NCBI RefSeq assembly: GCF_900078305.2
Contig: NZ_LT546028.1
Span: 732,948 to 796,947, forward strand
Source: Corynebacterium bouchesdurhonense
Lineage (GTDB): Bacteria > Actinomycetota > Actinomycetes > Mycobacteriales > Mycobacteriaceae
Direction: 5' to 3'
Length of the DNA: 64,000 bases
Shown: in pieces, positions 1 to 64,000 of the stretch
Layout: the number at the start of each line of letters is the position of its first letter
Position numbering within the stretch: position 1 is the first letter of the stretch
The notes under the pieces: model-generated
Database searches by the model: none
What the model was told of the DNA's origin: nothing
The model's input: only the letters and a program-made list of their open reading frames with translations
Translations under genes and position numbers: made by a program

Positions 1-1111
1 GCAGGTCATCGCGCCAGTACGGCCAAGAGTGGGTGCCCACGTTGCGGAACTCGTAGGTGGCGGGGATGTTCAGGCCCTCCAGCTTGGCGCGCAGGTCGTG
101 CGAGCACTGGTTGATGGCGCCCTCGATCACGCCGCCCTCAACCTGCAGCTTTGCCGACGCCACCTGCGCAACGCCGTCCGGCGCGCCGAGGCCCAGCAGG
201 TAGCCCACCTGGTCCGGGCGGCCGGCCAGGCCGGTGGCGGTGGAGATGTAAAGCGCGGTGCCGCGGAGGCGCTCGGCGTTGACCAGCGCGTCATTCCAGC
301 GGTTGTACGGGCCGTTCATCGGGCCCCACATGCGCTCCGGCGTAATGGTTGTGAAATCGCTGTTGCCCGCGCGGTTGACCGTCAGGCGCGCGAAGTTGTA
401 GCCCGCCGGGGAGCTGGTGGCGGCGCAGCCGGAGAAGGAGGCCGCGGCGTTGTAGAAGCCGGGGTAGTGCTCCGGCAGCACCAGCGCGGAGGTGCCGGAC
501 ATGGAGAAGCCCACAATCGCGCGGCGGCTATCGGCTCCCAGGGTCCGCTCGATCGGGCCCGGCAGCTCCTTGGCCAGGAAGGTCTCCCACTTCTGCGGGC
601 CCTGCAGGTAGGCGGTGTTCATCGTGTCATCAAGCCAGTCGGTGTAGTACGAGAACGCGCCCGCCTGCGGGATGACCACGTTGACGCCCTTGCCCGCGAA
701 GAACTCCTTCACCGGCGCCATCTTCAGCCAATCCTGGTTCTGCTCCGCGCCGCCGGCACCGTTGAGCAGGTAGACGGTGGGGGCGCCGGACACGCGCTGG
801 CCCTGCGCGTTGGTGGCCGGGATCACCGCGACGGGGATGTCGCGGCGCATGGACGGCGAGTAGACCTTGTAGGAGAGCACAGTCTTGTGGTCCACCTGCT
901 GGACCCAGTCCTGCGGCTTGGTGGTGCCCGCCACCAGGGACGGGCTGCGCGGCGCGTCCCACGCCTTCACGGTGCCGACGGGGGTCTGCCCCGCAACCTG
1001 CGCGGCGGGGATCGCGGCGCCCGCGGACGGGGCGGTGGCCACCGCGCCCAGCGCGCTGAGGGAGACGGCTGCGGCGGCGAGGGTGGCGGTGACGGTGCGC
1101 TTCAAGCTCAT
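1..1111 (-). CDS. Mycoloyltransferase-type secreted esterase (3' end beyond window)
   Basis: Alpha/beta-hydrolase of the antigen-85/corynomycoloyltransferase family, which moves mycolic acids from trehalose monomycolate onto cell-wall acceptors outside the plasma membrane. From the ATG at 1111 there are 370 codons in the window without a stop, so the C-terminus lies beyond base 1. Residues 1-33 form a signal peptide (basic start, alanine-rich core, cleavage near AGA-A). The nucleophile elbow reads GFSMSGTSAL, and a GTHSWPYWRDDL segment near the window edge carries the expected catalytic histidine. A second family member lies at 1422-3069 on the same strand. A TAATAT-like -10 element lies only about 8 bases upstream of the start, so the message may have a very short leader. 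Confidence 0.9.
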   Translation of the reverse strand, partial: MSLKRTVTATLAAAAVSLSALGAVATAPSAGAAIPAAQVAGQTPVGTVKAWDAPRSPSLVAGTTKPQDWVQQVDHKTVLSYKVYSPSMRRDIPVAVIPATNAQGQRVSGAPTVYLLNGAGGAEQNQDWLKMAPVKEFFAGKGVNVVIPQAGAFSYYTDWLDDTMNTAYLQGPQKWETFLAKELPGPIERTLGADSRRAIVGFSMSGTSALVLPEHYPGFYNAAASFSGCAATSSPAGYNFARLTVNRAGNSDFTTITPERMWGPMNGPYNRWNDALVNAERLRGTALYISTATGLAGRPDQVGYLLGLGAPDGVAQVASAKLQVEGGVIEGAINQCSHDLRAKLEGLNIPATYEFRNVGTHSWPYWRDDL

Positions 1112-1189
1112 GCCTCGCTATATTACGGTCACTTTAAGCAACTTGTGCAACAATAGTGCGCAATCCACTACCCCAAAAGGAGCGTTCCC

Positions 1190-1300
1190 ATGAATCCGAT
1201 CGAGCAGCTGCAGCTTCAGGTCAACGAGGTCCTCGGCCAGGTCATCCACCTCGGTTCCTCCACCTCGTCCACCATCGCGTACGGCCTGGGCCTGTTCTAG
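1190..1300 (+). CDS. 36-residue ORF between the mycoloyltransferase genes, possible mycomembrane peptide
   Basis: A short ORF with a strong ribosome binding site (AAAAGGAG, 7 bases before ATG). The N-terminal half is polar and predicted amphipathic (MNPIEQLQLQ...). The C-terminal half has a run of serines and threonines (SSTSST) followed by a hydrophobic tail ending GLGLF. It lies divergently from one mycoloyltransferase gene and convergently to the other, and ends in a strong terminator. Known corynebacterial porin peptides PorA and PorH and the peptide ProtX are similarly tiny, lack signal peptides and are O-mycoloylated on serine. Placing this ORF in that class is inference from size, composition and neighbours; I see no clear sequence match. 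Confidence 0.55.
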   Translation: MNPIEQLQLQVNEVLGQVIHLGSSTSSTIAYGLGLF

Positions 1301-1336
1301 AGCCTATTCTGGGGCCTGTTCTAGGGCCTGTTCTCG
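1289..1336 (+). repeat. Four 12-bp tandem repeats spanning the stop codon of the small ORF
   Basis: Units are GGCCTGTTCTAG, AGCCTATTCTGG, GGCCTGTTCTAG and GGCCTGTTCTCG. The unit keeps the reading frame and encodes G/S-L-F-(stop/W/S). The stop codon of the 36-residue ORF is the TAG of unit 1; unit 2 has TGG at that position. Confidence 0.85.
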
Positions 1337-1358
1337 ACCCGAGAACCCAAGTACCCAG

Positions 1359-1400
1359 CGCAAAAACCGCGGCGGCCACCCGGCCACCGCGGTTTTTGCG
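1359..1400. terminator. Strong bidirectional rho-independent terminator
   Basis: Inverted repeat with 14-bp arms, CGCAAAAACCGCGG (1359-1372) and CCGCGGTTTTTGCG (1387-1400). A- and T-runs inside the arms supply a U-tract in both directions. It separates the plus-strand small ORF from the convergent mycoloyltransferase gene ending at 1422. Confidence 0.85.
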
Positions 1401-1421
1401 TTATTACCTGACTTCCCGCCC

Positions 1422-2660
1422 CTACTGCTGGAACTTCCCGGGCAGCAGCGCCGGCCCGATCACGCGCTCCCAGGAGACCTTGAGGTCGTCGTGCCACACC
1501 GGCCAGGAGTGGGTGCCGGTGGCGCGCTTGTTAAAGGTCACGGGCACGTCGAGCGCCTTGAGCTTGGTGTGCAGGTCGTGCGTGCAGGCGTTCATCGCCG
1601 CCTCGATCGCGCCGCCCTCCACCTGCAGGGTCAGTGCCTGGGCCAGCGCCTCGGAGGACGTCAGCTCCTTGGCCTTCTTTAGCTCGCCGATCATGTCGGT
1701 GCTGCTGGGCAGGCCGGTGCCGGCGGAGATATAGAGCTTGGTCTGCGTGCCGCGCAGCTTCTCCGCCATCACCAGCGCGTCGTTGTAGCGGTTGTACTCG
1801 GAACCGCGCGCGCCCCACAGGTCAGCGGGGGAGAGGTTGCCGCGCCCGGCGGAGCCGCGGTTGACGGTCAGGCCCACAAAGAAGGACGGCAGCGCGGTGG
1901 AGGTTGCGGCGCAGCCCGAGAAAGAACCCACGGCGGCGTACTGGTCCGGGTTGTGCTCCGCCAGGAGCAGTGCCGAGGTGGCGGACATGGAGAAGCCGGA
2001 CACGGCGCGCGTGCCGTTCGCGTTCAGGAACGGCTCGATGGAGTTGGGCAGCTCGGAGCCGAGGAAGGTGGACCACTTCTGCTTGCCGTGCAGGTACGTG
2101 TTCGGCTGCGGGTCACTGAGCCAGTCCACGTAGTAGGAGAACGCGCCCTCCATCGGGATCACCACGTTCACCGGCTCGTCCTGGAACGTGTCGCGCACCT
2201 GCTCAAACGCCTGGGTGAGCCAGTCGGTGTCCTGCTCGGATCCGCCCGCGCCGTTGAGTAGGTAGTAGGTGGGTGCGCCGGTGAGCAAGGTGCCGTCCGG
2301 GTTGGTCGCGCGGATCACCGCCACCGGGATGTTTCGGCCCATCGAGTCGGAGTACACCTGGTACGCCTTGCCGCCCTTGATCAGCCCGATGTTGTGGAAC
2401 CAGGCCTGGGGGTTGCCCTTGTAGTTGACGGGCGCGGCCGTAAGTTCGCTCACCTTCTCCGGCGTGGCTGTGCTGCCGGCCAGGTTCTCCCCGGCCACCG
2501 CGGGCATGTTGTCCACCTCGGCGCCCTCGGCGTCCGGCCCCAGCAGCTCCTCCACGGCGTTTGCCAGGCCGGCCTTGTCCCCGTCCGGGACGGAGCCGCC
2601 AACCGGGTCAACGCCTTCGGGGCTTTCGCTTGGCCAGGCGCTCCGCCACGGTGATGGCAC
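1422..2660 (-). CDS. Mycoloyltransferase-type secreted esterase, main body (5' end displaced by a chimera)
   Basis: Second antigen-85/corynomycoloyltransferase family member. The catalytic body is intact: the elbow reads [12 protein letters not shown], and [12 protein letters not shown] near the C-terminus carries the histidine. The reading frame stays open to an ATG at 2660, but roughly the first 15 codons overlap, in another frame, a stretch encoding a PyrD fragment, so that start is not real. The true N-terminus, with a signal peptide, is almost certainly the ORF beginning at 3069. In the intact gene the two parts would be continuous. Family-typical length would be restored by joining about 77 N-terminal residues to about 397 body residues. 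Confidence 0.8.
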
Positions 2661-2750
2661 CCTCGTTGTTAAAACCCATGCGGTTCAAGATGGCCTTGTC
2701 CGCGGGGAGGCGGAACAGGCGGGGGGCGGGGTTGCCGGGGCTCGGAGATC
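2612..2750 (-). other. Misplaced fragment of pyrD (class 2 dihydroorotate dehydrogenase)
   Basis: On the minus strand, in a frame different from the esterase, this stretch encodes a peptide running [20 protein letters not shown] and then MGFNNEGA...VAERLAK. That is the characteristic PyrD segment with the NRMGFNN motif. It has no start codon and no further PyrD sequence on either side. It breaks the mycoloyltransferase gene. The edges are approximate: the left edge is blurred by a shared GC-rich stretch, and the right edge fades into low-quality-looking sequence next to a poly-T run. Confidence 0.8.
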
Positions 2751-2791
2751 CGCACCAGACACCGCCATACGTATGAATATTTTTTTTTTTT

Positions 2792-2838
2792 CAAGCAGAA
2801 GACGGCATACGAGATAGGAGTCCGTCTCGTGGGCTCGG
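2792..2838 (+). other. Illumina Nextera P7 adapter, index and transposon-end sequence (not biological)
   Basis: Bases 2792-2815 are the complete 24-base Illumina P7 sequence (begins CAAGCAGAAGACGGCATACG). Bases 2816-2823 are AGGAGTCC, the reverse complement of Nextera index N705. Bases 2824-2838 are GTCTCGTGGGCTCGG, the start of the Nextera read-2 adapter. A 12-base T run precedes it (2780-2791), as expected from read-through past the adapter end seen on the opposite strand. This is sequencing-library sequence incorporated into the contig. Confidence 0.98.
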
Positions 2839-3069
2839 CGCGGTGGCGCTGGGGATCTTCTCCGGCTCCTCCGCTGGCACCGCTGGCGCCGCTGGCACCA
2901 CGGCCTCGGTTTCCAGGTTGGCGGGTCGCACCGGCGCCACCTGGGTGGCCAGCGCCTGGGGCTGCTCGTCGGAGGCGGTGCGCACGCCCGGAACGGCGGC
3001 GACGGCGAGGGCTACTGCGGCGGCGGTGGCCGCAGCTGCGGCGGATGCAGCGGGGCGGGAAAACTTCAT
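2839..3069 (-). pseudogene. N-terminal part of the second mycoloyltransferase, cut off by the adapter
   Basis: ATG at 3069 begins a signal peptide: KFSRPAAS, an alanine/valine-rich core, then [12 protein letters not shown] proline/alanine/glutamate-rich linker of about 45 residues follows. The frame then runs into adapter sequence, which encodes a spurious tail. It most likely belongs to the esterase whose body lies at 1422-2613, so the gene is broken in the assembly and not necessarily in the cell. The 125 bases between this start and lpd hold a TATATT element suited to transcription of either gene. Confidence 0.7.
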
Positions 3070-3194
3070 CGGTGTGGCTTTCTAGGCTTCAAGGCAGGGG
3101 TGTGTGCGTTCGCTCCATATATATTGCCAGATATCCCCGGCATTACCCGGCCGAGACCTCACGCCGATGCGGGGCGGCACGTATCCTTGAGATC

Positions 3195-4607
3195 GTGAGT
3201 AACGAACATTTTGACGTTGTTGTCCTCGGCGCGGGCCCCGGTGGCTACGTTGCCGCTATCCGCGCAGCTCAGCTGGGCAAGAAGGTTGCCGTAGTTGAGA
3301 AGAAGTACTGGGGCGGTGTCTGCCTCAACGTGGGCTGCATCCCGTCCAAGTCCCTGATCAAGAACGCCGAGGTGGCGTCGATCTTCAAGCACGACGCGAA
3401 GACCTTCGGCATCAAGGGCGACGTGGAATTCGATTACACCGATGCCCACAAGCGCTCCCGCAAGGTCTCCGAGAAGATCGTGGGCGGCGTGCACTACCTG
3501 ATGAAGAAAAACAAGATCACCGAGATCAACGGTCTCGGCTCGTTCAAGGACGCCTCCACCATCGAGATCACCGAGGGCGACGACAAGGGCAAGGTCATCA
3601 CCTTCGACGACTGCATCATCGCCACCGGCTCCGTGGTCCGCACCCTGCCGGGCATCGAGCTGTCCGACAACGTGGTGTCCTACGAGGAGCAGATCCTCAA
3701 CCCCGAGGCCCCGGAGAAGATGGTCATCGTCGGCGCCGGCGCCATCGGCATGGAGTTCGCCTACGTGCTGTCCAACTACGGCGTGGACGTCACCGTGGTC
3801 GAGTACATGGACCGCGTCCTGCCGAACGAGGACAAGGACGTGTCCAAGGAAATTGCCAAGGCGTACAAGAAGCTGGGCGTGAAGCTGCTCACCGGCCACG
3901 CCACGACCGCGGTGCGCGACAACGGCGACTCCGTTGAGGTGGATATTCAGAAGAACGGCACCGAGGACACCCAGACCCTGACGGTGGACCGCGTCATGAT
4001 CTCCGTCGGCTTCGCCCCGCGCACCGAGGGCTACGGCCTGGAGAACACCGGCGTGGAGCTTACCGACCGCGGCGCCATCGCCATCGACGAGCGCATGCGC
4101 ACCAACGTCGAGCACATCTACGCCATCGGCGACGTGACCGCGAAGCTCCAGCTCGCCCACGTGGCCGAGGCGCAGGGCATCATCGCCGCGGAGACCATCG
4201 CCGATGCGGAGACCCTCGAGATCGAGGATTACATGATGACGCCGCGCGCCACCTTCTGTAACCCGCAGGTGGCCTCCATGGGCTACACCGAGGAGCAGGC
4301 GAAGGAGAAGTGGCCGGACCGCGAGATCAAGGTGGCCACCTTCCCGTTCACCGCCAACGGCAAGGCCGTGGGCCTGGCTGAGACCGCCGGCTTTGCCAAG
4401 CTGGTGGCGGACGCCGAGTTCGGCGAGATCCTTGGTGCGCACCTGGTGGGCGCCAACGTCTCCGAGCTGCTGCCGGAGGTCACCCTGGCCCAGCGCTTCG
4501 ACCTCACCGCAGGCGAGATCGCGCGCAACATCCACATCCACCCGACGCTGTCGGAGGCGCTCAAGGAGATCGCCCACGGCATCGAGGGCCACATGATCAA
4601 CCTGTAA
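3195..4607 (+). CDS. lpd: Dihydrolipoyl dehydrogenase (E3)
   Basis: FAD- and NAD-dependent E3 subunit that reoxidises dihydrolipoamide in the pyruvate and 2-oxoglutarate dehydrogenase complexes. The 470 residues match corynebacterial Lpd. The FAD-binding GAGPGG lies at the N-terminus, the redox-active disulfide is in [13 protein letters not shown], and the NAD site is [10 protein letters not shown] near residue 185. Further motifs are the second FAD signature YAIGDV and the HIHPTLSE active-site histidine near the C-terminus. I chose the GTG at 3195 because the FAD fold begins six residues later; the frame is open further upstream only through adapter sequence. The gene stands alone and ends in a clear terminator. 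Confidence 0.97.
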
Positions 4608-4621
4608 GCAGCGGGTAGGTG

Positions 4622-4654
4622 AAGAACGCCCCGGGCGCTGTCCGGGGCGTTCTT
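4622..4654 (+). terminator. Terminator of lpd
   Basis: Perfect 13-bp inverted repeat: AAGAACGCCCCGG (4622-4634) and CCGGGGCGTTCTT (4642-4654), 7-base loop, located 15 bases after the lpd stop. Confidence 0.85.
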
Positions 4655-4693
4655 GCTGTTTGCCCGCAGTGCGCGGGCCGACACAGAAGAGAA

Positions 4694-4717
4694 GCACCGG
4701 CCTGGGGTGGCCGGTGC
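4694..4717 (-). terminator. Probable terminator of the SRPBCC gene
   Basis: Inverted repeat GCACCGGCC (4694-4702) and GGCCGGTGC (4709-4717). Read on the minus strand it is followed by TTCTCTT. It lies 27 bases beyond the stop of the minus-strand gene at 4744. Confidence 0.6.
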
Positions 4718-4743
4718 GTGCTCCTAGGTTGTGTCGACAAGTA

Positions 4744-5223
4744 CTAGCTCTCGGTGCCGGAGACAGCCTCCGCGAGGGCGTCGAGGGATTTGGCCAGGAA
4801 GTCGTCGTCGAAGTTCTCGCTCATCTTGCGCACCTGGTCGGACTCGATCTCGTCGCGCTCGTAGGTGAGGGCGACGCGGGTGTGGTCCGGATCGACCGGC
4901 TCGAGCTCGTAGAGCCACTTTGCGCCGACCTTGACCTCGGCGGTGATGTTCTCCACGTTCTTCCAGCCGATGACGCGACCCTCCTGGAAGGCGAAGACCT
5001 CGTTGACGGTCTGGTAATCGCCGTCTTCCTTGGTCATGTTCATGGTGAAGGTGTCGCCCACGGCCTTCAGGCGCTCGCCCTGGTCGACGGACTGCACCAT
5101 GCCGGAATCATCGGTCTCGGGGTGGCGCTCCGGGTTGGAGAGGATGTCGAAGATCTCCTTCGCGGGGGCGTCGATGACGCGGGACGCGGAGTTGTTCAGG
5201 TTGTCATTGTTGTTATCAGCCAT
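4744..5223 (-). CDS. SRPBCC-family (START-like) protein
   Basis: A 159-residue soluble protein with the helix-grip fold typical of polyketide cyclase/CoxG-like SRPBCC proteins. It opens with SRVIDAPAKEIFDILSNPERHPETD, the usual first strand and helix, and continues with alternating strands (NEVFAFQEGRVIGWKN, AKWLYELEP, TRVALTYE) and a long C-terminal helix. Family members bind hydrophobic ligands, but nothing here identifies the ligand. An N-terminal stretch of asparagines precedes the domain. It is transcribed divergently from sdhCAB, sharing a 266-base spacer. Confidence 0.8.
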   Translation of the reverse strand: MADNNNDNLNNSASRVIDAPAKEIFDILSNPERHPETDDSGMVQSVDQGERLKAVGDTFTMNMTKEDGDYQTVNEVFAFQEGRVIGWKNVENITAEVKVGAKWLYELEPVDPDHTRVALTYERDEIESDQVRKMSENFDDDFLAKSLDALAEAVSGTES

Positions 5224-5489
5224 GCGTCCGACGATACAGACTTTTTGGAAAGCCCGTGGTTAGGTGCCACTTACCAACCAAAGTTTGACGCTTAAAGGGG
5301 TGGCGCACGGTGTGAGTGGCGGAAATCACATGCAGACGCGTTTTTGCGGAAATCCCTAATAGAAGGCACCCTGCCCGCCGCTGCGCGAACGAGCGGGCGC
5401 GTGCCGGCAGGCGGGGTGCGCGAACGCTGGCCGGAAAGTAGGTAAGAGACGGGCCCCTTCCTTAAAGTGAAATCGACACTGGAGGTGCC
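5224..5489. promoter_or_regulatory. Divergent promoter region of the SRPBCC gene and sdhCAB
   Basis: No gene here. The sdhC ribosome binding site is GGAGG at 5481-5485, with ATG at 5490. On the minus strand a TATCGT -10-like element lies about 10 bases before the SRPBCC start. A GTTAGGTGCCACTTACCAA stretch near 5259-5277 loosely resembles a DtxR box (about 12 of 19 consensus positions). CCAAAGTTTGACG followed by AAAGGGGT resembles RamB and RamA half-sites known upstream of C. glutamicum sdhCAB. These regulator assignments are tentative. Confidence 0.35.
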
Positions 5490-6260
5490 ATGACTGTAAA
5501 AAACGCAGACCGTGAAGCCATTCGTCACGGAAAAATCACTGAAGCGCCGCTGCGCGAGCGGCCGTCCTTCCCAACTTGGGCCGTCAAGCTGACCATGGCC
5601 ATCACCGGCCTCATCTTCGGCCTGTTCGTGCTGGGCCACATGGTGGGCAACCTGAAGATCTTTATGCCGCTCAACCACGGCGTCGCGCCGATTGACGAGT
5701 ACGGCGAGTGGCTGCGCACCATCGGCGAGCCGCTGTTCCCGCGCGAGGGATTCCTCTGGATCGTGCGCATCGTGCTGCTCGCCTGCCTGGCGCTGCACAT
5801 CTGGGGTGCCTTCACCCTCCGCGCCCGCTCCGCGCGCTCCCGCGGCAAGTTCAAGCGCACCAACCTGATGGGCGGCTGGCAGTCCACCGCCACCCGCGCG
5901 ATGCTCGCCACCGGCGTGATCCTGCTGCTGTTCATCATCTTCCACCTGCTCGACCTCACCTTCGGCGAGGTTGTGGCCTCCGACGAGTTCGTCCACGGCG
6001 CCGTCCGCGACAACCTGCTGGCCACCTTCGCCCCCGAGCGCTGGTTTGTCACCCTGTTCTACGTCCTGGCCATGGTGGCGCTGGCTCTGCACCTCACCCA
6101 CGGTATCTACCTGGCGGTTTCTGACCTCGGCTGGCTCGGTGAGCGCGGCCGTGGCTGGATGGTGCTGCTGGCCTACGTCCTGCCATTCATCGTCGTCGTC
6201 GGCAACATCGTGATGCCGATCGCCATCGCCCTCGGCTGGGTTCCGGAATTCTCTCGGTAA
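5490..6260 (+). CDS. sdhC: Succinate dehydrogenase cytochrome b subunit
   Basis: Membrane anchor of succinate:menaquinone oxidoreductase, 256 residues, the b558-type single-anchor form used by Corynebacterium and Bacillus. Five hydrophobic helices are visible. Conserved histidines, candidate heme b ligands, lie within or near them (FVLGHMVGNLKIF, LALHIWGAF, IIFHLLDLTFG, LALHLTHGIYLAVSDLG). The N-terminus (MTVKNADREAIRHGKITEA) is nearly the same as I remember for C. glutamicum SdhC. It is the first gene of sdhCAB, with sdhA beginning 42 bases downstream. The start is supported by GGAGG 4 bases before ATG. Confidence 0.96.
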   Translation: MTVKNADREAIRHGKITEAPLRERPSFPTWAVKLTMAITGLIFGLFVLGHMVGNLKIFMPLNHGVAPIDEYGEWLRTIGEPLFPREGFLWIVRIVLLACLALHIWGAFTLRARSARSRGKFKRTNLMGGWQSTATRAMLATGVILLLFIIFHLLDLTFGEVVASDEFVHGAVRDNLLATFAPERWFVTLFYVLAMVALALHLTHGIYLAVSDLGWLGERGRGWMVLLAYVLPFIVVVGNIVMPIAIALGWVPEFSR

Positions 6261-6302
6261 AGGCTGACTAGGACTACCCGTTAGGACTACACGGAGAAAA
6301 TT

Positions 6303-8374
<2,072 letters not shown>

Positions 8375-8375
<1 letters not shown>

Positions 8376-9124
8376 TGAAACTGACACTTGAGATCTGGCG
8401 TCAGGCCGGACCCGATACTGACGGACACTTCGAGACCGTCCAGGTCGACGACGCCGTGGAGCAGATGTCGATCTTGGAGCTGCTCGACCACGTCAACGCG
8501 ACCTACGTTGAGGCGGGCAAGGAGCCCTTCACCTTCGCGCACGACTGCCGCGAGGGCATCTGCGGCACCTGCGGCCTGACCGTGAACGGCCGCCCGCACG
8601 GCGCCGGCCAGAACACCACGGCCTGCCTGCAGCGCCTGTTCAACTACAAGGACGGCGACACGCTGAAAATCGAGCCGTTCCGCTCCGGTGCGTTCCCGGT
8701 GATCAAGGACCTCGCGGTTGACCGCTCGGCCCTCGACCGCGTTATGCAGCAGGGCGGCTACATCTCCGTGGCCGCCGGCACCGCCCCGGACGCCGACACT
8801 CTGGCCGTGAACCACCACGACGCCGAGCTGGCGCTCGACTACGCGGCTTGCATCGGCTGCGGCGCATGCGTGGCCGCCTGCCCGAACGGTGCGGCGCACC
8901 TGTTCACCGGCGCGAAGCTGAAGCACCTCAAGCTGCTGCCCCTGGGCAAGCAGGAGCGTGCCCGTCGCGCCCGCAAGATGGTCGACGAGCTGGAGACCAA
9001 CTTCGGCCACTGCTCGCTGTACGGCGAGTGCGCGGACGTGTGCCCGGCCGGCATCCCGCTGGATGCGGTCGGCGCCATCAACGCGGAGCGCGCTCGCGCT
9101 GCTTTCCGCGGTGGTGACGACTAA
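8375..9124 (+). CDS. sdhB: Succinate dehydrogenase iron-sulfur subunit
   Basis: Electron-transfer subunit between SdhA and the SdhC hemes, 249 residues. The [2Fe-2S] ligands are in CREGICGTC plus a later cysteine (TTACLQ). The ferredoxin-like C-terminal half has CIGCGACVAACP and CSLYGECADVCPAG, supplying the [4Fe-4S] and [3Fe-4S] clusters. The ATG overlaps the sdhA stop by one base (TAATG), implying translational coupling. Confidence 0.97.
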
Positions 9125-9182
9125 GAGCTCGTACCGTATAGTTTCGAAGTAATACCTCTCAAGGAAACGTAAGGAACACACC

Positions 9183-9554
9183 ATGGCTTCCCAAGATGCG
9201 GTAGCGGACATCCGGTCGGAGTCCTTCCCGGGCTACCAGACCAAGCTCGAAGATTCATACATTGAGGGCTACGACCCGGTCTCCCTGGGCTCGCCGCACT
9301 CCTCCCTGACGCAGTACTCCACTTGGGTGGCCATGGGCCTGATCCTCGCGTCCCTCTTCGGCTTCGGCATCATGGTTTGGGGTATCGGTGCCCACTTCTA
9401 CGGCTGGGGCGCCCAGTCCGAGGACTACTCCAACGCCCTGATGATGCTCGGCGCCATCGAGATGGCGGTCACGCTTGCGCTCGGCTTCCTGCTGATCTCG
9501 CGCGGCCGCAAGGGGTACAAGGAGTACCGCCGCACCACCGGCCGCCGGAACTAA
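9183..9554 (+). CDS. Small membrane protein downstream of sdhB
   Basis: A 123-residue protein of unknown function. After about 45 polar residues there are two membrane helices (WVAMGLILASLFGFGIMVWGI and ALMMLGAIEMAVTLALGFLLIS), then a basic tail ending RRTTGRRN. A protein of this shape follows sdhCAB in other corynebacteria, so it may help assemble or stabilise succinate dehydrogenase; that is inference from position. AAGGAA-type ribosome binding sequence lies before the ATG. A strong terminator follows, making it the last gene of the sdh operon. Confidence 0.8.
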   Translation: MASQDAVADIRSESFPGYQTKLEDSYIEGYDPVSLGSPHSSLTQYSTWVAMGLILASLFGFGIMVWGIGAHFYGWGAQSEDYSNALMMLGAIEMAVTLALGFLLISRGRKGYKEYRRTTGRRN

Positions 9555-9614
9555 AGGATCTAAGGCGCGGTACAGATCCGCGGCCTCGACCCGCGGCATT
9601 CACCCGCGGCACCC

Positions 9615-9647
9615 ATCCCCGGCTCCCACTGCGGAGCCGGGGATTTT
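9615..9647 (+). terminator. Terminator of the sdhCAB operon
   Basis: Perfect 12-bp inverted repeat ATCCCCGGCTCC (9615-9626) and GGAGCCGGGGAT (9633-9644), 6-base loop, followed by a short T-run. Confidence 0.88.
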
Positions 9648-9679
9648 CCGTGTGTGGGTGAGCTGCTTTAATCGCTTGT

Positions 9680-10963
9680 ATGGCTAACCAGATGCCGCTC
9701 ATGCCGTCGCCCTCCAATGAGTCCGAACGGCGGAAAGTCCTGCGTAACCACAAGATCTTCGTCACCAGCCTGCTCGGCGTCATGGCGGTGATCTTCCTCG
9801 CCCGCTCCTGGTGGCAGTCGGGCGGGCATGCTCCGGCGTGGGTGGGCTACGTGCGCGCCGCGGCGGAGGCCGGCATGGTCGGTGGTTTAGCGGACTGGTT
9901 CGCCGTCACCGCCTTGTTTAAATACCCCATGGGCATCCCCATCCCGCACACCGCCATCATCCCCAACAAGAAGGACCAGGTGGCGGATGCGCTCAGCGAG
10001 TTCGTCAGCGAGAACTTCCTCAACGCCCGCACCATCACCGACAAGGTCATGCAGGCCCAGATCCCGGAGCGCGCGGGACGGTGGTTGTCCAAGCCCGAGA
10101 ACGCGCAGCGGGTCAGCGCCGAGGCCGGCACGTTCACGGCCCGCATGGTTGAGGGCATCGACCCGGCCGAGGCAGAGGCCTTCATCAACACCTACGTGGT
10201 GGACAAGGTCGCGGAGCCGATCTGGGGCCCGCCGCTGGGCCGCATGCTCGAGGGCTTCATCGCAGACGGCAAGGTCGAGCCCGTCGTGGATGATGTGGTC
10301 GGGTGGGGCAAAAAGCGCCTGCGCACCATGGAATCCAGCATCATCACCATGATCGACGAGCGCATGCCGCGCTGGGCCCCGCAGTTCGCCCGGGACTTGG
10401 TGGGGGAGCGCGTCTACCGGGAGCTGGTCAACTTTATGGATGACGTGGATTCCACCCCCAACCACGAGGCCCGCCTGGCCATCCGGCGGCAGATCTACCA
10501 GTTCTCCCAGGACCTGCAGTTTGACGGCGAGATGATCACCCGGGTGGAGGAGCTCAAGGCGGACATCATGGGTTCGAGCGCGGTCAGCTCCGCCGCTTCC
10601 GGTATGTGGGAGCAGCTCTCGCGCTCGCTTGTCGACGCAAGTTTGAACGCGGACTCCAGTTTGCGTCGAAAAGCAACAAGCTCCGTGCTGGAGATCGGCC
10701 GAAAGCTCGCGGAGGACCCCGAGACCCGGGCGGCGGCTGAGCGTCGGCTGGAGCGGGTCACGCACTTCGCCGCGGAGAACGGTGCTGGGCAGATCGTGGG
10801 CATCATCGCGGAGACCATCCAGCGGTGGGACGGCGAGGAAGCGGCGGACAAGATCGAGCTGATGGTGGGCAAAGACCTGCAGTTCATCCGCCTCAACGGC
10901 ACGATTGTCGGTGCGCTGGCCGGGCTCCTTATTTACACTGTGTCGCAGATCCTGTTCTTTTAG
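9680..10963 (+). CDS. DUF445 family membrane-anchored protein
   Basis: A 427-residue member of the DUF445 family, whose function is unknown. There is a membrane helix near the N-terminus (IFVTSLLGVMAVIFLARSWW). A glycine-rich second hydrophobic segment carries the family signature AAAEAGMVGGLADWFAVTALFKYP.GIPIPHTAIIP. A long charged helical middle follows, and a C-terminal helix (LNGTIVGALAGLLIYTVSQILFF) returns to the membrane. Two copies of the GCGTCGANAAGC motif lie in inverted orientation inside this gene near codons 316-332. Confidence 0.88.
   Translation: MANQMPLMPSPSNESERRKVLRNHKIFVTSLLGVMAVIFLARSWWQSGGHAPAWVGYVRAAAEAGMVGGLADWFAVTALFKYPMGIPIPHTAIIPNKKDQVADALSEFVSENFLNARTITDKVMQAQIPERAGRWLSKPENAQRVSAEAGTFTARMVEGIDPAEAEAFINTYVVDKVAEPIWGPPLGRMLEGFIADGKVEPVVDDVVGWGKKRLRTMESSIITMIDERMPRWAPQFARDLVGERVYRELVNFMDDVDSTPNHEARLAIRRQIYQFSQDLQFDGEMITRVEELKADIMGSSAVSSAASGMWEQLSRSLVDASLNADSSLRRKATSSVLEIGRKLAEDPETRAAAERRLERVTHFAAENGAGQIVGIIAETIQRWDGEEAADKIELMVGKDLQFIRLNGTIVGALAGLLIYTVSQILFF
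10627..10674. repeat. Inverted pair of the recurrent GCGTCGANAAGC motif
   Basis: GCTTGTCGACGCAA (10627-10640) faces TTGCGTCGAAAAGC (10661-10674) across 20 bases, giving 14-bp arms with one mismatch, so it could fold as a hairpin. The core recurs at least 14 times in this window: plus strand at 10663, 14967, 26270, 43238, 47394 and 50986; minus strand at 10627, 14230, 24898, 28339, 31669, 33766, 39127 and 51445 (left ends). Nine further sites keep CGTCGANAAGC: 19733, 20604, 23546, 29581, 32491, 47701, 58212, 60122 and 62435. The fuller consensus is about GGGNGCGTCGANAAGCA. Confidence 0.8.
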
Positions 10964-10983
10964 CCACGAAAGGGCCGCAAACC

Positions 10984-11559
10984 ATGACCGAGAACAACAC
11001 TCCCAACGACCACGTCACTGAAAACACCACGAACACCGCCGAGGAGGGCGCGCAGCGCTCCGGTGAGGTGCGCGACAACCTCCGCGAGGCGGGCGACGCG
11101 CTGCTGGCCGCCGGCTCCGCGCTGGGTGCGGCGCTGGGCAAGTTCGCCGAGGGCGTGCCGGAGCGTTTTAAGAGCGCAACCGACTCCGCGCGAGAGACCC
11201 TCAACTCCGCGAACACCGAGGGCGAGGTGCGCTCCTGGGCCGCCAACGTGACCAACGAGGCGGAGAAGGCGTTCAACAGCTTCCGCGAGCGTGACGTGAA
11301 GTTCACCGAGGACGCGAAGGCGACGCTGCGTTCCTCTGTGGCGGACGTGCGCGCAAACTTCAACGAGCGCCTGGACAAGCTGGACAAGAACTCCCAGGGC
11401 GAGGGCGGCGTGATCGATGATCTCCGCGGCCGCTTCGATTCCCTGGTGAACCGCCTGCAGGACCAGTTCGCCGGCGAGGACACCAAGGGCACCGAGAACG
11501 CCAAGGGCAGCGAGAACGCCAAGGGCGGCGAGGTCATCGACGGCGAGATCGTGGAGTAA
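10984..11559 (+). CDS. Helical, highly charged protein of unknown function
   Basis: A 191-residue hydrophilic protein rich in Ala, Glu, Asn and Lys, without a signal peptide or membrane helix. It looks mostly alpha-helical, with apolipoprotein-like heptads (VRDNLREAGDALLAAGSALGAALGKFAEG, then repeated ADVRANFNERLDKLDK segments). The C-terminus has a short internal repeat (TKGTENAKGSENAKGG) and ends VIDGEIVE. I recognise it only as a conserved corynebacterial protein. It lies 20 bases after the DUF445 gene and 9 bases before the next gene, so the three are probably cotranscribed. Confidence 0.75.
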   Translation: MTENNTPNDHVTENTTNTAEEGAQRSGEVRDNLREAGDALLAAGSALGAALGKFAEGVPERFKSATDSARETLNSANTEGEVRSWAANVTNEAEKAFNSFRERDVKFTEDAKATLRSSVADVRANFNERLDKLDKNSQGEGGVIDDLRGRFDSLVNRLQDQFAGEDTKGTENAKGSENAKGGEVIDGEIVE

Positions 11560-11568
11560 GCTCGCCGT

Positions 11569-11877
11569 ATGGATTCCACGGCCGTTGAGCAGATCTCACT
11601 GATCATGAGCGCCCCGCTGTATGTGGAGCGGGCGCTCTACGTGCTGGCGGGAATCGCTGGCGCGGTGGGGGCGGTGCTTGCGGCCGTGACCCGCCCGGAC
11701 GCGTTCGATGCGGCCGGGCGCCAATCAAAGTCCGCGTGGGTAGCCATCCTCGCGGTTTCGGCGCTCGCGTTGCTGCTGCGCTTGCCGTTCATTGCGTGGT
11801 TCGCCGCGGTTGCGGTGGGCATCTACTACTTCGACGTGCGCCCGCAGATCAACAACCTGCTGCGGGGCAACTACTAG
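11569..11877 (+). CDS. DUF2516 family membrane protein
   Basis: A 102-residue protein with three hydrophobic helices (ALYVLAGIAGAVGAVLAAV, AWVAILAVSALALLLRLPFIAWF, VAVGIYYFDVRP), matching the actinobacterial DUF2516 family including the closing YYFDVRPQI segment. Function unknown. It starts 9 bases after the preceding gene. Confidence 0.8.
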   Translation: MDSTAVEQISLIMSAPLYVERALYVLAGIAGAVGAVLAAVTRPDAFDAAGRQSKSAWVAILAVSALALLLRLPFIAWFAAVAVGIYYFDVRPQINNLLRGNY

Positions 11878-11889
11878 GAGCGCTGGCCG

Positions 11890-12666
11890 CTACCGGGCTG
11901 AAACTGCGCTGAATCCGGGCTGCGCCTCGGCCTGCAGGTTTTGCAGGTTGACGTCGTGGCCCGTCATTTCTAGGTGGAGCCCGCCCGGCACCACCGTCAT
12001 ATCCCGCACCTCAAGGCCGCCCGTGACCTCCTGGCGCAGTCCCTCGGCCATGGCGTCGCTGAGGGAGGCGGAGACGTCGCTGGGCAGGTCGAAGCCGAAG
12101 AGCGTGGTGTTGGTGGCCTCGAAGCCGAGCTGCCCGTCGGTTGGGGTGGGCCGCAGCTCGATGCCGGCCACACCGCTGGTGAACGTGAGGGCGAAGGTGC
12201 CGCTGTCCGGGTTGGATGTCACGTCCGAGACGGTGATCACGCTGGTAAGGAAGCGGTTGTCCCCCAGCTGCTCGTGGATGCCCTGGTTCAAAACTGCGCG
12301 GATGAAGTCGTTCGGCAGCTCCGTATCCAGCTGGAAGTCCCGCGCCACCGGCTCGCCACCGGTGATGCGCACCTTGTCCAGCCGGATGGTGGCGGCGGGG
12401 GTGCCGGAGAACTCGTCGCCGTTCACGGACAGCGTTGAGGGCGTCTCCACCGTCATGTGAGGCAGGGAGCCACCGATGAGGCCCAGGGTGACGGGGCTTG
12501 AACCGAAGGAGACCTTTGGGTCCGCGGCCGCCGCGGCCCCGGGCTGTTGCTCAAAGCCGGAGGTGATCTGGTGGGCCAGGAAGGTACGAATGCCGGCCTC
12601 CGCGATGAGGAGCAGGACGAGCAGCGTCGCCAACACTCCGATGATCCATTTCCACGCCGTTTTCAT
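11890..12666 (-). CDS. LmeA-like (DUF2993) lipid-binding protein
   Basis: A 258-residue exported or membrane-anchored protein. Residues 5-25 form an uncleaved-looking hydrophobic segment (WKWIIGVLATLLVLLLIAEAG). A beta-rich domain follows, of the type known in mycobacterial LmeA, a periplasmic phospholipid-binding protein linked to lipomannan elongation. Repeated strand patterns such as LPHMTVETPSTLSV and LEVRDMTVVPGGLHLEMTG support the family. A role in envelope lipoglycan synthesis would suit this genus but is inferred from the family. It converges on the DUF2516 gene. Confidence 0.75.
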   Translation of the reverse strand: MKTAWKWIIGVLATLLVLLLIAEAGIRTFLAHQITSGFEQQPGAAAAADPKVSFGSSPVTLGLIGGSLPHMTVETPSTLSVNGDEFSGTPAATIRLDKVRITGGEPVARDFQLDTELPNDFIRAVLNQGIHEQLGDNRFLTSVITVSDVTSNPDSGTFALTFTSGVAGIELRPTPTDGQLGFEATNTTLFGFDLPSDVSASLSDAMAEGLRQEVTGGLEVRDMTVVPGGLHLEMTGHDVNLQNLQAEAQPGFSAVSAR

Positions 12667-12687
12667 GCGGCCTAGTGTACGGGCGCT

Positions 12688-13482
12688 CTAGTGTGCGGGC
12701 GGCGCCACGGCCGCCCAATCGACAGTGAGCGTGTTGTCCCGCAGCCGGCGGCGCGCCGGGGCGAGGGGCCAGCCCTTTTGTACCAGCTCGGCGTGGGCGT
12801 GGCGCCAGCGCACGCGCGGGCCGTGGGGCGCCCACCCGGCCGCGTTGGCCCAGGCGGCGTCGGCGTCGGCGAGCAGGGCGTGGATCGGCTCGCCGGGCAC
12901 GTTGCGGTGGATCAGCGCCTTGGGCAGGCGCTCGGCGACGTCGCCAGGCGATGCCACATCGTGCGGATCCCAGGAAAGGGTGAGGCTGACGGGGCCGCCG
13001 GCGTCGAGCAGCACCCACGCCGCGCGCCGGCCCAGCTCGTCGCAGGTGCCCTCGATGAACAGTCCGCCGGGGGCGAGGCGCGACGTCACGGCGTCCCACA
13101 CCTCGGGCACCTCGGCGGCGTCGTACTGGCGCAGCACGTTGAAGGCGCGCACGAGGTGGGGGTTGTAGCCGGCCAGCTCGAAGCCGCCGAGTTCGAAGCG
13201 GACCCCGTCGCGGGCGGGCAGCACGCGCGCGGGGTCGATCTCCAGGCCCACCACCTCAACGCGGGGGTTGAGCTGGCGCAGCCACCGCGCCCACTCCACG
13301 GTGGTGGTGAAGGAGGCGCCGTAGCCCACGTCCACGGCCAGCGGTGCTTCCACTGAGCGCATCAGTTCGGCCACGCGGGGGTGGTAGCGGGTCCAGCGGT
13401 CGGAGCGCCGCAGCCGGTTGTAGCCGGTGGTGCCGCGGGTGATTACCCCGTACGGCTTGCCCGGCCCCTGCGTAGAGCGCAG
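12688..13482 (-). CDS. SAM-dependent methyltransferase-like protein, start codon unclear
   Basis: A Rossmann-type class I methyltransferase fold: LAVDVGYGASFTTTVEWARWL is motif I, VEVVGLEIDPARV motif II, and APGGLFIEGTCDELG a later motif. The substrate is unknown. Conserved-looking sequence begins about SKHHHNLRSTQGPGKPYGV, yet no ATG, GTG or TTG lies in frame between 13620 and that point. I set the start at a CTG (13482), but translation could begin within the overlapping upstream DUF2505 gene after a frameshift or sequencing error. The DUF2505 stop codon is at 13496-13498, so the two genes are tightly packed. Confidence 0.7.
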   Translation of the reverse strand: MRSTQGPGKPYGVITRGTTGYNRLRRSDRWTRYHPRVAELMRSVEAPLAVDVGYGASFTTTVEWARWLRQLNPRVEVVGLEIDPARVLPARDGVRFELGGFELAGYNPHLVRAFNVLRQYDAAEVPEVWDAVTSRLAPGGLFIEGTCDELGRRAAWVLLDAGGPVSLTLSWDPHDVASPGDVAERLPKALIHRNVPGEPIHALLADADAAWANAAGWAPHGPRVRWRHAHAELVQKGWPLAPARRRLRDNTLTVDWAAVAPPAH

Positions 13483-13495
13483 GTTGTGGTGGTGT

Positions 13496-13987
13496 TTAGA
13501 GATTGTCCGAGATCCACTGCTCGGTGAGCTTGGCCTCGTTCTCGGAGATCTCCTCCAGCGCGTCGGCCACCTTCGGCTCCAGGGCGGCGCCCATGAAGGG
13601 GATGTCCACCTTGACCTCATTGTCGTACGCCAGGGTGGTGGTGTCGCCCTCGCCGGTCATGGTGATCTCGCCGGAGAAGTCCACCGGGGTGCCCTTCACG
13701 TCGCCGGTGAAGGTGTGGGTGGCGCGCTCGCCGTCGAGCTCGCCGATGTTCACCACGCGCTTGAGCTTGAGGTCCTGCGAGACCATGGCTTGGGCGGCGG
13801 CCGGCAGGATGGACGTGGGCAGCACCTCGAAGAGGACGGCCTGGTTGCCGGTGAACTCGTTGAGCGAACCGGCCTCAGGCGAGAGGTGCTCGGCCACGTA
13901 CTCCCAGTACTCCCTCGAGGCGTAGGCCTGCGCGACCTTCTGCGCGGGGTGGTTGATGGTAACGGTCGTTTCGCTACGTGCAGTCAT
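13496..13987 (-). CDS. DUF2505 family protein
   Basis: A 163-residue soluble protein of the DUF2505 family, related to SRPBCC/START ligand-binding folds. It starts ARSETTVTINHPAQKVAQAYASREYWEYV, followed by alternating strands and a final helix of the type VADALEEISENEAKLTEQWI. The ATG at 13987 is preferred to a TTG two codons upstream. No ligand is known. It is divergent from murB with a 24-base spacer, so the two promoters must overlap. Confidence 0.8.
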   Translation of the reverse strand: MTARSETTVTINHPAQKVAQAYASREYWEYVAEHLSPEAGSLNEFTGNQAVLFEVLPTSILPAAAQAMVSQDLKLKRVVNIGELDGERATHTFTGDVKGTPVDFSGEITMTGEGDTTTLAYDNEVKVDIPFMGAALEPKVADALEEISENEAKLTEQWISDNL

Positions 13988-14011
13988 GCCCAACAGACTA
14001 CCGTGGCGTAG

Positions 14012-15025
14012 GTGCTCAACTCATCTTTCGCTTCCCTAACCACGCTGCGTGTTGGCGGCACTCCGTCGCAGGTGGTGGCCTGCGGCACGGCCGATGCGCT
14101 CGCGCGCACCGTGGCCTCCCTCGATGCGGCGGACGCACCCCTTCTGGTGGTGGGGGGAGGTTCGAACCTTCTGGTGGCGGACGGTGAGCTCGACCTCGCG
14201 GCGGTGCTCGTGCGCAACGGGGGCATATCGCTTGTCGACGCATCCAGCTCCCGCCCCCTCCTCCGCGTCGGCGCCGGCACCGAGTGGGACGCCGTGGTGG
14301 CCTACGCCGTGGAGCGCGGGCTCGGCGGCATCGAGGCCCTCTCCGGTATCCCCGGCTCCGCGGGCGCCACCCCGGTGCAGAACGTGGGCGCCTACGGCTC
14401 CGAGATCGCCGACGTGCTCGAGCGCGTGCGCCTGTACAACCGCGAGACCGGCGAGGACGAGTGGGTCCCCGCGTCCTCCCTGGACCTGGCGTACCGCTAC
14501 TCCAACCTGAAGTTCACCTCTCGGGCGGTGGTGCTGGAGATCGAGCTGCGACTCGAGCGCACGGAGCTGTCGATCCCGCTGCGCCACCTAGGCGGCGAGC
14601 GGGTGCCGCTAGCGCAGGCGCGCGAGTCGGTGCTCGAGACGCGCCGGGCGAAGGGCATGGTGCTTGATAGCGAGGACCGCGACACGTGGTCCGCCGGATC
14701 CTTCTTCACCAACCCGGTAGTGCCCACGGCCTTGGCGGACGAGATCGAGGCGAAGGTGGGCGAGCCCGGCATGCCCCGCTACGCCGCCGCAGATGGCATG
14801 GAGAAGCTGTCGGCGGCGTGGCTGATTGAGCGCGCCGGGTTCGAGCGCGGCTTCCCCGGGGAGGGGGCGCCGGCGCGCCTTTCAACCAAGCACACCCTGG
14901 CACTGACCAACCGGGGCGCCGCTACCGCCGACGACGTTGTGGCGTTGGCGCGGCGGGTGCAGGGGGGCGTCGAAAAGCAATTCGGCGTGGAACTGCGCCC
15001 CGAGCCCGTGTGGGTCGGGCTCTAG
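14012..15025 (+). CDS. murB: UDP-N-acetylmuramate dehydrogenase
   Basis: Flavoenzyme reducing UDP-GlcNAc-enolpyruvate to UDP-MurNAc in peptidoglycan synthesis, 337 residues. The FAD-binding region has TLRVGGTPSQVV and LLVVGGGSNLLVADGELD. The active-site stretch IEALSGIPGSAGATPVQNVGAYGSEI matches MurB, and SAGSFFTNPVV carries the catalytic serine. The start is GTG, only 24 bases from the divergent DUF2505 gene. The stop lies 16 bases before the end of the convergent fadD gene. Two copies of the GCGTCGANAAGC motif fall inside it. Confidence 0.95.
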   Translation: MLNSSFASLTTLRVGGTPSQVVACGTADALARTVASLDAADAPLLVVGGGSNLLVADGELDLAAVLVRNGGISLVDASSSRPLLRVGAGTEWDAVVAYAVERGLGGIEALSGIPGSAGATPVQNVGAYGSEIADVLERVRLYNRETGEDEWVPASSLDLAYRYSNLKFTSRAVVLEIELRLERTELSIPLRHLGGERVPLAQARESVLETRRAKGMVLDSEDRDTWSAGSFFTNPVVPTALADEIEAKVGEPGMPRYAAADGMEKLSAAWLIERAGFERGFPGEGAPARLSTKHTLALTNRGAATADDVVALARRVQGGVEKQFGVELRPEPVWVGL

Positions 15026-15041
15026 GGAGCGCCGAAGGTCC

Positions 15042-16772
15042 TTACGCCTCGGCCAGGCGGGCGAGCAGGTCGTCGCGCACCTCGCGGCGGCGGATCTTGC
15101 CCATCGGGTCGCGCGCCAACTCCTCGAAGTGGTAGAACGTGCGCGGCACCTTGTAGCGGGTGAGGTTCTCGCGCGCGTACTCCTTCAGGCCCTCGGGGTC
15201 AAGCGCGGCGCCGTCCTCCAGCACGATGCAGGCCACCACGTCCTCCGAGCCGTCGGAGCGGGGCCGACCAACCACCGCCACGTCCTTCACGTCGCGGTGG
15301 CGGCGCATCACCTCCTCCACCTCGGCCGGGTACACGTTGAACCCGCCGGTGATGATGAGCTCCTTGATGCGCGAGACCAGACGGATGAAGCCGTCCTCCT
15401 CCATCACGCCCATGTCGCCGGTGCGGAACCAGCCGTTGTGGAACGCGGCCTCGGTAGCCTCCGGGTTGTTGAAGTAGCCCTGGAACACCTGCGGCCCGCG
15501 GGCGAGGATCTCCCCGGCCTCGCCAAAGGGCATATCCTCGTCCAGGTTCTCCTTGTTGGCGATGCGGATCTCGGTGTCCGGGAAGGGGATGCCGATGTAG
15601 CCGGGGCGGCGGTCCGCGGAGCGCGGGTTGCCGACGAGGATCGGGCCGGTCTCGGTCAGGCCGTAGCCCTCCACTAGGTGGCCGCCGGTGAGGGACTCCC
15701 AGTCCTCGATCACGGTCGCCGGCAGCGAGGACGCCCCGGAGAAGCCGATGTTCACCTCGGAGAGGTCGATGTTCTTCTCCTTGGCGGTGGTGACGATGCG
15801 CTCGAACACGGTGGGCACACCGGGGACGAAGGATGGCGGGGTCTTCTTCAACGTGTCCATCACCAGGTCCATCTTCGGCGCCGGCAGCAGCACCAGCTCG
15901 GAGCCGATGAGCATCATCAGCGTGAGCGAGAAGGTCAGGCCGTAGGCGTGGAAGAACGGCAGGGTGGCGAGCATGCGCTGGCCCGGTTCCTGCAGCTCCT
16001 TCACCCAGGCGCGGCCCTGGAGCGGGTTGGCCAAGAGGTTGTTGTGGGTGAGCACGGCGCCCTTCGGCGCGCCCGTGGTGCCGGAGGTGTAGAGGATCAG
16101 GGCGGGGGAGTCCGGGGTGACGGTGTCGGGGGTGACCACGTCATCGCCCTCGCCGCCGATGGCGGAGCTGGTCAGCGCCTCCCACGGGACGGTGTTGGAG
16201 GACGGGCCGGTGAGCGAGGCGCGGGCCTCGCGCAGCTTGCCGAAGGGGATGCGCAGCGCGAGCTGCTGCAGGTGCGGCATGGCGCGTGTCATGTCCACGG
16301 CCACCACCGTCTCCAGCGGGGTGTCGGTGCGCAGCTGCTCCAGCGTGTCGGCGGACTTGTCCCACACGATGGCGATGCGGGCGCCGTGGTCGCGGAACTG
16401 TGGGCGCAGCTCGTTGGCGGTGTAGAGCGGGTTGTGCTCGACCACTACGCCGCCGAGCATTTGCACGGCGTAGTAGGCGGCCACGTGCTGGGGGCAATTC
16501 GGCAACATGATGGCAACGCGGTCGCCCGGGCGCACGCCGAAGGCCTTCAGCCCGGCGGCGGCGCGGCGCACCTCGCGGTCGAGCTCGGAGTAGGTCTGCA
16601 CCCGGCCGAAGAAGCGGGTGGCTGGCTTGTCGGCGTTTTTCACCAGGTTGGCGTCATAAAGCTGCGGAAGCGTCTGCCCGCCGTACTCCAGGGAGTGGGC
16701 GGTCCACTCGGGGTAGTACTCCAGCCAGGGCTTTTCTTTGTTGCTGTGCATGTCGATTGGGGACGATGTCAT
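15042..16772 (-). CDS. fadD: Long-chain fatty acid-CoA ligase (FadD), paralogue 1
   Basis: Acyl-CoA/AMP synthetase of the adenylate-forming superfamily, 576 residues from the ATG at 16772 (a GTG three codons upstream is also possible). The P-loop-like motif is ILYTSGTTGAPKGAVLTH, the A5 motif is EGYGLTETGPI, and the hinge and later motifs are GWFRTGDMGVMEEDGFIRLVSRIKELIITGGFNVYPAEVEEV. It ends with the catalytic-lysine region DPMGKIRRREVRDDLL. It activates exogenous or recycled fatty acids. A palindromic operator-like site lies 15-34 bases upstream, overlapping the stop codon of paralogue 2. Confidence 0.93.
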   Translation of the reverse strand: MTSSPIDMHSNKEKPWLEYYPEWTAHSLEYGGQTLPQLYDANLVKNADKPATRFFGRVQTYSELDREVRRAAAGLKAFGVRPGDRVAIMLPNCPQHVAAYYAVQMLGGVVVEHNPLYTANELRPQFRDHGARIAIVWDKSADTLEQLRTDTPLETVVAVDMTRAMPHLQQLALRIPFGKLREARASLTGPSSNTVPWEALTSSAIGGEGDDVVTPDTVTPDSPALILYTSGTTGAPKGAVLTHNNLLANPLQGRAWVKELQEPGQRMLATLPFFHAYGLTFSLTLMMLIGSELVLLPAPKMDLVMDTLKKTPPSFVPGVPTVFERIVTTAKEKNIDLSEVNIGFSGASSLPATVIEDWESLTGGHLVEGYGLTETGPILVGNPRSADRRPGYIGIPFPDTEIRIANKENLDEDMPFGEAGEILARGPQVFQGYFNNPEATEAAFHNGWFRTGDMGVMEEDGFIRLVSRIKELIITGGFNVYPAEVEEVMRRHRDVKDVAVVGRPRSDGSEDVVACIVLEDGAALDPEGLKEYARENLTRYKVPRTFYHFEELARDPMGKIRRREVRDDLLARLAEA

Positions 16773-16786
16773 GGCGCCCACACTAC

Positions 16787-16810
16787 GCCAAACCTACGGT
16801 TGCGTAAGAA
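16787..16810. promoter_or_regulatory. Operator-like site upstream of fadD paralogue 1
   Basis: AACCTACG-GTTG-CGTAAGAA (16791-16810) is an imperfect copy of the perfect palindrome at 18563-18582. Twenty bases (16787-16806, GCCAAACCTACGGTTGCGTA) are identical to the reverse complement of 18567-18586. It overlaps the last codons of fadD paralogue 2. Confidence 0.6.
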
Positions 16811-18497
16811 GGCCCAGCAGGGTGTCGCGAACCTCGCGCCGGCGGATCTTTCCCGTCTGGTCCCGGTTGAGCTGATCAAAGTGGTAGAAGTCTCGCGGTA
16901 CCTTGTACCTAGTCAGGCGCTCGCGCGCGTATTCCTTGAGGCCAACTGGGTTCAGCTCCGCGCCGTGCACCAGGGTGATGCAGGCAACCACGTCCTCCGA
17001 ACCGTCCGGGCGAGGCCGGCCCACCACGGCGATGTCCTCGATGTCCGGGTGCTCCCGCAGCACGCCCTCCACCTCGTCCGGGTAGACGTTGAAGCCGCCG
17101 GTGATGATCATCTCCTTGATGCGCGAGACCAGCCTGATCCAACCGTCCGGCTCCATCACGGCCATATCACCGGTGCGGAACCAGCCGTTGTGAAAGGCGC
17201 GCTGGTTGGCTTCCTCATTGTTCAGGTAGCCGGCAAACACCTGGGGCCCGCGGGCCACCAGCTCGCCGGGCTCGCCGTCCGGCATCGTCTCATCGGGGTT
17301 ATCCGGGTTGGCAATGCGGATCTCCGTGTTGGGGAGGGGCAGGCCCACGTAGCCCGGGCGGCGCCCGCCGTCGAGGGGGTTGCCGGTGAGCAGCGGGGCG
17401 GTCTCGGTCAGCCCGTAGCCCTCGATGAGGCGGCCACCGGTCACCCGCTCCCACTTCTCTAAGAGTGGCGCCGGCAGGGTGGACGCGCCGGAGAACGAGG
17501 TGTGGATGGAGGTAAGGTCTGCCCCGGTTTCAATCGCCCAGTCCGCGATCTTGGCATACAGCGTGGGCACGCCGGGCAGTAGTGTGGGCCGCGTCTTCAA
17601 GATTGCCTTCTGGTAGATCTTCGGTTCCGGGGCGGGCACCAGCACCATCTGGGCCGCGGTGGTCAGTGGCAGGACGTAGTTCAAGGTCACGCCGTAGATG
17701 TGAAACTGCGGGAGGATTGCCAGCACCCTCTCCTCCACCGCGCCCCAATCCTCAAGCCACTCCAGGCCGGCGCGGATCACCGCGATGATGTTGCGGTGGG
17801 TCAAAGGTGCGCCTTTCGGGGCCCCTGAGGTGCCGGAGGTGTAGAGGATGAACGCGGTGTGCTCCTGCGTGACTAGTGGGAACGCGGTTTGGCGGGAGTG
17901 GTCTGCGCTGGCGAGGAATTTTTCCCAGGCAACCGCCTCCGGGCCGGGCGTGCCACTGAGCTTTTCGCGCTGCTTGCGGGTCTGGGGAAGCGGCATGGCA
18001 AGGGCTGCGCGCAGGTGCCAGGGCATCGCCTCGATCAGATTCACTGCAACCACGGTTTCCAGGCTCGTGCGGTGGGCGAGTGAGATGAAGGTGTCCGCGG
18101 AGCGGTCGAAGACGATGGCCACTCGTGCTCCGTGGTCCAAAAACTGCGGCTCGAGTTCCGCGGCGGTGTACAGGGGGTTGTGCTCCACCACGGTGGCCCC
18201 AAGCCGCAGGATGGCGGTGATGGCGATGATGTGCTGCGGGCAGTTTGGCAGGGCTACCGCGACCCGGTCGCCCTCTCCCACCCCCAGCTTGGCCAGCGCG
18301 GCTGCGCATCGGCTGACCTGCGCGTTCAGCTGCGCGTAGGTGAGGGCTTTGCCCATGAACCAGGTGGCCGGGCGGTGTGGCTGGGTGGCCACGGATTGGT
18401 TGAAGAGGCTGACGATGGTGTCGCTGCCCACGTTCGGCGCCGGGTTGGTCCACGGCGCGTACTGCCCGAGCCAGGCTTTCTGCTCAGATGCTCCCAC
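16794..18497 (-). CDS. fadD: Long-chain fatty acid-CoA ligase (FadD), paralogue 2
   Basis: Second fatty acid-CoA ligase, 567 residues, clearly paralogous to the one just downstream. Shared motifs are ILYTSGTSGAPKGAPLTH, EGYGLTETAPLL, GWFRTGDMAVMEPDGWIRLVSRIKEMIITGGFNVYPDEVEGV and DQTGKIRRREVRD. I chose the GTG at 18497 because AAGGAG lies seven bases upstream; the longer open frame has no support. The two ligases probably form one transcription unit on the minus strand, possibly with a second promoter between them. A perfect palindrome overlaps this gene's promoter region. Confidence 0.93.
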   Translation of the reverse strand: MGASEQKAWLGQYAPWTNPAPNVGSDTIVSLFNQSVATQPHRPATWFMGKALTYAQLNAQVSRCAAALAKLGVGEGDRVAVALPNCPQHIIAITAILRLGATVVEHNPLYTAAELEPQFLDHGARVAIVFDRSADTFISLAHRTSLETVVAVNLIEAMPWHLRAALAMPLPQTRKQREKLSGTPGPEAVAWEKFLASADHSRQTAFPLVTQEHTAFILYTSGTSGAPKGAPLTHRNIIAVIRAGLEWLEDWGAVEERVLAILPQFHIYGVTLNYVLPLTTAAQMVLVPAPEPKIYQKAILKTRPTLLPGVPTLYAKIADWAIETGADLTSIHTSFSGASTLPAPLLEKWERVTGGRLIEGYGLTETAPLLTGNPLDGGRRPGYVGLPLPNTEIRIANPDNPDETMPDGEPGELVARGPQVFAGYLNNEEANQRAFHNGWFRTGDMAVMEPDGWIRLVSRIKEMIITGGFNVYPDEVEGVLREHPDIEDIAVVGRPRPDGSEDVVACITLVHGAELNPVGLKEYARERLTRYKVPRDFYHFDQLNRDQTGKIRRREVRDTLLGLLTQP

Positions 18498-18562
18498 GAG
18501 TCGGCTCCTTGCTCCCTTGGGGTGCTCCCATGAAGTGGTTTTGAGGGACGAAGCAAAACTAT

Positions 18563-18582
18563 AACCTACGCAACCGTAGGTT
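18563..18582. promoter_or_regulatory. Perfect palindromic operator-like site upstream of fadD paralogue 2
   Basis: AACCTACG-CAAC-CGTAGGTT, 8-bp arms with a 4-base spacer, typical of TetR-type operators. On the minus strand a TATAGT -10-like hexamer overlaps its end, so binding would block transcription of the fadD genes. It is also about 50 bases upstream of mshA on the other strand. The regulator is not in this window. Confidence 0.65.
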
Positions 18583-18632
18583 TGGCAAGAGTGGGCAAGG
18601 GTGCGTTCGCGCGGCGGGTTACACTTGCCCCC

Positions 18633-19895
18633 ATGCGCGTCGCCATGATCTCCATGCACACATCCCCGCTTGAGCAGCCGGGATCCGGCGATGCCGGGGG
18701 CATGAACGTCTACATCCACAACGTGGCAAGCCAGCTCGCCCGCCAGGGCACCGAGGTGGACGTGTTCACCCGAGCCACGCGCCCGAGCCAGGGCGAGGTA
18801 GTGGAGGTCGAGCCCGGGTACCGGGTGATCAACGTGGTCGCCGGGCCCTACGAGGGCCTGGAGAAGGAAGACCTGCCCACGCAACTCGCCGCTTTTGCCG
18901 GGTCAGTGGTGCAGTTCGCCCGCACCCACCATGCGGCGTATCACCTCATTCATTCCCACTACTGGTTGTCAGGCCAGGTTGGCTGGTTGCTTGCAGATCT
19001 CGCGGGGGTGCCGCTGGTGCACACCGGCCACACGTGGGCTGCGGTGAAGAACGCGGCGTCCGCGGACGGCACCACCGAAAGCGAGGCGCGCCGGATCTGC
19101 GAGCAGCAGCTGGTGGATAACGCCCAAACGTTGGTGGTCAACACGGCTGATGAAACCGTGCAGCTCTCCCGCTTCTATGACGTGGATCCGGCCAAGATCG
19201 CCGTGGTCAGCCCCGGGGCCGACACCGCGCTGTTCACCCCCGGCACCAACCGCAACACCGAGCAGTCGCGCCGCCAGCTCGGCATCCCGGTCCACGCCAA
19301 GGTGGTGGCGTTCGTGGGCCGGCTGCAGGATTTCAAGGGCCCCCAGGTGCTGCTGCGCGCGGCCGGGGAGCTGGCGCGGCGCGGCCGGGTGGACGCGCCG
19401 CTGCGGGTGCTGGTGTGCGGGGGAGCGTCGGGAAGCGGAAGCGTAGAGCGGTACCGCGAGCTCGCGCGCGAGGAGGGCATCGAGCACATCACGCGCTTCC
19501 TCGGCCCGCGCCCGCCGCAGGAGCTGGTGAGCATTTACCAGGCTGCGGACATCGTGGCCGTGCCCAGCTACAACGAGAGTTTCGGGCTGGTGGCGGTTGA
19601 GGCCCAGGCCACGGGCACGCCGGTGGTGGCCGCGCGCGTGGGTGGCCTCCCGCTCGCCGTTGCGGAGGGGGAGACGGGGCTGCTCGTGGATGGTCACGGC
19701 ACGCAGGCGTGGGCCGACACACTCGAGCAATTGCTTATCGACGACCCCTTGAGAATCTCCATGGGCGAAGCCGCCGTCGCCCACGCCGCCACGTTCTCCT
19801 GGGCGGGTTCCGCCGAGCGACTGCGGGGCGTCTACGCCGACACCCTCGCCGGCTTCGTGCCCGGCGCCGGCACCCGGCAACCCGCCGGCGGCTGA
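18633..19895 (+). CDS. mshA: D-inositol-3-phosphate glycosyltransferase (mycothiol synthesis)
   Basis: First enzyme of mycothiol biosynthesis. It transfers GlcNAc from UDP-GlcNAc to inositol 3-phosphate. The 420 residues show the GT4 two-Rossmann layout. The N-terminal part has [24 protein letters not shown], the signature glycine-rich loop of MshA, and [13 protein letters not shown] and VSPGADT. The C-terminal domain has [17 protein letters not shown] and the nucleotide-sugar E-X7-E motif in [11 protein letters not shown]. The ATG at 18633 gives the family-typical start. Mycothiol would also serve the arsenate reductase encoded near 58 kb. Confidence 0.95.
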
Positions 19896-19929
19896 GCGGT
19901 TTCGGCTGGTTGGGCCCTTGGGCCCGGCC

Positions 19930-21071
19930 CTAGCGGGAGCTGCCGGCGGCCAGCGCGGCGCCGGCCCAGTACGAGATGTTGGCGGCGTTGTCGCGCGCAA
20001 CCTGCTGCAGCTGGGCCGGGTCTAGCTGGCCCTGCAGTGCGCTTTCGGCCGCCTGGCGGGCGTCCTGCTGCGCCTTGCCCAGCGCGTTGCCGAGCTCCTG
20101 CTGCGGGTTGGCGCGGTGCAGGTCCGGGTTGTCCTGCGCGATCTTGTCGGCCACGTACTGGGCCTCCACGCCGAAGGGGATGAACTCGTCGCGCGGGGCG
20201 GGGGCCGCCGGGGTGAAGTACTCGTTGACCTGCCCGTCCGGCACACCGTAGGCGTCCTCGATAATGCGGTCCGCCGGCTGCGCCTTGCCCAGGCTGTTGA
20301 ACACGATGGTGCTCACGCCCACGGCGGCGCCGTCGCGAGGGTCGTAGTTGATACCGCCGGAATCGCCGGGCTGGTAGCGCAGCCCCCAGCTGTAGACGCC
20401 GTTGCGGGTGCGGCCCAGTTGGGTGCCGCAGGAACGCCCGGTGGTGGCGCCGTCCTTGCAGATCGGCTGGCCGAAATTGTCCACGGAGACTTCGCCGGGG
20501 GCCAGGGTGCGGAAGTCCCGGATCGAGGTGATGGCCACCGGGTCGCCCTGGGCGCCCCCGTTGGCGTTGCGTGACTGGGCGAGGTTGGAGGTGGCAACGG
20601 AGTCGTCGACAAGCACAACGGCCCAATCCGGGGCCTTGATGCTCAGCGCGGGGTTGCTGAGGTCCAGCGCGGCCGGGGGCACGTGGCTCGACTTGATGGT
20701 GCGCCCCACGCGCTCGTAGCCCGAGCCGCTGTTTACCGGCACTGTCACCGCGTCCGACACCGGCGGGTTGCCCAGCTTGCCGTCCACGCAGTGCGACGCG
20801 GTGAGGATGACGCGCTGGGTGGTGCCGTCCGGCAGCCGCACCGTGCCGACGGGGCCCTGGGAGCAGGTGTCCATCCAGAACTGCTTCGGCACCTTCACCT
20901 CCTGGCCTCGCTTGTTCTTCACCGTCTCCGGCGGGTCTTTCGGGAACACGCGCATCGGGGCGCCGGGAGCCGCCCACGCGGGCTCGGCTGCGGCGATGGC
21001 GGGGGAGGCGATGCCCGCGGCCGCGATGGCGGCCGAGGCGAGGGCTGCGGCAAGGGCCCGGGGTGGGTCAT
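19930..21071 (-). CDS. Secreted trypsin-like serine protease with an apparent frameshift in the signal peptide
   Basis: A chymotrypsin-fold protease. The catalytic histidine is in [10 protein letters not shown], a plausible aspartate in [11 protein letters not shown], and the serine in [13 protein letters not shown]. Cysteines (DTCSQG with ASHC; PICKDG with RSCGT) could form disulfides. The C-terminal 110 residues are helical and Gln/Ala-rich. The mature frame runs back into a signal-peptide-like sequence ([29 protein letters not shown]) but has no start codon. ATG codons at 21071 and 21083 are one base out of frame. Adding one base to the CCCCGGG run next to the start would restore a normal secreted protein. 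Confidence 0.75.
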
Positions 21072-21144
21072 TCGGGTGCGCATAAACGCGACAATAGCGC
21101 GAAGTGCCTGCCTGCGGGGCCCAAATCGTGGCATGCTTGGGGGC

Positions 21145-21891
21145 ATGGCTAACGGAAAGTTGATCCTTGTCCGTCACGGGCAGAGCAATTGGAACAAGTC
21201 CAACCAATTCACCGGCTGGGTGGACGTTGACCTGACCGAGCAAGGCGAGCGCGAAGCGGTGAACGCCGGCAAGCTCATGGTGGAAAAGGGCGTGCTGCCG
21301 GACGTGCTGTACACCTCCCTGTTGCGCCGCGCCATCCGCACCGCCAACATCGCGCTGAACGCCGCGGACCGCCACTGGATCCCGGTTGAGCGAAGCTGGC
21401 GCCTCAACGAGCGCCACTACGGCAAGCTGCAGGGCCTGAACAAGGCCGAGATCCGCGAGGAGTTCGGCGAGGAGCAGTTCATGGAGTGGCGCCGCTCCTA
21501 CGACACCCCGCCGCCGGAGATCGACACGGACAACCAGTACGCGCAGACGGACGACCCGCGCTACGCCTTCCTGCCCGAGGTGCCCCGCACCGAGTGCCTG
21601 AAGGACGTGGTGGAGCGCTTCCTGCCGTACTACATCGACGAGATCGCGCCGCAGGCGATGGCCGGCAAGAACGTCATGATCGCCGCGCACGGCAACTCCC
21701 TTCGTGCCCTGGTCAAGTACCTGGACAACATCTCCGACGAGGACATCGCCGGCCTGAACATCCCCACCGGCATGCCCCTGGTCTACGAGCTCGACGAGCG
21801 CGGCCGCGTGCTCAACCCGGGCGGCACCTACCTGGACCCGGAAGCCGCCGAGGCCGGCGCCGCCGCAGTGGCCAACCAGGGCCAGAAGTAG
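21145..21891 (+). CDS. gpmA: 2,3-bisphosphoglycerate-dependent phosphoglycerate mutase
   Basis: Interconverts 3- and 2-phosphoglycerate in glycolysis, 248 residues as in C. glutamicum. The phosphohistidine motif is [27 protein letters not shown], the second histidine is in [16 protein letters not shown], and [11 protein letters not shown] matches the cofactor-dependent family. ATG at 21145 is preferred over an in-frame ATG at 21133 because the conserved domain begins at MANGKL. It directly abuts senX3 with no spacer, so they may be cotranscribed, an arrangement typical of mycolata. Confidence 0.96.
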
Positions 21892-23109
21892 GTGTCGCCA
21901 CTCGCCGCGTTCCTCCTCGGTGTCGCGGTCACTGCCGCCGTAGCGCTCGGTGTGCGCTGGTTCACCCGTTGGCGCGGCCGCGCGCGGGAGGAGGCGGATG
22001 CGGGTGAGCGCGAGGTGGGTACCGTCAGCGAGCTGCTCAATCTCGCCGTGCAGGGCTCGCCCACCGGCATCGCCATCTTCAACCGGGGCGGGCGCGTGCT
22101 GATGTCCAACGCCCGGGCGCACGACATGTCCATCGTGCACGACAGGGCGATCAACCCCGAGGTGTGGGACGCGGCGCTGGTGGCGTTCGATGACTTGGAG
22201 GCCCACACCCTGGACTTGGACCTGCCGCGCCGGGCCACCGGCAGCCGGATCCGCAACGTGAGTGTGGTGGTCAAGCCGCTCGCGCTCACCGACAGCTCCT
22301 ACGTCATCGCCTACTCCACCGACGAGTCTGAGAACGTGCGCATGGAGGCGGCTCGCCGCGACTTTGTAGCGAACGTCTCGCACGAGCTGAAGACACCGGT
22401 GGGAGGCATCGCCCTGCTCGCCGAGGCCCTCCTGCAGGATCCGGCTGACGAGGACATGGTGGATCACTTCGGCAACAAGCTCCTCAAAGAGGCCCACCGC
22501 ATGGGCGACATGATCGCGGACCTGATCAGCCTGTCCAAGCTCCAGGGCGCCGAGGCCCTGCCGGAGATGGCGCCGGTGTGCATCGACGAGGTGATCGACG
22601 ACGCGATTGCCCGCAACCACGTCACCGCCGAGAACCGCGACATCTCGCTCACGCGCGGCGCCGCCACCGGCATCGAGGTGATGGGGGACAAGGCGCTGCT
22701 CACCGCGGCGGTGTCCAACCTGGTCAGCAACGCCATCAACTACTCCCCGGACGGCCAGCCGGTGAGCATCTCGCAGAAGGTGGTGCGCGACAACGTGGTG
22801 TTGGTGCGGGTGACGGACCGCGGCATCGGCATCGCGCCCGAGGACCAAAAGCGCGTTTTCGAGCGCTTCTACCGGGTGGACAAGGCGAGGTCGCGCTCCA
22901 CGGGCGGCACCGGTCTGGGCCTTGCCATTGTTAAGCACGTGGTGGCCAACCACGGCGGTAATATCAAACTGTGGTCGCGCCCCGGGACGGGGTCGACGTT
23001 CACCATCGAGCTGCCCATCTGGGCGGGCTCCGGCGCGGGCGGCGCGAGCGCGATGCTGCCCAAGAAGGACCCCAAGAAGGACCCCAGGAAGGACAAGGAG
23101 AAGCAATGA
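21892..23109 (+). CDS. senX3: Phosphate-sensing sensor histidine kinase SenX3
   Basis: Membrane sensor kinase of the SenX3-RegX3 phosphate-starvation system, 405 residues. A single N-terminal membrane segment (about residues 2-22) is followed by a PAS-like domain (GSPTGIAIFNRGGRVLMSNARAHDM). The HisKA domain has the phosphoacceptor in RRDFVANVSHELKTP, near residue 164. The ATPase domain has the N box LVSNAINYSPDG, DRGIGIAPEDQKRVFERFYRVD and GGTGLGLAIVKH. The tail ends in a lysine-rich repeat (PKKDPKKDPRKDK). GTG starts directly after the gpmA stop; the stop overlaps regX3 by 4 bases. Confidence 0.95.
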   Translation: MSPLAAFLLGVAVTAAVALGVRWFTRWRGRAREEADAGEREVGTVSELLNLAVQGSPTGIAIFNRGGRVLMSNARAHDMSIVHDRAINPEVWDAALVAFDDLEAHTLDLDLPRRATGSRIRNVSVVVKPLALTDSSYVIAYSTDESENVRMEAARRDFVANVSHELKTPVGGIALLAEALLQDPADEDMVDHFGNKLLKEAHRMGDMIADLISLSKLQGAEALPEMAPVCIDEVIDDAIARNHVTAENRDISLTRGAATGIEVMGDKALLTAAVSNLVSNAINYSPDGQPVSISQKVVRDNVVLVRVTDRGIGIAPEDQKRVFERFYRVDKARSRSTGGTGLGLAIVKHVVANHGGNIKLWSRPGTGSTFTIELPIWAGSGAGGASAMLPKKDPKKDPRKDKEKQ

Positions 23110-23795
23110 CCACCATCCTCATTGTTGAGGACGAGGAATCCCTGGCGGAGCCCCTTGCCTACTTGCTCCAGAAAGAGGGCTTCACCACCGTCATCGCCCC
23201 GGACGGCACCAGCGCGCTTGACGAGTTCGCCGCCCAGCCGGTGGACCTGGTGCTGCTGGACCTCATGCTGCCCGGCATGAGCGGCACCGACGTGTGCAAG
23301 AGGTTGCGCGCCGAGTCGGACGTGCCCATCATCATGGTCACCGCCCGCGACTCGGAGATAGACAAGGTGGTTGGCCTCGAGCTCGGCGCGGACGATTACG
23401 TGACCAAGCCGTACTCCACCCGCGAGCTGGTGGCCCGCATCCGCGCCGTGCTGCGCCGCGGCCCAGAGGTGGAGGAGGTTGACGAGCCCGACGACCAGAT
23501 CTTGGAGGTGGGTCGGGTGCGCATGGATGTGGAGAGGCACACTGTGCTTGTCGACGGTCAGCCGGTGGCCATGCCCCTGAAGGAGTTCGACCTCCTCGAG
23601 TACCTCATGCGCAACGCCGGGCGGGTGCTCACCCGCGGCCAGCTCATCGACCGCATCTGGGGCGCTGACTACGTGGGCGACACGAAGACCCTGGACGTGC
23701 ACGTCAAGCGCCTGCGCACCAAGATTGAGCAGGTGCCGTCGCGGCCCAAGCAGCTGGTTACCGTGCGCGGACTGGGCTACAAGTTCGAGGCGTAA
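23106..23795 (+). CDS. regX3: Response regulator RegX3
   Basis: OmpR/PhoB-type regulator, 229 residues. The receiver domain begins [10 protein letters not shown], with the phosphoacceptor aspartate at residue 52 ([10 protein letters not shown]) and the conserved lysine in DDYVTKPYS. The winged-helix DNA-binding domain has [29 protein letters not shown] and ends [11 protein letters not shown]. The ATGA overlap with senX3 implies coupled translation. The last 19 bases overlap the convergent gene at 23777. A polyphosphatase gene nearby fits a phosphate-homeostasis neighbourhood. Confidence 0.96.
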
Positions 23796-24700
23796 GCGCT
23801 GGCCGGGTGCTGGGCGCGGGCCTCGACCGGCAGTGCCCGGCGGGCCTCACAGTGCGCCGCGAGCACCTCGTAGGGGCGCTCGCCGATGAGCCCAACCAGC
23901 TCGTCTTTCATAGTGCGCCACACCGGCTCCAGTGAGCCGTCCGCCTGCGGGGCGTGGCAGGCGGGTGCGCCGCTGCACCACCAGTCGAAGTCCTCGCCCC
24001 CGCCGCCCCACTGACGACGGTCGTACTCGCCAATGGTGGTGCGCAGGATCTCCTGGCCGTCCGGGCGCTCCTGCCACTCGTCCTCGCGGGAGAAGGGAAC
24101 CTGCCAGCACACCTCCGGTTTGGCGCGGAGCATGTCCTGGTCAGTGGCCGCGGCCCACTGGTGCAGGGCGCATCCGGGGCCGGTGCGCCAACCGCGGCGG
24201 TTGGCAAAGATGCAGGCGCCGTCGATGACGCGGGTTTTGATGTGGGGGCCGTCGTCGGAGGCGTCGTCAAGCGATTGCTCCTCCTCATCCCACTCGAGCC
24301 ACGGCTCGAGCAGCGTCGGATCCGCCGCGGCCAGGTAGGAATCCACGTCCGCGGGGCGCAGCTGCCAGTACTCGGCGGGCATGTCGCTCACGGCGCGGTA
24401 GAGGTCATCCCGGTCCGACTCGTCCGCGAGGTACGCGCCGTGGATGCAGCAGCCCACCTCGGGCAGGGACTCGTCGATGCCGTGGCACTGCGGGGTGCCG
24501 AAGCGGCACGTCCAGGTGGACTCGAGCCACGTGAGGTCGATGCTGAAGTAGTGGTGCGGATCATCGGGGTGTACGAACTCGAACCACTCGCGCGGGAAAT
24601 CCGGGGCAACCTCCCGCCCCGCCCCGATCGAGCGGCCCGCGGGAGAGTCCGCGGGGAAGCCGAGGAAGACCGGTTCTGGGCGGGGGGACAGTTGATTCAC
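23777..24700 (-). CDS. Cysteine- and tryptophan-rich conserved protein of unknown function
   Basis: A 307-residue soluble protein with no signal peptide or membrane helix. Cysteines cluster in patterns that could bind metal: [44 protein letters not shown], and [10 protein letters not shown] near the C-terminus. The CCIHG and GCALH pieces recall the Cys-rich proteins of the YkgJ/DUF3109 type, but I am not certain of the family. It overlaps the 3' end of regX3 by 19 bases and is divergent from ppx with a 33-base spacer. Confidence 0.75.
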
Positions 24701-24733
24701 ACCTCAGTACCGTAGACCCGTTACTCTTTTGTT

Positions 24734-25690
24734 GTGCGTTTAGGTGTTTTGGATGTAGGCAGCAACACTGTCCACCTCGTGGCGGTCGATGCTCACGGCG
24801 GCGCCCGCCCCACCCCGATGTCCGACTGGAAGCAGCCGCTGCGGCTCGTGGAGCTCTTGGACAAGAAGGGCAACATCGAGGAAAAGGGAGTGGACAAGCT
24901 TATCGACGCTGTCCAGGAGGCCTCCAGCCTGGCCGACAACCTCAAGTGCGAGGAGTTCCTCGCCTTCGCCACATCCGCCGTGCGCTCCGCCAAGAACGCC
25001 GACGAGGTGCTCAAGGCCGTGGAGAAGAAGACCGGCGTGAAGCTGCGCGTCATCTCCGGCGAAGAGGAGGCGCGCCTGACCTTCCTGGCCACCCGGCGCT
25101 GGTACGGCTGGTCCGCCGGACGCATTACCAACCTGGACATCGGCGGCGGTTCGCTGGAGATGTCCACGGGCACCGAGGAGGTGCCGGATTACGCCGTCTC
25201 CCTCGACCTCGGCGCCGGGCGCCTGACCCACGAGTGGTTCGACACCGACCCGCCGGAGCGCAAGAAGATCAACCTCCTGCGCGATTACATCGACGCCGAG
25301 CTGGCCGGGCCCGCCGAGCACTTCAAGCAGATGGGCGAGGCCGGGCTGGCCGTGGGCACATCCAAGACCTTCCGCTCGCTTGCCCGCCTCACCGGCGCGG
25401 CGCCGTCCTCAGCCGGCCCGTACGTGAAGCGCACGCTCACCGCCCCCGGCCTGCGCCAGCTCATCGCCTTCATCTCCCGCATGACCGCGGCGGACCGCGC
25501 GGAGCTCGAGGGCATTAACTCGGACCGCTCCCACCAGATTGTGGCCGGCGCGTTGGTGGCCGAAGCCGCAATGCGGGCTTTAAATATTGATAAGTTGGAG
25601 ATCTGTCCGTGGGCGTTGCGCGAGGGTGTAATCCTGAAATGGATCGACCAAGGTCATGCCCCAGGTATCGATGAAGGAGAGGACGACTGA
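24734..25690 (+). CDS. Ppx/GppA family exopolyphosphatase
   Basis: ASKHA-fold phosphatase of 318 residues, the size of actinobacterial Ppx1-type enzymes that shorten polyphosphate. Phosphate-1 motif [20 protein letters not shown] lies at the very N-terminus, so the GTG at 24734 is the start. [14 protein letters not shown] and [15 protein letters not shown] are further family motifs. It sits with a proline-rich membrane protein and proC, as in C. glutamicum, and near senX3-regX3. The next gene overlaps its stop by one base. Confidence 0.9.
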
Positions 25691-26661
25691 TGTCTGAGGA
25701 GAAGCAGCTCACGGTCGCAGAAATCCTCGCGCGCGCGCAGCAGGAAAACCCCGAGGCGGGAGCGCGCCGCCGGCGCCGCCGCAGCCTGGAGGAGGGCGGC
25801 GTTTCCGTTGCCGAGCTCACCGGATCCATCAAGAAGGTGGAGGCGCGCCCGGTAGAGGCAAAGCACTCCAGCATCCCCATCGACGCCCCGGAGCCGGAGG
25901 CAACGCCGGTGACTGAGACCGCCCCGGTGCCGGAGGCAACGCCGGCGCCTGAGGCCACTCCGGTGCCGGAGGCAACGCCGGCGCCTGAGGCCACCCCGGT
26001 GCCTGCGCCGCAGACGCAGAAGCCGGCCCCCGCCTCCTCGACGCGGATCGTGACCGCGAAGCCGACGCCGAAGCCGGTGCCGAGCTCGAAGCAGGAACCT
26101 GAGCCGAAGGCGGAGCCGCGCCCGGTCGAACGCAAGACGGAGCCGCGCGCGTCGGAGGGCGAGACGACCGTATTTAAGAAGGTCACGGCGCCGGCTGCGG
26201 CACCGGAGCCAGCTGCGACACCGGAGCCGGAGCCGGTGCGGGTCGAAGCGGCGACTCAGACTCACGGGGGCGTCGAAAAGCAAGAGCCCGCTGCGGCCGC
26301 GGTTGAAACCGCGCCGGTGGCGCAGAGGGACGACTTCGACCCATTCGCGGAGAACTTCAGCGCGGCCGGGGACGCGGCGGCGGTGCCGGCTGAGGAGATT
26401 GTGGTGGAGGAGGCCACGGTCAACCCGATCGTTTTGGTGCTGCTCGTCTTCCTCGGCGTGGTGCTGGGCGTGCTCGGCTTCCTGCTGTTCAAGTGGATCT
26501 GGGCGAACACCATGGCTGTAGTGGCGGCGCTGCTCGGCGTCGCCGCGGTTGCGGGCGTGGTGGCCGGCGTCGGCGCGATGCGCCACGGCCGCGACGCGCT
26601 GACCATGGCGCTGGCGGGACTCGCCGCGGCGGTGGCCGCGTTCGGCCCGGCACTGCTCTAA
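25690..26661 (+). CDS. Proline/alanine-rich membrane protein with cytoplasmic low-complexity domain
   Basis: A 323-residue protein of unknown function. The first 230 residues are low complexity, dominated by Pro, Ala, Glu and Thr, including two perfect copies of a 12-residue repeat (PVPEATPAPEAT), and are probably disordered. Three hydrophobic segments follow (VNPIVLVLLVFLGVVLGVLGFLLFKWI, MAVVAALLGVAAVAGVVAGVGAM, TMALAGLAAAVAAFGPALL). No signal peptide is present, so the tail is likely cytoplasmic. It overlaps the ppx stop by one base and lies 27 bases before proC. Confidence 0.8.
   Translation: MSEEKQLTVAEILARAQQENPEAGARRRRRRSLEEGGVSVAELTGSIKKVEARPVEAKHSSIPIDAPEPEATPVTETAPVPEATPAPEATPVPEATPAPEATPVPAPQTQKPAPASSTRIVTAKPTPKPVPSSKQEPEPKAEPRPVERKTEPRASEGETTVFKKVTAPAAAPEPAATPEPEPVRVEAATQTHGGVEKQEPAAAAVETAPVAQRDDFDPFAENFSAAGDAAAVPAEEIVVEEATVNPIVLVLLVFLGVVLGVLGFLLFKWIWANTMAVVAALLGVAAVAGVVAGVGAMRHGRDALTMALAGLAAAVAAFGPALL
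25924..25995 (+). repeat. Two tandem copies of a 36-bp coding repeat
   Basis: Units 25924-25959 and 25960-25995 differ only at the last base; a partial third copy follows. The unit begins CCGGTGCCGGAGGCAACGCC. Each encodes PVPEATPAPEAT, so copy-number change keeps the frame. Confidence 0.9.
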
Positions 26662-26688
26662 GTGCCGCTTCGGCCTAGGCTGGGCCGC

Positions 26689-27495
26689 ATGGAACACATC
26701 GCAGTCATCGGCGCCGGCAACATCGGCGAGGCCCTGATCGCGGGGCTCGTGGAATCCGGGGTGGAACCGCGCCGCATCACCGCCACCAACCGCTCCCAGG
26801 AGCGCTCCGCCTACTTGGCGGGCACGTACGGGGTGGCGGTGGAGCAGGATAACCGCGCCGCGGTGGGGGACGCGGCCTTCGTCTTCCTCTGCGTGAAGCC
26901 GGGCCAGATCGCGCCGGTGCTGGAGGAGATCGGCGACGAGCTCGATGCCGGTGACGGCAATGCCGTGGTGATCTCCATGGCGGCGGGCGTGAGCCTGGCC
27001 TCGATGGAGGAGGCCTTGCCGTCGGCGGGCATGCCGGTGGTGCGCGTCATGCCGAACACCCCGATGCTGGTGGGCAAGGGCGTGCTCGCGGTGAGCTTCG
27101 GCCGCTTCGTGGACGAGGAGCAGCGCGGGCAGATCCGAGAGCTACTCGCCGCCGCCGGCCGAGTGGTGGAGGTGGAGGAGCAGAAGATGGACGCCGTGAC
27201 GGCGCTGTCAGGCTCCGGCCCCGCGTATTACTTCCTGCTCACCGAGGCGCTGATCGACGCCGGTGTGGCCCTGGGCCTGCCGCGGGATCTCGCGCAGACA
27301 CTTGCCGGCGCCACGGCCGCCGGGGCGGGCGCGATGCTCGACGGCGACGCGGACCCGGCCCAGCTGCGCGCCGCCGTGTCCTCGCCGGCGGGCACCACGG
27401 TGGCGGCCCTGCGGGAGTTCGAGGAATCCGGCCTGCGCGGCGCCGTGTTCCGCGCCACCGATGCCTGCGCTAAGCGCTCGGCGGAGCTGGGCTAG
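26689..27495 (+). CDS. proC: Pyrroline-5-carboxylate reductase
   Basis: Final enzyme of proline synthesis, 268 residues. The N-terminal NAD(P)-binding motif is IAVIGAGNIGEALIAGL; VRVMPNTPMLVGKG and the C-terminal signature AVTALSGSGPAYYFLLTEALIDAGVALGL with SSPAGTTVAALREFEESGLRG are diagnostic. It is the last gene of the ppx group. Confidence 0.96.
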   Translation: MEHIAVIGAGNIGEALIAGLVESGVEPRRITATNRSQERSAYLAGTYGVAVEQDNRAAVGDAAFVFLCVKPGQIAPVLEEIGDELDAGDGNAVVISMAAGVSLASMEEALPSAGMPVVRVMPNTPMLVGKGVLAVSFGRFVDEEQRGQIRELLAAAGRVVEVEEQKMDAVTALSGSGPAYYFLLTEALIDAGVALGLPRDLAQTLAGATAAGAGAMLDGDADPAQLRAAVSSPAGTTVAALREFEESGLRGAVFRATDACAKRSAELG

Positions 27496-27759
27496 CCGCC
27501 CTGAAGTCCTGCCGCGAGACCCGCGCCGGGCGCCCAGCCCCCGCTTTCACTCAAGTGCTCACCAGTAACCACCGGTAATCACGGGTACTCACCCGCGCTC
27601 AGGCGGTTCACCAGCCAACACTCAGCACACTGAAAAATTTGCAGCTCACAAGTCGCCAGTGGCACTCAGTTCACGCTAGGCTGTTTGGAGCACGTGCGTG
27701 TCCGTTCTGCGGGAGGGGAAGCCTGCAGCGCGCCTGATGTGCGGAAGGTTGAATACAAC
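27496..27759 (+). promoter_or_regulatory. 264-base spacer before the BldC-like gene
   Basis: No gene seen. The left part is rich in short CACTCA/TCACC words (27547-27625), with no clear repeat unit. An AT-rich island (GAAAAATTTGC) lies near 27632. TAGGCT at about 27677 is a possible -10 for the downstream gene, and GGAAGG at 27743 is its ribosome binding site. Confidence 0.35.
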
Positions 27760-27963
27760 ATGGCAAATGATGAGAAGGGTAAGTTCCTCACCGTTGCGGA
27801 AGTCGCGGAGATCATGCGCGTTTCCAAGATGACCGTGTACCGCCTGGTGCACTCCGGCGAGCTGCCGGCGGTGCGCGTGGGCCGCTCGTTCCGCGTGAAC
27901 GAGTCCGCGGTCGGCGAGTACCTCGAGTCCTCGGTGTACAACGTTGAGACGGACGCGTCCTAG
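27760..27963 (+). CDS. BldC-like/excisionase-type helix-turn-helix protein
   Basis: A 67-residue DNA-binding protein made almost entirely of one MerR-like winged helix-turn-helix: FLTVAEVAEIMRVSKMTVYRLVHSGELPAVRVGRSFRVNESAVGEYLE. Proteins of this size and sequence (Streptomyces BldC, Mycobacterium Rv0500A) lie next to proC and a tiny basic ribosomal protein in many actinobacteria, as here. BldC is a developmental regulator in Streptomyces; the target in Corynebacterium is not evident. A strong terminator follows. Confidence 0.88.
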   Translation: MANDEKGKFLTVAEVAEIMRVSKMTVYRLVHSGELPAVRVGRSFRVNESAVGEYLESSVYNVETDAS

Positions 27964-27992
27964 GGCTTTTCCCTTACGCGCGCCCCTCCGCT

Positions 27993-28032
27993 CCGGTGCC
28001 CGCCCAGCTTTGGGCGGGCACCGGAATTTTTT
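27993..28032 (+). terminator. Terminator of the BldC-like gene
   Basis: Perfect 14-bp inverted repeat CCGGTGCCCGCCCA (27993-28006) and TGGGCGGGCACCGG (28011-28024), 4-base loop, followed by AATTTTTT. Confidence 0.92.
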
Positions 28033-28184
28033 GTCATCGCTGCCCGCGGCGCTATGCTGTTACCCATTCATGCTGGCCCTGCCCCGCACGGGAGTGCACC
28101 TCGGCGGGCAGCCGCGGATCGCTTGCCGGCCCGCGGTGGCGGCCGGCGGACTGTACATGTACACCGAAGAAATGAGGCACCCAA

Positions 28185-28286
28185 ATGGGCTCAGTGATTA
28201 AGAAGCGCCGCAAGCGCATGTCCAAGAAGAAGCACCGCAAGATGCTGCGCCGCACCCGCGTGCAGCGTCGCAAGCTGGGTAAGTAA
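28185..28286 (+). CDS. Ribosomal protein bS22 (AURKAIP1/COX24-domain peptide)
   Basis: A 33-residue, extremely basic peptide ([20 protein letters not shown]..., ending QRRKLGK). It is nearly identical to the mycobacterial protein long annotated as an AURKAIP1/COX24-domain peptide and later seen in ribosome structures as bS22, near the decoding region of the small subunit. GAGG lies 8 bases before the ATG. A TATGCT -10-like element at 28052 suggests its own promoter, giving a leader of about 120 bases. It is easily missed by gene callers because of its size. Confidence 0.92.
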
Positions 28287-28303
28287 CGCCCCGCGAGGCT
28301 TGC

Positions 28304-28338
28304 AGCCCGTTTCCGGTACGTTCCGGGAGCGGGCTTTT
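28304..28338 (+). terminator. Terminator of the bS22 gene
   Basis: Imperfect inverted repeat AGCCCGTTTCCGG (28304-28316) and CCGGGAGCGGGCT (28323-28335), followed by TTT. A GCGTCGANAAGC motif (minus strand, 28339-28350) abuts it. Confidence 0.7.
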
Positions 28339-28340
28339 GC

Positions 28341-29375
28341 TTATCGACGCCCCCTTGCAGCCCACACAACCCCCGCCGCAACCGCCCCCGCGGCCGCGGC
28401 CGGGGCGAGGTAGGAGCGCGCGAGGCGGCGCACCGAGCGGTAGTCCCGCACCGCCCAGCCCCGCTGCCTGGCATACCGGCGCAGCTTGCGGTCCGGGTTG
28501 ACCGCCACCGGCGAGCCGACCATCTCCAGCATGGGCAGGTCATTGATGCTGTCCGAGTACGCGGTACAGCGCTCCAGGTCCAGCTGCTGGATGGCGGCCA
28601 GGGCCGCCACGGCGTGCTGCTTGCCCGGCCCGTGCAGGATGTCGCCCACGAGGCGGCCGGTGAACTTCCCGTCCTCCTCCTCCGCCACGGTGCCCAGCGC
28701 TCCGGTGAAGCCGAGGCGCTCCGCCAGCGCCTGCCCGATCTGCACCGGGGTGGCGGAGACCAGCCACACCTGCTGCCCGGCGGCGATGTGCATGGCGGCG
28801 AGGTCCACGGTGGACTCGTAGGCCTTGGTCAGCATGTGCCGGTCCACGATGTCCTTGCACAGCGCCTGGAGCTCCGCCACGGACTTGCCCTTGACAATGC
28901 TGAGCGCCTGCTCGCGGCCTTCCGCGATATCCGCCGGGTTTTCGGAGCCGGAGAGGCGGTAGCGCAGCTGCTTGACCAGGGCCGGGGCCAGCTCGCGCAC
29001 CGAGATGAAGCGGCGCTTGGCCAACTCCTCTGCCAGCAGGATGAGCGACGAGCCCTGGATGAGGGTGTTGTCCACGTCGAAGAACGCCGCCGCGCCCGTG
29101 TCCACCGGCACGTCCGGGTCGGGCTGCGTGAGGTGCGGCCGGCCCGCCGCGGCGAAGGCGCCGCCCACGGAGTGCACGCCCACCGAGAAGTCCTCGATCC
29201 CGATGCCGAAGGTTTCCTCGATCGCGGCGGCGGCCGCGGCCTCGCCGGCCGCGCGCTGGGCCTCCTCGTCGATCGGCGGCAGCGCGAGATCTTCGAAGAA
29301 GCGGCGCAAGTTGCCGTGGGAGACGGACCACTGGGCCAGGATTTCCTTCGGCTCGGCCATCGCTTCCGTCACCAT
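28341..29375 (-). CDS. HAD-IB family phosphatase with C-terminal membrane-like segment
   Basis: HAD-superfamily hydrolase of subfamily IB, 344 residues. Motif I is AAFFDVDNTLIQGSS, motif II is VWLVSATPVQIG, and motif III/IV is CTAYSDSINDLPMLEMVG. These match the SerB-like/acyl-phosphate family seen beside hemA in mycolata. The N-terminal 95 residues are an acidic, alanine-rich extension, and the C-terminus has a hydrophobic stretch (LAPAAAAGAVAAGVVWAARG) that may anchor it. The substrate is not evident. It is divergent from the glutaredoxin-like gene. Confidence 0.85.
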   Translation of the reverse strand: MVTEAMAEPKEILAQWSVSHGNLRRFFEDLALPPIDEEAQRAAGEAAAAAAIEETFGIGIEDFSVGVHSVGGAFAAAGRPHLTQPDPDVPVDTGAAAFFDVDNTLIQGSSLILLAEELAKRRFISVRELAPALVKQLRYRLSGSENPADIAEGREQALSIVKGKSVAELQALCKDIVDRHMLTKAYESTVDLAAMHIAAGQQVWLVSATPVQIGQALAERLGFTGALGTVAEEEDGKFTGRLVGDILHGPGKQHAVAALAAIQQLDLERCTAYSDSINDLPMLEMVGSPVAVNPDRKLRRYARQRGWAVRDYRSVRRLARSYLAPAAAAGAVAAGVVWAARGRR

Positions 29376-29461
29376 CTTTCTCCGGGGTGTCGGCCCGGGG
29401 TGCTAGCTTATGCGGGTTGGCGCTAATGGTACCGCTATCGCGTCCGCGGGAAGGAGCTGCA

Positions 29462-29782
29462 ATGTCTGCGGGGAATGAAAGGTCTACGCCCACGGAGCCG
29501 ACGGTTGGGCCGACGGTGGAGTTGATGGTGCGCTCCACGTGCGGGTCGTGTGCGAGGGTGGCGGCGCAGATTACGCCGGTCGTCGACAAGCATGATGCCC
29601 ACCTTGTGCTGGTTGACGTGGACGGCGACCCTGAGCTGGCCGCGGAGTACGGGGACCGGGTGCCCGTGGTGGTGATAGACGGCGAGGAGTTCGCGTGCTG
29701 GGAAGTGGACAACGCGGAGCTGGAGGCGGAGCTTTCGGGCCTTCGGGGTGGGAGGGAACCCGAGGGCTATACTTTCGGTTGA
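29462..29782 (+). CDS. Glutaredoxin-like protein upstream of hemA
   Basis: A 106-residue thioredoxin-fold protein. After about 20 polar residues it has VELMVRSTCGSCARVAAQI with a CxxC active site, then HLVLVDVDGDPELAAEYGDRVPVVVIDGEEFACW, the cis-proline region of DUF836-type glutaredoxins. A homologue precedes hemA in mycobacteria (Rv0508). GGAAGGAG lies before the ATG at 29462. It ends 22 bases before hemA, so it is probably the first gene of the hem operon. A link to heme synthesis is inferred from position only. Confidence 0.85.
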   Translation: MSAGNERSTPTEPTVGPTVELMVRSTCGSCARVAAQITPVVDKHDAHLVLVDVDGDPELAAEYGDRVPVVVIDGEEFACWEVDNAELEAELSGLRGGREPEGYTFG

Positions 29783-29804
29783 TTTTGAGTTTGGGAGGCG
29801 TTGC

Positions 29805-31145
29805 GTGAGCGTACTGGTGGTAGGGATGTCGCACAGGTCTGCGCCGGTGGCGCTGCTTGAGCGGCTCAGCATGGACGACTCCGTGCAGCGCCGCACCGCG
29901 ACAGCGCTGGTGGAGCGGGCGTCGCTGAGCGAGGCCATGATTATCTCCACCTGCAACCGGCTGGAGATCTACACGGTAACCAGCGCGTTCCACTCCGGCG
30001 TGGAGGACGTGCTGGCGGTGCTGGCGGACGTCTCAGGCGTGTCCGACGCGGAGCTGCGCTCCTACCTCTATGTGCGCTACGCGGATGCCGCGGCCGAGCA
30101 CCTGTTCTCCGTGGCCGCGGGGCTGGATTCGATGGTGGTGGGCGAGCAGCAGATTATCGGCCAGGTACGCGCCGCCTACCAGGACGCGGCGGACCGCGGC
30201 ACCGTGGGCGCGACCCTGCACTCGCTGGCGCAGACCGCGCTGCACACCGGCAAGCGCGTGCACACCGAGACGGACATCGACGATGCCGGCAGCTCCATGG
30301 TCACCTTCGCGCTGGACGAGGCGATGCAGCTGTTGGGCCTGGACACCCTTGAGGGGAAGACGGCGCTGGTGCTCGGTGCGGGCGCGATGAGCTCCCTGGC
30401 TGCCACGCAGCTGGGCAAACGCGGCGTGGACAAGCTGATCTTGGCCAACCGCACCCGCTCGCGCGCCGAGCGGGTGGCGGAGCACTCCCGCGAGGCGGGG
30501 GTGCCGGCGGAAGTGGTGGACTTCAACGCCCGCGCGGGCGCGCTGGCGCGGGTGGACTTGGCCGTGTCCGCCACGGCGTCGGACGGCTTCACCATCACCG
30601 CCGAAGACATCTCCGGGCCCACCGTGCTGGTGGACCTCTCGCTGCCGCGCGACATCGCGGACGACGTGACGCAGCACGTCGGGGTGCACCTGATCAACAT
30701 CGAGTACCTGCACGGCCGCCGTGGGCAGACGAAGACGAAGGACTCGTTGGCGCTGCGCCGCGCCCAGGACATCGTCGCCGAGGAGGCGCTGGCCTTCGGC
30801 TCGCAGCAGCGCGTGCGCGAGGTTGCGCCGACGGTGGCGCGGTTGCGCCGCTCGGCCGCGGAAATCCAGGCCGAGGAACTGGGCCGGTTGCGCGGGAAGC
30901 TGCCCCACTTGAGCGAGGAGGACTTCGAGCAGGTGTCGCGCTCGCTCAAGCGCGTGGTGGACAAGCTCCTGCACACCCCGACGGTGAAGATCAAGGAGCT
31001 GGCCGCGTCCTCGGAGCCGGTCAGCGTGGAGATGGCCATCGAGGAGCTGTTCGGGCTCGAGCAGGCTTCCGGCGCCGCCTCCATCGCAGTGGACGCCCAG
31101 CGGCTTCCCCGCCCAGAAGAGATGAACGCAAAGGAGCACTCATGA
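29805..31145 (+). CDS. hemA: Glutamyl-tRNA reductase
   Basis: First committed enzyme of C5-pathway tetrapyrrole synthesis, reducing glutamyl-tRNA(Glu) to glutamate-1-semialdehyde with NADPH. The 446 residues run from the GTG at 29805, supported by GGGAGG. The catalytic cysteine is Cys50 in [22 protein letters not shown] and the NADPH site [21 protein letters not shown] follow, and the C-terminal dimerisation helices are present. Its stop overlaps hemC by 4 bases. The partner HemL is coded at 43.7 kb. Confidence 0.96.
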
Positions 31146-32023
31146 TGCGCATCGGCACCCGCGGTTCCCACCTCGCGGTCACCCAGTCCGGCCACGTCCG
31201 GGACCAGCTCATTGCACACGGCGCCCAGGCGGAGCTGCAGATTGTCACCACCGCCGGGGATCTCTCCCAGGCGCCCGTGGAGCGCATCGGGGTGGGCGTG
31301 TTCACCTCCGCGCTGCGCGACGCGCTCTTCGCGGGCACCGTGGACGTGGCCGTCCACTCCTTCAAGGATCTCCCCACCGCGGAGGAGCCGCGCGCCCACT
31401 TGGTCGTACCCGAGCGCGAGGACAACAGGGAGGCGCTCATCGCCCGCGACGGGCTGACGCTTGCAGAGCTGCCCGCCGGCGCCCGCGTGGGCACCTCCGC
31501 GCCGCGCCGCATCTCGCAGCTGCGCGCGATCCGCCCCGACCTGGACATCCGCCCGCTGCGCGGCAACATCGAGACCAGGATGGGCTACGTGGAGTCAGGG
31601 GAACTCGACGCCATCGTGCTGGCATTTGCTGGGCTTTCGCGCGGCGGGTACGGGGAGCGCGCGACGCAGCTTTTCGACGCCTCCGTGTTCATGCCCGCCC
31701 CAGCCCAGGGCGCCCTGGCGGTGGAGTGCCGGGCCGGGGACGCCAAGACCCGCGCCGCGATCGACGCCCTGGCTGACGCGGACGCCACCGCCCAGGCAAC
31801 CGCGGAGCGCCAGGTGCTGGCCGCGCTGGAGGCGGGCTGTACCGCGCCGGTGGCGGCGTACGCCACCGTGGACGGCGGCGAGATTACCCTGCGCGCGGGC
31901 GTATTCGCACTGGATGGGTCGACCCAGCTCACCGAGACGGCGCGGGGCACCGACCCCGTCTCCCTCGGCCGCTCGGTGGCGGCCGCGCTGCTGGAACGGG
32001 GCGCGGCGCAGATTATGGAGTAG
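31142..32023 (+). CDS. hemC: Porphobilinogen deaminase (hydroxymethylbilane synthase)
   Basis: Polymerises four porphobilinogens into hydroxymethylbilane, 293 residues. [18 protein letters not shown] opens the fold. [13 protein letters not shown] and [19 protein letters not shown] are the substrate-binding stretches, and the dipyrromethane-cofactor cysteine is in [12 protein letters not shown] near residue 232. Two ATG codons in tandem start it; the first overlaps the hemA stop (ATGA). A GC palindrome followed by TTTTTG just after the stop could be a weak terminator. Confidence 0.96.
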
Positions 32024-32185
32024 GCGGTCAGGCGCCGGCGCGGTTTTTGTTCCTGTTTTTGTTTCGCGGGCACTCCACTTTAAGGTGGAGGAGATACCAT
32101 ACGTCTTCTCGTCTCGGCGTCACCGGGGTCCGTTTGCACCCGTGATGGCCGGGACCACTATTTGTGCCATAGAAAAGATCGTTGC

Positions 32186-33949
32186 ATGACATTGGGAAAG
32201 ATCGTCTTTGTCGGCGCTGGGCCGGGCAACCCCGACCTGCTCACGATCCGTGCCCGCGAGGTACTGGAATCTAATGCTATAGCCCTGGTTGATCCGGAGG
32301 TCTCTGAGGGGGTCCGAAACGTGGTCGCGGCCCAGCTGCCGGTGCCGCAAACCAAGCTGGACAAGGCCGAGGCGGCGTACGAGGCGCTGGTCGCGGAGGC
32401 CAAGGAGGCCGGCGCCCGGCGCAAGCCGCCCCGCCCCGCCGCCCCCACCGCGGCCGAGGTCAGCGAGGTGGGATTGGGCGAAGAGGGGATCGTCGACAAG
32501 CTTAAGCTCGCGCTGGAGGAGTCCGCGGCCGCGGTCGAGCGCGGCGAAGGCGGCGAAGGCGACGTGGTGCGCCTGGTGTGCGGCAACCCCCTGACCCGCG
32601 ATTCCGTGATGGACGAGGTCTCCGCCGTGGCCGCCGCTGGCCTGGAGTTCCAGGTGGTGCCCGGAATGTCCCTGCCGTCCACCGTGCCCACCTTCGCCGG
32701 CATCGCGCTCGGCTCCACCTACACCGAGACCGACCTGGCCAACAGCTCCGTGGACTGGGACCAGCTGGCCACCGCGCCGCAGCCCCTGGTGTTCCAGGCG
32801 TCCAAGGAGCACCTGGAGGAGATGGCGCAGCAGCTCATGCAGCGCGGCTTTGCCGGCTCCACCGACGTGACTGTGACGGTCAACGGCACCACCCGCCTGC
32901 AGCGCACCTTCGACGCGACGCTTGAGACCGTGGGCAAGCTCGACGCGGACCTTTCAGGCCCGCTGATTGTCACCCTCGGCACCGTGGCAGACGAGCGCGC
33001 GAAGTACTCCTGGTGGGAGAACCGGCCGCTGTACGGGTGGCGCGTGCTCGTGCCGCGCGCCAAGGACCAGGCCGGGCCGATGAACGCGCGGTTGAGCTCC
33101 TACGGCGCCATCCCGCAGTCCGTGCCCACCATCTCCATGGAGCCGCCGCGCAACCCGGCGCAGATGGACCGCGCGATCAAGGGCATCGTGGAGGGTCGCT
33201 ACCAGTGGGTGGTCTTCACCTCCACCAACGCCGTTGACGCGGTGTGGGACAAGTTTGAGGAGCTGGGGCTCGATGCCCGCTCGTTCGCCGGCGTGCACCT
33301 GGCGGCGGTGGGGCAGCGCACCGCCGACGCGATCCGCGCCCGCGGCATGTTCCCGGAGCTGGTGCCCCACCGCACGAAGCAGAACGCGGCCGGCCTGGTC
33401 GAGGCGTTCCCCGACTACGTGGAGGACATTGACCCGGTCTCCCGCGTGCTGCTGCCGCGCGCCGACCTAGGCACCGACGTGCTGGTGGACGGCCTGGTGG
33501 AGAAGGGCTGGGAGGTCGACGACGTGGTGGCCTACCGCACCGTGCGCGCCGCCCCACCCGCGCCCGAGGTGCGCGACATGATCAAAACCGGCGGCTTCGA
33601 CGCGGTCTGCTTCACCAGCGCGTCCACCGTGAAGAACCTGGTGGGCATCGCCGGCAAGCCGCACCAGCGCACCATCATCGCCTGCATTGGCCCGATGACC
33701 GCGGCCGAGGCCCGCGAGCAGGGGTTGCGGGTGGATGTCGTCCCCGAGGTTGCTGACGTGCCTTCGCTTGTCGACGCCCTGGCCGACCACGTCGCTGACC
33801 TCCGCGCCGCAGGCCAGCTGCCGCCCCCGCGCAAGAAGCGCCGCGCCCGCCGCAAGCCGGCCGACGCCGCGGGAGATGTAGCGGCCGCGCAGGCGGGGGA
33901 GCCGGAGGGCACCGCCGATTCCGCGGGCGCGGAAGAACCGGAAGAATAG
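32186..33949 (+). CDS. hemD: Uroporphyrinogen-III synthase fused to an N-terminal SUMT-like domain
   Basis: A 587-residue fusion. Residues 1-265 resemble uroporphyrinogen-III C-methyltransferase (KIVFVGAGPGNPDLLTIRARE, FQVVPGMSLPSTVPTFAGIALGS). Residues 285-540 are uroporphyrinogen-III synthase (WRVLVPRAKDQAGPM, YQWVVFTSTNAVDAVW, VCFTSASTVKNLVG, IACIGPMTAAEAREQGLRVDVVP), which closes hydroxymethylbilane to the type III ring. The tail is basic then acidic. In the methyltransferase half the usual GDP signatures read GNP (GPGNPDLL and CGNPLT), so this half may be inactive. The ATG at 32186 has a poor ribosome binding site; a 160-base spacer separates it from hemC. Confidence 0.9.
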   Translation: MTLGKIVFVGAGPGNPDLLTIRAREVLESNAIALVDPEVSEGVRNVVAAQLPVPQTKLDKAEAAYEALVAEAKEAGARRKPPRPAAPTAAEVSEVGLGEEGIVDKLKLALEESAAAVERGEGGEGDVVRLVCGNPLTRDSVMDEVSAVAAAGLEFQVVPGMSLPSTVPTFAGIALGSTYTETDLANSSVDWDQLATAPQPLVFQASKEHLEEMAQQLMQRGFAGSTDVTVTVNGTTRLQRTFDATLETVGKLDADLSGPLIVTLGTVADERAKYSWWENRPLYGWRVLVPRAKDQAGPMNARLSSYGAIPQSVPTISMEPPRNPAQMDRAIKGIVEGRYQWVVFTSTNAVDAVWDKFEELGLDARSFAGVHLAAVGQRTADAIRARGMFPELVPHRTKQNAAGLVEAFPDYVEDIDPVSRVLLPRADLGTDVLVDGLVEKGWEVDDVVAYRTVRAAPPAPEVRDMIKTGGFDAVCFTSASTVKNLVGIAGKPHQRTIIACIGPMTAAEAREQGLRVDVVPEVADVPSLVDALADHVADLRAAGQLPPPRKKRRARRKPADAAGDVAAAQAGEPEGTADSAGAEEPEE

Positions 33950-33982
33950 GCCGGGTTGGGGGGGCGTCCTAAGATGGGGCGC

Positions 33983-35032
33983 ATGCCACTGCAACCCGAC
34001 TTCGAATCCGGCAACACCGACGTCTTCCTGCCCCGGCGGCCCCGCCGCCTGCGGCAGAACCCGCAGATCCGCGCCCTGGCCGCGGAGACCCGCCTGCACC
34101 CGGCGGACTTCATCCTGCCGGTGTTCGCCGCAGACGGGATCGGGGAGAAGCGCGAGATCTCCTCGATGCCGGGCGTGTACCAGCACACCACCGACTCGCT
34201 GAAAACGCTCTGCCACGAGGCGCTCGAGGCGGGCGTGACCTGCGTGGACGTGTTCGGCGTGCCGTTGGACGAGGACAAGGACGCCACCGGCTCCGTGGCG
34301 TGGGCGGAGGACGGCGTGCTCAACCGCACCCTCGCCGCCCTGCGCGAGGAGTTCGGCAATGACCTGGTGATTATGGCCGACACGTGCCTGGACGAGTTCA
34401 CCGATCACGGCCACTGCGGCGTGGTGCGCACCGACCGCTGGGGCCGGGACGTGGTGGACAACGACGCGACTCTGCCGCTGTACGTGAAGATGGCGGTGGC
34501 GCAGGCTGACGCGGGCGCGCACATCGTAAGCCCCTCCGGGATGATGGACGGCCAGGTGGGCGTTATCCGCGAGGCGCTCGACGCGGCCGGCCACCAGGAC
34601 GTGGCCATCATGGCGTACTCCGCAAAGTACGCGTCCAAGTTCTTCGGCCCGTTCCGGGACGCGGTCGGCTCCTCCCTCAAGGGGGACCGCCGCACCTACC
34701 AGCAGGACCCGGCCAACATCCGCGAGTCCCTCCTGGAAACCCAGCTGGACATCGACGAGGGCGCGGACTTTGTGATGGTCAAGCCCGCCATGCCGTACCT
34801 GGACGTGCTGGCCAAGGTGGCGGAGATGTCGCCCGTGCCGGTGGCCGCGTACCAGGTGTCCGGTGAGTACGCCATGATGGTGGCCGCTGGCCAGAACGGC
34901 TGGATCGACTTCGAGGAGACCATGATGGAGGCGCTGACCTCCATCAAGCGCGCGGGCGCGGACCAGATCTTCACCTACTACGCCATCGAGGCCTCGAAGC
35001 GGCTGCGCGGTGAGGGGGGCGACCGTGGTTAG
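33983..35032 (+). CDS. hemB: Delta-aminolevulinic acid dehydratase (porphobilinogen synthase)
   Basis: Condenses two 5-aminolevulinates to porphobilinogen, 349 residues. The two Schiff-base lysines are in [19 protein letters not shown] and [14 protein letters not shown]. The metal-loop sequence [15 protein letters not shown] lacks the full cysteine triad of zinc-type enzymes, pointing to the magnesium-type class. I prefer ATG 33983 ([10 protein letters not shown]) over an in-frame ATG at 33956. The end overlaps the next gene by 8 bases. Confidence 0.96.
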
Positions 35033-35642
35033 CCTCCCGCCGCCAAACCCGGGCTCCGGGTCGCACGTTGAGCCGCGTGCGGTCGCCGGCCCGCACCCCG
35101 AGAAGGGCTCGAAGCCGGAGGCCGTGCGCTACATGCTGGTCTGCTGGGCCGTGATGATCGCCGGCGAGCTGCTGCACCAGCTGCTCACCGTGATCTCGGT
35201 GGTGATCGACCCGGCGCCGCTGAAGGAATCCGCCAAGCAGGCCGCGAAGAGTCAGGGTGACGCGCTGAGCGATGCCACGCTCCATGCCGGTATGTGGGCC
35301 ACCGTGGTGGTGGCTGGGCTGATCCAGCTGGCTATCATCGGCGTCTTCGCGGCGGGTCTGAACGCGATCTCCTCGCAGAAGAAGTGGGCTCCGGGGGCTC
35401 GCCGGATGCTGCAGATCTTCGCCGGGTTCTTTGCCATCCGCGCCGCCGCGCTCTACGTCGCGCTGCCGAGCTCCACGGCGGTGCCGGGGGCGTTCTTCGC
35501 GGCCGACGGCATCATCCAGATCATCCTTGCCGTAGCGGGTGTGTTAGGCGTGATCTACTCTTCGCAGAAGGAATCGCGCGATTACGTGGAGGCGGGCGCG
35601 GACACGAAACCGGGCGGCGGTGCGGGCGGGCCCGCCCGATAA
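35025..35642 (+). CDS. Membrane protein in the hem operon, unknown function
   Basis: A 205-residue protein with a proline/glycine-rich N-terminus, then four hydrophobic segments ([83 protein letters not shown]) and a charged tail. Family not recognised. Its GTG start at 35025 lies within the end of hemB, preceded by GAGGGGGG, so expression is probably coupled to hemB. Confidence 0.75.
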
Positions 35643-35674
35643 AACCCGCCACATACATAAGGAGCGAGACGGGC

Positions 35675-36169
35675 ATGCCGAACATGTACCCAACGATGAT
35701 CTCCGACCCGAGCGATCGGAACCGCCGGTTCACCGGCGAGGTGGGCGACACCTGGCCGCAGTCCCTGAAGTGGGGCTACCGGTTGCTGCTCGCCGCGGCG
35801 GTGCTCATGCTCGTCACCGGGCTGATGCTGCTGAAATCGGGCGTGCCCGCGGACATCGACCCGGAGGTGCGGGGCACCTTCCGCGGAAACCTCTTCATCG
35901 TCTCCCTCGGCAACATCGTCCTGGGGCTCTGCCTCGCCGGCGCGGCGTCCTTTTTCGAGCGCGGGTCGAAGGCGGCCCGCCGGTGGGCGGCCGGGTTCGC
36001 GCTGGCGACCATCTTCCTCAACTTCGCCGGCTTCTTCGTCGGCGTGTCGGGCACGGTGTCTTTTGTCATCGTCGCCCTCGTCGCGTTCGCCATGTTCGCG
36101 GCGTTCCGCCCGGCGGCCAACGCGTATGTGGACGCGCAGAGCGGCGATCTGTGGCGGGGGGTGAAGTAG
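35675..36169 (+). CDS. Small four-helix membrane protein in the hem operon
   Basis: A 164-residue protein of unknown function with four membrane helices (LLLAAAVLMLVTGLMLLKSG, LFIVSLGNIVLGLCLAGAASFF, AGFALATIFLNFAGFFVGV, SFVIVALVAFAMFAAFRPAANAY). AAGGAG precedes the ATG at 35675. It lies between the preceding membrane protein and the ATPase-like gene, which starts 6 bases after its stop, so the three are tightly linked in one operon. Confidence 0.78.
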   Translation: MPNMYPTMISDPSDRNRRFTGEVGDTWPQSLKWGYRLLLAAAVLMLVTGLMLLKSGVPADIDPEVRGTFRGNLFIVSLGNIVLGLCLAGAASFFERGSKAARRWAAGFALATIFLNFAGFFVGVSGTVSFVIVALVAFAMFAAFRPAANAYVDAQSGDLWRGVK

Positions 36170-36175
36170 CCCACC

Positions 36176-38725
36176 GTGTCGGCAGAATCGGAAGAGCTCA
36201 CCCGCTCCATCGAGCTAGCGCGCGACGCCGCGCGGATGTGCGGCATCAACCCCGACGGCCGCAGGTCCGATGAGGACGATGAGGCGTACGGCAGGGGCAA
36301 CGCCTCCTATGCGTTCGAGCTGACCGGGGTCAAGGACGGCCCGCAGCTCAGCGACATCGAGGAGGCGCTCGAAACCATCCCCGGGGTTTCGGCACAGCTG
36401 GTGTACCCCACCTCCACGGCGTGGGTTACCGCCCCGGCGGACCTTGACCCGGAGGCCATCACCGCCGTCATCGCGAGCTTCGGCATCGAGGCAGAGATGA
36501 GCGACAACACCCTGCGCCGCCGTGCGCTGACCGCGGCGTCGGAGCTGCGCTCGCCGCGGCGCAGCACCCGCGCAATGTCGGAGCGCATCCGGCGCCGCCG
36601 CCGCGACGCGCAGGCGAACCTGACCGTGGCGCGCGAGGCGGGGTTCATGAACCGCCGCGACACGGCCAAGCGCAACGACAGCGACGACGTGCTCTTCACC
36701 GCGCGCGACCTGGTTACCCCGGCCAGGCTGATCACCGCGATTGTGCTGGCAATCCCCGTCATCGCCATGAGCTACGTGCCCGCGCTGCAGTTCCAGGGCT
36801 GGCAGTGGGTGTGCTTCGCGCTCGCCACCCCGGTGGCGCTGTGGTGCGCGTTCCCGTTCCACCGCGCGATGGCCGGCGGCGTGCGCCGCGGTATCTCCGC
36901 GCTCGACGGGGCGAGCTCGATCGCGGTTCTGGCCGCCTATACCTGGTCCGCCGCGGTGCTTTTCCTCACCGAGGCCGGCCGCCTGGGTTGGGTGTCCAGC
37001 GGCGGGTGGCTGTCCACCAGGCGGGGTAACCAGGTGGAGATCTTCCTCGACGTGGCCTGCGGCGTGACCGCGCTGCTTCTGATCGGCCGCTTCTTCACCA
37101 AACGCGCTGGCAACAGCCTGGTGGACGAGATGAACCGACTCACCCCCGCGTCGGAGACCGAGTACCAGGTGTGCCGCCGCGGCAAGGCGGACGCGGAAGT
37201 CATCGCCGTCTCAGAGATCAACCGGGGCGACGACGTGATTGTCACCCGCGGTGAGATCGTGCCCGTGGACGGCGAGGTGGTTGGCGGCTCAGGCGCGCTC
37301 AGCCACGTCCTGATCGGGGTGAGCGCGGACCCGGAGTTCAAGGTCGGCGACGTGGTCTCGGCCGGCGCGGTGGTGGAGCGCGGGAAGTTGAAGGTGCGCG
37401 CGCAGCGAACGGGCCACGCCACGCGGTGGGCGTCGGTAAGCCGCTGGGTGGGGGACGCCTCGAAGCGCGAGAACAACTCCACCATGATCTCAACCAAGTC
37501 CGCGAGCGTGCTGATCCCTACCGCCTACGTGCTGGCGGTCCTGGATTTCGGTATGTGGATCCTGCTCACGGGCGACTACAACGCGGCGTTCTCCACCGCC
37601 CTGGCCATTCTCGCGGTGGTGGCCCCGGTGGCGCTGGCCATCTCGCCGGCGCTGGCCACGCGCAACGGCATCGAGGCGGCGGCGCGCAACGGCATCTTGA
37701 TCCGGGACGGTTCCGCGCTGCGCCGCCTGGAAGAGGTGGACACGGTGGTGTTCAACCGCGTCGGGACGCTGATCCAGCCTGATATGTCGGTGGAAACCGT
37801 CACCGCGGCCCGCGGCGAGGACTCGGAGCTTGTGCTGCTGGTAGCTGCGGCGCTGCTGGTGGAGTCGAACCACCCTGCGTCGCGCGCCATCGTCGCCGCG
37901 GCGCGCGAGGCCAAGACCCACGGTGCGCCGTGGCGCGTGGACCTGGACGACTCGGAGTTCCAGGCGGACGGCAGCTGCGTGGGCCGCGTGGAGGTCCGCC
38001 CGGTGGCGGACGACAAGTCGCCGCAGGAAGACCAGACCACCCGCATCGACGCTACGCTGTGGCGCCCCACCAACCTCTCCCAGCTCAGCGGCCGCCTCGC
38101 GCTGGCGGCTACCTCCGGCGGTGCGCCCCTGGTGGTGCGTTGGAAGGGCAAGGACCGCGGCGTGATCACGCTGCACGAGCCTGCGAAGAACGACGCCGCC
38201 GACGCCGTGGACCGCCTCGAGTCCATGGGGCTGACCACGGTGATGCTTTCTCGCGACACGTACGCCGTGAGCCGCCGCTTTGCCAACATGCTGGGCATCA
38301 CCTCGGTGCTGGCAGGTATGACCGCGCAGGAGAAGCCGGCCGCGGTGCGCCAGCTGCACACCCGCGGCGCCAACGTGGCCATGGTGGGCAGCACCTCGGT
38401 GCTTGACGTCGTCGCGGTCGGGGACGTGGGCATCCTCTACGCGGACGACGAGATATTGGACGTGAACGTGAAGAAGGCCGAGGCCGATGTGGACGCCGTA
38501 GTGCTGCGCCCGGAGGTCACCGCCGTGCCCCAGCTGATCGAGCACGGCCGCCGCGTCTCGCGCATTATTGACTCGAACATGGTCTTCGCCATCGTGTACA
38601 ACGCGGTGGCGGTCGCGCTCGCCGCGTTCGGCGCGCTGCCGCCCATGGGCGCCACCCTGCTGATGCTGGGCAGCTCCCTGATCATCGAGTACCGCTCCAT
38701 CGGCGCCCGCCGCTTCCCCCAGTAG
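36176..38725 (+). CDS. P-type-ATPase-like protein lacking catalytic motifs (pseudoenzyme candidate)
   Basis: An 849-residue protein with the layout of a P1B metal ATPase. An N-terminal HMA-like fold (about residues 40-115) lacks a CxxC. Paired membrane helices and A-, P- and N-like domains follow. The catalytic motifs are gone. The DKTGT box reads FNRVGTLIQ, with Asn527 in place of the phosphorylated Asp. CPC reads A483-P484-V485, TGES reads I380-G-V-S, and the GDGxND hinge reads VGSTSVLDVV (from residue 737). Only the N-domain His-Pro (SNHPAS, His566) remains recognisable. The frame is fully open with normal codon use, so it is probably expressed. It may bind a metal, heme precursor or partner instead of pumping. 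Confidence 0.85.
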   Translation: MSAESEELTRSIELARDAARMCGINPDGRRSDEDDEAYGRGNASYAFELTGVKDGPQLSDIEEALETIPGVSAQLVYPTSTAWVTAPADLDPEAITAVIASFGIEAEMSDNTLRRRALTAASELRSPRRSTRAMSERIRRRRRDAQANLTVAREAGFMNRRDTAKRNDSDDVLFTARDLVTPARLITAIVLAIPVIAMSYVPALQFQGWQWVCFALATPVALWCAFPFHRAMAGGVRRGISALDGASSIAVLAAYTWSAAVLFLTEAGRLGWVSSGGWLSTRRGNQVEIFLDVACGVTALLLIGRFFTKRAGNSLVDEMNRLTPASETEYQVCRRGKADAEVIAVSEINRGDDVIVTRGEIVPVDGEVVGGSGALSHVLIGVSADPEFKVGDVVSAGAVVERGKLKVRAQRTGHATRWASVSRWVGDASKRENNSTMISTKSASVLIPTAYVLAVLDFGMWILLTGDYNAAFSTALAILAVVAPVALAISPALATRNGIEAAARNGILIRDGSALRRLEEVDTVVFNRVGTLIQPDMSVETVTAARGEDSELVLLVAAALLVESNHPASRAIVAAAREAKTHGAPWRVDLDDSEFQADGSCVGRVEVRPVADDKSPQEDQTTRIDATLWRPTNLSQLSGRLALAATSGGAPLVVRWKGKDRGVITLHEPAKNDAADAVDRLESMGLTTVMLSRDTYAVSRRFANMLGITSVLAGMTAQEKPAAVRQLHTRGANVAMVGSTSVLDVVAVGDVGILYADDEILDVNVKKAEADVDAVVLRPEVTAVPQLIEHGRRVSRIIDSNMVFAIVYNAVAVALAAFGALPPMGATLLMLGSSLIIEYRSIGARRFPQ

Positions 38726-38785
38726 CGCGAGCCGCTGGGAGCTCGGGCCTCGGCCGCCCAGCCGGCGACGGTAGGCTTAGGCACC

Positions 38786-39865
38786 ATGACACGACGCGAC
38801 CTCACCCATGCCCCGCTGATTGAGGCCGCCCACGGCCGCACCCCCGCGCGCACCCCGGTCTGGTTCATGCGCCAGGCCGGCCGCTCGCTTCCGGAGTACC
38901 GCGAGGTGCGCGAGGGCATCCCCATGCTCGATTCCTGCTTCATGCCGGACCTGCTCGCTGAGATCACTCTGCAGCCCGTGCGCCGCCACGACGTGGATGC
39001 CGCAATCCTGTTCTCGGACATCGTGGTACCGCTCAAAGCGGCCGGCGTGGACGTGGAGATCGTGCCCGGCAAGGGGCCGGTGATGGCGCAGCCGATCCGC
39101 ACCAAGCGCGACGTGGAGGAGCTTCCGCTTCTCGACGCACCCGTGGACGAAGTCGCAGCCGGCATCGAGACGATCCTCGCCGAACTGACCGACACCCAGG
39201 CGCTCATCGGCTTCGTCGGCGCCCCGTTCACCCTGGCCAGCTACCTTGTCGAGGGCGGGCCCAGCAAGAACCACGAGAAGACGAAGGCGATGATGCACGC
39301 CGAGCCCGACACGTGGCACGCGCTGATGCGCCGCCTGGTGCCCACGATCACCTCGTTTCTGCGCACCCAGGTGGAGGCCGGCATCGACGCCATGCAGCTG
39401 TTCGACTCCTGGGCGGGCTTCCTCACCGAGGCGGATTACCGGGAGCACGTGCTGCCGTACTCCACGGAGATCCTGGAGACGGTGGCGGGCGAGATCCCGC
39501 GCATCCACTTCGGCGTGGCCACAGGCGAATTGCTCGGCGCCATGTCCGAGGCCGGCAGCGAGGTGATGGGCGTGGACTGGCGCGTGCCCCTGGATACCGC
39601 CGCCCGCCGCTTCGCCTCCCCGCGGGTGCTGCAGGGAAACCTGGACCCGGCGCTGCTCTTCGCGGGCACCGACGTGGTCCGCTCCGAGGTGGCGCGCATC
39701 AAGGCGGAGGCCAAGCGCGCGATGGAGGAGGGCACCGCCACCGGGCACATCTTCAACCTGGGGCACGGGGTGCTGCCCACCACGGACGCGGACGCGGTGA
39801 CTGAGGCCGTCCGCATCATCCACGAGACGGACGACACGAACGAGACGGACGAGACGGAGGCGTAA
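38786..39865 (+). CDS. hemE: Uroporphyrinogen decarboxylase
   Basis: Removes four acetate carboxyls from uroporphyrinogen III to give coproporphyrinogen III, 359 residues. The signature PVWFMRQAGRSLPEYR lies near the N-terminus. Further conserved segments are ILFSDIVVPLKAAG, GFVGAPFTLASYLVEGG, DSWAGFL, VLQGNLDPALLF and FNLGHGVLP. The tail carries a short acidic repeat (ETDDTNETDETEA). It is followed 3 bases later by hemY. Confidence 0.96.
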   Translation: MTRRDLTHAPLIEAAHGRTPARTPVWFMRQAGRSLPEYREVREGIPMLDSCFMPDLLAEITLQPVRRHDVDAAILFSDIVVPLKAAGVDVEIVPGKGPVMAQPIRTKRDVEELPLLDAPVDEVAAGIETILAELTDTQALIGFVGAPFTLASYLVEGGPSKNHEKTKAMMHAEPDTWHALMRRLVPTITSFLRTQVEAGIDAMQLFDSWAGFLTEADYREHVLPYSTEILETVAGEIPRIHFGVATGELLGAMSEAGSEVMGVDWRVPLDTAARRFASPRVLQGNLDPALLFAGTDVVRSEVARIKAEAKRAMEEGTATGHIFNLGHGVLPTTDADAVTEAVRIIHETDDTNETDETEA

Positions 39866-39868
39866 ACC

Positions 39869-41248
39869 GTGAATATTGCCATCATCGGTGCCGGGCTGGC
39901 GGGGCTGACCGCCGCGTACGAGCTGCGGGATGCGGGCGCCCGCGTGGACGTCTACGAGGCCACCGACCGCATCGGCGGCAAGCTCTACACCGTCGCGTTC
40001 GAGGCGGGCCCCACCGACATGGGCGCCGAGGCGTTCATGGCGCGCCGGGTGGACGCGGTGGAGTTCTTCAAGGAGCTGGGGCTCGGCGACTCCTTGGTGG
40101 AGCCGTCGGGGCTGGGCTCCTTGGTGTACGTGGACGGGCGCACCGAGCCGCTGCCGCACGCGGGGATCATGGGCATCCCCTCCTCGTCCGCGCCGGTTGC
40201 GCACTTGGTCTCGGAGGCAACGGCCGCGAAGATCGACGCCGAGGGTGACGCGCCCGGTTTCGAGTGGGAGATTGGCTCGGACGTGAACGTCGGCAAGCTT
40301 GTGCGCGAACGCTACGGCGATGAAGTGGTGGACAACATTGTGACCTCGCTGCTCGGCGGGGTGTATTCCTGCGCCGCGGACGACCTCGGCGTGCGGGCGA
40401 CGATCCCGCAGCTGGCGGAGGAGTTCGACCGGCTGGCCGAGCGCGGGCCGGTGCATCTGTCCGAGGCGGTGCGCAACCTGGAGAACGCGCGCAAGGAGCT
40501 GCCCACCGGCCAGGGCGCGGTGTTCAACGCATTCCGCGACGGCTACCAGGAGCTCTACGAGGAGCTGGCGGAGCGCTCCGGCGCGGACATTTACGTGGAC
40601 GCGTTCATCTCCGGCATCGAGCGGGTGGGCGACGGTGCCGCTGGCACGTTCCGCCTCAAGGGCGGCGAGGACGTGGAGTATGACGCGGTGCTGCTGGCCG
40701 TGCCGGCCCCCACGGCGGCGCTGTTGCTCAAGCAGGTCGCGCCCGGGGCGGCCGCTGCACTTACCCCGGTGAAGCTGGCCAACTCCGCCGTGGTGGGCAT
40801 GCGGTTTGCCACCGACGAGGGCCTGCCGCAGAACTCCGGCGTGCTGGTCGCAGCGGGGGAGCAGGACGTGCGCGCCAAGGCGTTCACCTTCTCCTCCCGC
40901 AAGTGGCCGCACCTAGCCGAGCGCGGCGGTGCCCTAGTGCGCGCGAGCTTCGGGCGCTTCGGCGACGACGTCGCGCTGCGCGCCAGCGAGGACGACCTGG
41001 TGGATTGGGCGCTCGATGACTTGAAGGCCATCACCGGGTTCGACGGCCGCGAGGCAGGGCTGGAGGAGATCTACGTCCAGCGCTGGTTCGGAGGCATCCC
41101 GCGCTACGACGAGCACCACCTCGACACGGTGGCGCGCGTGGTGGAGCAGCTGCCGGAGGGCGTCGCCGTCACGGGCGCATGGGTCGGCGGCGTTGGCGTG
41201 CCGGCGGTGATCGCCCACGCGCGCGCTGCGGCCGAGCGCCTGCGCTAG
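39869..41248 (+). CDS. hemY: Coproporphyrinogen III oxidase (HemY/CgoX)
   Basis: FAD-dependent oxidase of the HemY family, 459 residues. The dinucleotide-binding motif is IAIIGAGLAGLTAAYELRDAG, with ATDRIGGKLYT, and the C-terminal FAD contact is VTGAWVGGVGVPAVIAHARAAAERL. In Gram-positive bacteria this enzyme oxidises coproporphyrinogen III in the coproporphyrin-dependent heme pathway; older annotation calls it protoporphyrinogen oxidase. The GTG start is 3 bases after hemE. Its stop shares a CTAG palindrome with the convergent toxin gene's stop. Confidence 0.92.
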   Translation: MNIAIIGAGLAGLTAAYELRDAGARVDVYEATDRIGGKLYTVAFEAGPTDMGAEAFMARRVDAVEFFKELGLGDSLVEPSGLGSLVYVDGRTEPLPHAGIMGIPSSSAPVAHLVSEATAAKIDAEGDAPGFEWEIGSDVNVGKLVRERYGDEVVDNIVTSLLGGVYSCAADDLGVRATIPQLAEEFDRLAERGPVHLSEAVRNLENARKELPTGQGAVFNAFRDGYQELYEELAERSGADIYVDAFISGIERVGDGAAGTFRLKGGEDVEYDAVLLAVPAPTAALLLKQVAPGAAAALTPVKLANSAVVGMRFATDEGLPQNSGVLVAAGEQDVRAKAFTFSSRKWPHLAERGGALVRASFGRFGDDVALRASEDDLVDWALDDLKAITGFDGREAGLEEIYVQRWFGGIPRYDEHHLDTVARVVEQLPEGVAVTGAWVGGVGVPAVIAHARAAAERLR

Positions 41249-41673
41249 GTTGGGGGCTCGTCCCAGGGGTTGATCAGGGTGACCCCGGTGCCTGTGAAGT
41301 CTTTGATGTTTCGCGTCGCCAGCGGGGCGCCGTGCGCTCGGCAGATCGCGGCGATCATCGCATCGGCATCCGCGACGGGGCGGCCGGCAGCGTTGCGCCG
41401 CGCAGCGACATCACCGAACTCGTGGGCGGCCCGCGCATCGAACGGGAGTACACCCCCGCGCATCTCGAAGCTCATGAGCTGCCCTGTCACGCTCGCGGCG
41501 AGGGCGTCGCGTCTTGCACCCCGCGGAAGAAGACTTACCCCGCGGGTCATCTCGGCTGCCGTGACAGCGGTAATTGTGAGGAGGTCTCCAGCCGATTCGG
41601 ACCACGCGAGGACCCGCGTATCCGGCGCATAGCGCCCCAGTTCCGACACCACGTTGGTATCGAGCACGATCAC
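41245..41673 (-). CDS. PIN-domain toxin (VapC/FitB-like)
   Basis: A 142-residue PIN-domain ribonuclease toxin. The acidic metal-binding residues are in MIVLDTNVVSEL (start), TAAEMTRG (middle), VADADAMIAAI and LATRNIKDFTGTGV (end). The pattern, with WSESAG and LLPRGARRDAL, is that of FitB/VapC. The GTG start overlaps the antitoxin stop. The gene's stop codon and that of hemY share four bases, so the toxin abuts the heme operon exactly. Confidence 0.88.
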   Translation of the reverse strand: MIVLDTNVVSELGRYAPDTRVLAWSESAGDLLTITAVTAAEMTRGVSLLPRGARRDALAASVTGQLMSFEMRGGVLPFDARAAHEFGDVAARRNAAGRPVADADAMIAAICRAHGAPLATRNIKDFTGTGVTLINPWDEPPT

Positions 41674-41924
41674 GGCGCGTTCCCGCGGCGATCGGTGACT
41701 GCGTCCTCCATTACTTCAGCGAGGTCGTCCAAACCGCCGAAAACGGCGCCAAGCTGGTGAAATTCCACGCCAACATTCACGGGGCGTACCGCGTCGGCCA
41801 AGATGTGCCGGACCTCGCCCTCCATCGAGCGACCGTGGCGCGCGGCCCGCTGCTTGAGCTTGGCTTTCACCGACGCATCTATGCCCCGGATAGTGAGGGT
41901 GACATCGCTGTTCTGTGCCGGCAT
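41670..41924 (-). CDS. FitA-like ribbon-helix-helix antitoxin
   Basis: An 84-residue antitoxin partner. The N-terminal DNA-binding ribbon-helix-helix reads VTLTIRGIDASVKAKLKQRAARHGRSMEGEVRHILADAV, a FitA/VapB signature. The C-terminal part (VEFHQLGAVFGGLDDLAEVMEDAVTDRRG) would wrap the toxin. GGAGG lies 5 bases before the ATG at 41924, which is preferred over a start 15 codons upstream. It overlaps the toxin start by 4 bases, so the pair is one autoregulated unit. Confidence 0.87.
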   Translation of the reverse strand: MPAQNSDVTLTIRGIDASVKAKLKQRAARHGRSMEGEVRHILADAVRPVNVGVEFHQLGAVFGGLDDLAEVMEDAVTDRRGNAP

Positions 41925-42027
41925 AGCAACCTCCAGGTGACCTGCAATAGATGTGTAGGCAAAATGCAAGCATACCCCTGTGGGCGCAGGTGGTCACTGC
42001 GCCCGGCGCACACTAAGTTGTACGCCT

Positions 42028-42792
42028 ATGGAAAATGAGGCCCCGCAGCGCGAGGAACAGTGGTGGGAGCAGGACGGGCTGCCCTGGAACGGTAAGCCCA
42101 CCAAGGCGGACTACTGGTGCCTCGGCTGGTTCGGCTTCGTCGGCGTCTTTGGCATGGCCATGATCCCGCTGCGGGCGTGGCTCTTGGGCCTAGACCCGCC
42201 GATCATGCTGGCGCTGACCGGTTCGCGGGTGGGCGCCGCCTCCACCGGCGCCCTTGCGGGCGTGGGCGAGGCCCCGCACTGGCTGCTGTTCCTGCTCATC
42301 GGCTCGCTGGTGAGCATCAAGTTCGACTGGATCTACTGGTGGGCCGGCAAGCTATGGGGCCGCGGCATCCTCGACGTGCAGGGCGCGAACTCGAAACGCG
42401 CCGAGAAGAACATCGAGCGGGTGGAGGGCTGGGCCCGCAAGCTGGGTTGGCTGGGCATTTTCCTGGCCTACGTGCCCATCCCGCTTCCCATCGCGTTCGT
42501 GGTGTTCGTGCTGATGGGCATGACGGGGATGCCCCTGTGGAAGTTCATGGTGCTGGACTTCGTGGCCAAGACCCTGTGGTCCTTCATCTACCTCGGCCTG
42601 GGCTGGTGGATTGGGGAGCCGGTGGTGTTCGTGCTGGACCAGTACGCCAAGGTGGCCAACTGGGTGGCCATCGCGCTGATTGTGGTGGTGATGGTGGGCG
42701 CGTTCCGCGCGCAATCAAAAAAGCAGCAGGCGGAGGCGGCCCCCGCGGCCCCCGCGGTCACCGTGGGCAACGAGCTCGAGGCCGGCCGCTAG
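42028..42792 (+). CDS. DedA family (VTT domain) membrane protein
   Basis: A 254-residue integral membrane protein of the DedA/SNARE-associated family. Five or more hydrophobic segments are seen, with the family re-entrant region FDWIYWWAGKLWGRG...RVEGWARKLGWLGIFLAYVPIPLPIAFVVFVLMGMTGM. DedA proteins act in envelope homeostasis, some as lipid-carrier flippases; the substrate is not predictable here. ATG at 42028 begins a hydrophilic N-terminus (MENEAPQREEQWWEQDG). It stands between the toxin-antitoxin pair and a convergent oxidoreductase gene. Confidence 0.88.
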   Translation: MENEAPQREEQWWEQDGLPWNGKPTKADYWCLGWFGFVGVFGMAMIPLRAWLLGLDPPIMLALTGSRVGAASTGALAGVGEAPHWLLFLLIGSLVSIKFDWIYWWAGKLWGRGILDVQGANSKRAEKNIERVEGWARKLGWLGIFLAYVPIPLPIAFVVFVLMGMTGMPLWKFMVLDFVAKTLWSFIYLGLGWWIGEPVVFVLDQYAKVANWVAIALIVVVMVGAFRAQSKKQQAEAAPAAPAVTVGNELEAGR

Positions 42793-42802
42793 CTAGCGCG
42801 GG

Positions 42803-43642
42803 CTAGTCCCGGTAGACCACCACGGAGGAGAAGTCCTCGTCGCCGCGCCCGGCGCTTTGCTGCGCCTCGAGCGAGCCCAAGGCCGCGGCCACCGCCGGCA
42901 GGTTGCGGTCAGCGGTGGCCAGCATCAGCCGCGCGTCCTTCGCAATCGCGTCCACCGAGAAATCGCCCGGCGCGGTGTCGCGCTCGCCGAGCAGGAACGG
43001 CGCCTTCATGTTCACGATGAACTCCAGGCCGGTGGATTTCAGCATGCCCACCACCTGCTCGGCGCCGAGGCCCTGCGATGCACCGAGGTCGAGCGCCTCC
43101 TTGAAGCCCTCGATTGTCACCGCGAGCGCGAGGTTTGCAATCAGCTTGCCGACGCTCGCCTGCGCCGCCGTCTCCACCTGCCGGAGGCGCTCCGGGTTGG
43201 CGGCGGCCCACGGGGAGACTACGTCGGCGACAAGGGAGCGTCGAGAAGCATCTGCTCCACCCACGTACACCCCGAGCTTGCCCTCGCGGGCGGGCGGCAA
43301 CGAGCCGACCACCGGCGTGTGCACGAAGCCGGGGACCGCCGCGGCGAACTCGTCCGCGTCCGCCGGCGAGATGGTGGTGGCATCCGCCCAGGTCACGCCC
43401 TCGGGGATCAGCCCTGGCTGGATGACCACCTCGCGCACCACGTCGGGGCCGAAGAAGGAGGTGATCACCAGCTCCGCGCCCTCGACCGCCTCCGCGGGTA
43501 TGCCTGCGGCCCGTGCGCCGCGCGCCACCAGCGGTTCGGTCTTCTCCGGCGTGCGGTTCCACACCGTGAGGTCGTGCTCGTCCACCAGCTTCAGCGCCAG
43601 CTCAGTTCCCATGCGGCCGAGGCCCAAAAACGCGATTTTCAT
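42803..43642 (-). CDS. NAD(P)-dependent beta-hydroxyacid dehydrogenase-like oxidoreductase
   Basis: A 279-residue protein of the 3-hydroxyisobutyrate/6-phosphogluconate dehydrogenase superfamily. The Rossmann motif is MKIAFLGLGRMGTELALKL with the following WNRTPEK, suggesting NADP preference. The substrate motif is HTPVVGSLPPAREGKLGVYVGG, and the catalytic lysine is in ASVGKLIANL. It cannot be assigned a specific substrate; imine-reductase-like members share this look. The start at 43642 is only 20 bases from the divergent hemL start. Confidence 0.82.
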   Translation of the reverse strand: MKIAFLGLGRMGTELALKLVDEHDLTVWNRTPEKTEPLVARGARAAGIPAEAVEGAELVITSFFGPDVVREVVIQPGLIPEGVTWADATTISPADADEFAAAVPGFVHTPVVGSLPPAREGKLGVYVGGADASRRSLVADVVSPWAAANPERLRQVETAAQASVGKLIANLALAVTIEGFKEALDLGASQGLGAEQVVGMLKSTGLEFIVNMKAPFLLGERDTAPGDFSVDAIAKDARLMLATADRNLPAVAAALGSLEAQQSAGRGDEDFSSVVVYRD

Positions 43643-43662
43643 ATGCCCTAGGATAGACAAGC

Positions 43663-45006
43663 ATGACTGCCCCGGATCCCATCCAAAATCCCACCTCCCG
43701 CAACACCGCCCGCTCCAAGGAGTTGTTCGAGCGCGCGCGGCAGCTGACCCCGGGCGGGGTGAACTCGCCGGTGCGCGGCTTCGGCTCCGTGGGCGGGCAG
43801 ACCCGCTTCATTGCCAACGCCCACGGCTCCACCCTGGTGGACGCGGACGGCAACAACTACGTGGACCTGGTGTGCTCCTGGGGCCCGATGATCCACGGCA
43901 ACGCCCACCCGCAGATCATCGAGGCGGTGGAAAAAGCGCTGGTGAACGGCCTGAGCTTCGGCGCACCGACGGAGGCCGAGGTGCGCATCGCGGAGATGAT
44001 CGTGGAGCGCACCTCGGTGGAGGAGGTGCGCATGGTCAACTCCGGCACCGAGGCCACCATGAGCGCGGTGCGCTTGGCGCGCGGCTACACGGGCCGCCCG
44101 AAGGTGCTGAAGTTTGAGGGCTGTTACCACGGCCACGTCGATGCGCTGCTCGCCTCTGCCGGCTCCGGCATCGCCACCTTCTCTCTGCCGGATTCCCCGG
44201 GCGTGACCGGAGCGCAGGCGGCGGACACCATCGTGGTGCCGTACAACAACATCGAGGCGGTGCGCGAGGCGTTCGCGCAGAACCCGGGCGAGATCGCCTG
44301 CATCATCGCCGAGGCCGCCGCCGGCAACATGGGCACCGTTGCCCCGCAGGACGGCTTCAACGCCCAGCTGAAGGAGATCGCGCACGCTCACGGCGCGCTG
44401 CTCATCTTGGACGAGGTGATGACGGGCTTCCGCACCTCCTACTCCGGCTGGTACGGCGTGGACCACGTGGCGGGCGACTTGACCACCTTTGGCAAGGTCA
44501 TCTCCGGCGGCCTGCCGGCGGCCGCGTTCGGCGGGCGCCGCGAGATTATGGAGAAGCTCGCCCCCAACGGCCCCGTCTACCAGGCGGGCACCCTGTCCGG
44601 GAACCCGGTGGCGATGGCCGCCGGCATGGCCTCGCTGCGCCTGGCCACGGAGGACATCTACCCGGTGCTCAAGCGCAACGCGGACACGCTCGCCGGCCTG
44701 GTCTCCGAGGCACTGACGCGCGAGGGCGTGGCCCACCACGTGCAGCGCGCCTCCACCATGCTCTCCTTCCGCTTCGCCGAGGGCGAGGGCCGTAACTTCC
44801 AGGACATGCAGGCGGCGGACACCTTCCGCTACGCCCCGTTCTTCCACGCGCTGCTGGACGCCGGGGTGTACGCCCCGCCGAGCGCGTTTGAGACCTGGTT
44901 CGTCTCCACCGCCCTGACGGACGAGGACTTCGGGCGCATCGAGGAGGCGCTGGTGCCGGCCGCCAAGGCGGCGGCCGCCGCCACCGCGGATGGGGCCGGC
45001 AAGTGA
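43663..45006 (+). CDS. hemL: Glutamate-1-semialdehyde 2,1-aminomutase
   Basis: PLP enzyme converting glutamate-1-semialdehyde to 5-aminolevulinate, the step between HemA and HemB, 447 residues. [21 protein letters not shown] starts the fold. [16 protein letters not shown] binds phosphate, [12 protein letters not shown] carries the PLP-ring aspartate, and the Schiff-base lysine is in [18 protein letters not shown]. Its stop overlaps the next gene by 4 bases, linking it to the cytochrome c maturation genes. Confidence 0.96.
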
Positions 45007-45608
45007 GCGAGCGCACCGTTGTGCACCTCGTCCGCCACGGCGAGGTCTACAACCCGCAGAAGCTGCTGTACGGGCGCATGCCCGGCTACCACCTGAGCTC
45101 GCGCGGGCGGTCGATGGCCGCGGCAACCGCAAAATTCTTCGAGGGCCGGGAGGTGACATACCTTGCCGCGAGCCCCCTGGAGCGCGCCCAGGAGACGGCC
45201 GCGCCGATTTCCCAGGTCACCGGGTGCGAGGTAGACACCGTGGACGGCATCCTCGAGGCCGGCAACACCTTCGAAGGGCTGCGCACCAAGGGGTGGCGCA
45301 CGCAGCTGGCCAACCCCATCCGCTGGCGGCACATGACCAACCCGCTCGAGCCGAGCTGGGGCGAACCCTACGCCGAGATCCTCGAGCGCATGCTCGCCGC
45401 GGTGGAGGGCGCCCGCCAGAAGGCCCTAGGCCACGAGGCGGTGCTGGTGAGCCACCAGCTGCCCATCGTCATGGTGCAGCGCTACGTGCAGGGCAAACCC
45501 CTGGCGCACGCGAGCCGGCGGTGCGACCTGGCCAGCGTGACGTCACTTGTGTTTGACGGCGACGTTGTTATTGACTGGTCTTACGAAACCCCGGCAGCCC
45601 ACATCTAG
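45003..45608 (+). CDS. Histidine phosphatase family protein
   Basis: A 201-residue phosphoglycerate-mutase-like phosphatase. The phosphohistidine motif is [23 protein letters not shown], the conserved arginine is in [14 protein letters not shown], the acid is in [14 protein letters not shown], and the second histidine is in [16 protein letters not shown]. The substrate is unknown. A gene like it lies between hemL and ccs genes in other corynebacteria and mycobacteria. GTG overlaps the hemL stop (GTGA). Confidence 0.87.
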
Positions 45609-45640
45609 CCGGGGTACACACCGAGAGGGAGCCCGCCGAC

Positions 45641-46225
45641 ATGCAACGCACTTTTGCCGCCACGCTGTCCTGCGCCCTCCTGCTAGCCGGGTGCGGCGCA
45701 GGCGGCGGCGACGAGGGCGGCACCTTCGCCTTCCACTCGCCCGGCGGGCAGGTGGAGATCTTCTACGACGAGGCCGAGCGCCAGCCGTTGCAGGACTTCT
45801 CCGGGGAGTCGCTCACGCAGCCCGGCGAGGAGATCGCGCTGAGCGACTTCGACGGCCAGGTGGTGGTGCTCAACGCCTGGGGCCAGTGGTGCGCGCCCTG
45901 CCGCGCCGAGGTGGATGACCTCCAGGAGATCCAGGAGGCGCTCCAAAGCGGCAGCGCCGGCGCGCGCGGCACCGTGCTGGGCATCAACGTGCGCGACCCG
46001 AACCCGCAGATCGCCCGCGACTTCCTCGCGGACAACGGGGTGACCTACCCCTCCATCTATGACCCGCCGTTTAAGACGGCGGCGTTCCTCGGCGGCGTGC
46101 CCAGCTCCGTCATCCCCACCACCGTGGTGCTCGACTCCCAGCACCGGCCGGCCGCGGTGTTCCTGCGCGAGGTCACGGCGCAGGACGTGCTGGACGTGGT
46201 GGAGCGCCTAGGGCAGGAGGCCTAG
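45641..46225 (+). CDS. TlpA/ResA-like thiol-disulfide oxidoreductase lipoprotein
   Basis: A 194-residue lipoprotein. The signal peptide ends in the lipobox LLLAGC, so Cys18 would be lipidated. The thioredoxin fold has WGQWCAPCRAEVDDLQEI with a CxxC active site, VLGINVRDPNPQIARDFLADNGVTYPS, and the cis-proline region VPSSVIPTTVVLD. It would keep apocytochrome c heme-binding cysteines reduced outside the membrane, taking electrons from CcdA coded next to it. It is the first of four System II maturation genes. Confidence 0.92.
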   Translation: MQRTFAATLSCALLLAGCGAGGGDEGGTFAFHSPGGQVEIFYDEAERQPLQDFSGESLTQPGEEIALSDFDGQVVVLNAWGQWCAPCRAEVDDLQEIQEALQSGSAGARGTVLGINVRDPNPQIARDFLADNGVTYPSIYDPPFKTAAFLGGVPSSVIPTTVVLDSQHRPAAVFLREVTAQDVLDVVERLGQEA

Positions 46226-47005
46226 GTGGGCGAGGCGTTTTCTGAGGTGGCGGCCTCCGGTCCGCTGCTGCTGGGGATCCTCGCCGCGGCGCTGGCCGGC
46301 CTGGTGTCGTTCGCGTCCCCCTGCGTGATCCCGCTCGTGCCGGGCTACCTGTCCTACCTCACCGGCGTGGTGGGCGGGGAGATGACGTACGAGGACGGCG
46401 GCCCGCGCGTGACCCGCAAGCGCGGCGCAGTCGCGGCCGCGGCCGGGCTGTTCGTCCTCGGCTTCACGGTGGTGTTCCTCCTGGCCACGGTCTCGGTGTT
46501 CGGGGCGATCAGCCTGATCCGCCTCAACGCGGACACGCTCATGCGCATCGGCGGCGTGGTCACCATCACCATGGGCGCGGTGTTCATGGGCGCGGTGCCG
46601 GCGCTGCAGAAGGACACGCGCATGCAACCGAAGCGCTGGGCCACCTGGCTCGGCGCCCCGCTGCTCGGCGGCGTGTTCGCCCTCGGCTGGACCCCTTGCC
46701 TGGGTCCCACGCTCGCGGCCATCATCTCCGTGTCCGTGGGTACCGCGGGCGTGACCGCGGCGCGCGGCGTGGTCCTCGTCATCGCCTACTGCCTGGGCCT
46801 CGGCCTGCCGTTCCTCCTGGTCGCGCTCGGCTCAATGCGGGCGGTGCGCAGCGTGGACTTCCTGCGCCGCCACTCCCGCCAGATTCAGGTCGCGGGCGGG
46901 GTGGCCATGATCGCCGTCGGCGTGCTGCTGCTCACCGGCGCGTGGGACCATTTCATCGGCTGGGCCCGCCAGCTCACGCTCGGCTTCGGAGGAACGGTGA
47001 TCTAA
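46226..47005 (+). CDS. ccdA: Cytochrome c biogenesis protein CcdA
   Basis: A 259-residue membrane protein with six helices that carries reducing power across the membrane to the TlpA-like protein. The two redox cysteines are in VSFASPCVIPLVPGYLSYLTG and LGWTPCLGPTLAAIISV. GTG at 46226 directly follows the previous stop. The next gene, resB, begins immediately after its stop. Confidence 0.93.
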   Translation: MGEAFSEVAASGPLLLGILAAALAGLVSFASPCVIPLVPGYLSYLTGVVGGEMTYEDGGPRVTRKRGAVAAAAGLFVLGFTVVFLLATVSVFGAISLIRLNADTLMRIGGVVTITMGAVFMGAVPALQKDTRMQPKRWATWLGAPLLGGVFALGWTPCLGPTLAAIISVSVGTAGVTAARGVVLVIAYCLGLGLPFLLVALGSMRAVRSVDFLRRHSRQIQVAGGVAMIAVGVLLLTGAWDHFIGWARQLTLGFGGTVI

Positions 47006-48685
47006 TTGCCCAAGGTTGTGACGTGGCTGCGCCGCGCGTGGCACTGGCTAACCAGCATGAGTACCGCGCTCATCCTGCTGTTTTTGCTCGCCCTCGCCGC
47101 GATCCCGGGCGCCTTGCTCCCGCAGCGCCAGGTCAGCGCCTCGCTGGTGGACGATTACCTGAAGGCCAACCCAACCATGGGGCCGATCTACGACAAGCTG
47201 CAGTTCTTCGACGTCTTCAGCTCCACGTGGTTCGTGGCCATTGTCACCCTGCTCATGGTCTCCCTGGTCGGCTGCATTATCCCGCGCTCGCTGGACCACT
47301 GGCGCGCCTACCGGGCCACGCCCACGCGCGCGCCGAAGTACCTGTCGCGGATGCCGCTGCACGCGTCGGGGGTGGTTGAGGGTGACATCGGGAGCGTCGA
47401 CAAGCATGTGCACTCGGTGCTGCGGAAGTGGCACACCGCAACGTACGAGCCGGCCGCGGACCGCGCGGGCGCGCACTCGATCTCGGCGGAGCGCGGCTAC
47501 ACGCGCGAGCTGATGAACCTGCTGTTCCACATCGGCCTGGTGGGCATGATTGTCACCTTCGCCGCCGGGCGCATGGTGTTCTACGAGGGCCAGGCCATCG
47601 TGGTGACCAACTCGCAGGCGCCGTCCGCCGTGCCGGTGGAGCGCTCGCGCGAGTTCTGCAACACCTCTCCCGCCAACTTCGATGTTTTTCGGGCCGGATC
47701 GCTTTTCGACGGCACCGGGCTCACACCCTTCTGCTTCGAATCGCAGAATTTCGTGGCCGACTACCTGCCCAACGGCCAGGCCAGCGGGTTCACCTCCGAC
47801 ATCACCTACACCGACGACGTGAGCAAGCCCAAAAGCGAGTGGGAACCGTTCACCCTGGAGGTGAACAAGCCCCTGCGCGTGCGCGGCAACCGCGTGTACC
47901 TGCAGGGCCACGGCTTCGCGCCGCAGGTGACCATCACCTGGCCCAACGGGGAGACGCGCACCCAGATGGTGCAGTTTCGGCCCACCGACGCGCAGACGTT
48001 CCTGTCCTCCGGCGTGATGCGCTTCGACCCGCCCGCCGGCATGTACCCGGACCTGTCGGAGCGCCGCGCCCACCAGATCGCCATCGAGGGCGTGTTCGCG
48101 CCCACCGCGTCCTGGACCGGGCCGAACGGCGACATGCTGCAGTCCGCCTTCCCGGCCATGGATGACCCGGCGCTGGCCGCCGAGGTATACGTGGGCGACG
48201 CCGGCCTGGACACCGGCCGCCCGCAGAACATCTTCGTGCTGGACCAGTCGCTCATCGCCGACGGGCGGTTGGAGAAGGCGCAGCGCCTCAACCTCGAACC
48301 CGGCCAGGAGACGGAGGTGGATCTGGGCGACGCCGGCACCGTGAAGGTGCGCTTCGACGGCGCCGCCGAGTACGCCAACTACCAGATCTCACGCGACCCG
48401 CTGCAGGGCTGGGCGCTGGCCACCACAGCCGTCATGCTGGCGGCCCTCGCGGCCTCGCTGACCATCAAGCGCCGCCGCGTGTGGGTGCGCCTGCGCCCGG
48501 TGGAGGGCACGGGCCAAAATGGCGGCGCTGGCCTCGTCGAGGTGGAGATCGCCGGCCTGGCGCGCACCGACCGCGCCGGGTGGGGCAGCGAGTTCGACGA
48601 GGTGGCGGCCGCTATCCTCGGCACCGGCGGCGAAGCGGCCTCGCGCCCCGGCGGCGGGGGCGACCTGGACGAGCCGGACCTGTAG
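47006..48685 (+). CDS. resB: Cytochrome c biogenesis protein ResB
   Basis: System II heme-ligation subunit, 559 residues. N-terminal helices (TSMSTALILLFLLALAAIPGALLPQR and TWFVAIVTLLMVSLVGCIIPRSLDHW) are followed by one near residue 180 (LLFHIGLVGMIVTFAAGRMVFYEG), a large external domain, and a last helix near residue 475 (GWALATTAVMLAALAASLTIKRR). With CcsB it delivers and attaches heme to c-type cytochromes, here chiefly the cytochrome bcc complex. The TTG start at 47006 directly abuts the ccdA stop, implying translational coupling. A GCGTCGACAAGC motif lies at 47394. Confidence 0.92.
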   Translation: MPKVVTWLRRAWHWLTSMSTALILLFLLALAAIPGALLPQRQVSASLVDDYLKANPTMGPIYDKLQFFDVFSSTWFVAIVTLLMVSLVGCIIPRSLDHWRAYRATPTRAPKYLSRMPLHASGVVEGDIGSVDKHVHSVLRKWHTATYEPAADRAGAHSISAERGYTRELMNLLFHIGLVGMIVTFAAGRMVFYEGQAIVVTNSQAPSAVPVERSREFCNTSPANFDVFRAGSLFDGTGLTPFCFESQNFVADYLPNGQASGFTSDITYTDDVSKPKSEWEPFTLEVNKPLRVRGNRVYLQGHGFAPQVTITWPNGETRTQMVQFRPTDAQTFLSSGVMRFDPPAGMYPDLSERRAHQIAIEGVFAPTASWTGPNGDMLQSAFPAMDDPALAAEVYVGDAGLDTGRPQNIFVLDQSLIADGRLEKAQRLNLEPGQETEVDLGDAGTVKVRFDGAAEYANYQISRDPLQGWALATTAVMLAALAASLTIKRRRVWVRLRPVEGTGQNGGAGLVEVEIAGLARTDRAGWGSEFDEVAAAILGTGGEAASRPGGGGDLDEPDL

Positions 48686-48718
48686 CCCCGGCCGAGGCCG
48701 GTGGAGTAGGTTAAGCAC

Positions 48719-49666
48719 ATGCTTGTGGACTCCTCAATGGCAACGCTGTCGGACTTAACGTTCCGCACCGCCTTTGTCATCTACATTGCGGCGCTCGTCA
48801 TGTCCTGCATTTACTACGGCCGCCTGCTCGGGGTGATCGACCTGCGCCGCGAGCACGAGGAGCGCGCGACCGCCGAGGGCGGCGCCGAGTACGACAAGCG
48901 CGTCGCCTCCGCCCGCAAGTGGGCCGGCATGACGCAGGCGCTGGTCTGGTTCGGTGTGGCGCTGCACGTCGCGGCCTTTGTCACTCGCGGCTTCGCGGCC
49001 CGCCGCTTCCCGCTGGGCAACCTCTACGAGTACATCTTGTTCATGACGGCCGTGATCATGCTCGTGGCCGCCACCGTGATCCAGCGCAAGGGCTGGCACT
49101 CCATCTGGCCGTGGCTTTTGTTCCCCATGGTCGTGGTGATGTTCCTCAACTCCACCGTCTTCCACCTGCAGGCCGCCCCCGTGGTACCGGCGCTGCAGTC
49201 CTACTGGATGCCGGTGCACGTGTCCACGGTGTCCATCGGCGCGTCCATCGGCGTCGTCTCGGGCATCTTTGCCCTGCTGTACCTGCTGCGCATGTGGCAG
49301 CCGAAGGGGGAGGAGCACGGCTTCTTCGGGAGCGTCGCAAAGCCTCTGCCCAGCGCAAAGACGCTGGACACCATCGCGTACAAGACGGCGATTGTCACCC
49401 TGCCGCTCTTCGGTGTGGGCATCGTGTTCGGCGCGATCTGGGCCGAGGTGGCGTGGGGTCGGTTCTGGAACTGGGATGCGAAGGAGACCGTGTCCATGAT
49501 CACCTGGGTGCTCTACGCTGCCTACCTGCACGCGCGCGCCACCGCCGGGTGGAAGTCCACGGCCGCTGCGTGGATTAACGTCTTCGCGCTGTGCATGACG
49601 GTGTTCAACATGACGTACGTGAACTTCGTGGCGGCGTCCCTCCACTCCTACGCCGGCCTGAATTAA
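48719..49666 (+). CDS. ccsB: Cytochrome c biogenesis protein CcsB/CcsA (heme handling)
   Basis: Integral membrane heme-handling partner of ResB, 315 residues with about eight helices. The tryptophan-rich heme-binding motif reads WAEVAWGRFWNWDAKETVSMITWVLYAAYLH. Histidines likely to ligate heme lie in GVALHVAAFVTRG, YWMPVHVSTVSIGASIG and the HARATAGW segment. It completes the System II set of TlpA/ResA, CcdA, ResB and CcsB. It ends 10 bases before galE. Confidence 0.93.
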   Translation: MLVDSSMATLSDLTFRTAFVIYIAALVMSCIYYGRLLGVIDLRREHEERATAEGGAEYDKRVASARKWAGMTQALVWFGVALHVAAFVTRGFAARRFPLGNLYEYILFMTAVIMLVAATVIQRKGWHSIWPWLLFPMVVVMFLNSTVFHLQAAPVVPALQSYWMPVHVSTVSIGASIGVVSGIFALLYLLRMWQPKGEEHGFFGSVAKPLPSAKTLDTIAYKTAIVTLPLFGVGIVFGAIWAEVAWGRFWNWDAKETVSMITWVLYAAYLHARATAGWKSTAAAWINVFALCMTVFNMTYVNFVAASLHSYAGLN

Positions 49667-49676
49667 GGGAGTACGC

Positions 49677-50720
49677 GTGAAGGTTCTCATCACCGGCGGC
49701 GCCGGCTACATCGGGTCCACCATCGCGTCCTGCTGCGCGGACAACGGGATCACGCCCGTGATCCTGGACAACTACTCCACGGGCCTGCGCGTGTTCGCGC
49801 GCCGCTTCGACCACTACGAGGGCGACATCGCGGACGCGGCGCTGATCGACCGGATCGCGGCCGAGCACCCGGACATCGACGCGGTAGTGCACTGCGCCGC
49901 CATGATCGTGGTGCCGGAGAGCGTGTCCAACCCGCTGGCGTACTACGACAACAACGTGGCCAAGTCCGTCTCACTGCTGCGCTCGCTTACGCGCAACGGC
50001 ATCCGCCGCGTCATCCTTTCCTCCACCGCGTCCATGTACGAGCCGGGCGAGGACTTCATGGTGGACGAGTCCAGCGCGGTGCGCCCGCTGAGCCCGTACG
50101 CTGCGTCCAAGCACATGGTGGAGCGCGTGCTTGCAGACTCCGCTGCCGCCGGCGAGCTGCAGGCGCTCTCCCTCCGCTACTTCAACCCCATCGGCGCTGA
50201 TCCCGAGCTGCGCACCGGGCTGCAGAACCCGCACCCCACCCACGCGATGGGCAAGATGATCGAGGCGCACAACGCGGGCGCCCCGTTTACCGTCACCGGG
50301 GTGCAGTGGCCCACCCGCGACGGCTCGGGCCTGCGCGACTACGTCCACGTGTGGGACCTCGCCCGGGCGCATGTCGCGGCGCTTGCGCTGTTTGGCGCCC
50401 CCTTCGAGCCCACCCACACCACCATCAACCTCGGCACCGGGCAGGGCACCACCGTTTTCGAGCTCGCCGAGGCCTTCGGCGAGGCCACGGGCACCCCGCT
50501 CGAGGTGCGCACCGCCCCGCCGCGTGACGGGGACGTGGTGGGCAGCGCGGCGCGTATCGAGAAGGCGCGGCGCGTGCTTGGTTGGGAGCCGGAGCGCTCC
50601 GTGGCCGACGGGGTGCGCGACGCCCTGGCCTGGGCGGAGAAGCTGCCCGCCGTGCTGGAGGAAGAAGCCGAGCTGAAGGCGAAGGCACACTCGAAGGCAC
50701 ACTCAGAGGGCCAGCAGTGA
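49677..50720 (+). CDS. galE: UDP-glucose 4-epimerase
   Basis: Extended short-chain dehydrogenase/reductase, 347 residues. The NAD-binding motif is MKVLITGGAGYIGSTIASC with ILDNYSTG; the catalytic YxxxK is in LSPYAASKHMVERVL, and SLRYFNPIGAD follows. It interconverts UDP-glucose and UDP-galactose, which corynebacteria need for arabinogalactan. A Lys/Ala/His-rich tail (KAKAHSKAHSEGQQ) is unusual. The start is GTG. The stop overlaps the next gene by 4 bases. Confidence 0.93.
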   Translation: MKVLITGGAGYIGSTIASCCADNGITPVILDNYSTGLRVFARRFDHYEGDIADAALIDRIAAEHPDIDAVVHCAAMIVVPESVSNPLAYYDNNVAKSVSLLRSLTRNGIRRVILSSTASMYEPGEDFMVDESSAVRPLSPYAASKHMVERVLADSAAAGELQALSLRYFNPIGADPELRTGLQNPHPTHAMGKMIEAHNAGAPFTVTGVQWPTRDGSGLRDYVHVWDLARAHVAALALFGAPFEPTHTTINLGTGQGTTVFELAEAFGEATGTPLEVRTAPPRDGDVVGSAARIEKARRVLGWEPERSVADGVRDALAWAEKLPAVLEEEAELKAKAHSKAHSEGQQ

Positions 50721-50977
50721 CCGGCCCCCGCAACCAGCCGCGCCGCAAGGAGGGCAAGCCGGCGAGCGATGACCCGGTGCTCATCGAGCTCGGGGAGCAG
50801 CTAGCTCAGCGGCGACGCGAGACCGGTCGCGTCCAGCAGGACGTCGCATCGGCCGCGGGGGTGTCCCGCTCCACACTGCACACGATTGAGCACGGCGGCG
50901 CCGGGGTGCGGTGGGAGAAGGTGGTGGCGGTGGCGGAGGAGCTGGGGCTGGCGCTGAAGTTGGAGGGGCGGGGCTAG
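50717..50977 (+). CDS. Small XRE-type helix-turn-helix protein
   Basis: An 86-residue protein, basic at the N-terminus (TGPRNQPRRKEGKP), then a Cro/C1-type helix-turn-helix: LGEQLAQRRRETGRVQQDVASAAGVSRSTLHTIEHGGAGVRWEKVVAVAEELGLALKL. It resembles HipB-like regulators but no HipA-like partner lies beside it. GTG at 50717 overlaps the galE stop, so it is cotranscribed with galE. A GCGTCGACAAGC motif follows its stop at 50986. Confidence 0.8.
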   Translation: MTGPRNQPRRKEGKPASDDPVLIELGEQLAQRRRETGRVQQDVASAAGVSRSTLHTIEHGGAGVRWEKVVAVAEELGLALKLEGRG

Positions 50978-50999
50978 AAAAGGGGGCGTCGACAAGCAG

Positions 51000-51260
51000 C
51001 TAGCCCTCCTCACGGCGGCGGCGGCGCTCCTCCTCCTCGCGGCGCTTGCGCTCCGCTTCCTCCCTGGCGCGGCGCTCCTTGAAGCGGTTCTTCTCAATAT
51101 TCCACAAAAATTCCTCGTCATCGTCCGGGCCTTTGATCTCCGGGCGGGCCGGTGGCTGCTGCTTCAGCGTGCCGTAGCGCTGCGCCGAGCCGGGGCCGAA
51201 CGCCTTCCACATGAGGTAGGCGGCGGCGACAACCAGAACGAGGAGTAGAAGCCTTCCCAT
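51000..51260 (-). CDS. Small membrane-anchored protein with charged coiled tail
   Basis: An 86-residue protein. The N-terminal membrane helix is GRLLLLVLVVAAAYLMWKAFG. The C-terminal 35 residues are a very charged helix of Arg and Glu (KNRFKERRAREEAERKRR and onward). Function unknown. The ATG at 51260 leaves 41 bases to the divergent DUF4229 gene. Confidence 0.72.
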   Translation of the reverse strand: MGRLLLLVLVVAAAYLMWKAFGPGSAQRYGTLKQQPPARPEIKGPDDDEEFLWNIEKNRFKERRAREEAERKRREEEERRRRREEG

Positions 51261-51301
51261 GACTACCAACATTACTTGGTGGCCATCTAGGGTAAACAAG
51301 C

Positions 51302-51625
51302 GTGACGCAGCCAAGCCCCAGCACCCAGCCCACCGCCGCCGACCCCCGCGCCCGCTCCCGCGCGACCAAGGCGATCGCGGTCTACGGCCTGCTCCGCCTC
51401 CTGCTTTTTGTGATGCTCACCGTGGTCATCCAGGGGCTTGCATTGCTTATCGACGCCCCCGTGCCCCTCGTCATGTCCGCCCTCCTCGCCCTCATTGTGG
51501 CCTTCCCGCTGTCCATGGTGATCTTCACCAAACAGCGGCTGGCCGCCAACGCGGCGTTGGCGCACTGGCGCGAGCAACGCACCGCCCGCAAGAACTGGAT
51601 CGCCGACGAGCTCGCCGAGCGCTAG
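51302..51625 (+). CDS. DUF4229 family membrane protein
   Basis: A 107-residue protein with two membrane helices (AVYGLLRLLLFVMLTVVIQGLALL and LVMSALLALIVAFPLSMVIF) and a charged C-terminus (AHWREQRTARKNWIADELAER), the pattern of DUF4229. Function unknown. GTG start. The sequence GATAAGC of the recurrent motif (minus strand, 51445) falls in codons between the helices. Confidence 0.78.
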   Translation: MTQPSPSTQPTAADPRARSRATKAIAVYGLLRLLLFVMLTVVIQGLALLIDAPVPLVMSALLALIVAFPLSMVIFTKQRLAANAALAHWREQRTARKNWIADELAER

Positions 51626-51654
51626 CTGGCGCTAGCCGGCGTGGTCAACCGGCG

Positions 51655-52566
51655 CTAGCCGAAGAGCCACGCGATCACCAGCATCGCTGGCAGGGACAGG
51701 AACGTAGTAATGAAGATCGTGTCCCGCGCCACCGTCTGCCCGACCCGGTACGTGGCCGCGTAGTTGTACACGTTCTGCGCCGTGGGCAGGGCCGCGAGGA
51801 TGACGGCGGCGTACAGCAGCTCCGCGCTCAAGCCCATCGCCGTCCCGGCGGCCCAGGCGATCGCCGGCATGCCCGCCAATTTCAGCGCGGAGGCGACCAG
51901 GGTGGGCACGGGGTCCTGCTGGAGCACGCGGTCGCCCTTCAGCGAGGCTCCGAAGCTCATCAGGATCAGCGGGATGGACGCGCCGCCCAGGATCTTCAGC
52001 GGGGCCATGACCGGTTCGGGCACCGTCCAATGTGCGGCGGAGACGACGAACCCCGCGACGGCCGCAAGAACCACCGGCGCGGTCACCCCCGAGACGACCG
52101 CCTTTAGCGTCGCCCCCTTGGTCTCGCCGCCGAAGTTCAGGCCCGTGATGATGATCGGGGTGAGTACCGCCATCTGCAGCACCAGGGCGGGCACCACGTA
52201 GACGGGATCGCCGATCACGTACGTGGCAATCGGCAGCCCGATGTTGACGGAGTTGTAGTAGCTGGCCGCGGCCGCCCCAGACATGGTCTCGGGCACGCCA
52301 CGGCGGAAAAACAGCGCGCTGAGCAGCGCATACGCCGCCATGGTGGCCAGTGACGACACCGCGATCACCAGCACCACCGGGGAGAGGAACGCCGAGGTAT
52401 CCGACACTGCGACCGAGCTGAAGATCAGCGACGGGGTGGCCGCCCAGAACGCGATCTGGTTCAACATCAGGCGGTTCTGCGCCTGGATCACCTTGAACTG
52501 CGCCAGCAGGTAGCCAGCCCCGATCACCACGAAGATGATGGCAAAGCCAGTGAGGATGTCGAGCAT
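51655..52566 (-). CDS. AEC family transporter (auxin efflux carrier fold)
   Basis: A 303-residue permease with about ten membrane helices. Family marks are LNQIAFWAATPSLIFSSVAV early, YYNSVNIGLPIATYVIGD in the middle, ILGGASIPLILMSFGASLKG, and ILAALPTAQNVYNYAATY near the end. Bacterial AEC members move small organic anions such as malate; the substrate here is not shown. It lies 3 bases downstream of menA on the same strand, so the two may be cotranscribed. Confidence 0.87.
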   Translation of the reverse strand: MLDILTGFAIIFVVIGAGYLLAQFKVIQAQNRLMLNQIAFWAATPSLIFSSVAVSDTSAFLSPVVLVIAVSSLATMAAYALLSALFFRRGVPETMSGAAAASYYNSVNIGLPIATYVIGDPVYVVPALVLQMAVLTPIIITGLNFGGETKGATLKAVVSGVTAPVVLAAVAGFVVSAAHWTVPEPVMAPLKILGGASIPLILMSFGASLKGDRVLQQDPVPTLVASALKLAGMPAIAWAAGTAMGLSAELLYAAVILAALPTAQNVYNYAATYRVGQTVARDTIFITTFLSLPAMLVIAWLFG

Positions 52567-52569
52567 TGT

Positions 52570-53643
52570 TTAAGGCGCCAGGATCCCGGGCCTATCGAGT
52601 GGGATGTCCATAGTCCAGCCGAAGTCGCTCTCACCGATGTACGGCACCGTTTGGCCCCAGTAGAAAGAGCCCGCGATGGCAAGGGCGATCGCGGTGAGCA
52701 CCGCCCAGATGAGCATGGTGCGCCCGTTCATGCCCAGCACCGGGATCAGGTCCTTGCCGCTCGCGCCGCCACGCACCTTGAGTATGGACGCCACCGCAAA
52801 CGGCAGCGCCGCCAGCCCGATCAACGCCGGGGAGTAACTTACGGCCAGCAGCGCCGAGGCAACGAAGGGTGTAAGCGTGAGCACGGTGAACAGCTTTCGT
52901 GCCCCGGCGTCTCCCAGGCGCACCGCCAGCGTCTGCTTGCCCGCGGCGGCGTCGGTGTCGATGTCGCGGATGTTGTTGGCCAGGTTCACTGACGCCGAGA
53001 TCGCGCCGATACCGATCGCGCTCCAGAAACCCTCACGCGAGACGAACCCGGACTGCGTGAACTCCGTCCCCATCACTGCCACCAGGCCGAAGAAGACGAA
53101 CACCGCCAGCTCCCCTAACCCCGCGTAGCCGTAGGGGCGTGACCCGCCGGTGTAGAACCAGGCCGCGGCGATACACACCGCACCCACCAGAACCAGCCAC
53201 CACGAGCTCACCGCGAGGATGATGCCCAGCGCCGCCGCTACGCCAAAGGCGATGAACGCCGTCATCTTCACGTTCTCCGGAGCCGCCAGCCCGGAGGCAG
53301 TCAGGCGGGTCGGGCCCGTGCGGTTGTCATCCGTGCCCCGAATCCCGTCCGAGTAATCATTGGCGTAGTTCACGCCCACAATCAGCGCCCACGCAACACC
53401 GAGCGCAAGCAGCGCCTTACCAACGTGCGCCGAGCCCCAGAACGCCGCCGCGCCCGTACCGGCAATGACGGGCGCAAACGCATTTGGCCAGGTGTGCGGG
53501 CGCGCGGCCTGCCACCAGTCGCGGAGCGTCGCGGCGCTGCCAGTGTTGTCTGTGTTGTCTGTGTTGCCTGTGTTGTTGGCGTTGGCTTGGCCGGCGCTGC
53601 CGCCCGGTCCGGTATTACCTGCTGGGCTTGCGGGTTGAGTCAT
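52570..53643 (-). CDS. menA: 1,4-dihydroxy-2-naphthoate polyprenyltransferase
   Basis: UbiA-family membrane prenyltransferase attaching the isoprenoid tail in menaquinone synthesis. It has 357 residues from ATG 53643; an ATG four codons upstream is also possible. The first aspartate-rich motif is VNYANDYSDGIRGTDD and the second is LANNIRDIDTDAAAGKQTLAVRLG. About nine helices are seen. The N-terminal 40 residues carry an Asn/Thr/Asp repeat (NTGNTDNTDNTG) coded by a 9-bp tandem repeat and are not part of the enzyme core. Menaquinone accepts electrons from SdhCAB. Confidence 0.93.
   Translation of the reverse strand: MTQPASPAGNTGPGGSAGQANANNTGNTDNTDNTGSAATLRDWWQAARPHTWPNAFAPVIAGTGAAAFWGSAHVGKALLALGVAWALIVGVNYANDYSDGIRGTDDNRTGPTRLTASGLAAPENVKMTAFIAFGVAAALGIILAVSSWWLVLVGAVCIAAAWFYTGGSRPYGYAGLGELAVFVFFGLVAVMGTEFTQSGFVSREGFWSAIGIGAISASVNLANNIRDIDTDAAAGKQTLAVRLGDAGARKLFTVLTLTPFVASALLAVSYSPALIGLAALPFAVASILKVRGGASGKDLIPVLGMNGRTMLIWAVLTAIALAIAGSFYWGQTVPYIGESDFGWTMDIPLDRPGILAP
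53543..53578 (-). repeat. Four tandem 9-bp repeats in the menA 5' region
   Basis: Plus-strand units GTGTTGTCT, GTGTTGTCT, GTGTTGCCT and GTGTTGTTG. They encode NTD/NTG triplets in MenA, so changes in copy number keep the frame. Confidence 0.85.
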
Positions 53644-53691
53644 GGCCTCTATCATGCCCTCTCCCCGAGGTGTCGGCTCGGGTTTATCGCC

Positions 53692-54168
53692 ATGTGGATT
53701 GACTACGCCGTGCGCAAGGGATTACGGCTCCCGGCGCATTTGTGCGGTTGCCGGTCCTGCTCAACGCCGCGCGCCCCTACCGCGCCCACAGAATCGTGCT
53801 GGACGCGAACGGCATCGCACCGTATAAGAAGTGGAGGCCAGCACGGTCTTCCCAGCCGTCCCACCTGAACTCCGCCACCGGCGTGGACGGCGTGCGCTAC
53901 CCGCTAGAGATGGTGCGCTATGGGGGCAGGGCGCGGCACCGAGTTTTTGGACCTCCCCCCGCGCGCCGACGACGTGTGGCTGAACCACTGCGCGCTTCGC
54001 GCCGGGTTCCCGGTGCAGCAGGTGTCGGCACGGTCGGCGAACTTTCCGCTGGTCCTGGGCTCGCAGCGCGTGCGCCTGTCGCGCGTGAACCTCTCCGGCG
54101 GCAACGACGTGCAGATCGCGGCGACGTACTCCTCCGAAGACGTGGCCAAGCTGCGCGCCGCGGAGTAG
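53692..54168 (+). pseudogene. Decayed gene with two apparent frameshifts
   Basis: Protein-like sequence continues through three frame segments: MWIDYAVRKGLRLPA (from 53692), then FVRLPVLLNAARPYRAHRIVLDANGIAPYKKW and GVDGVRYPLEMVRYGG in a second frame. From about 53925 the first frame resumes with GTEFLDLPPRADDVWLNHCALRAGFPVQQVSARSANFPLVLG and continues to a stop at 54168. Each segment has the codon bias of real genes here, but no single frame spans it. I do not recognise the family. Either the gene is decaying or there are two sequencing indels. It lies 48 bases from menA (divergent) and 10 bases before ktrB. Confidence 0.5.
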
Positions 54169-54178
54169 CGTTCTGCCG

Positions 54179-55555
54179 GTGAACGCTACGACCTCTTCGA
54201 GGTGGTTGGGTCCGGCGCAGCTGACTTCGCTCGGCTTTCTCGCACTGATTCTGGCGGGAACGGTGCTGCTGGCCACGCCGCTCGCCTCTGCGGACGGTAC
54301 CGCCACACCGCCCACGGCAGCCTTCTTCACGGCCACGTCGGCAACGACGCTTACGGGTCTTGTTGTTGTCGATACCGGTAGTCACTACAACCTGTTCGGC
54401 CAGGTCGTCGTGCTCGTGCTCATCCAAGCTGGCGGCCTCGGCATCATGAGTATTGCGTCCTTGACCGGTATGCTGCTCACGGGGCGGGTGAAGCTGCGCA
54501 CGCGCTACTCCACCGCGGCTGAAGGTCGGCCGATTTTCGAGGGCGGGGTGAGGCGAACGCTCGTCGCTACGCTGCTGCTCACGGTGTTCTTTGAGGCGAC
54601 GGTGGCTGTGCTCCTCTTCGCCCGCTTCACCACCGCCTACGGCATGTCTGTGCCGCGCGCGGCGTGGGAGGGGATTTTCCACGCGGTGTCGGCGTTCAAC
54701 AACGCCGGCTTTGGCCTGCGGCCGGACAGTCTGATCTCCTACAACGCCGACGGCTGGATCCTCATCCCGCTCGCCGGCGCGCTGATGATCGGGGGCTTGG
54801 GGTACCCGGTGCTTTCCGAGCTGGTGCGCCGCGTCGGGGAACGCCTGCGTGGCTGGCTGCGAGGCACGTCGGTGAGCTCGCGGCGGCTGTCCATCACCAC
54901 CCGTATGACGCTGAAAGGCACCGCGGTTCTCGTGCTCACCGCCACGCTGCTCATCGTAGCGCTGGAGTGGCGCGGGTTCCTCGCTGGCATGCCGCTGGGC
55001 GCGAAGTGGCTCAACGCGTTCTTTTCGGGCGTGACCCCGCGCACCGCCGGCTTCAACTCCATCGACTACGCCGACGCCCACCCGATCACGCTGATGGTCA
55101 CGGATATCTACATGTTCATCGGCGGCGGCTCCGCTGGCACCGCGGGCGGCATCAAGGTCACCACCGCGATCGTGCTGCTTGCGGCTATGGCTGCCGAGTT
55201 TCGCGGGCGCGACGACACCACCGTGGGCCACCGCACCGTGCCGAAGAGCGTGGTGCGCCAGGCCATGACGGTCGCCGCGGCTGGGGTGGTGTCAGTCACC
55301 GGCGGTGTTGCGGCGCTGCGCCTCTTCGACCCTCAATTCACGGCTGACCAGGTCAGCTTCGAGGTGATATCAGCGTTCGCCACCACCGGGCTGTCCACCG
55401 GCATCACCGCCGGTTTGAGCACCCCGTCCCAGCTGGTGCTGTGCCTGCTGATGTACGTCGGGCGCATCGGCCCGTTCACCCTCGTCGCGGCGCTGGCGCT
55501 GCGCACCGTCTCCCGCAGGTTCGACTACCCCACAGAAAGGCCCTTCATTGGCTAA
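54179..55555 (+). CDS. Ktr/Trk-type potassium uptake membrane subunit
   Basis: A 458-residue TrkH/KtrB family channel subunit. Four pore-loop repeats are seen, each with the selectivity-filter glycine: FTATSATTLTGLVVVDTG, HAVSAFNNAGFGLRPD, FSGVTPRTAGFNSIDY and SAFATTGLSTGITAGL. The gating-loop region TDIYMFIGGGSAGTAGGIKVTT is conserved. It imports potassium with the RCK-domain protein coded next. GTG at 54179 is the best start, and its stop lies inside the next gene (8-base overlap). Confidence 0.92.
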   Translation: MNATTSSRWLGPAQLTSLGFLALILAGTVLLATPLASADGTATPPTAAFFTATSATTLTGLVVVDTGSHYNLFGQVVVLVLIQAGGLGIMSIASLTGMLLTGRVKLRTRYSTAAEGRPIFEGGVRRTLVATLLLTVFFEATVAVLLFARFTTAYGMSVPRAAWEGIFHAVSAFNNAGFGLRPDSLISYNADGWILIPLAGALMIGGLGYPVLSELVRRVGERLRGWLRGTSVSSRRLSITTRMTLKGTAVLVLTATLLIVALEWRGFLAGMPLGAKWLNAFFSGVTPRTAGFNSIDYADAHPITLMVTDIYMFIGGGSAGTAGGIKVTTAIVLLAAMAAEFRGRDDTTVGHRTVPKSVVRQAMTVAAAGVVSVTGGVAALRLFDPQFTADQVSFEVISAFATTGLSTGITAGLSTPSQLVLCLLMYVGRIGPFTLVAALALRTVSRRFDYPTERPFIG

Positions 55556-56234
55556 CTTTCCCCGCCGCTCACGCTCCCAACGGTTCAACATCCCACCCGT
55601 GGTGGTGATCGGCCTCGGCCGTTTCGGCGGCGCGATCGCCCAAGAACTCACCCGCTACGGCGTGGAGGTGCTCGGCATCGACGCCGATGAGCGGCTTGTG
55701 CGTGAACACGCGCCATTGCTTACCGACGCCACCGTCGCCGACACCACCGACCCCGAAGCACTGCGCCAGCTCGGCATCGAGGAGGTCAAACGCGCGGTGC
55801 TCGGCATCGGTTCCGCACTCGAGGCATCAATCCTGACCGCCTCCAACCTGGTGGACCTAGGCGTGCCCGACATTTGGGCCAAGGCCGACTCCGACTCCCA
55901 CGCCCGCATCTTGGAGCGCCTCGGTGTGCACCATGTGGTGCGTCCGGAGCACGACACCGGCCGCCGCGTCGCTCACCTGCTCGGCGGGCGGTTCCAGGAT
56001 TTCGCCGAGCTCGCGGAGAACTACGGCGTGATCAAAATGGTCCCGCCGCGCGTCCTGCTTTCGAGGCCCTGCGACCCGGAGAAGTTGTGGGATGAGCACC
56101 GCGTGCAGGTGGTCTCCGTGCGCAACAGCAACAGCGAGTGGCAGCCGTTTGTCCCGGGCCAGGAACTTTCCCCGTCGAACTTGATTGTGATGGCGGGTGC
56201 GCCGGACGACTTAGAGCGCTTTTCCCAGCAGTAG
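55548..56234 (+). CDS. Ktr/Trk-type potassium uptake regulatory subunit (RCK protein)
   Basis: A 228-residue cytoplasmic KtrA/TrkA protein that gates the membrane subunit upon nucleotide binding. The RCK_N Rossmann motif is VVVIGLGRFGGAIAQELTRYGVEVLGIDADERL, followed by TDATVADTTDPEALRQLGI. The RCK_C domain spans about residues 145-228, ending SNLIVMAGAPDDLERFSQ. The TTG start at 55548 lies within the end of the channel gene, so translation is coupled. Confidence 0.92.
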   Translation: MANFPRRSRSQRFNIPPVVVIGLGRFGGAIAQELTRYGVEVLGIDADERLVREHAPLLTDATVADTTDPEALRQLGIEEVKRAVLGIGSALEASILTASNLVDLGVPDIWAKADSDSHARILERLGVHHVVRPEHDTGRRVAHLLGGRFQDFAELAENYGVIKMVPPRVLLSRPCDPEKLWDEHRVQVVSVRNSNSEWQPFVPGQELSPSNLIVMAGAPDDLERFSQQ

Positions 56235-56363
56235 GGGATGGTGGCAGTATTTCCACGACCGAACCTCTCAGCCAGTAAAGCGCCTGTCGGCGGTGCGGTC
56301 GGACCTGGCGTGTGCGGATAGGGGGGGAGGCCGGAGGGTCGCACCTCTGAGCGCTGGCAAGGC

Positions 56364-56393
56364 GTGGCTAAACCACTGCGCGTCGCGGAGTAA
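56364..56393 (+). repeat. Short repeat of the decayed gene's sequence, after the ktr genes
   Basis: GTGGCTAAACCACTGCGCG (56364-56382) matches 53976-53994 at 18 of 19 bases. It is followed directly by TCGCGGAGTAA, like the final codons of the decayed gene (CCGCGGAGTAG, 54158-54168). The rest of 56235-56414 holds no gene that I can see. Confidence 0.5.
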
Positions 56394-56414
56394 GGAGATC
56401 TGCGCTGGTTAGGC

Positions 56415-56762
56415 TCAGTCCATTTGCAGCACGGCGCGAAGTTCTGCGAATAGCTCTGGGCGCAGCCGGTGTATGACCGACCTACCCAGGCGGCTCTTTT
56501 CCAGGAGACCGGCCTCGGTCAGCTTTTTGAGGTGGTGGGAAACCGTCGGTTGGCTGAGCCCAGAACGTTGCGTCAGTTCGCTCACGCTCATCGGCTCGCA
56601 GCCCTCTTCGGCAAGCCAGGAAAGTAGTTGCAGCCGGCCGGGGTCCGCCAAAACTTTGAACAGGGCCGCGTAACGCGTCGCGTCGTCTGCGGAGAGCACG
56701 CCGGAGCCCAGCGAGCAGCATTCGGGGCCAGTGTTTACTGTGGTGGCGACGTGGTCTTCCAT
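56415..56762 (-). CDS. arsR: Arsenic-responsive ArsR/SmtB repressor
   Basis: A 115-residue winged-helix repressor. RYAALFKVLADPGRLQLLSWLAEEGCEPMSVSELTQRSGLSQPTVSHHLKKLTEAGLLEKSRLGRSVIHRL is the ArsR fold. From the ATG at 56762 the cysteines fall at positions 15, 16 (GPECCSLG) and 55 (EEGCEP), exactly those that bind As(III) in C. glutamicum ArsR1. This supports the start over one 22 codons upstream. It is divergent from acr3, and inverted repeats in the shared spacer are likely its operator. Confidence 0.93.
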   Translation of the reverse strand: MEDHVATTVNTGPECCSLGSGVLSADDATRYAALFKVLADPGRLQLLSWLAEEGCEPMSVSELTQRSGLSQPTVSHHLKKLTEAGLLEKSRLGRSVIHRLRPELFAELRAVLQMD

Positions 56763-56778
56763 GCTTTCTCCCTCGTCA

Positions 56779-56830
56779 TATTGACAGTTATAAATATGCG
56801 GTTTAGTGTTTGTGCTGGTTGCTGTCAATA
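56779..56830. promoter_or_regulatory. Inverted repeat in the arsR-acr3 divergent promoter
   Basis: TATTGACAG (56779-56787) and CTGTCAATA (56822-56830) are 9-bp inverted arms 34 bases apart. The sequence between is AT-rich (TTATAAATATG) compared with the surroundings, fitting overlapping divergent promoters controlled by ArsR. Confidence 0.6.
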
Positions 56831-56844
56831 GATTAGGATTCCAG

Positions 56845-57918
56845 ATGCACGACCCGGCCTCTCAGCCTGTAGAGCGACTGTCATTTTTGGACCGGTTCCT
56901 GCCGGTGTGGATCATGCTCGCGATGGCGGCGGGGCTCGGACTCGGCCGAGCTGTACCGGGGCTTTCGGGCGCACTTGAACGCCTCGAAGTCGGCGGGATC
57001 TCTCTTCCCATCGCGCTCGGCCTGCTGGTGATGATGTACCCGCCGCTGGCCAAGGTGCGCTACGACAAGACCCGCGAGATCGCCACCGACAAACGGCTCA
57101 TGGCCGTGTCCATCGTGCTCAACTGGATTGTCGGGCCTGCGTTCATGTTCGCGCTCGCCTGGATCTTCCTGCCCAACGAGCCCGAGCTGCGCACCGGCTT
57201 AATCATCGTCGGTCTGGCACGCTGCATCGCCATGGTGCTGGTGTGGTCCGACCTCGCTTGCGCCGACCGGGAGGCCACCGCAGTGCTGGTGGCCATCAAC
57301 TCCGTGTTCCAGGTCCTCATGTTTGGGGTGCTGGGTTGGTTCTACCTGCAGATCCTGCCCGGCTGGCTGGGGCTGGAGACCACATCGGTGGAGTTCTCCT
57401 TCACCGCCATCGTCACCGCCGTCCTCGTCTTCCTGGGCATCCCCCTGCTTGCCGGGTTACTCTCCCGCATCATCGGCGAGCGCACCAAGGGTCGCGACTG
57501 GTACGAGAACACGTTCCTGCCCAAGATTTCGCCGCTGGCGCTGGTGGGCCTCCTGTACACCATCGTGCTGTTGTTCTCGCTGCAGGGCGACCAAATCCTG
57601 TCTCGCCCGTGGACCGTGGCCACGGTGGCGCTGCCGCTACTGTGCTACTTCGTGGGCATGTTCGCCGTGGCCCTCGCAACCGCGAAGTTCACCGGCATGA
57701 ATTACGCCCAGTCTGCGTCGGTGGCATTTACTGCCGCCGGCAACAACTTCGAGCTCGCCATCGCGGTGGCCATCGGCACCTTCGGCGCCGAGTCCGCCCA
57801 GGCGTTGGCGGGCACCATCGGCCCGCTCATTGAGATCCCGGTGTTGGTAGGACTTGTCTACGTCATGCGCGCCCTCGGCCCGCGCCTCTTCCCGGCCGAT
57901 CCAACCCTTCCCAATTAA
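56845..57918 (+). CDS. acr3: Arsenite efflux permease Acr3
   Basis: A 357-residue permease of the ACR3 family with ten helices that exports As(III). After a short hydrophilic start, FLDRFLPVWIMLAMAAGLGLGRAVPGL is typical. VGLARCIAMVLVWSDLACAD contains the conserved cysteine needed for arsenite transport in this family, and FTAAGNNFELAIAVAIGTFG is the C-terminal signature. ATG 56845 is the first start after the operator. arsC follows 9 bases later. Confidence 0.94.
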   Translation: MHDPASQPVERLSFLDRFLPVWIMLAMAAGLGLGRAVPGLSGALERLEVGGISLPIALGLLVMMYPPLAKVRYDKTREIATDKRLMAVSIVLNWIVGPAFMFALAWIFLPNEPELRTGLIIVGLARCIAMVLVWSDLACADREATAVLVAINSVFQVLMFGVLGWFYLQILPGWLGLETTSVEFSFTAIVTAVLVFLGIPLLAGLLSRIIGERTKGRDWYENTFLPKISPLALVGLLYTIVLLFSLQGDQILSRPWTVATVALPLLCYFVGMFAVALATAKFTGMNYAQSASVAFTAAGNNFELAIAVAIGTFGAESAQALAGTIGPLIEIPVLVGLVYVMRALGPRLFPADPTLPN

Positions 57919-57927
57919 GGAGCCCCC

Positions 57928-58329
57928 ATGCGACCCAAAGTCCTCTTCCTCTGCGTCCGCAACAGCGGCAAGTCGCAGATGGCCGCGGCACTCGCGGAAA
58001 AACACGCCGGCGACCGCCTCGAGATCCACTCCGCCGGCACCGAGCCCGGCACCAAACTCAACCAGGAATCCGTCGAGTCAATCGCGGAAGTCGGCGCCGA
58101 CATGTCCCACGGCCACCCCAAACCCATCGACCCGGAGATCCTCCGCACCGCCGACCGCGTGGTGCTGCTCGGTTCCGAGGTCCAGCTTGAAGCCCCCAAC
58201 ACAGAGCGATGGCTTATCGACGAACCTTCGGCCCGCGGCATCACCGGCCCCGAACGGATGCGCCTGGTGCGCGACGACATCGACGCCCGCGTGAAAACGC
58301 TCGTGGTCGAGCTCCTGGATGAGGCCTAG
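57928..58329 (+). CDS. arsC: Mycothiol-type arsenate reductase (low-molecular-weight phosphatase fold)
   Basis: A 133-residue protein with the LMW tyrosine-phosphatase fold. The active-site loop is [22 protein letters not shown]. In C. glutamicum such enzymes form a mycothiol-arsenate adduct that mycoredoxin reduces to arsenite, which Acr3 exports. The loop has lysine where classical CX5R phosphatases have arginine (C-V-R-N-S-G-K), as in the ArsC1'-type variants. AAGGAG precedes the ATG. MshA, coded at 18.6 kb, would supply mycothiol. Confidence 0.9.
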
Positions 58330-58567
58330 AACACCGGCGAAAGCGGCCTTCGCTGCTTGTGCCGCAATCGGGACGCCTGCATGCGCGCCGGCGAGGTGTC
58401 GCGGTAGTGGGTGGTGGAGGGGGAGGTCGCGTACTTCGGATTTGTGGACGGTTTGCGGGAGCGTAGCTTCTCTAGCCTCACGCTTTCGCATTGTTGCACG
58501 AATTACACGGTTGTGCTTTGTACGCGCCCACGCGCGATACCATCCGACCTGCGATATCTTCACACGT

Positions 58568-59557
58568 GTGAGGTTCCCCAAGGGCAAGTCCATCGACACG
58601 CGCGATCTCGACTCACTCGCCCCCGCGTTCAAGCGTGGCGAGTCCCGCTGCGGCGTCTATCGCTTGCGCTTCGCCAACGGTGAGGCGTATTGCGGCCAGG
58701 CGACAAACGTCATCCGTCGCTACGGCGCGCACCGTCGCCACTACCCAGACATCGTGGGTGTGGACTTCTTCCCGTTCTCTAAGGCCCGCCTCAACGAGGC
58801 CGAGCAGATTTTGATCACCGAGACTGAGCAGCTCATGCCGTTGCGCAACGTCATGCTCGCTGGCCGTCCCCGGGGCGACGAGACCATCGAGATCGTTACC
58901 GCAGCCGGCTCAACCGTCGCGCTTCCCTGGGAGCCGGAACGTGCCAAGGGGCCAGCGAAGTCGCTCGCGGACGAGGGGGAAGAAAAATTCGCCAACCTGC
59001 TTACCCACCCGATGTTTCCCACACTGCGCTCGATTCTGGGGTGGTACATCGCGCTGACCATCCCAGACCCCGCAGCCACAGCGGGCCAGCTCTGGACGGC
59101 AACCTGCCTGCCCTCCACCAACAAATCTGACAATCACCACAGGCTGATCACGATCTCGTGCGGGAATTTGGAAACCCTCTACATCACCGCCGATCGCCGG
59201 ATGCATGATGGATCCTTCTACTACACCGTTCGGATCAACACTTCGAGCCTTGACAATTACGAGCAGTTCCGGGATCCGGAAAGTGGGATGCACCGAGCTC
59301 GCTGGGGCGCATCCGCCGGCAGATATTCCAACGAGCACGTCGGCGGATTCTGGTTCGACCCAGAAGACTTGGACCAAATCACTACCGGGGAGATTGATTT
59401 CCCTCAGCTCGACGCATTCGTCGACGCCTCCTACGAACTCAACGTCCGCCTCATGCGGCGCGGCTCAACGATGTACTCGCGCTTTCATAACCAGAAGCTC
59501 GCGGACACCCTCATTGCCGAGGCGGTCATTTGGGAGTCGGTCCTCGCGGAGTCCTAG
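58568..59557 (+). CDS. GIY-YIG domain protein of unknown role
   Basis: A 329-residue protein. Residues 20-85 form a GIY-YIG nuclease-like domain: CGVYRLRFANGEAYCGQATNVIRRYGAHRRHYPDIVGVDFF, then a glutamate in RLNEAEQILITETEQ. The central YIG is YCG. The remaining 240 residues contain no family that I recognise and end in a helical region. GTG at 58568 is the start nearest the domain; upstream open frame looks non-coding. The 238 bases before it hold no gene. Neighbours are arsenic genes and decayed sequence, suggesting an acquired gene. Nuclease activity is not certain. Confidence 0.7.
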   Translation: MRFPKGKSIDTRDLDSLAPAFKRGESRCGVYRLRFANGEAYCGQATNVIRRYGAHRRHYPDIVGVDFFPFSKARLNEAEQILITETEQLMPLRNVMLAGRPRGDETIEIVTAAGSTVALPWEPERAKGPAKSLADEGEEKFANLLTHPMFPTLRSILGWYIALTIPDPAATAGQLWTATCLPSTNKSDNHHRLITISCGNLETLYITADRRMHDGSFYYTVRINTSSLDNYEQFRDPESGMHRARWGASAGRYSNEHVGGFWFDPEDLDQITTGEIDFPQLDAFVDASYELNVRLMRRGSTMYSRFHNQKLADTLIAEAVIWESVLAES

Positions 59558-59683
59558 GAGCCTCCCACTTATCGACGACCTCCGGTCGTCATCTCTGCAC
59601 GTCACAGTCGTGTCGGGCCCACTTGCTACGTTCTTTGTCATGCCCGTTGTGATCAGCCGGATAAGCCGAAGGCCCGGAAAGCG

Positions 59684-59776
59684 ATGTCCGAGATCGCGAT
59701 CCGGGCCTTGGGCGGGCTTCTGGCCAATTTGCTCGCGGACATCGTCCGTGAGCTAACAGGCTGGCCAGATAGCTAG
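59684..59776 (+). CDS. Possible 30-residue peptide or gene remnant
   Basis: ATG at 59684 begins an ORF with a helical, coding-like composition (MSEIAIRALGGLLANLLADI, then VRELTGWPDS). The same frame is open upstream through DQPDKPKARKA, so it could also be the 3' end of a lost gene. There is no ribosome binding site of note. I see no other gene between 59558 and 59840. Confidence 0.3.
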   Translation: MSEIAIRALGGLLANLLADIVRELTGWPDS

Positions 59777-59840
59777 TCTCACCAAACCTTCGTGCTGGTG
59801 ATCAAAGCGGCGCGGGGCCTAGCCGTGTGGGCCGACATGG

Positions 59841-60281
59841 TTAGCGCTCACGTCGCGTCCAAGTGTAACCGCTGCGCCGACACGCACAATCCCCAAGCGA
59901 CGACGCGTTCGAAAATGCCAGGAGATTCAGCGTGACGCCTTCTATGCTCGAAGTCGCTTCCATACGATTCATAGTAGGCAGGGTCTCACATCCTAGATCG
60001 GCCCGGGCGGCCGCCGCGCGCTGCGCCCAGATCTCGTACGGGATGTCCAGCGAGCCGGTGAAGGCGACGCGGTCACCGGGGGAGAGGGTGAATTGGGTGG
60101 GGGAGGTTGGGGCCTGTGGTTCGTCGATAAGCGAGCGGATGCGCGTGGCGTCCACTTCCAACGTGGCGGCGATGTCGATGAGTCGTTGGCGCTCCTTGCC
60201 GGTGATCACGCCGTCAGCCCATGCCTCGATGACCAGCTGGCGGGTGAATTTCTCGTTGATCGCTCGTGGGACAGGCGACAG
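59841..60281 (-). pseudogene. Remnant of an exonuclease with BRCT-like domain
   Basis: Minus-strand sequence homologous in look to the C-terminal part of DnaQ-type exonucleases of corynebacteria. RAINEKFTRQLVIEAWADGV and ITGKERQRLIDIAATLEVDATRIRSLIDE is followed by the start of a BRCT domain, FTLSPGDRVAFTGSLDIPYEIWAQRAAAARADLGCETLPTMN. The frame then degenerates and ends at 59841. Upstream, a stop at 60282-60284 cuts it off, and the exonuclease domain is missing. A GTG at 60209 could start a 122-residue product, but this is most likely dead sequence. Confidence 0.65.
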
Positions 60282-60320
60282 TCAGGTGTTCGGAGGCGGG
60301 AACCGGAGAGGCATTGTCGG

Positions 60321-60366
60321 CGTCTAATAGACGAGACCAATGTGGTCGTCTACACCTGGTAGACGA
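60321..60366. promoter_or_regulatory. Two palindromic CGTCTA sites upstream of hicAB
   Basis: CGTCTA-A-TAGACG (60321-60333) and TCGTCTAC-ACCTG-GTAGACGA (60346-60366) share the half-site CGTCTA. They lie 25-70 bases before the toxin start and are likely operators for the HicAB pair. Confidence 0.65.
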
Positions 60367-60390
60367 AAGTGTTCGAGGGGGGATTGATTA

Positions 60391-60600
60391 TTGAAGCGTT
60401 CTGCGGTAATCAAGAGATTGAGGGTGGAAGCCCGAAAGCGTGGTTTGGAGTTCGAAGAGATCCCGCTTCGCAAGCACGATGCCTACCGGGTTGGAAATGT
60501 CAGTCGAACTCTCGGACGGCACAGGGAGATCGATGACCTCACCGCACGAAAGTTCTTTGATCAGTTCGAGGACGTACTTGGAAAGGGATGGTGGCGATGA
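60391..60600 (+). CDS. hicA: HicA-like mRNA interferase toxin
   Basis: A 69-residue basic protein with the dsRBD-like HicA fold. KRSAVIKRLRVEARKRGLEFEEIPLRKHDAYRVGN contains the catalytic histidine region, followed by SRTLGRHREIDDLTARKFFDQFEDVLG. The start is TTG at 60391 (GGGGGGATT upstream). It overlaps the antitoxin gene by 4 bases (ATGA), toxin first as in most hicAB loci. Confidence 0.82.
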   Translation: MKRSAVIKRLRVEARKRGLEFEEIPLRKHDAYRVGNVSRTLGRHREIDDLTARKFFDQFEDVLGKGWWR

Positions 60601-60974
60601 AGCGGTACACGGTAACCGCAGAGCGTGGGTCGAGCGGGGCCTGGGTTCTGGAGTGTGAAGAGCTGGGTGTGGTGTCGCAGACGAAGCGGCTCGACCAGGC
60701 CGAGGACGAGGTCGCGGAAGCGATCGCATATCAATCCGGTCTGCAGCCGCAAGCGTTCCGGATTGAAGTTGTGCCCGTTCTGGCACCCGATATTGAAGGT
60801 CTGAGGGCGCAGGCGGAGGAGCTCCAAACAAAGGCGGATACCGCTGCCATTGACGCCGCTGCTGCTAAACGGGCGCTGGCCCGCACCATGAAACAGCAAG
60901 GTTTCACGGTGCGTGAAATGGGACAAGTGTTGGGGGTGTCGTATCAGCGTGCGGCGGCCCTCGCAGCGGGGTGA
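60597..60974 (+). CDS. hicB: HicB-like antitoxin
   Basis: A 125-residue partner of HicA. The N-terminal half is the partial RNase-H-like HicB fold (YTVTAERGSSGAWVLECEELGVVSQTKRLDQAEDEVAEAIAYQSGL). The C-terminal half has a helical linker and a helix-turn-helix-like end (GFTVREMGQVLGVSYQRAAAL) suited to binding the palindromes upstream. ATG at 60597 overlaps the toxin stop. Confidence 0.82.
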   Translation: MKRYTVTAERGSSGAWVLECEELGVVSQTKRLDQAEDEVAEAIAYQSGLQPQAFRIEVVPVLAPDIEGLRAQAEELQTKADTAAIDAAAAKRALARTMKQQGFTVREMGQVLGVSYQRAAALAAG

Positions 60975-61025
60975 GGGCTGGTACCCCTGGTCATTGAGAA
61001 CCCACTCGGCTAGGGCGTGAACGCA

Positions 61026-61175
61026 TCATTCATCCCAATCGGGGATCGGCTCCAGGTGGAGCTCCGCAGGCTCGTGTAACTTGTCAGCCCACCCATCCGG
61101 GAAGTCGCTTGTAATCGAGTCGAGCACGTCTTTAGCCGACACGGGAACCTCGGCGGGGCCGTTCTCGCCATCCAT
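61026..61175 (-). CDS. 49-residue acidic protein downstream of menE
   Basis: A short acidic ORF (DGENGPAEVPVSAKDVLDSI near the start, ending EPIPDWDE) that begins 2 bases after the menE stop on the same strand. Composition and codon use are like real genes here, but I recognise no family. Translation would depend on menE coupling, since no separate ribosome binding site is evident. Confidence 0.5.
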   Translation of the reverse strand: MDGENGPAEVPVSAKDVLDSITSDFPDGWADKLHEPAELHLEPIPDWDE

Positions 61176-61177
61176 CT

Positions 61178-62317
61178 TTAAAACAGCTCCTTGACCGCCG
61201 CGCGGTCCACCTTGCCCGGCCCGAGCCGAGGCAGTGCCGCCACGACCTTGAGTTCTTTCGGGATCTGCCAGTGCGGGATGCGGTCGGCGTCCTCCGCATC
61301 TGCGAGCGCGTCCAGGACGTCGGGCACTGACGCGGAGCCGGTGTAGGCGGCGCATATGCGTTGCCCCAGGCGGTCGTCGTCTTTGCCGATGACGGTGGCG
61401 GCGGTGACGCCGTCGATACGCAAGAGCTCCGCTTCCAGCACCTCGGGGTGCAGTTTGAGGCCGCCGGAGGAGATGACGTTGTCCGTGCGGCCGAGGACGG
61501 TGAGCACGCCGCCCTCCAGCGATCCGGCATCGGAGGTGCGGAACCAACCGTCCTTGAGGTCGGGGGATTCGAGCAGGTGGTAGCCGCGGGCGACCATTGG
61601 ACCGCCGAGGCACACGCGGCCGCCGTCTACTTTCACCCGCGCGCCGGGGATCGGTCGGCCGTCGTACACGCAGCCGCCGGAGGTTTCGGAGGAGCCGTAG
61701 GTGGTGACCGCGTTGATGTGCAGTTTCGCCGCCGATTCGAGCAGGCGCGGGTTGGTGGCCGCGCCGCCGACAAGGACCGCGCTGAAGCTGCGCAGTGCCT
61801 CGATGCCCTTGAGCGTGGAGGTGGCCTTGGTCAGCTGCATTGGGGTGAGCGCGGTGTAGGTGCGCTCGCCGGTGCGGGCGAGCTCTTGGGCGCGCTCAGC
61901 GAACTCGGCGACGTTGAAGCCGTGGGAGAGGTCGATGAACGCGGGCTCGACGCCAGCGACCATGCTGCGTACCAGCACCTGGATCCCCGCGATGTAGGCG
62001 GCGGGCATGGCCAGCAGCCACTGGCCCTCACCGCCGAGCGCCTGGTGGGTGGCGTCCGCGCTGGAGATCAGGTTCGCGGGCGTGAGCATTGCGCCTTTGG
62101 GTGTGCCGGTGGAACCGGAGGTGGATACGACCAGGGCGATGTCGTCGTCGATGGGCGCGCCGGGTTTAAGCGTGTTGCGCAACAGGCTCGCGCGCGCCGG
62201 GTCGTTGGCGGGGACGGGTAAAAGCGTGCGCTGGCCGGTCAGCGCCTCCTCGAGCGCGGGCATGATAGCCAGGGGGTTAGCCGGGTCGACAGGGGTCAAT
62301 TCGAGGAGGTGTGACAC
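61178..62317 (-). CDS. menE: o-Succinylbenzoate-CoA ligase
   Basis: Adenylate-forming enzyme of menaquinone synthesis, 379 residues, short as is usual for actinobacterial MenE. VVSTSGSTGTPKGAMLTPANL is the phosphate-binding motif. TYGSSETSGGCVYDGRPI, GWFRTSDAGSLEGGVLTVLGRTDNVISSGGLKLHPEVLE and GPGKVDRAAVKELF are the later motifs. I chose GTG at 62317 (SHLLELTPVDPANP) over an upstream start because the extra residues look non-coding. With menA it implies the chromosome normally keeps these men genes close, with 7.5 kb of accessory genes now between them. Confidence 0.9.
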   Translation of the reverse strand: MSHLLELTPVDPANPLAIMPALEEALTGQRTLLPVPANDPARASLLRNTLKPGAPIDDDIALVVSTSGSTGTPKGAMLTPANLISSADATHQALGGEGQWLLAMPAAYIAGIQVLVRSMVAGVEPAFIDLSHGFNVAEFAERAQELARTGERTYTALTPMQLTKATSTLKGIEALRSFSAVLVGGAATNPRLLESAAKLHINAVTTYGSSETSGGCVYDGRPIPGARVKVDGGRVCLGGPMVARGYHLLESPDLKDGWFRTSDAGSLEGGVLTVLGRTDNVISSGGLKLHPEVLEAELLRIDGVTAATVIGKDDDRLGQRICAAYTGSASVPDVLDALADAEDADRIPHWQIPKELKVVAALPRLGPGKVDRAAVKELF

Positions 62318-62454
62318 GGGGGATAAGGGTAGCAACCCGTGAGGTCTCCTCTTATTGGTCGACTCATAAAAGCACTGCATTCGGACGACCGTCATCCAAA
62401 CCTCCTACCGGAGGAGGAGGTGGAGGCGCGGAGCCGTCGATAAGCTAGTCGCCC

Positions 62455-63567
62455 GTGCATGTGAAAACAGGCGACGCGGTGCTCGCAGGCGCGGCTGCAG
62501 TGCTGGCTGCCGCCTACACCGTGGCGGTATTCGGTGACCCAAGCGTCGCCTCCGGATGGGCGCAGGCGGTGCTGTCGTGGGGGTATGTTGCGGCGTTTGC
62601 GGTGCTCACCGCCAAACCGCGTGTCGCCTCGGCTGCGCTGGTGTCGCTCAATATTGCGTGGGCGCTGGTTTGGCTCGTAGCGCCGGTGAACCTGGGTTAC
62701 TCCTTCTGGGTGTTGTCTGTGCCGGTGGCGGCGTTTGTCGCCGGCAGGCTCACGGACAAGCGTTTCGCCTTGGGTGTTCTGGCAGCGGCGTGTGCGTGGG
62801 CGTTCCTCTCCCCGTTTATGTGGACATGGAACGAGCAGCTCGTGCTGTTTTACCGCCGAGGCGCGGACGGCGCGCTCACGTTGGCGCTGCACTGGGCGGG
62901 TTGCGCGGTGGCGTACCTTTTGGGGGCAAACCTTGCGGGGGAGGAAGCAGCGCGCCGCAGGGAGGCGGAGGCGAAAGAGCAGCGGCTCGCGGCGGCGCGG
63001 GTGAACGAGCGACAGGCCATCGCGCGTGACATCCACGACGTGCTGGGGCACTCCTTAACCCTGATCAAGGTGCAGGCCACCGCGGGTCTCGTCTCTGGCA
63101 GGGAGCGCGAAGCACTGCAGCAGATCAATGCGGCCGCGGGCGAGTCGCTCTCGGAAATTCGCCTCCTGGTACGTGGCTTGCGCGAAAGTGATCGAGGGTT
63201 CGCGCCGGTGGCGGGGGTCGCAGACCTGCCCGCGTTGGTGCAGCGCTTCCGCGACGCCGGTCTTGAAGTCGCGCTTGACGCCCCGCCTATCGACTTTCCG
63301 CCGGTGACTTCCCTCACCATCTACCGCATTGTCGCCGAAGCACTGACCAACGCGGCGCGCCACCAGGTAAACCCCGTGGTGTCCGTGCGCGTCACACCGG
63401 GGCCGACGGTAGAGGTAGAGGTGATCTCCACCGGGCAGGAGCGCCCGCAGCCAGGCGCCGGCGTCGGCCTGGAGGGGCTTCGAGAGCGCGCAGCGAGCGC
63501 CGGCGGCGCGCTCGAGGCGTGGCAGGCGGGGGAGACGTTCACCGTGCGCGCGGAGCTGGCAGCATGA
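62455..63567 (+). CDS. NarL-type sensor histidine kinase
   Basis: A 370-residue membrane kinase. Five or so N-terminal helices span residues 8-165, with no clear sensory motif. The HisKA_3 dimerisation domain has the phosphoacceptor histidine in ERQAIARDIHDVLGHSLTLIKVQ, and the ATPase domain has IVAEALTNAARHQ and GVGLEGLRERAASAGG. The signal is unknown. GTG at 62455 follows a GTCGATAAGC motif. The stop overlaps the response regulator by 4 bases. Confidence 0.92.
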   Translation: MHVKTGDAVLAGAAAVLAAAYTVAVFGDPSVASGWAQAVLSWGYVAAFAVLTAKPRVASAALVSLNIAWALVWLVAPVNLGYSFWVLSVPVAAFVAGRLTDKRFALGVLAAACAWAFLSPFMWTWNEQLVLFYRRGADGALTLALHWAGCAVAYLLGANLAGEEAARRREAEAKEQRLAAARVNERQAIARDIHDVLGHSLTLIKVQATAGLVSGREREALQQINAAAGESLSEIRLLVRGLRESDRGFAPVAGVADLPALVQRFRDAGLEVALDAPPIDFPPVTSLTIYRIVAEALTNAARHQVNPVVSVRVTPGPTVEVEVISTGQERPQPGAGVGLEGLRERAASAGGALEAWQAGETFTVRAELAA

Positions 63568-64000
63568 TCCGGATCCTGCTGGCTGACGATCAGTCGTTGC
63601 TGCTCAACGCGCTTGCGACCATTCTAGGTGCCGAAGACGACATCACCGTAGCGGCCACTGCGGTCAACGGGGCGGAGGCTGTGGAGAAGGCGCGGGTGCA
63701 CCGCATCGACGTCGCCGTGTTGGATATCCGCATGCCGGTGCTTGATGGCATCGCGGCCGCCCGCGCGATCATGGAGATGGGCCCGCGGGTGATTATGCTG
63801 ACCACGTTCGACGACGACGTCCTCATCCACTCAGCCATCGACGCCGGTGTGCACGGATTCCTGCTCAAGGACGCGGAGCCAGACGTCCTTGCTGGGGCGG
63901 TGCGCGCTGTTGCCCACGGCGAATCGGTGCTCGCGCCCGCGGTGACCGGGAGGGTCATGCAGTGGGTTCGCGGCGGTGCAGGCGACCCGGACGCGGGCAA
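63564..64000 (+). CDS. NarL/LuxR-type response regulator (3' end beyond window)
   Basis: The first 145 residues of a response regulator are present. MIRILLADDQSLLLNALATIL carries the acidic pocket, the phosphoacceptor aspartate is in VAVLDIRMPVLDG, and VIMLTTFDDD with GFLLKDAEPDVLAGAVRAVAHGESVL is typical of NarL-type receivers. The LuxR helix-turn-helix must lie to the right of the window. The ATGA overlap with the kinase gene marks them as a cognate pair. Confidence 0.92.
   Translation, partial: MIRILLADDQSLLLNALATILGAEDDITVAATAVNGAEAVEKARVHRIDVAVLDIRMPVLDGIAAARAIMEMGPRVIMLTTFDDDVLIHSAIDAGVHGFLLKDAEPDVLAGAVRAVAHGESVLAPAVTGRVMQWVRGGAGDPDAG

Follow-up and report, generated by a model that had tools for sequence, protein, structure and literature searches.

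Why should a cluster of heme genes keep an intact gene for a heavy-metal pump homologue in which the catalytic motifs are replaced? This question is raised by a gene of Corynebacterium bouchesdurhonense that occupies positions 36176-38725 of the forward strand in the 64,000-nucleotide stretch of DNA analysed here (the window). The frame runs from a GTG start to its stop codon over 849 codons without an internal stop, and its GC3 of 0.92 is close to that of hemB (0.94) and hemE (0.93); the intact frame and normal codon use noticed in an earlier sequence-only reading therefore hold. We refer to the product as the pseudo-ATPase.

The genes around it follow on the same strand in the order hemA, hemC, hemD, hemB, mp1, mp2, pseudo-ATPase, hemE and hemY, and further downstream of hemY come hemL and a cytochrome c assembly gene. 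The hemD frame (32189-33949, Pfam HEM4 and TP_methylase) is fused to a tetrapyrrole methylase, hemB lies at 33956-35032 (Pfam ALAD) and hemE at 38786-39865 (Pfam URO-D). The open reading frames mp1 (35010-35642, overlapping hemB) and mp2 (35675-36169, start uncertain) code for small membrane proteins, for which no family scored above cut-off in Pfam or NCBIfam. Only 6 bases separate the end of mp2 from the pseudo-ATPase gene and 60 bases separate the latter from hemE, so the position between hemB with two small membrane genes and hemE is as first described. A scan within mp2 returned zero promoter-like sites (mean of shuffles 0.3) and two terminator-like sites, as many as in shuffles (mean 1.7). 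Between hemY and hemL, two small open reading frames at 41245-41969 run on the strand opposite to the hem genes; by eye we take this pair to resemble a PIN-domain toxin and a FitA/VapB-type antitoxin.

Homology and the replaced motifs

The pseudo-ATPase is homologous to P1B-type ATPases by descent and fold, and this is not in doubt. The Pfam models E1-E2_ATPase (1.1e-23) and Hydrolase (2e-12) both exceed their cut-offs, the copper ATPase 3rfu in the PDB is matched at E 4.1e-42, and the NCBIfam heavy-metal P-type model TIGR01525 gives 269.7 bits, which is below its cut-off of 346.25. The N-terminal domain (residues 48-110, 36317-36505) is HMA-like, with a Pfam value of 0.045, below cut-off, and a match of 1.5e-5 to the mercuric reductase domain 2kt2. 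An AF2 model of the whole fold from 34 sequences reached a mean pLDDT of 83.5 and a pTM of 0.70, and its nearest solved structure is a copper ATPase (7r0g_A, Z 33.8, rmsd 3.2 over 613 residues). Pumps in the E1 state are among the best structural matches of the model, an observation from which we draw no conformational state. With the CopA-type Cu+ P1B-ATPases (AfCopA 7r0g, LpCopA 3rfu, ATP7B) the pseudo-ATPase shares the membrane/A/P/N fold, the Tyr-Asn and Met of the membrane site and the weak HMA-like N-terminal domain, but it lacks the phosphorylated Asp, the CPC, TGE and ND motifs, the N-domain GxG, the HMA CxxC and the copper entry residues.

These losses were followed through an alignment of 106 sequences, namely the window copy and 105 further loci, together with 29 intact CopA-type controls; L162, a MAG sequence that is interrupted near residue 478 and stops at the contig end, was left out of the counts. 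The former phosphorylation motif reads F526-N-R-V-G-T-L (37751-37771) and the rebuilt TGD motif R693-D-T-Y (38252-38263). Where all 29 controls have Asp527, Lys528 and Gly693, every pseudo form has Asn527, Arg528 and Arg693, and Gly530, Leu532, Asp694, Tyr696 and Lys720 are likewise found in 106/106. The former TGE loop is I380-G-V-S (37313-37324), and its T-G pair occurs in 0/106. The former GDGxND hinge is G738-S-T-S-V-L-D (38387-38407), where N741 and D742 occur in 0/106 and Asp739, lost in the window copy, is kept in 94/106. The N-domain GxG is lost, while His566 of the nucleotide site is retained in 98/106. At the positions of the control HMA cysteines the window copy has D54 and Q57; no sequence has Cys at either of them and a single one of the 106 has a CxxC elsewhere within the first 130 residues. 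The former CPC metal motif is A483-P-V (37622-37630) and CPC itself occurs in 0/106; the column reads APV in 73, GPV in 9, APT in 7, APA in 6, APP in 3, APL in 3, APF in 2, CPV in 2 and SPV in 1, so Cys-Pro persists as C-P-V in two sequences and is replaced by Ala/Gly-Pro in 103. A membrane metal motif of the form CP[CHS] or [ST]PC was found in 0/106. Further invariant residues are Trp424, Trp461, Arg630 and Pro631; of these, the controls usually have Arg630 and commonly Trp461 and Pro631.

None of the features of a working P1B pump (the Asp of DKTGT, CPx/xPC, TGE, GDGxND) is present in the pseudo-ATPase, which by its sequence would be classed as a pseudoenzyme: a homologue of an enzyme family without the catalytic residues, conserved in that form. 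We regard it as nearly certain that the protein is conserved and cannot go through the P-type cycle. The sequence-only reading was accurate on Asn527, APV, IGVS, GSTSVLD and the missing HMA CxxC of the window copy, and Asn527 proved invariant, whereas APV is conserved less as a motif than as Ala/Gly-Pro. Its statement that every motif is lost goes too far: the catalytic Asp, CPC, TGE and ND are gone, but Asp694 of TGD, Lys720, Tyr808 and others are kept. Ser/Thr692 (102/106) and Ser834 (94/106) are also retained.

In the HAD fold, the nucleophile and the Mg2+ ligands are distinguished from residues on the phosphate side, here Ser/Thr692 and Lys720. Without the nucleophile and the Mg2+ ligands, and with arginines added, the pocket looks like an anion-binding site that would carry out no chemistry.

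Distribution, gene order and selection in the genus

A match to the pseudo-ATPase at E<=1e-100 was found in 185 of 242 Corynebacterium genomes and was absent in 57. From these we fetched 106 loci, of which 100 were hand-picked for spread among the matches listed and six were low-scoring or odd; the frame is at least 794 amino acids long in 105 of them. The matches in G071 and G139 were flagged with one stop inside, and the frames extracted there (L113, L115) exceed 780 amino acids. Carriers include C. jeikeium, C. silvaticum, C. halotolerans, C. glaucum and C. glucuronolyticum. FNRxG together with Ala/Gly-Pro was read in 42 of 43 named Corynebacterium loci, the remaining one (L226) ending before the motif; many of these are genomes already counted and add no further evidence. 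A one-off or a frame artefact is ruled out by the 105 further loci.

At 18 inspected loci without the gene, hemE comes after hemB and the interval contains no ATPase match. Presence and absence require at least 4 changes on a tree of hemD and hemB (119 loci, with only 18 gene-less genomes and some weak forks), and the gene therefore seems to have been present early in the genus and to have disappeared on several occasions. Given the 57 genomes without a match and these independent absences, it is dispensable in some lineages. The two small membrane proteins had been suggested as possible partners of the pseudo-ATPase; since mp1 was detected in 16 and mp2 in 14 of the 18 gene-less loci, they are not simply its subunits. 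By a simple hydropathy count in 104 loci with hemB, one membrane frame lies between hemB and the pseudo-ATPase gene in 22 loci, two in 81 and three in 1. Both small genes evolve fast, with tree lengths of 20.9 (mp1) and 18.9 (mp2) against 6.1 for hemB.

All 106 fetched stretches contain hem genes, hemB is present in 105 (the exception is L158), and in 105/105 loci the detected hem genes share the strand of the pseudo-ATPase gene. The next hem gene after it, among 105 loci, is hemE in 84 (with a gap of more than 500 bases in 14 of them), hemL in 18 (L135, L138, L139, L141-L148, L153-L155, L158 and L163-L165), hemY in 1 and none within the stretch in 2. A search for hemE in 45 genomes, all of which have it, covered 16 of the 18 hemL-type genomes and placed hemE on another contig or hundreds of kb away in 16/16. 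The pseudo-ATPase gene thus stays with the hemB (and hemL) side, because the hemL-type loci keep it while hemE is elsewhere.

Selection was estimated from 24 non-overlapping pairs, 13 close and 11 more divergent. In the 13 pairs with dN <0.12 the dN/dS of the pseudo-ATPase gene is 0.02-0.21, compared with 0.02-0.18 for hemB, and the gene is under purifying selection in these close pairs; together with the invariant Asn527 and the Ala/Gly-Pro in 103 sequences, this supports the proposal that a pseudoenzyme is being kept under selection. In the 11 divergent pairs dN/dS is 0.18-1.0 against 0.09-0.40 for hemB, where dS is probably saturated, and the pseudo-ATPase evolves at roughly twice the rate of hemB. 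The sole pair that includes the window, with L078, is a divergent one (0.50, against 0.21 for hemB and 0.12 for hemE).

The covariation of branch lengths was first calculated for seven genes in 42 species, with normalisation to the average of the remaining genes; it gave +0.46 with hemD, +0.24 with mp1 and +0.25 with mp2 (both weak), -0.24 with hemE and -0.09 with hemY. Because such a normalisation can create correlations by itself, we then used partial correlations, also on topologies taken from other sets of genes. For five genes in 67 species the partial correlation with hemD is +0.60 (95% interval 0.49-0.70), while those with hemB, hemE and hemY are +0.27, -0.12 and +0.11. The 25 species absent from the first run again gave +0.60 with hemD, and three other topologies gave +0.57 to +0.66. 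With the seven-gene set hemD reaches +0.47, a value that does not firmly exceed that of hemB (interval of the difference -0.04 to 0.52). When the protein is divided (63 species), its N-terminal 505 residues covary weakly with both halves of hemD (+0.19, +0.25) and the remainder hardly (+0.10, +0.01). All controls for the rates are further hem genes. Rates of long genes are also better determined than those of short ones, yet hemY gives no signal.

The shared rate changes of hemD and the pseudo-ATPase gene across species are seen despite three intervening genes. A second covarying pair is formed by hemE and hemY (+0.4 to +0.6). Gene order and rates together associate the pseudo-ATPase more closely with the hemD/hemB side of the cluster than with hemE or hemY. 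Either of the latter two is a less likely partner, given the separate places of hemE and the rate results.

Possible roles of the pseudo-ATPase

Our leading reading, which we hold tentatively and at somewhat less than an even chance, is that the protein is a pseudo-pump of the membrane whose rebuilt pocket binds a ligand and which acts as a scaffold or a brake of early tetrapyrrole enzymes. The former catalytic pocket would have been rebuilt from Asn527, Arg528, Arg693, Asp694, Tyr696 and Lys720 and could accommodate a small anionic molecule or a negatively charged patch on a partner, with no turnover. The cytoplasmic domains might then pass the signal of binding on to the membrane part; the protein would serve as a scaffold or brake for HemD, HemB and their neighbours, perhaps with mp1 and mp2. 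Here the ligand, the partner and the direction of the effect are what we infer. The retention of Tyr808, Asn809, Met830 and His566 counts against a pure scaffold, which could lose them.

A more specific and more doubtful form of this reading is a ligand-gated membrane organiser: the pocket would read an anionic intermediate of the pathway, and the movements of a P-type pump, made without ATP turnover, would gate or cluster HemD and HemB.

The membrane residues leave room for another role, that of a sensor or passive carrier in the membrane that binds metal or heme, which we consider unlikely. It would use the kept Tyr808-Asn809 of the membrane site (38597-38602; 106/106 and 102/106), Met830 (103/106) and the new Cys295 (37058-37060), which lies in the second core membrane helix (291-311 in the AF2 model) and is present in 106/106 where the controls have Gly, Ala or Ser. 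Against such a role speak the lone thiol that Cys295 offers, the location of the strongest new invariants in the cytoplasmic P-domain, and the replacement of both CPC and the copper entry of CopA. In AfCopA, Met158, Glu205 and Asp336 have been proposed for copper entry (PMC9433437), and in our alignment these correspond to Leu243 (106/106), Ser/Thr308 (89) and Thr440 (84).

The ancestry of the protein bears on a further alternative, namely that it is a regulatory partner of working CopA, which would pair or compete with pumps of the same genome and tune copper for cytochrome oxidase. In FastTree and IQ-TREE phylogenies the pseudo forms make up a single, fully supported clade whose long stem lies within or next to the CopA-type pumps, and the best explanation is that, early in the history of the genus Corynebacterium, a CopA-type pump ceased to be phosphorylated and dephosphorylated and lost its copper path. 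The sequence-only reading named same-locus homologues that keep DKTGT and CPC as evidence against a pseudoenzyme; these were seen in none of the Corynebacterium loci read, but in a sense they exist in Prescottella and Rhodococcus. There, an intact CopA-type gene likewise follows hemB by 2-3 kb on the same strand, at 3175-5899 of L228, 3695-5902 of L252 and 4001-5812 of L233, and the gene directly before it in L228 is presumably CsoR-like. Unlike the pseudo-ATPase, these pumps of the csoR-copA type module have all catalytic motifs intact, and they group with ordinary CopA in both phylogenies. The AU test rejected neither a grouping of the pseudo forms with the hemB-side pumps nor two control groupings (p 0.571, 0.317, 0.531) and therefore has no power on shared descent with L228, L233 and L252. 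Among the matches listed from the family (131 genomes, including 9 from Corynebacterium, with at most 7 candidates scored per genome and many assemblies fragmented), none outside Corynebacterium was seen by eye within 20 kb of hemB.

A partnership with CopA would suit this descent, the intact CPC-type pumps that the genome of the window also has (L266, L267) and the cytochrome c assembly gene in the same cluster. However, the loci read place the gene with hem genes and no copper pump or chaperone beside it, and we know of no heterodimeric P1B-ATPase; taken together, we judge the idea rather improbable. It gains some weight from C. glutamicum, in which hemL, ccsA and ccsB mRNA rose 3.6-fold under copper excess (PMC3140484).

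An exporter or importer of porphyrin precursors in the old pump fold, driven otherwise than by ATP, seems to us quite improbable. The retained transporter fold and the location in the heme operon would suit it, but no energy coupling is visible, the conservation of the P-domain would be needless, and we know of no such case. A decaying relic is scarcely credible: the absences and the interrupted L162 would be expected of one, but the long frames in 105/106 loci, the invariant new residues and the low dN/dS of close pairs rule out neutral decay.

Relation to known systems and meaning

Pseudoenzymes are well known among kinases, and a published survey of the FUPA, the P-type ATPase families whose function is unknown, may list the protein described here. 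We found no description of it in CC-licensed open-access PMC papers, and as a comparable P-type case these yielded one degenerate domain fused to a cyclase of Plasmodium and no free-standing bacterial protein. A free-standing, genus-wide pseudo-P1B-ATPase thus appears to be new with respect to this literature. Plasmodium GCbeta carries a degenerate P4-ATPase domain in which most signature residues are reported to be lost (PMC6592433); it resembles the pseudo-ATPase in this respect and differs in being eukaryotic, of P4 type, fused to a guanylate cyclase and encoded outside a heme operon.

For Bacillus HemX the likeness is of another kind, and we assume that the two proteins and their folds are unrelated. 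HemX is an analogue by gene context only: it is encoded in the early heme operon hemAXCDBL and affects the level of HemA (PMC10991733).

The annotation of the pseudo-ATPase as a metal transporter by homology is likely wrong. The conservation of a dead pump in the heme operon hints at a membrane-bound control layer of corynebacterial heme synthesis. If the more doubtful organiser reading were true, a bacterial genus would have converted a copper pump into an organiser of tetrapyrrole synthesis.
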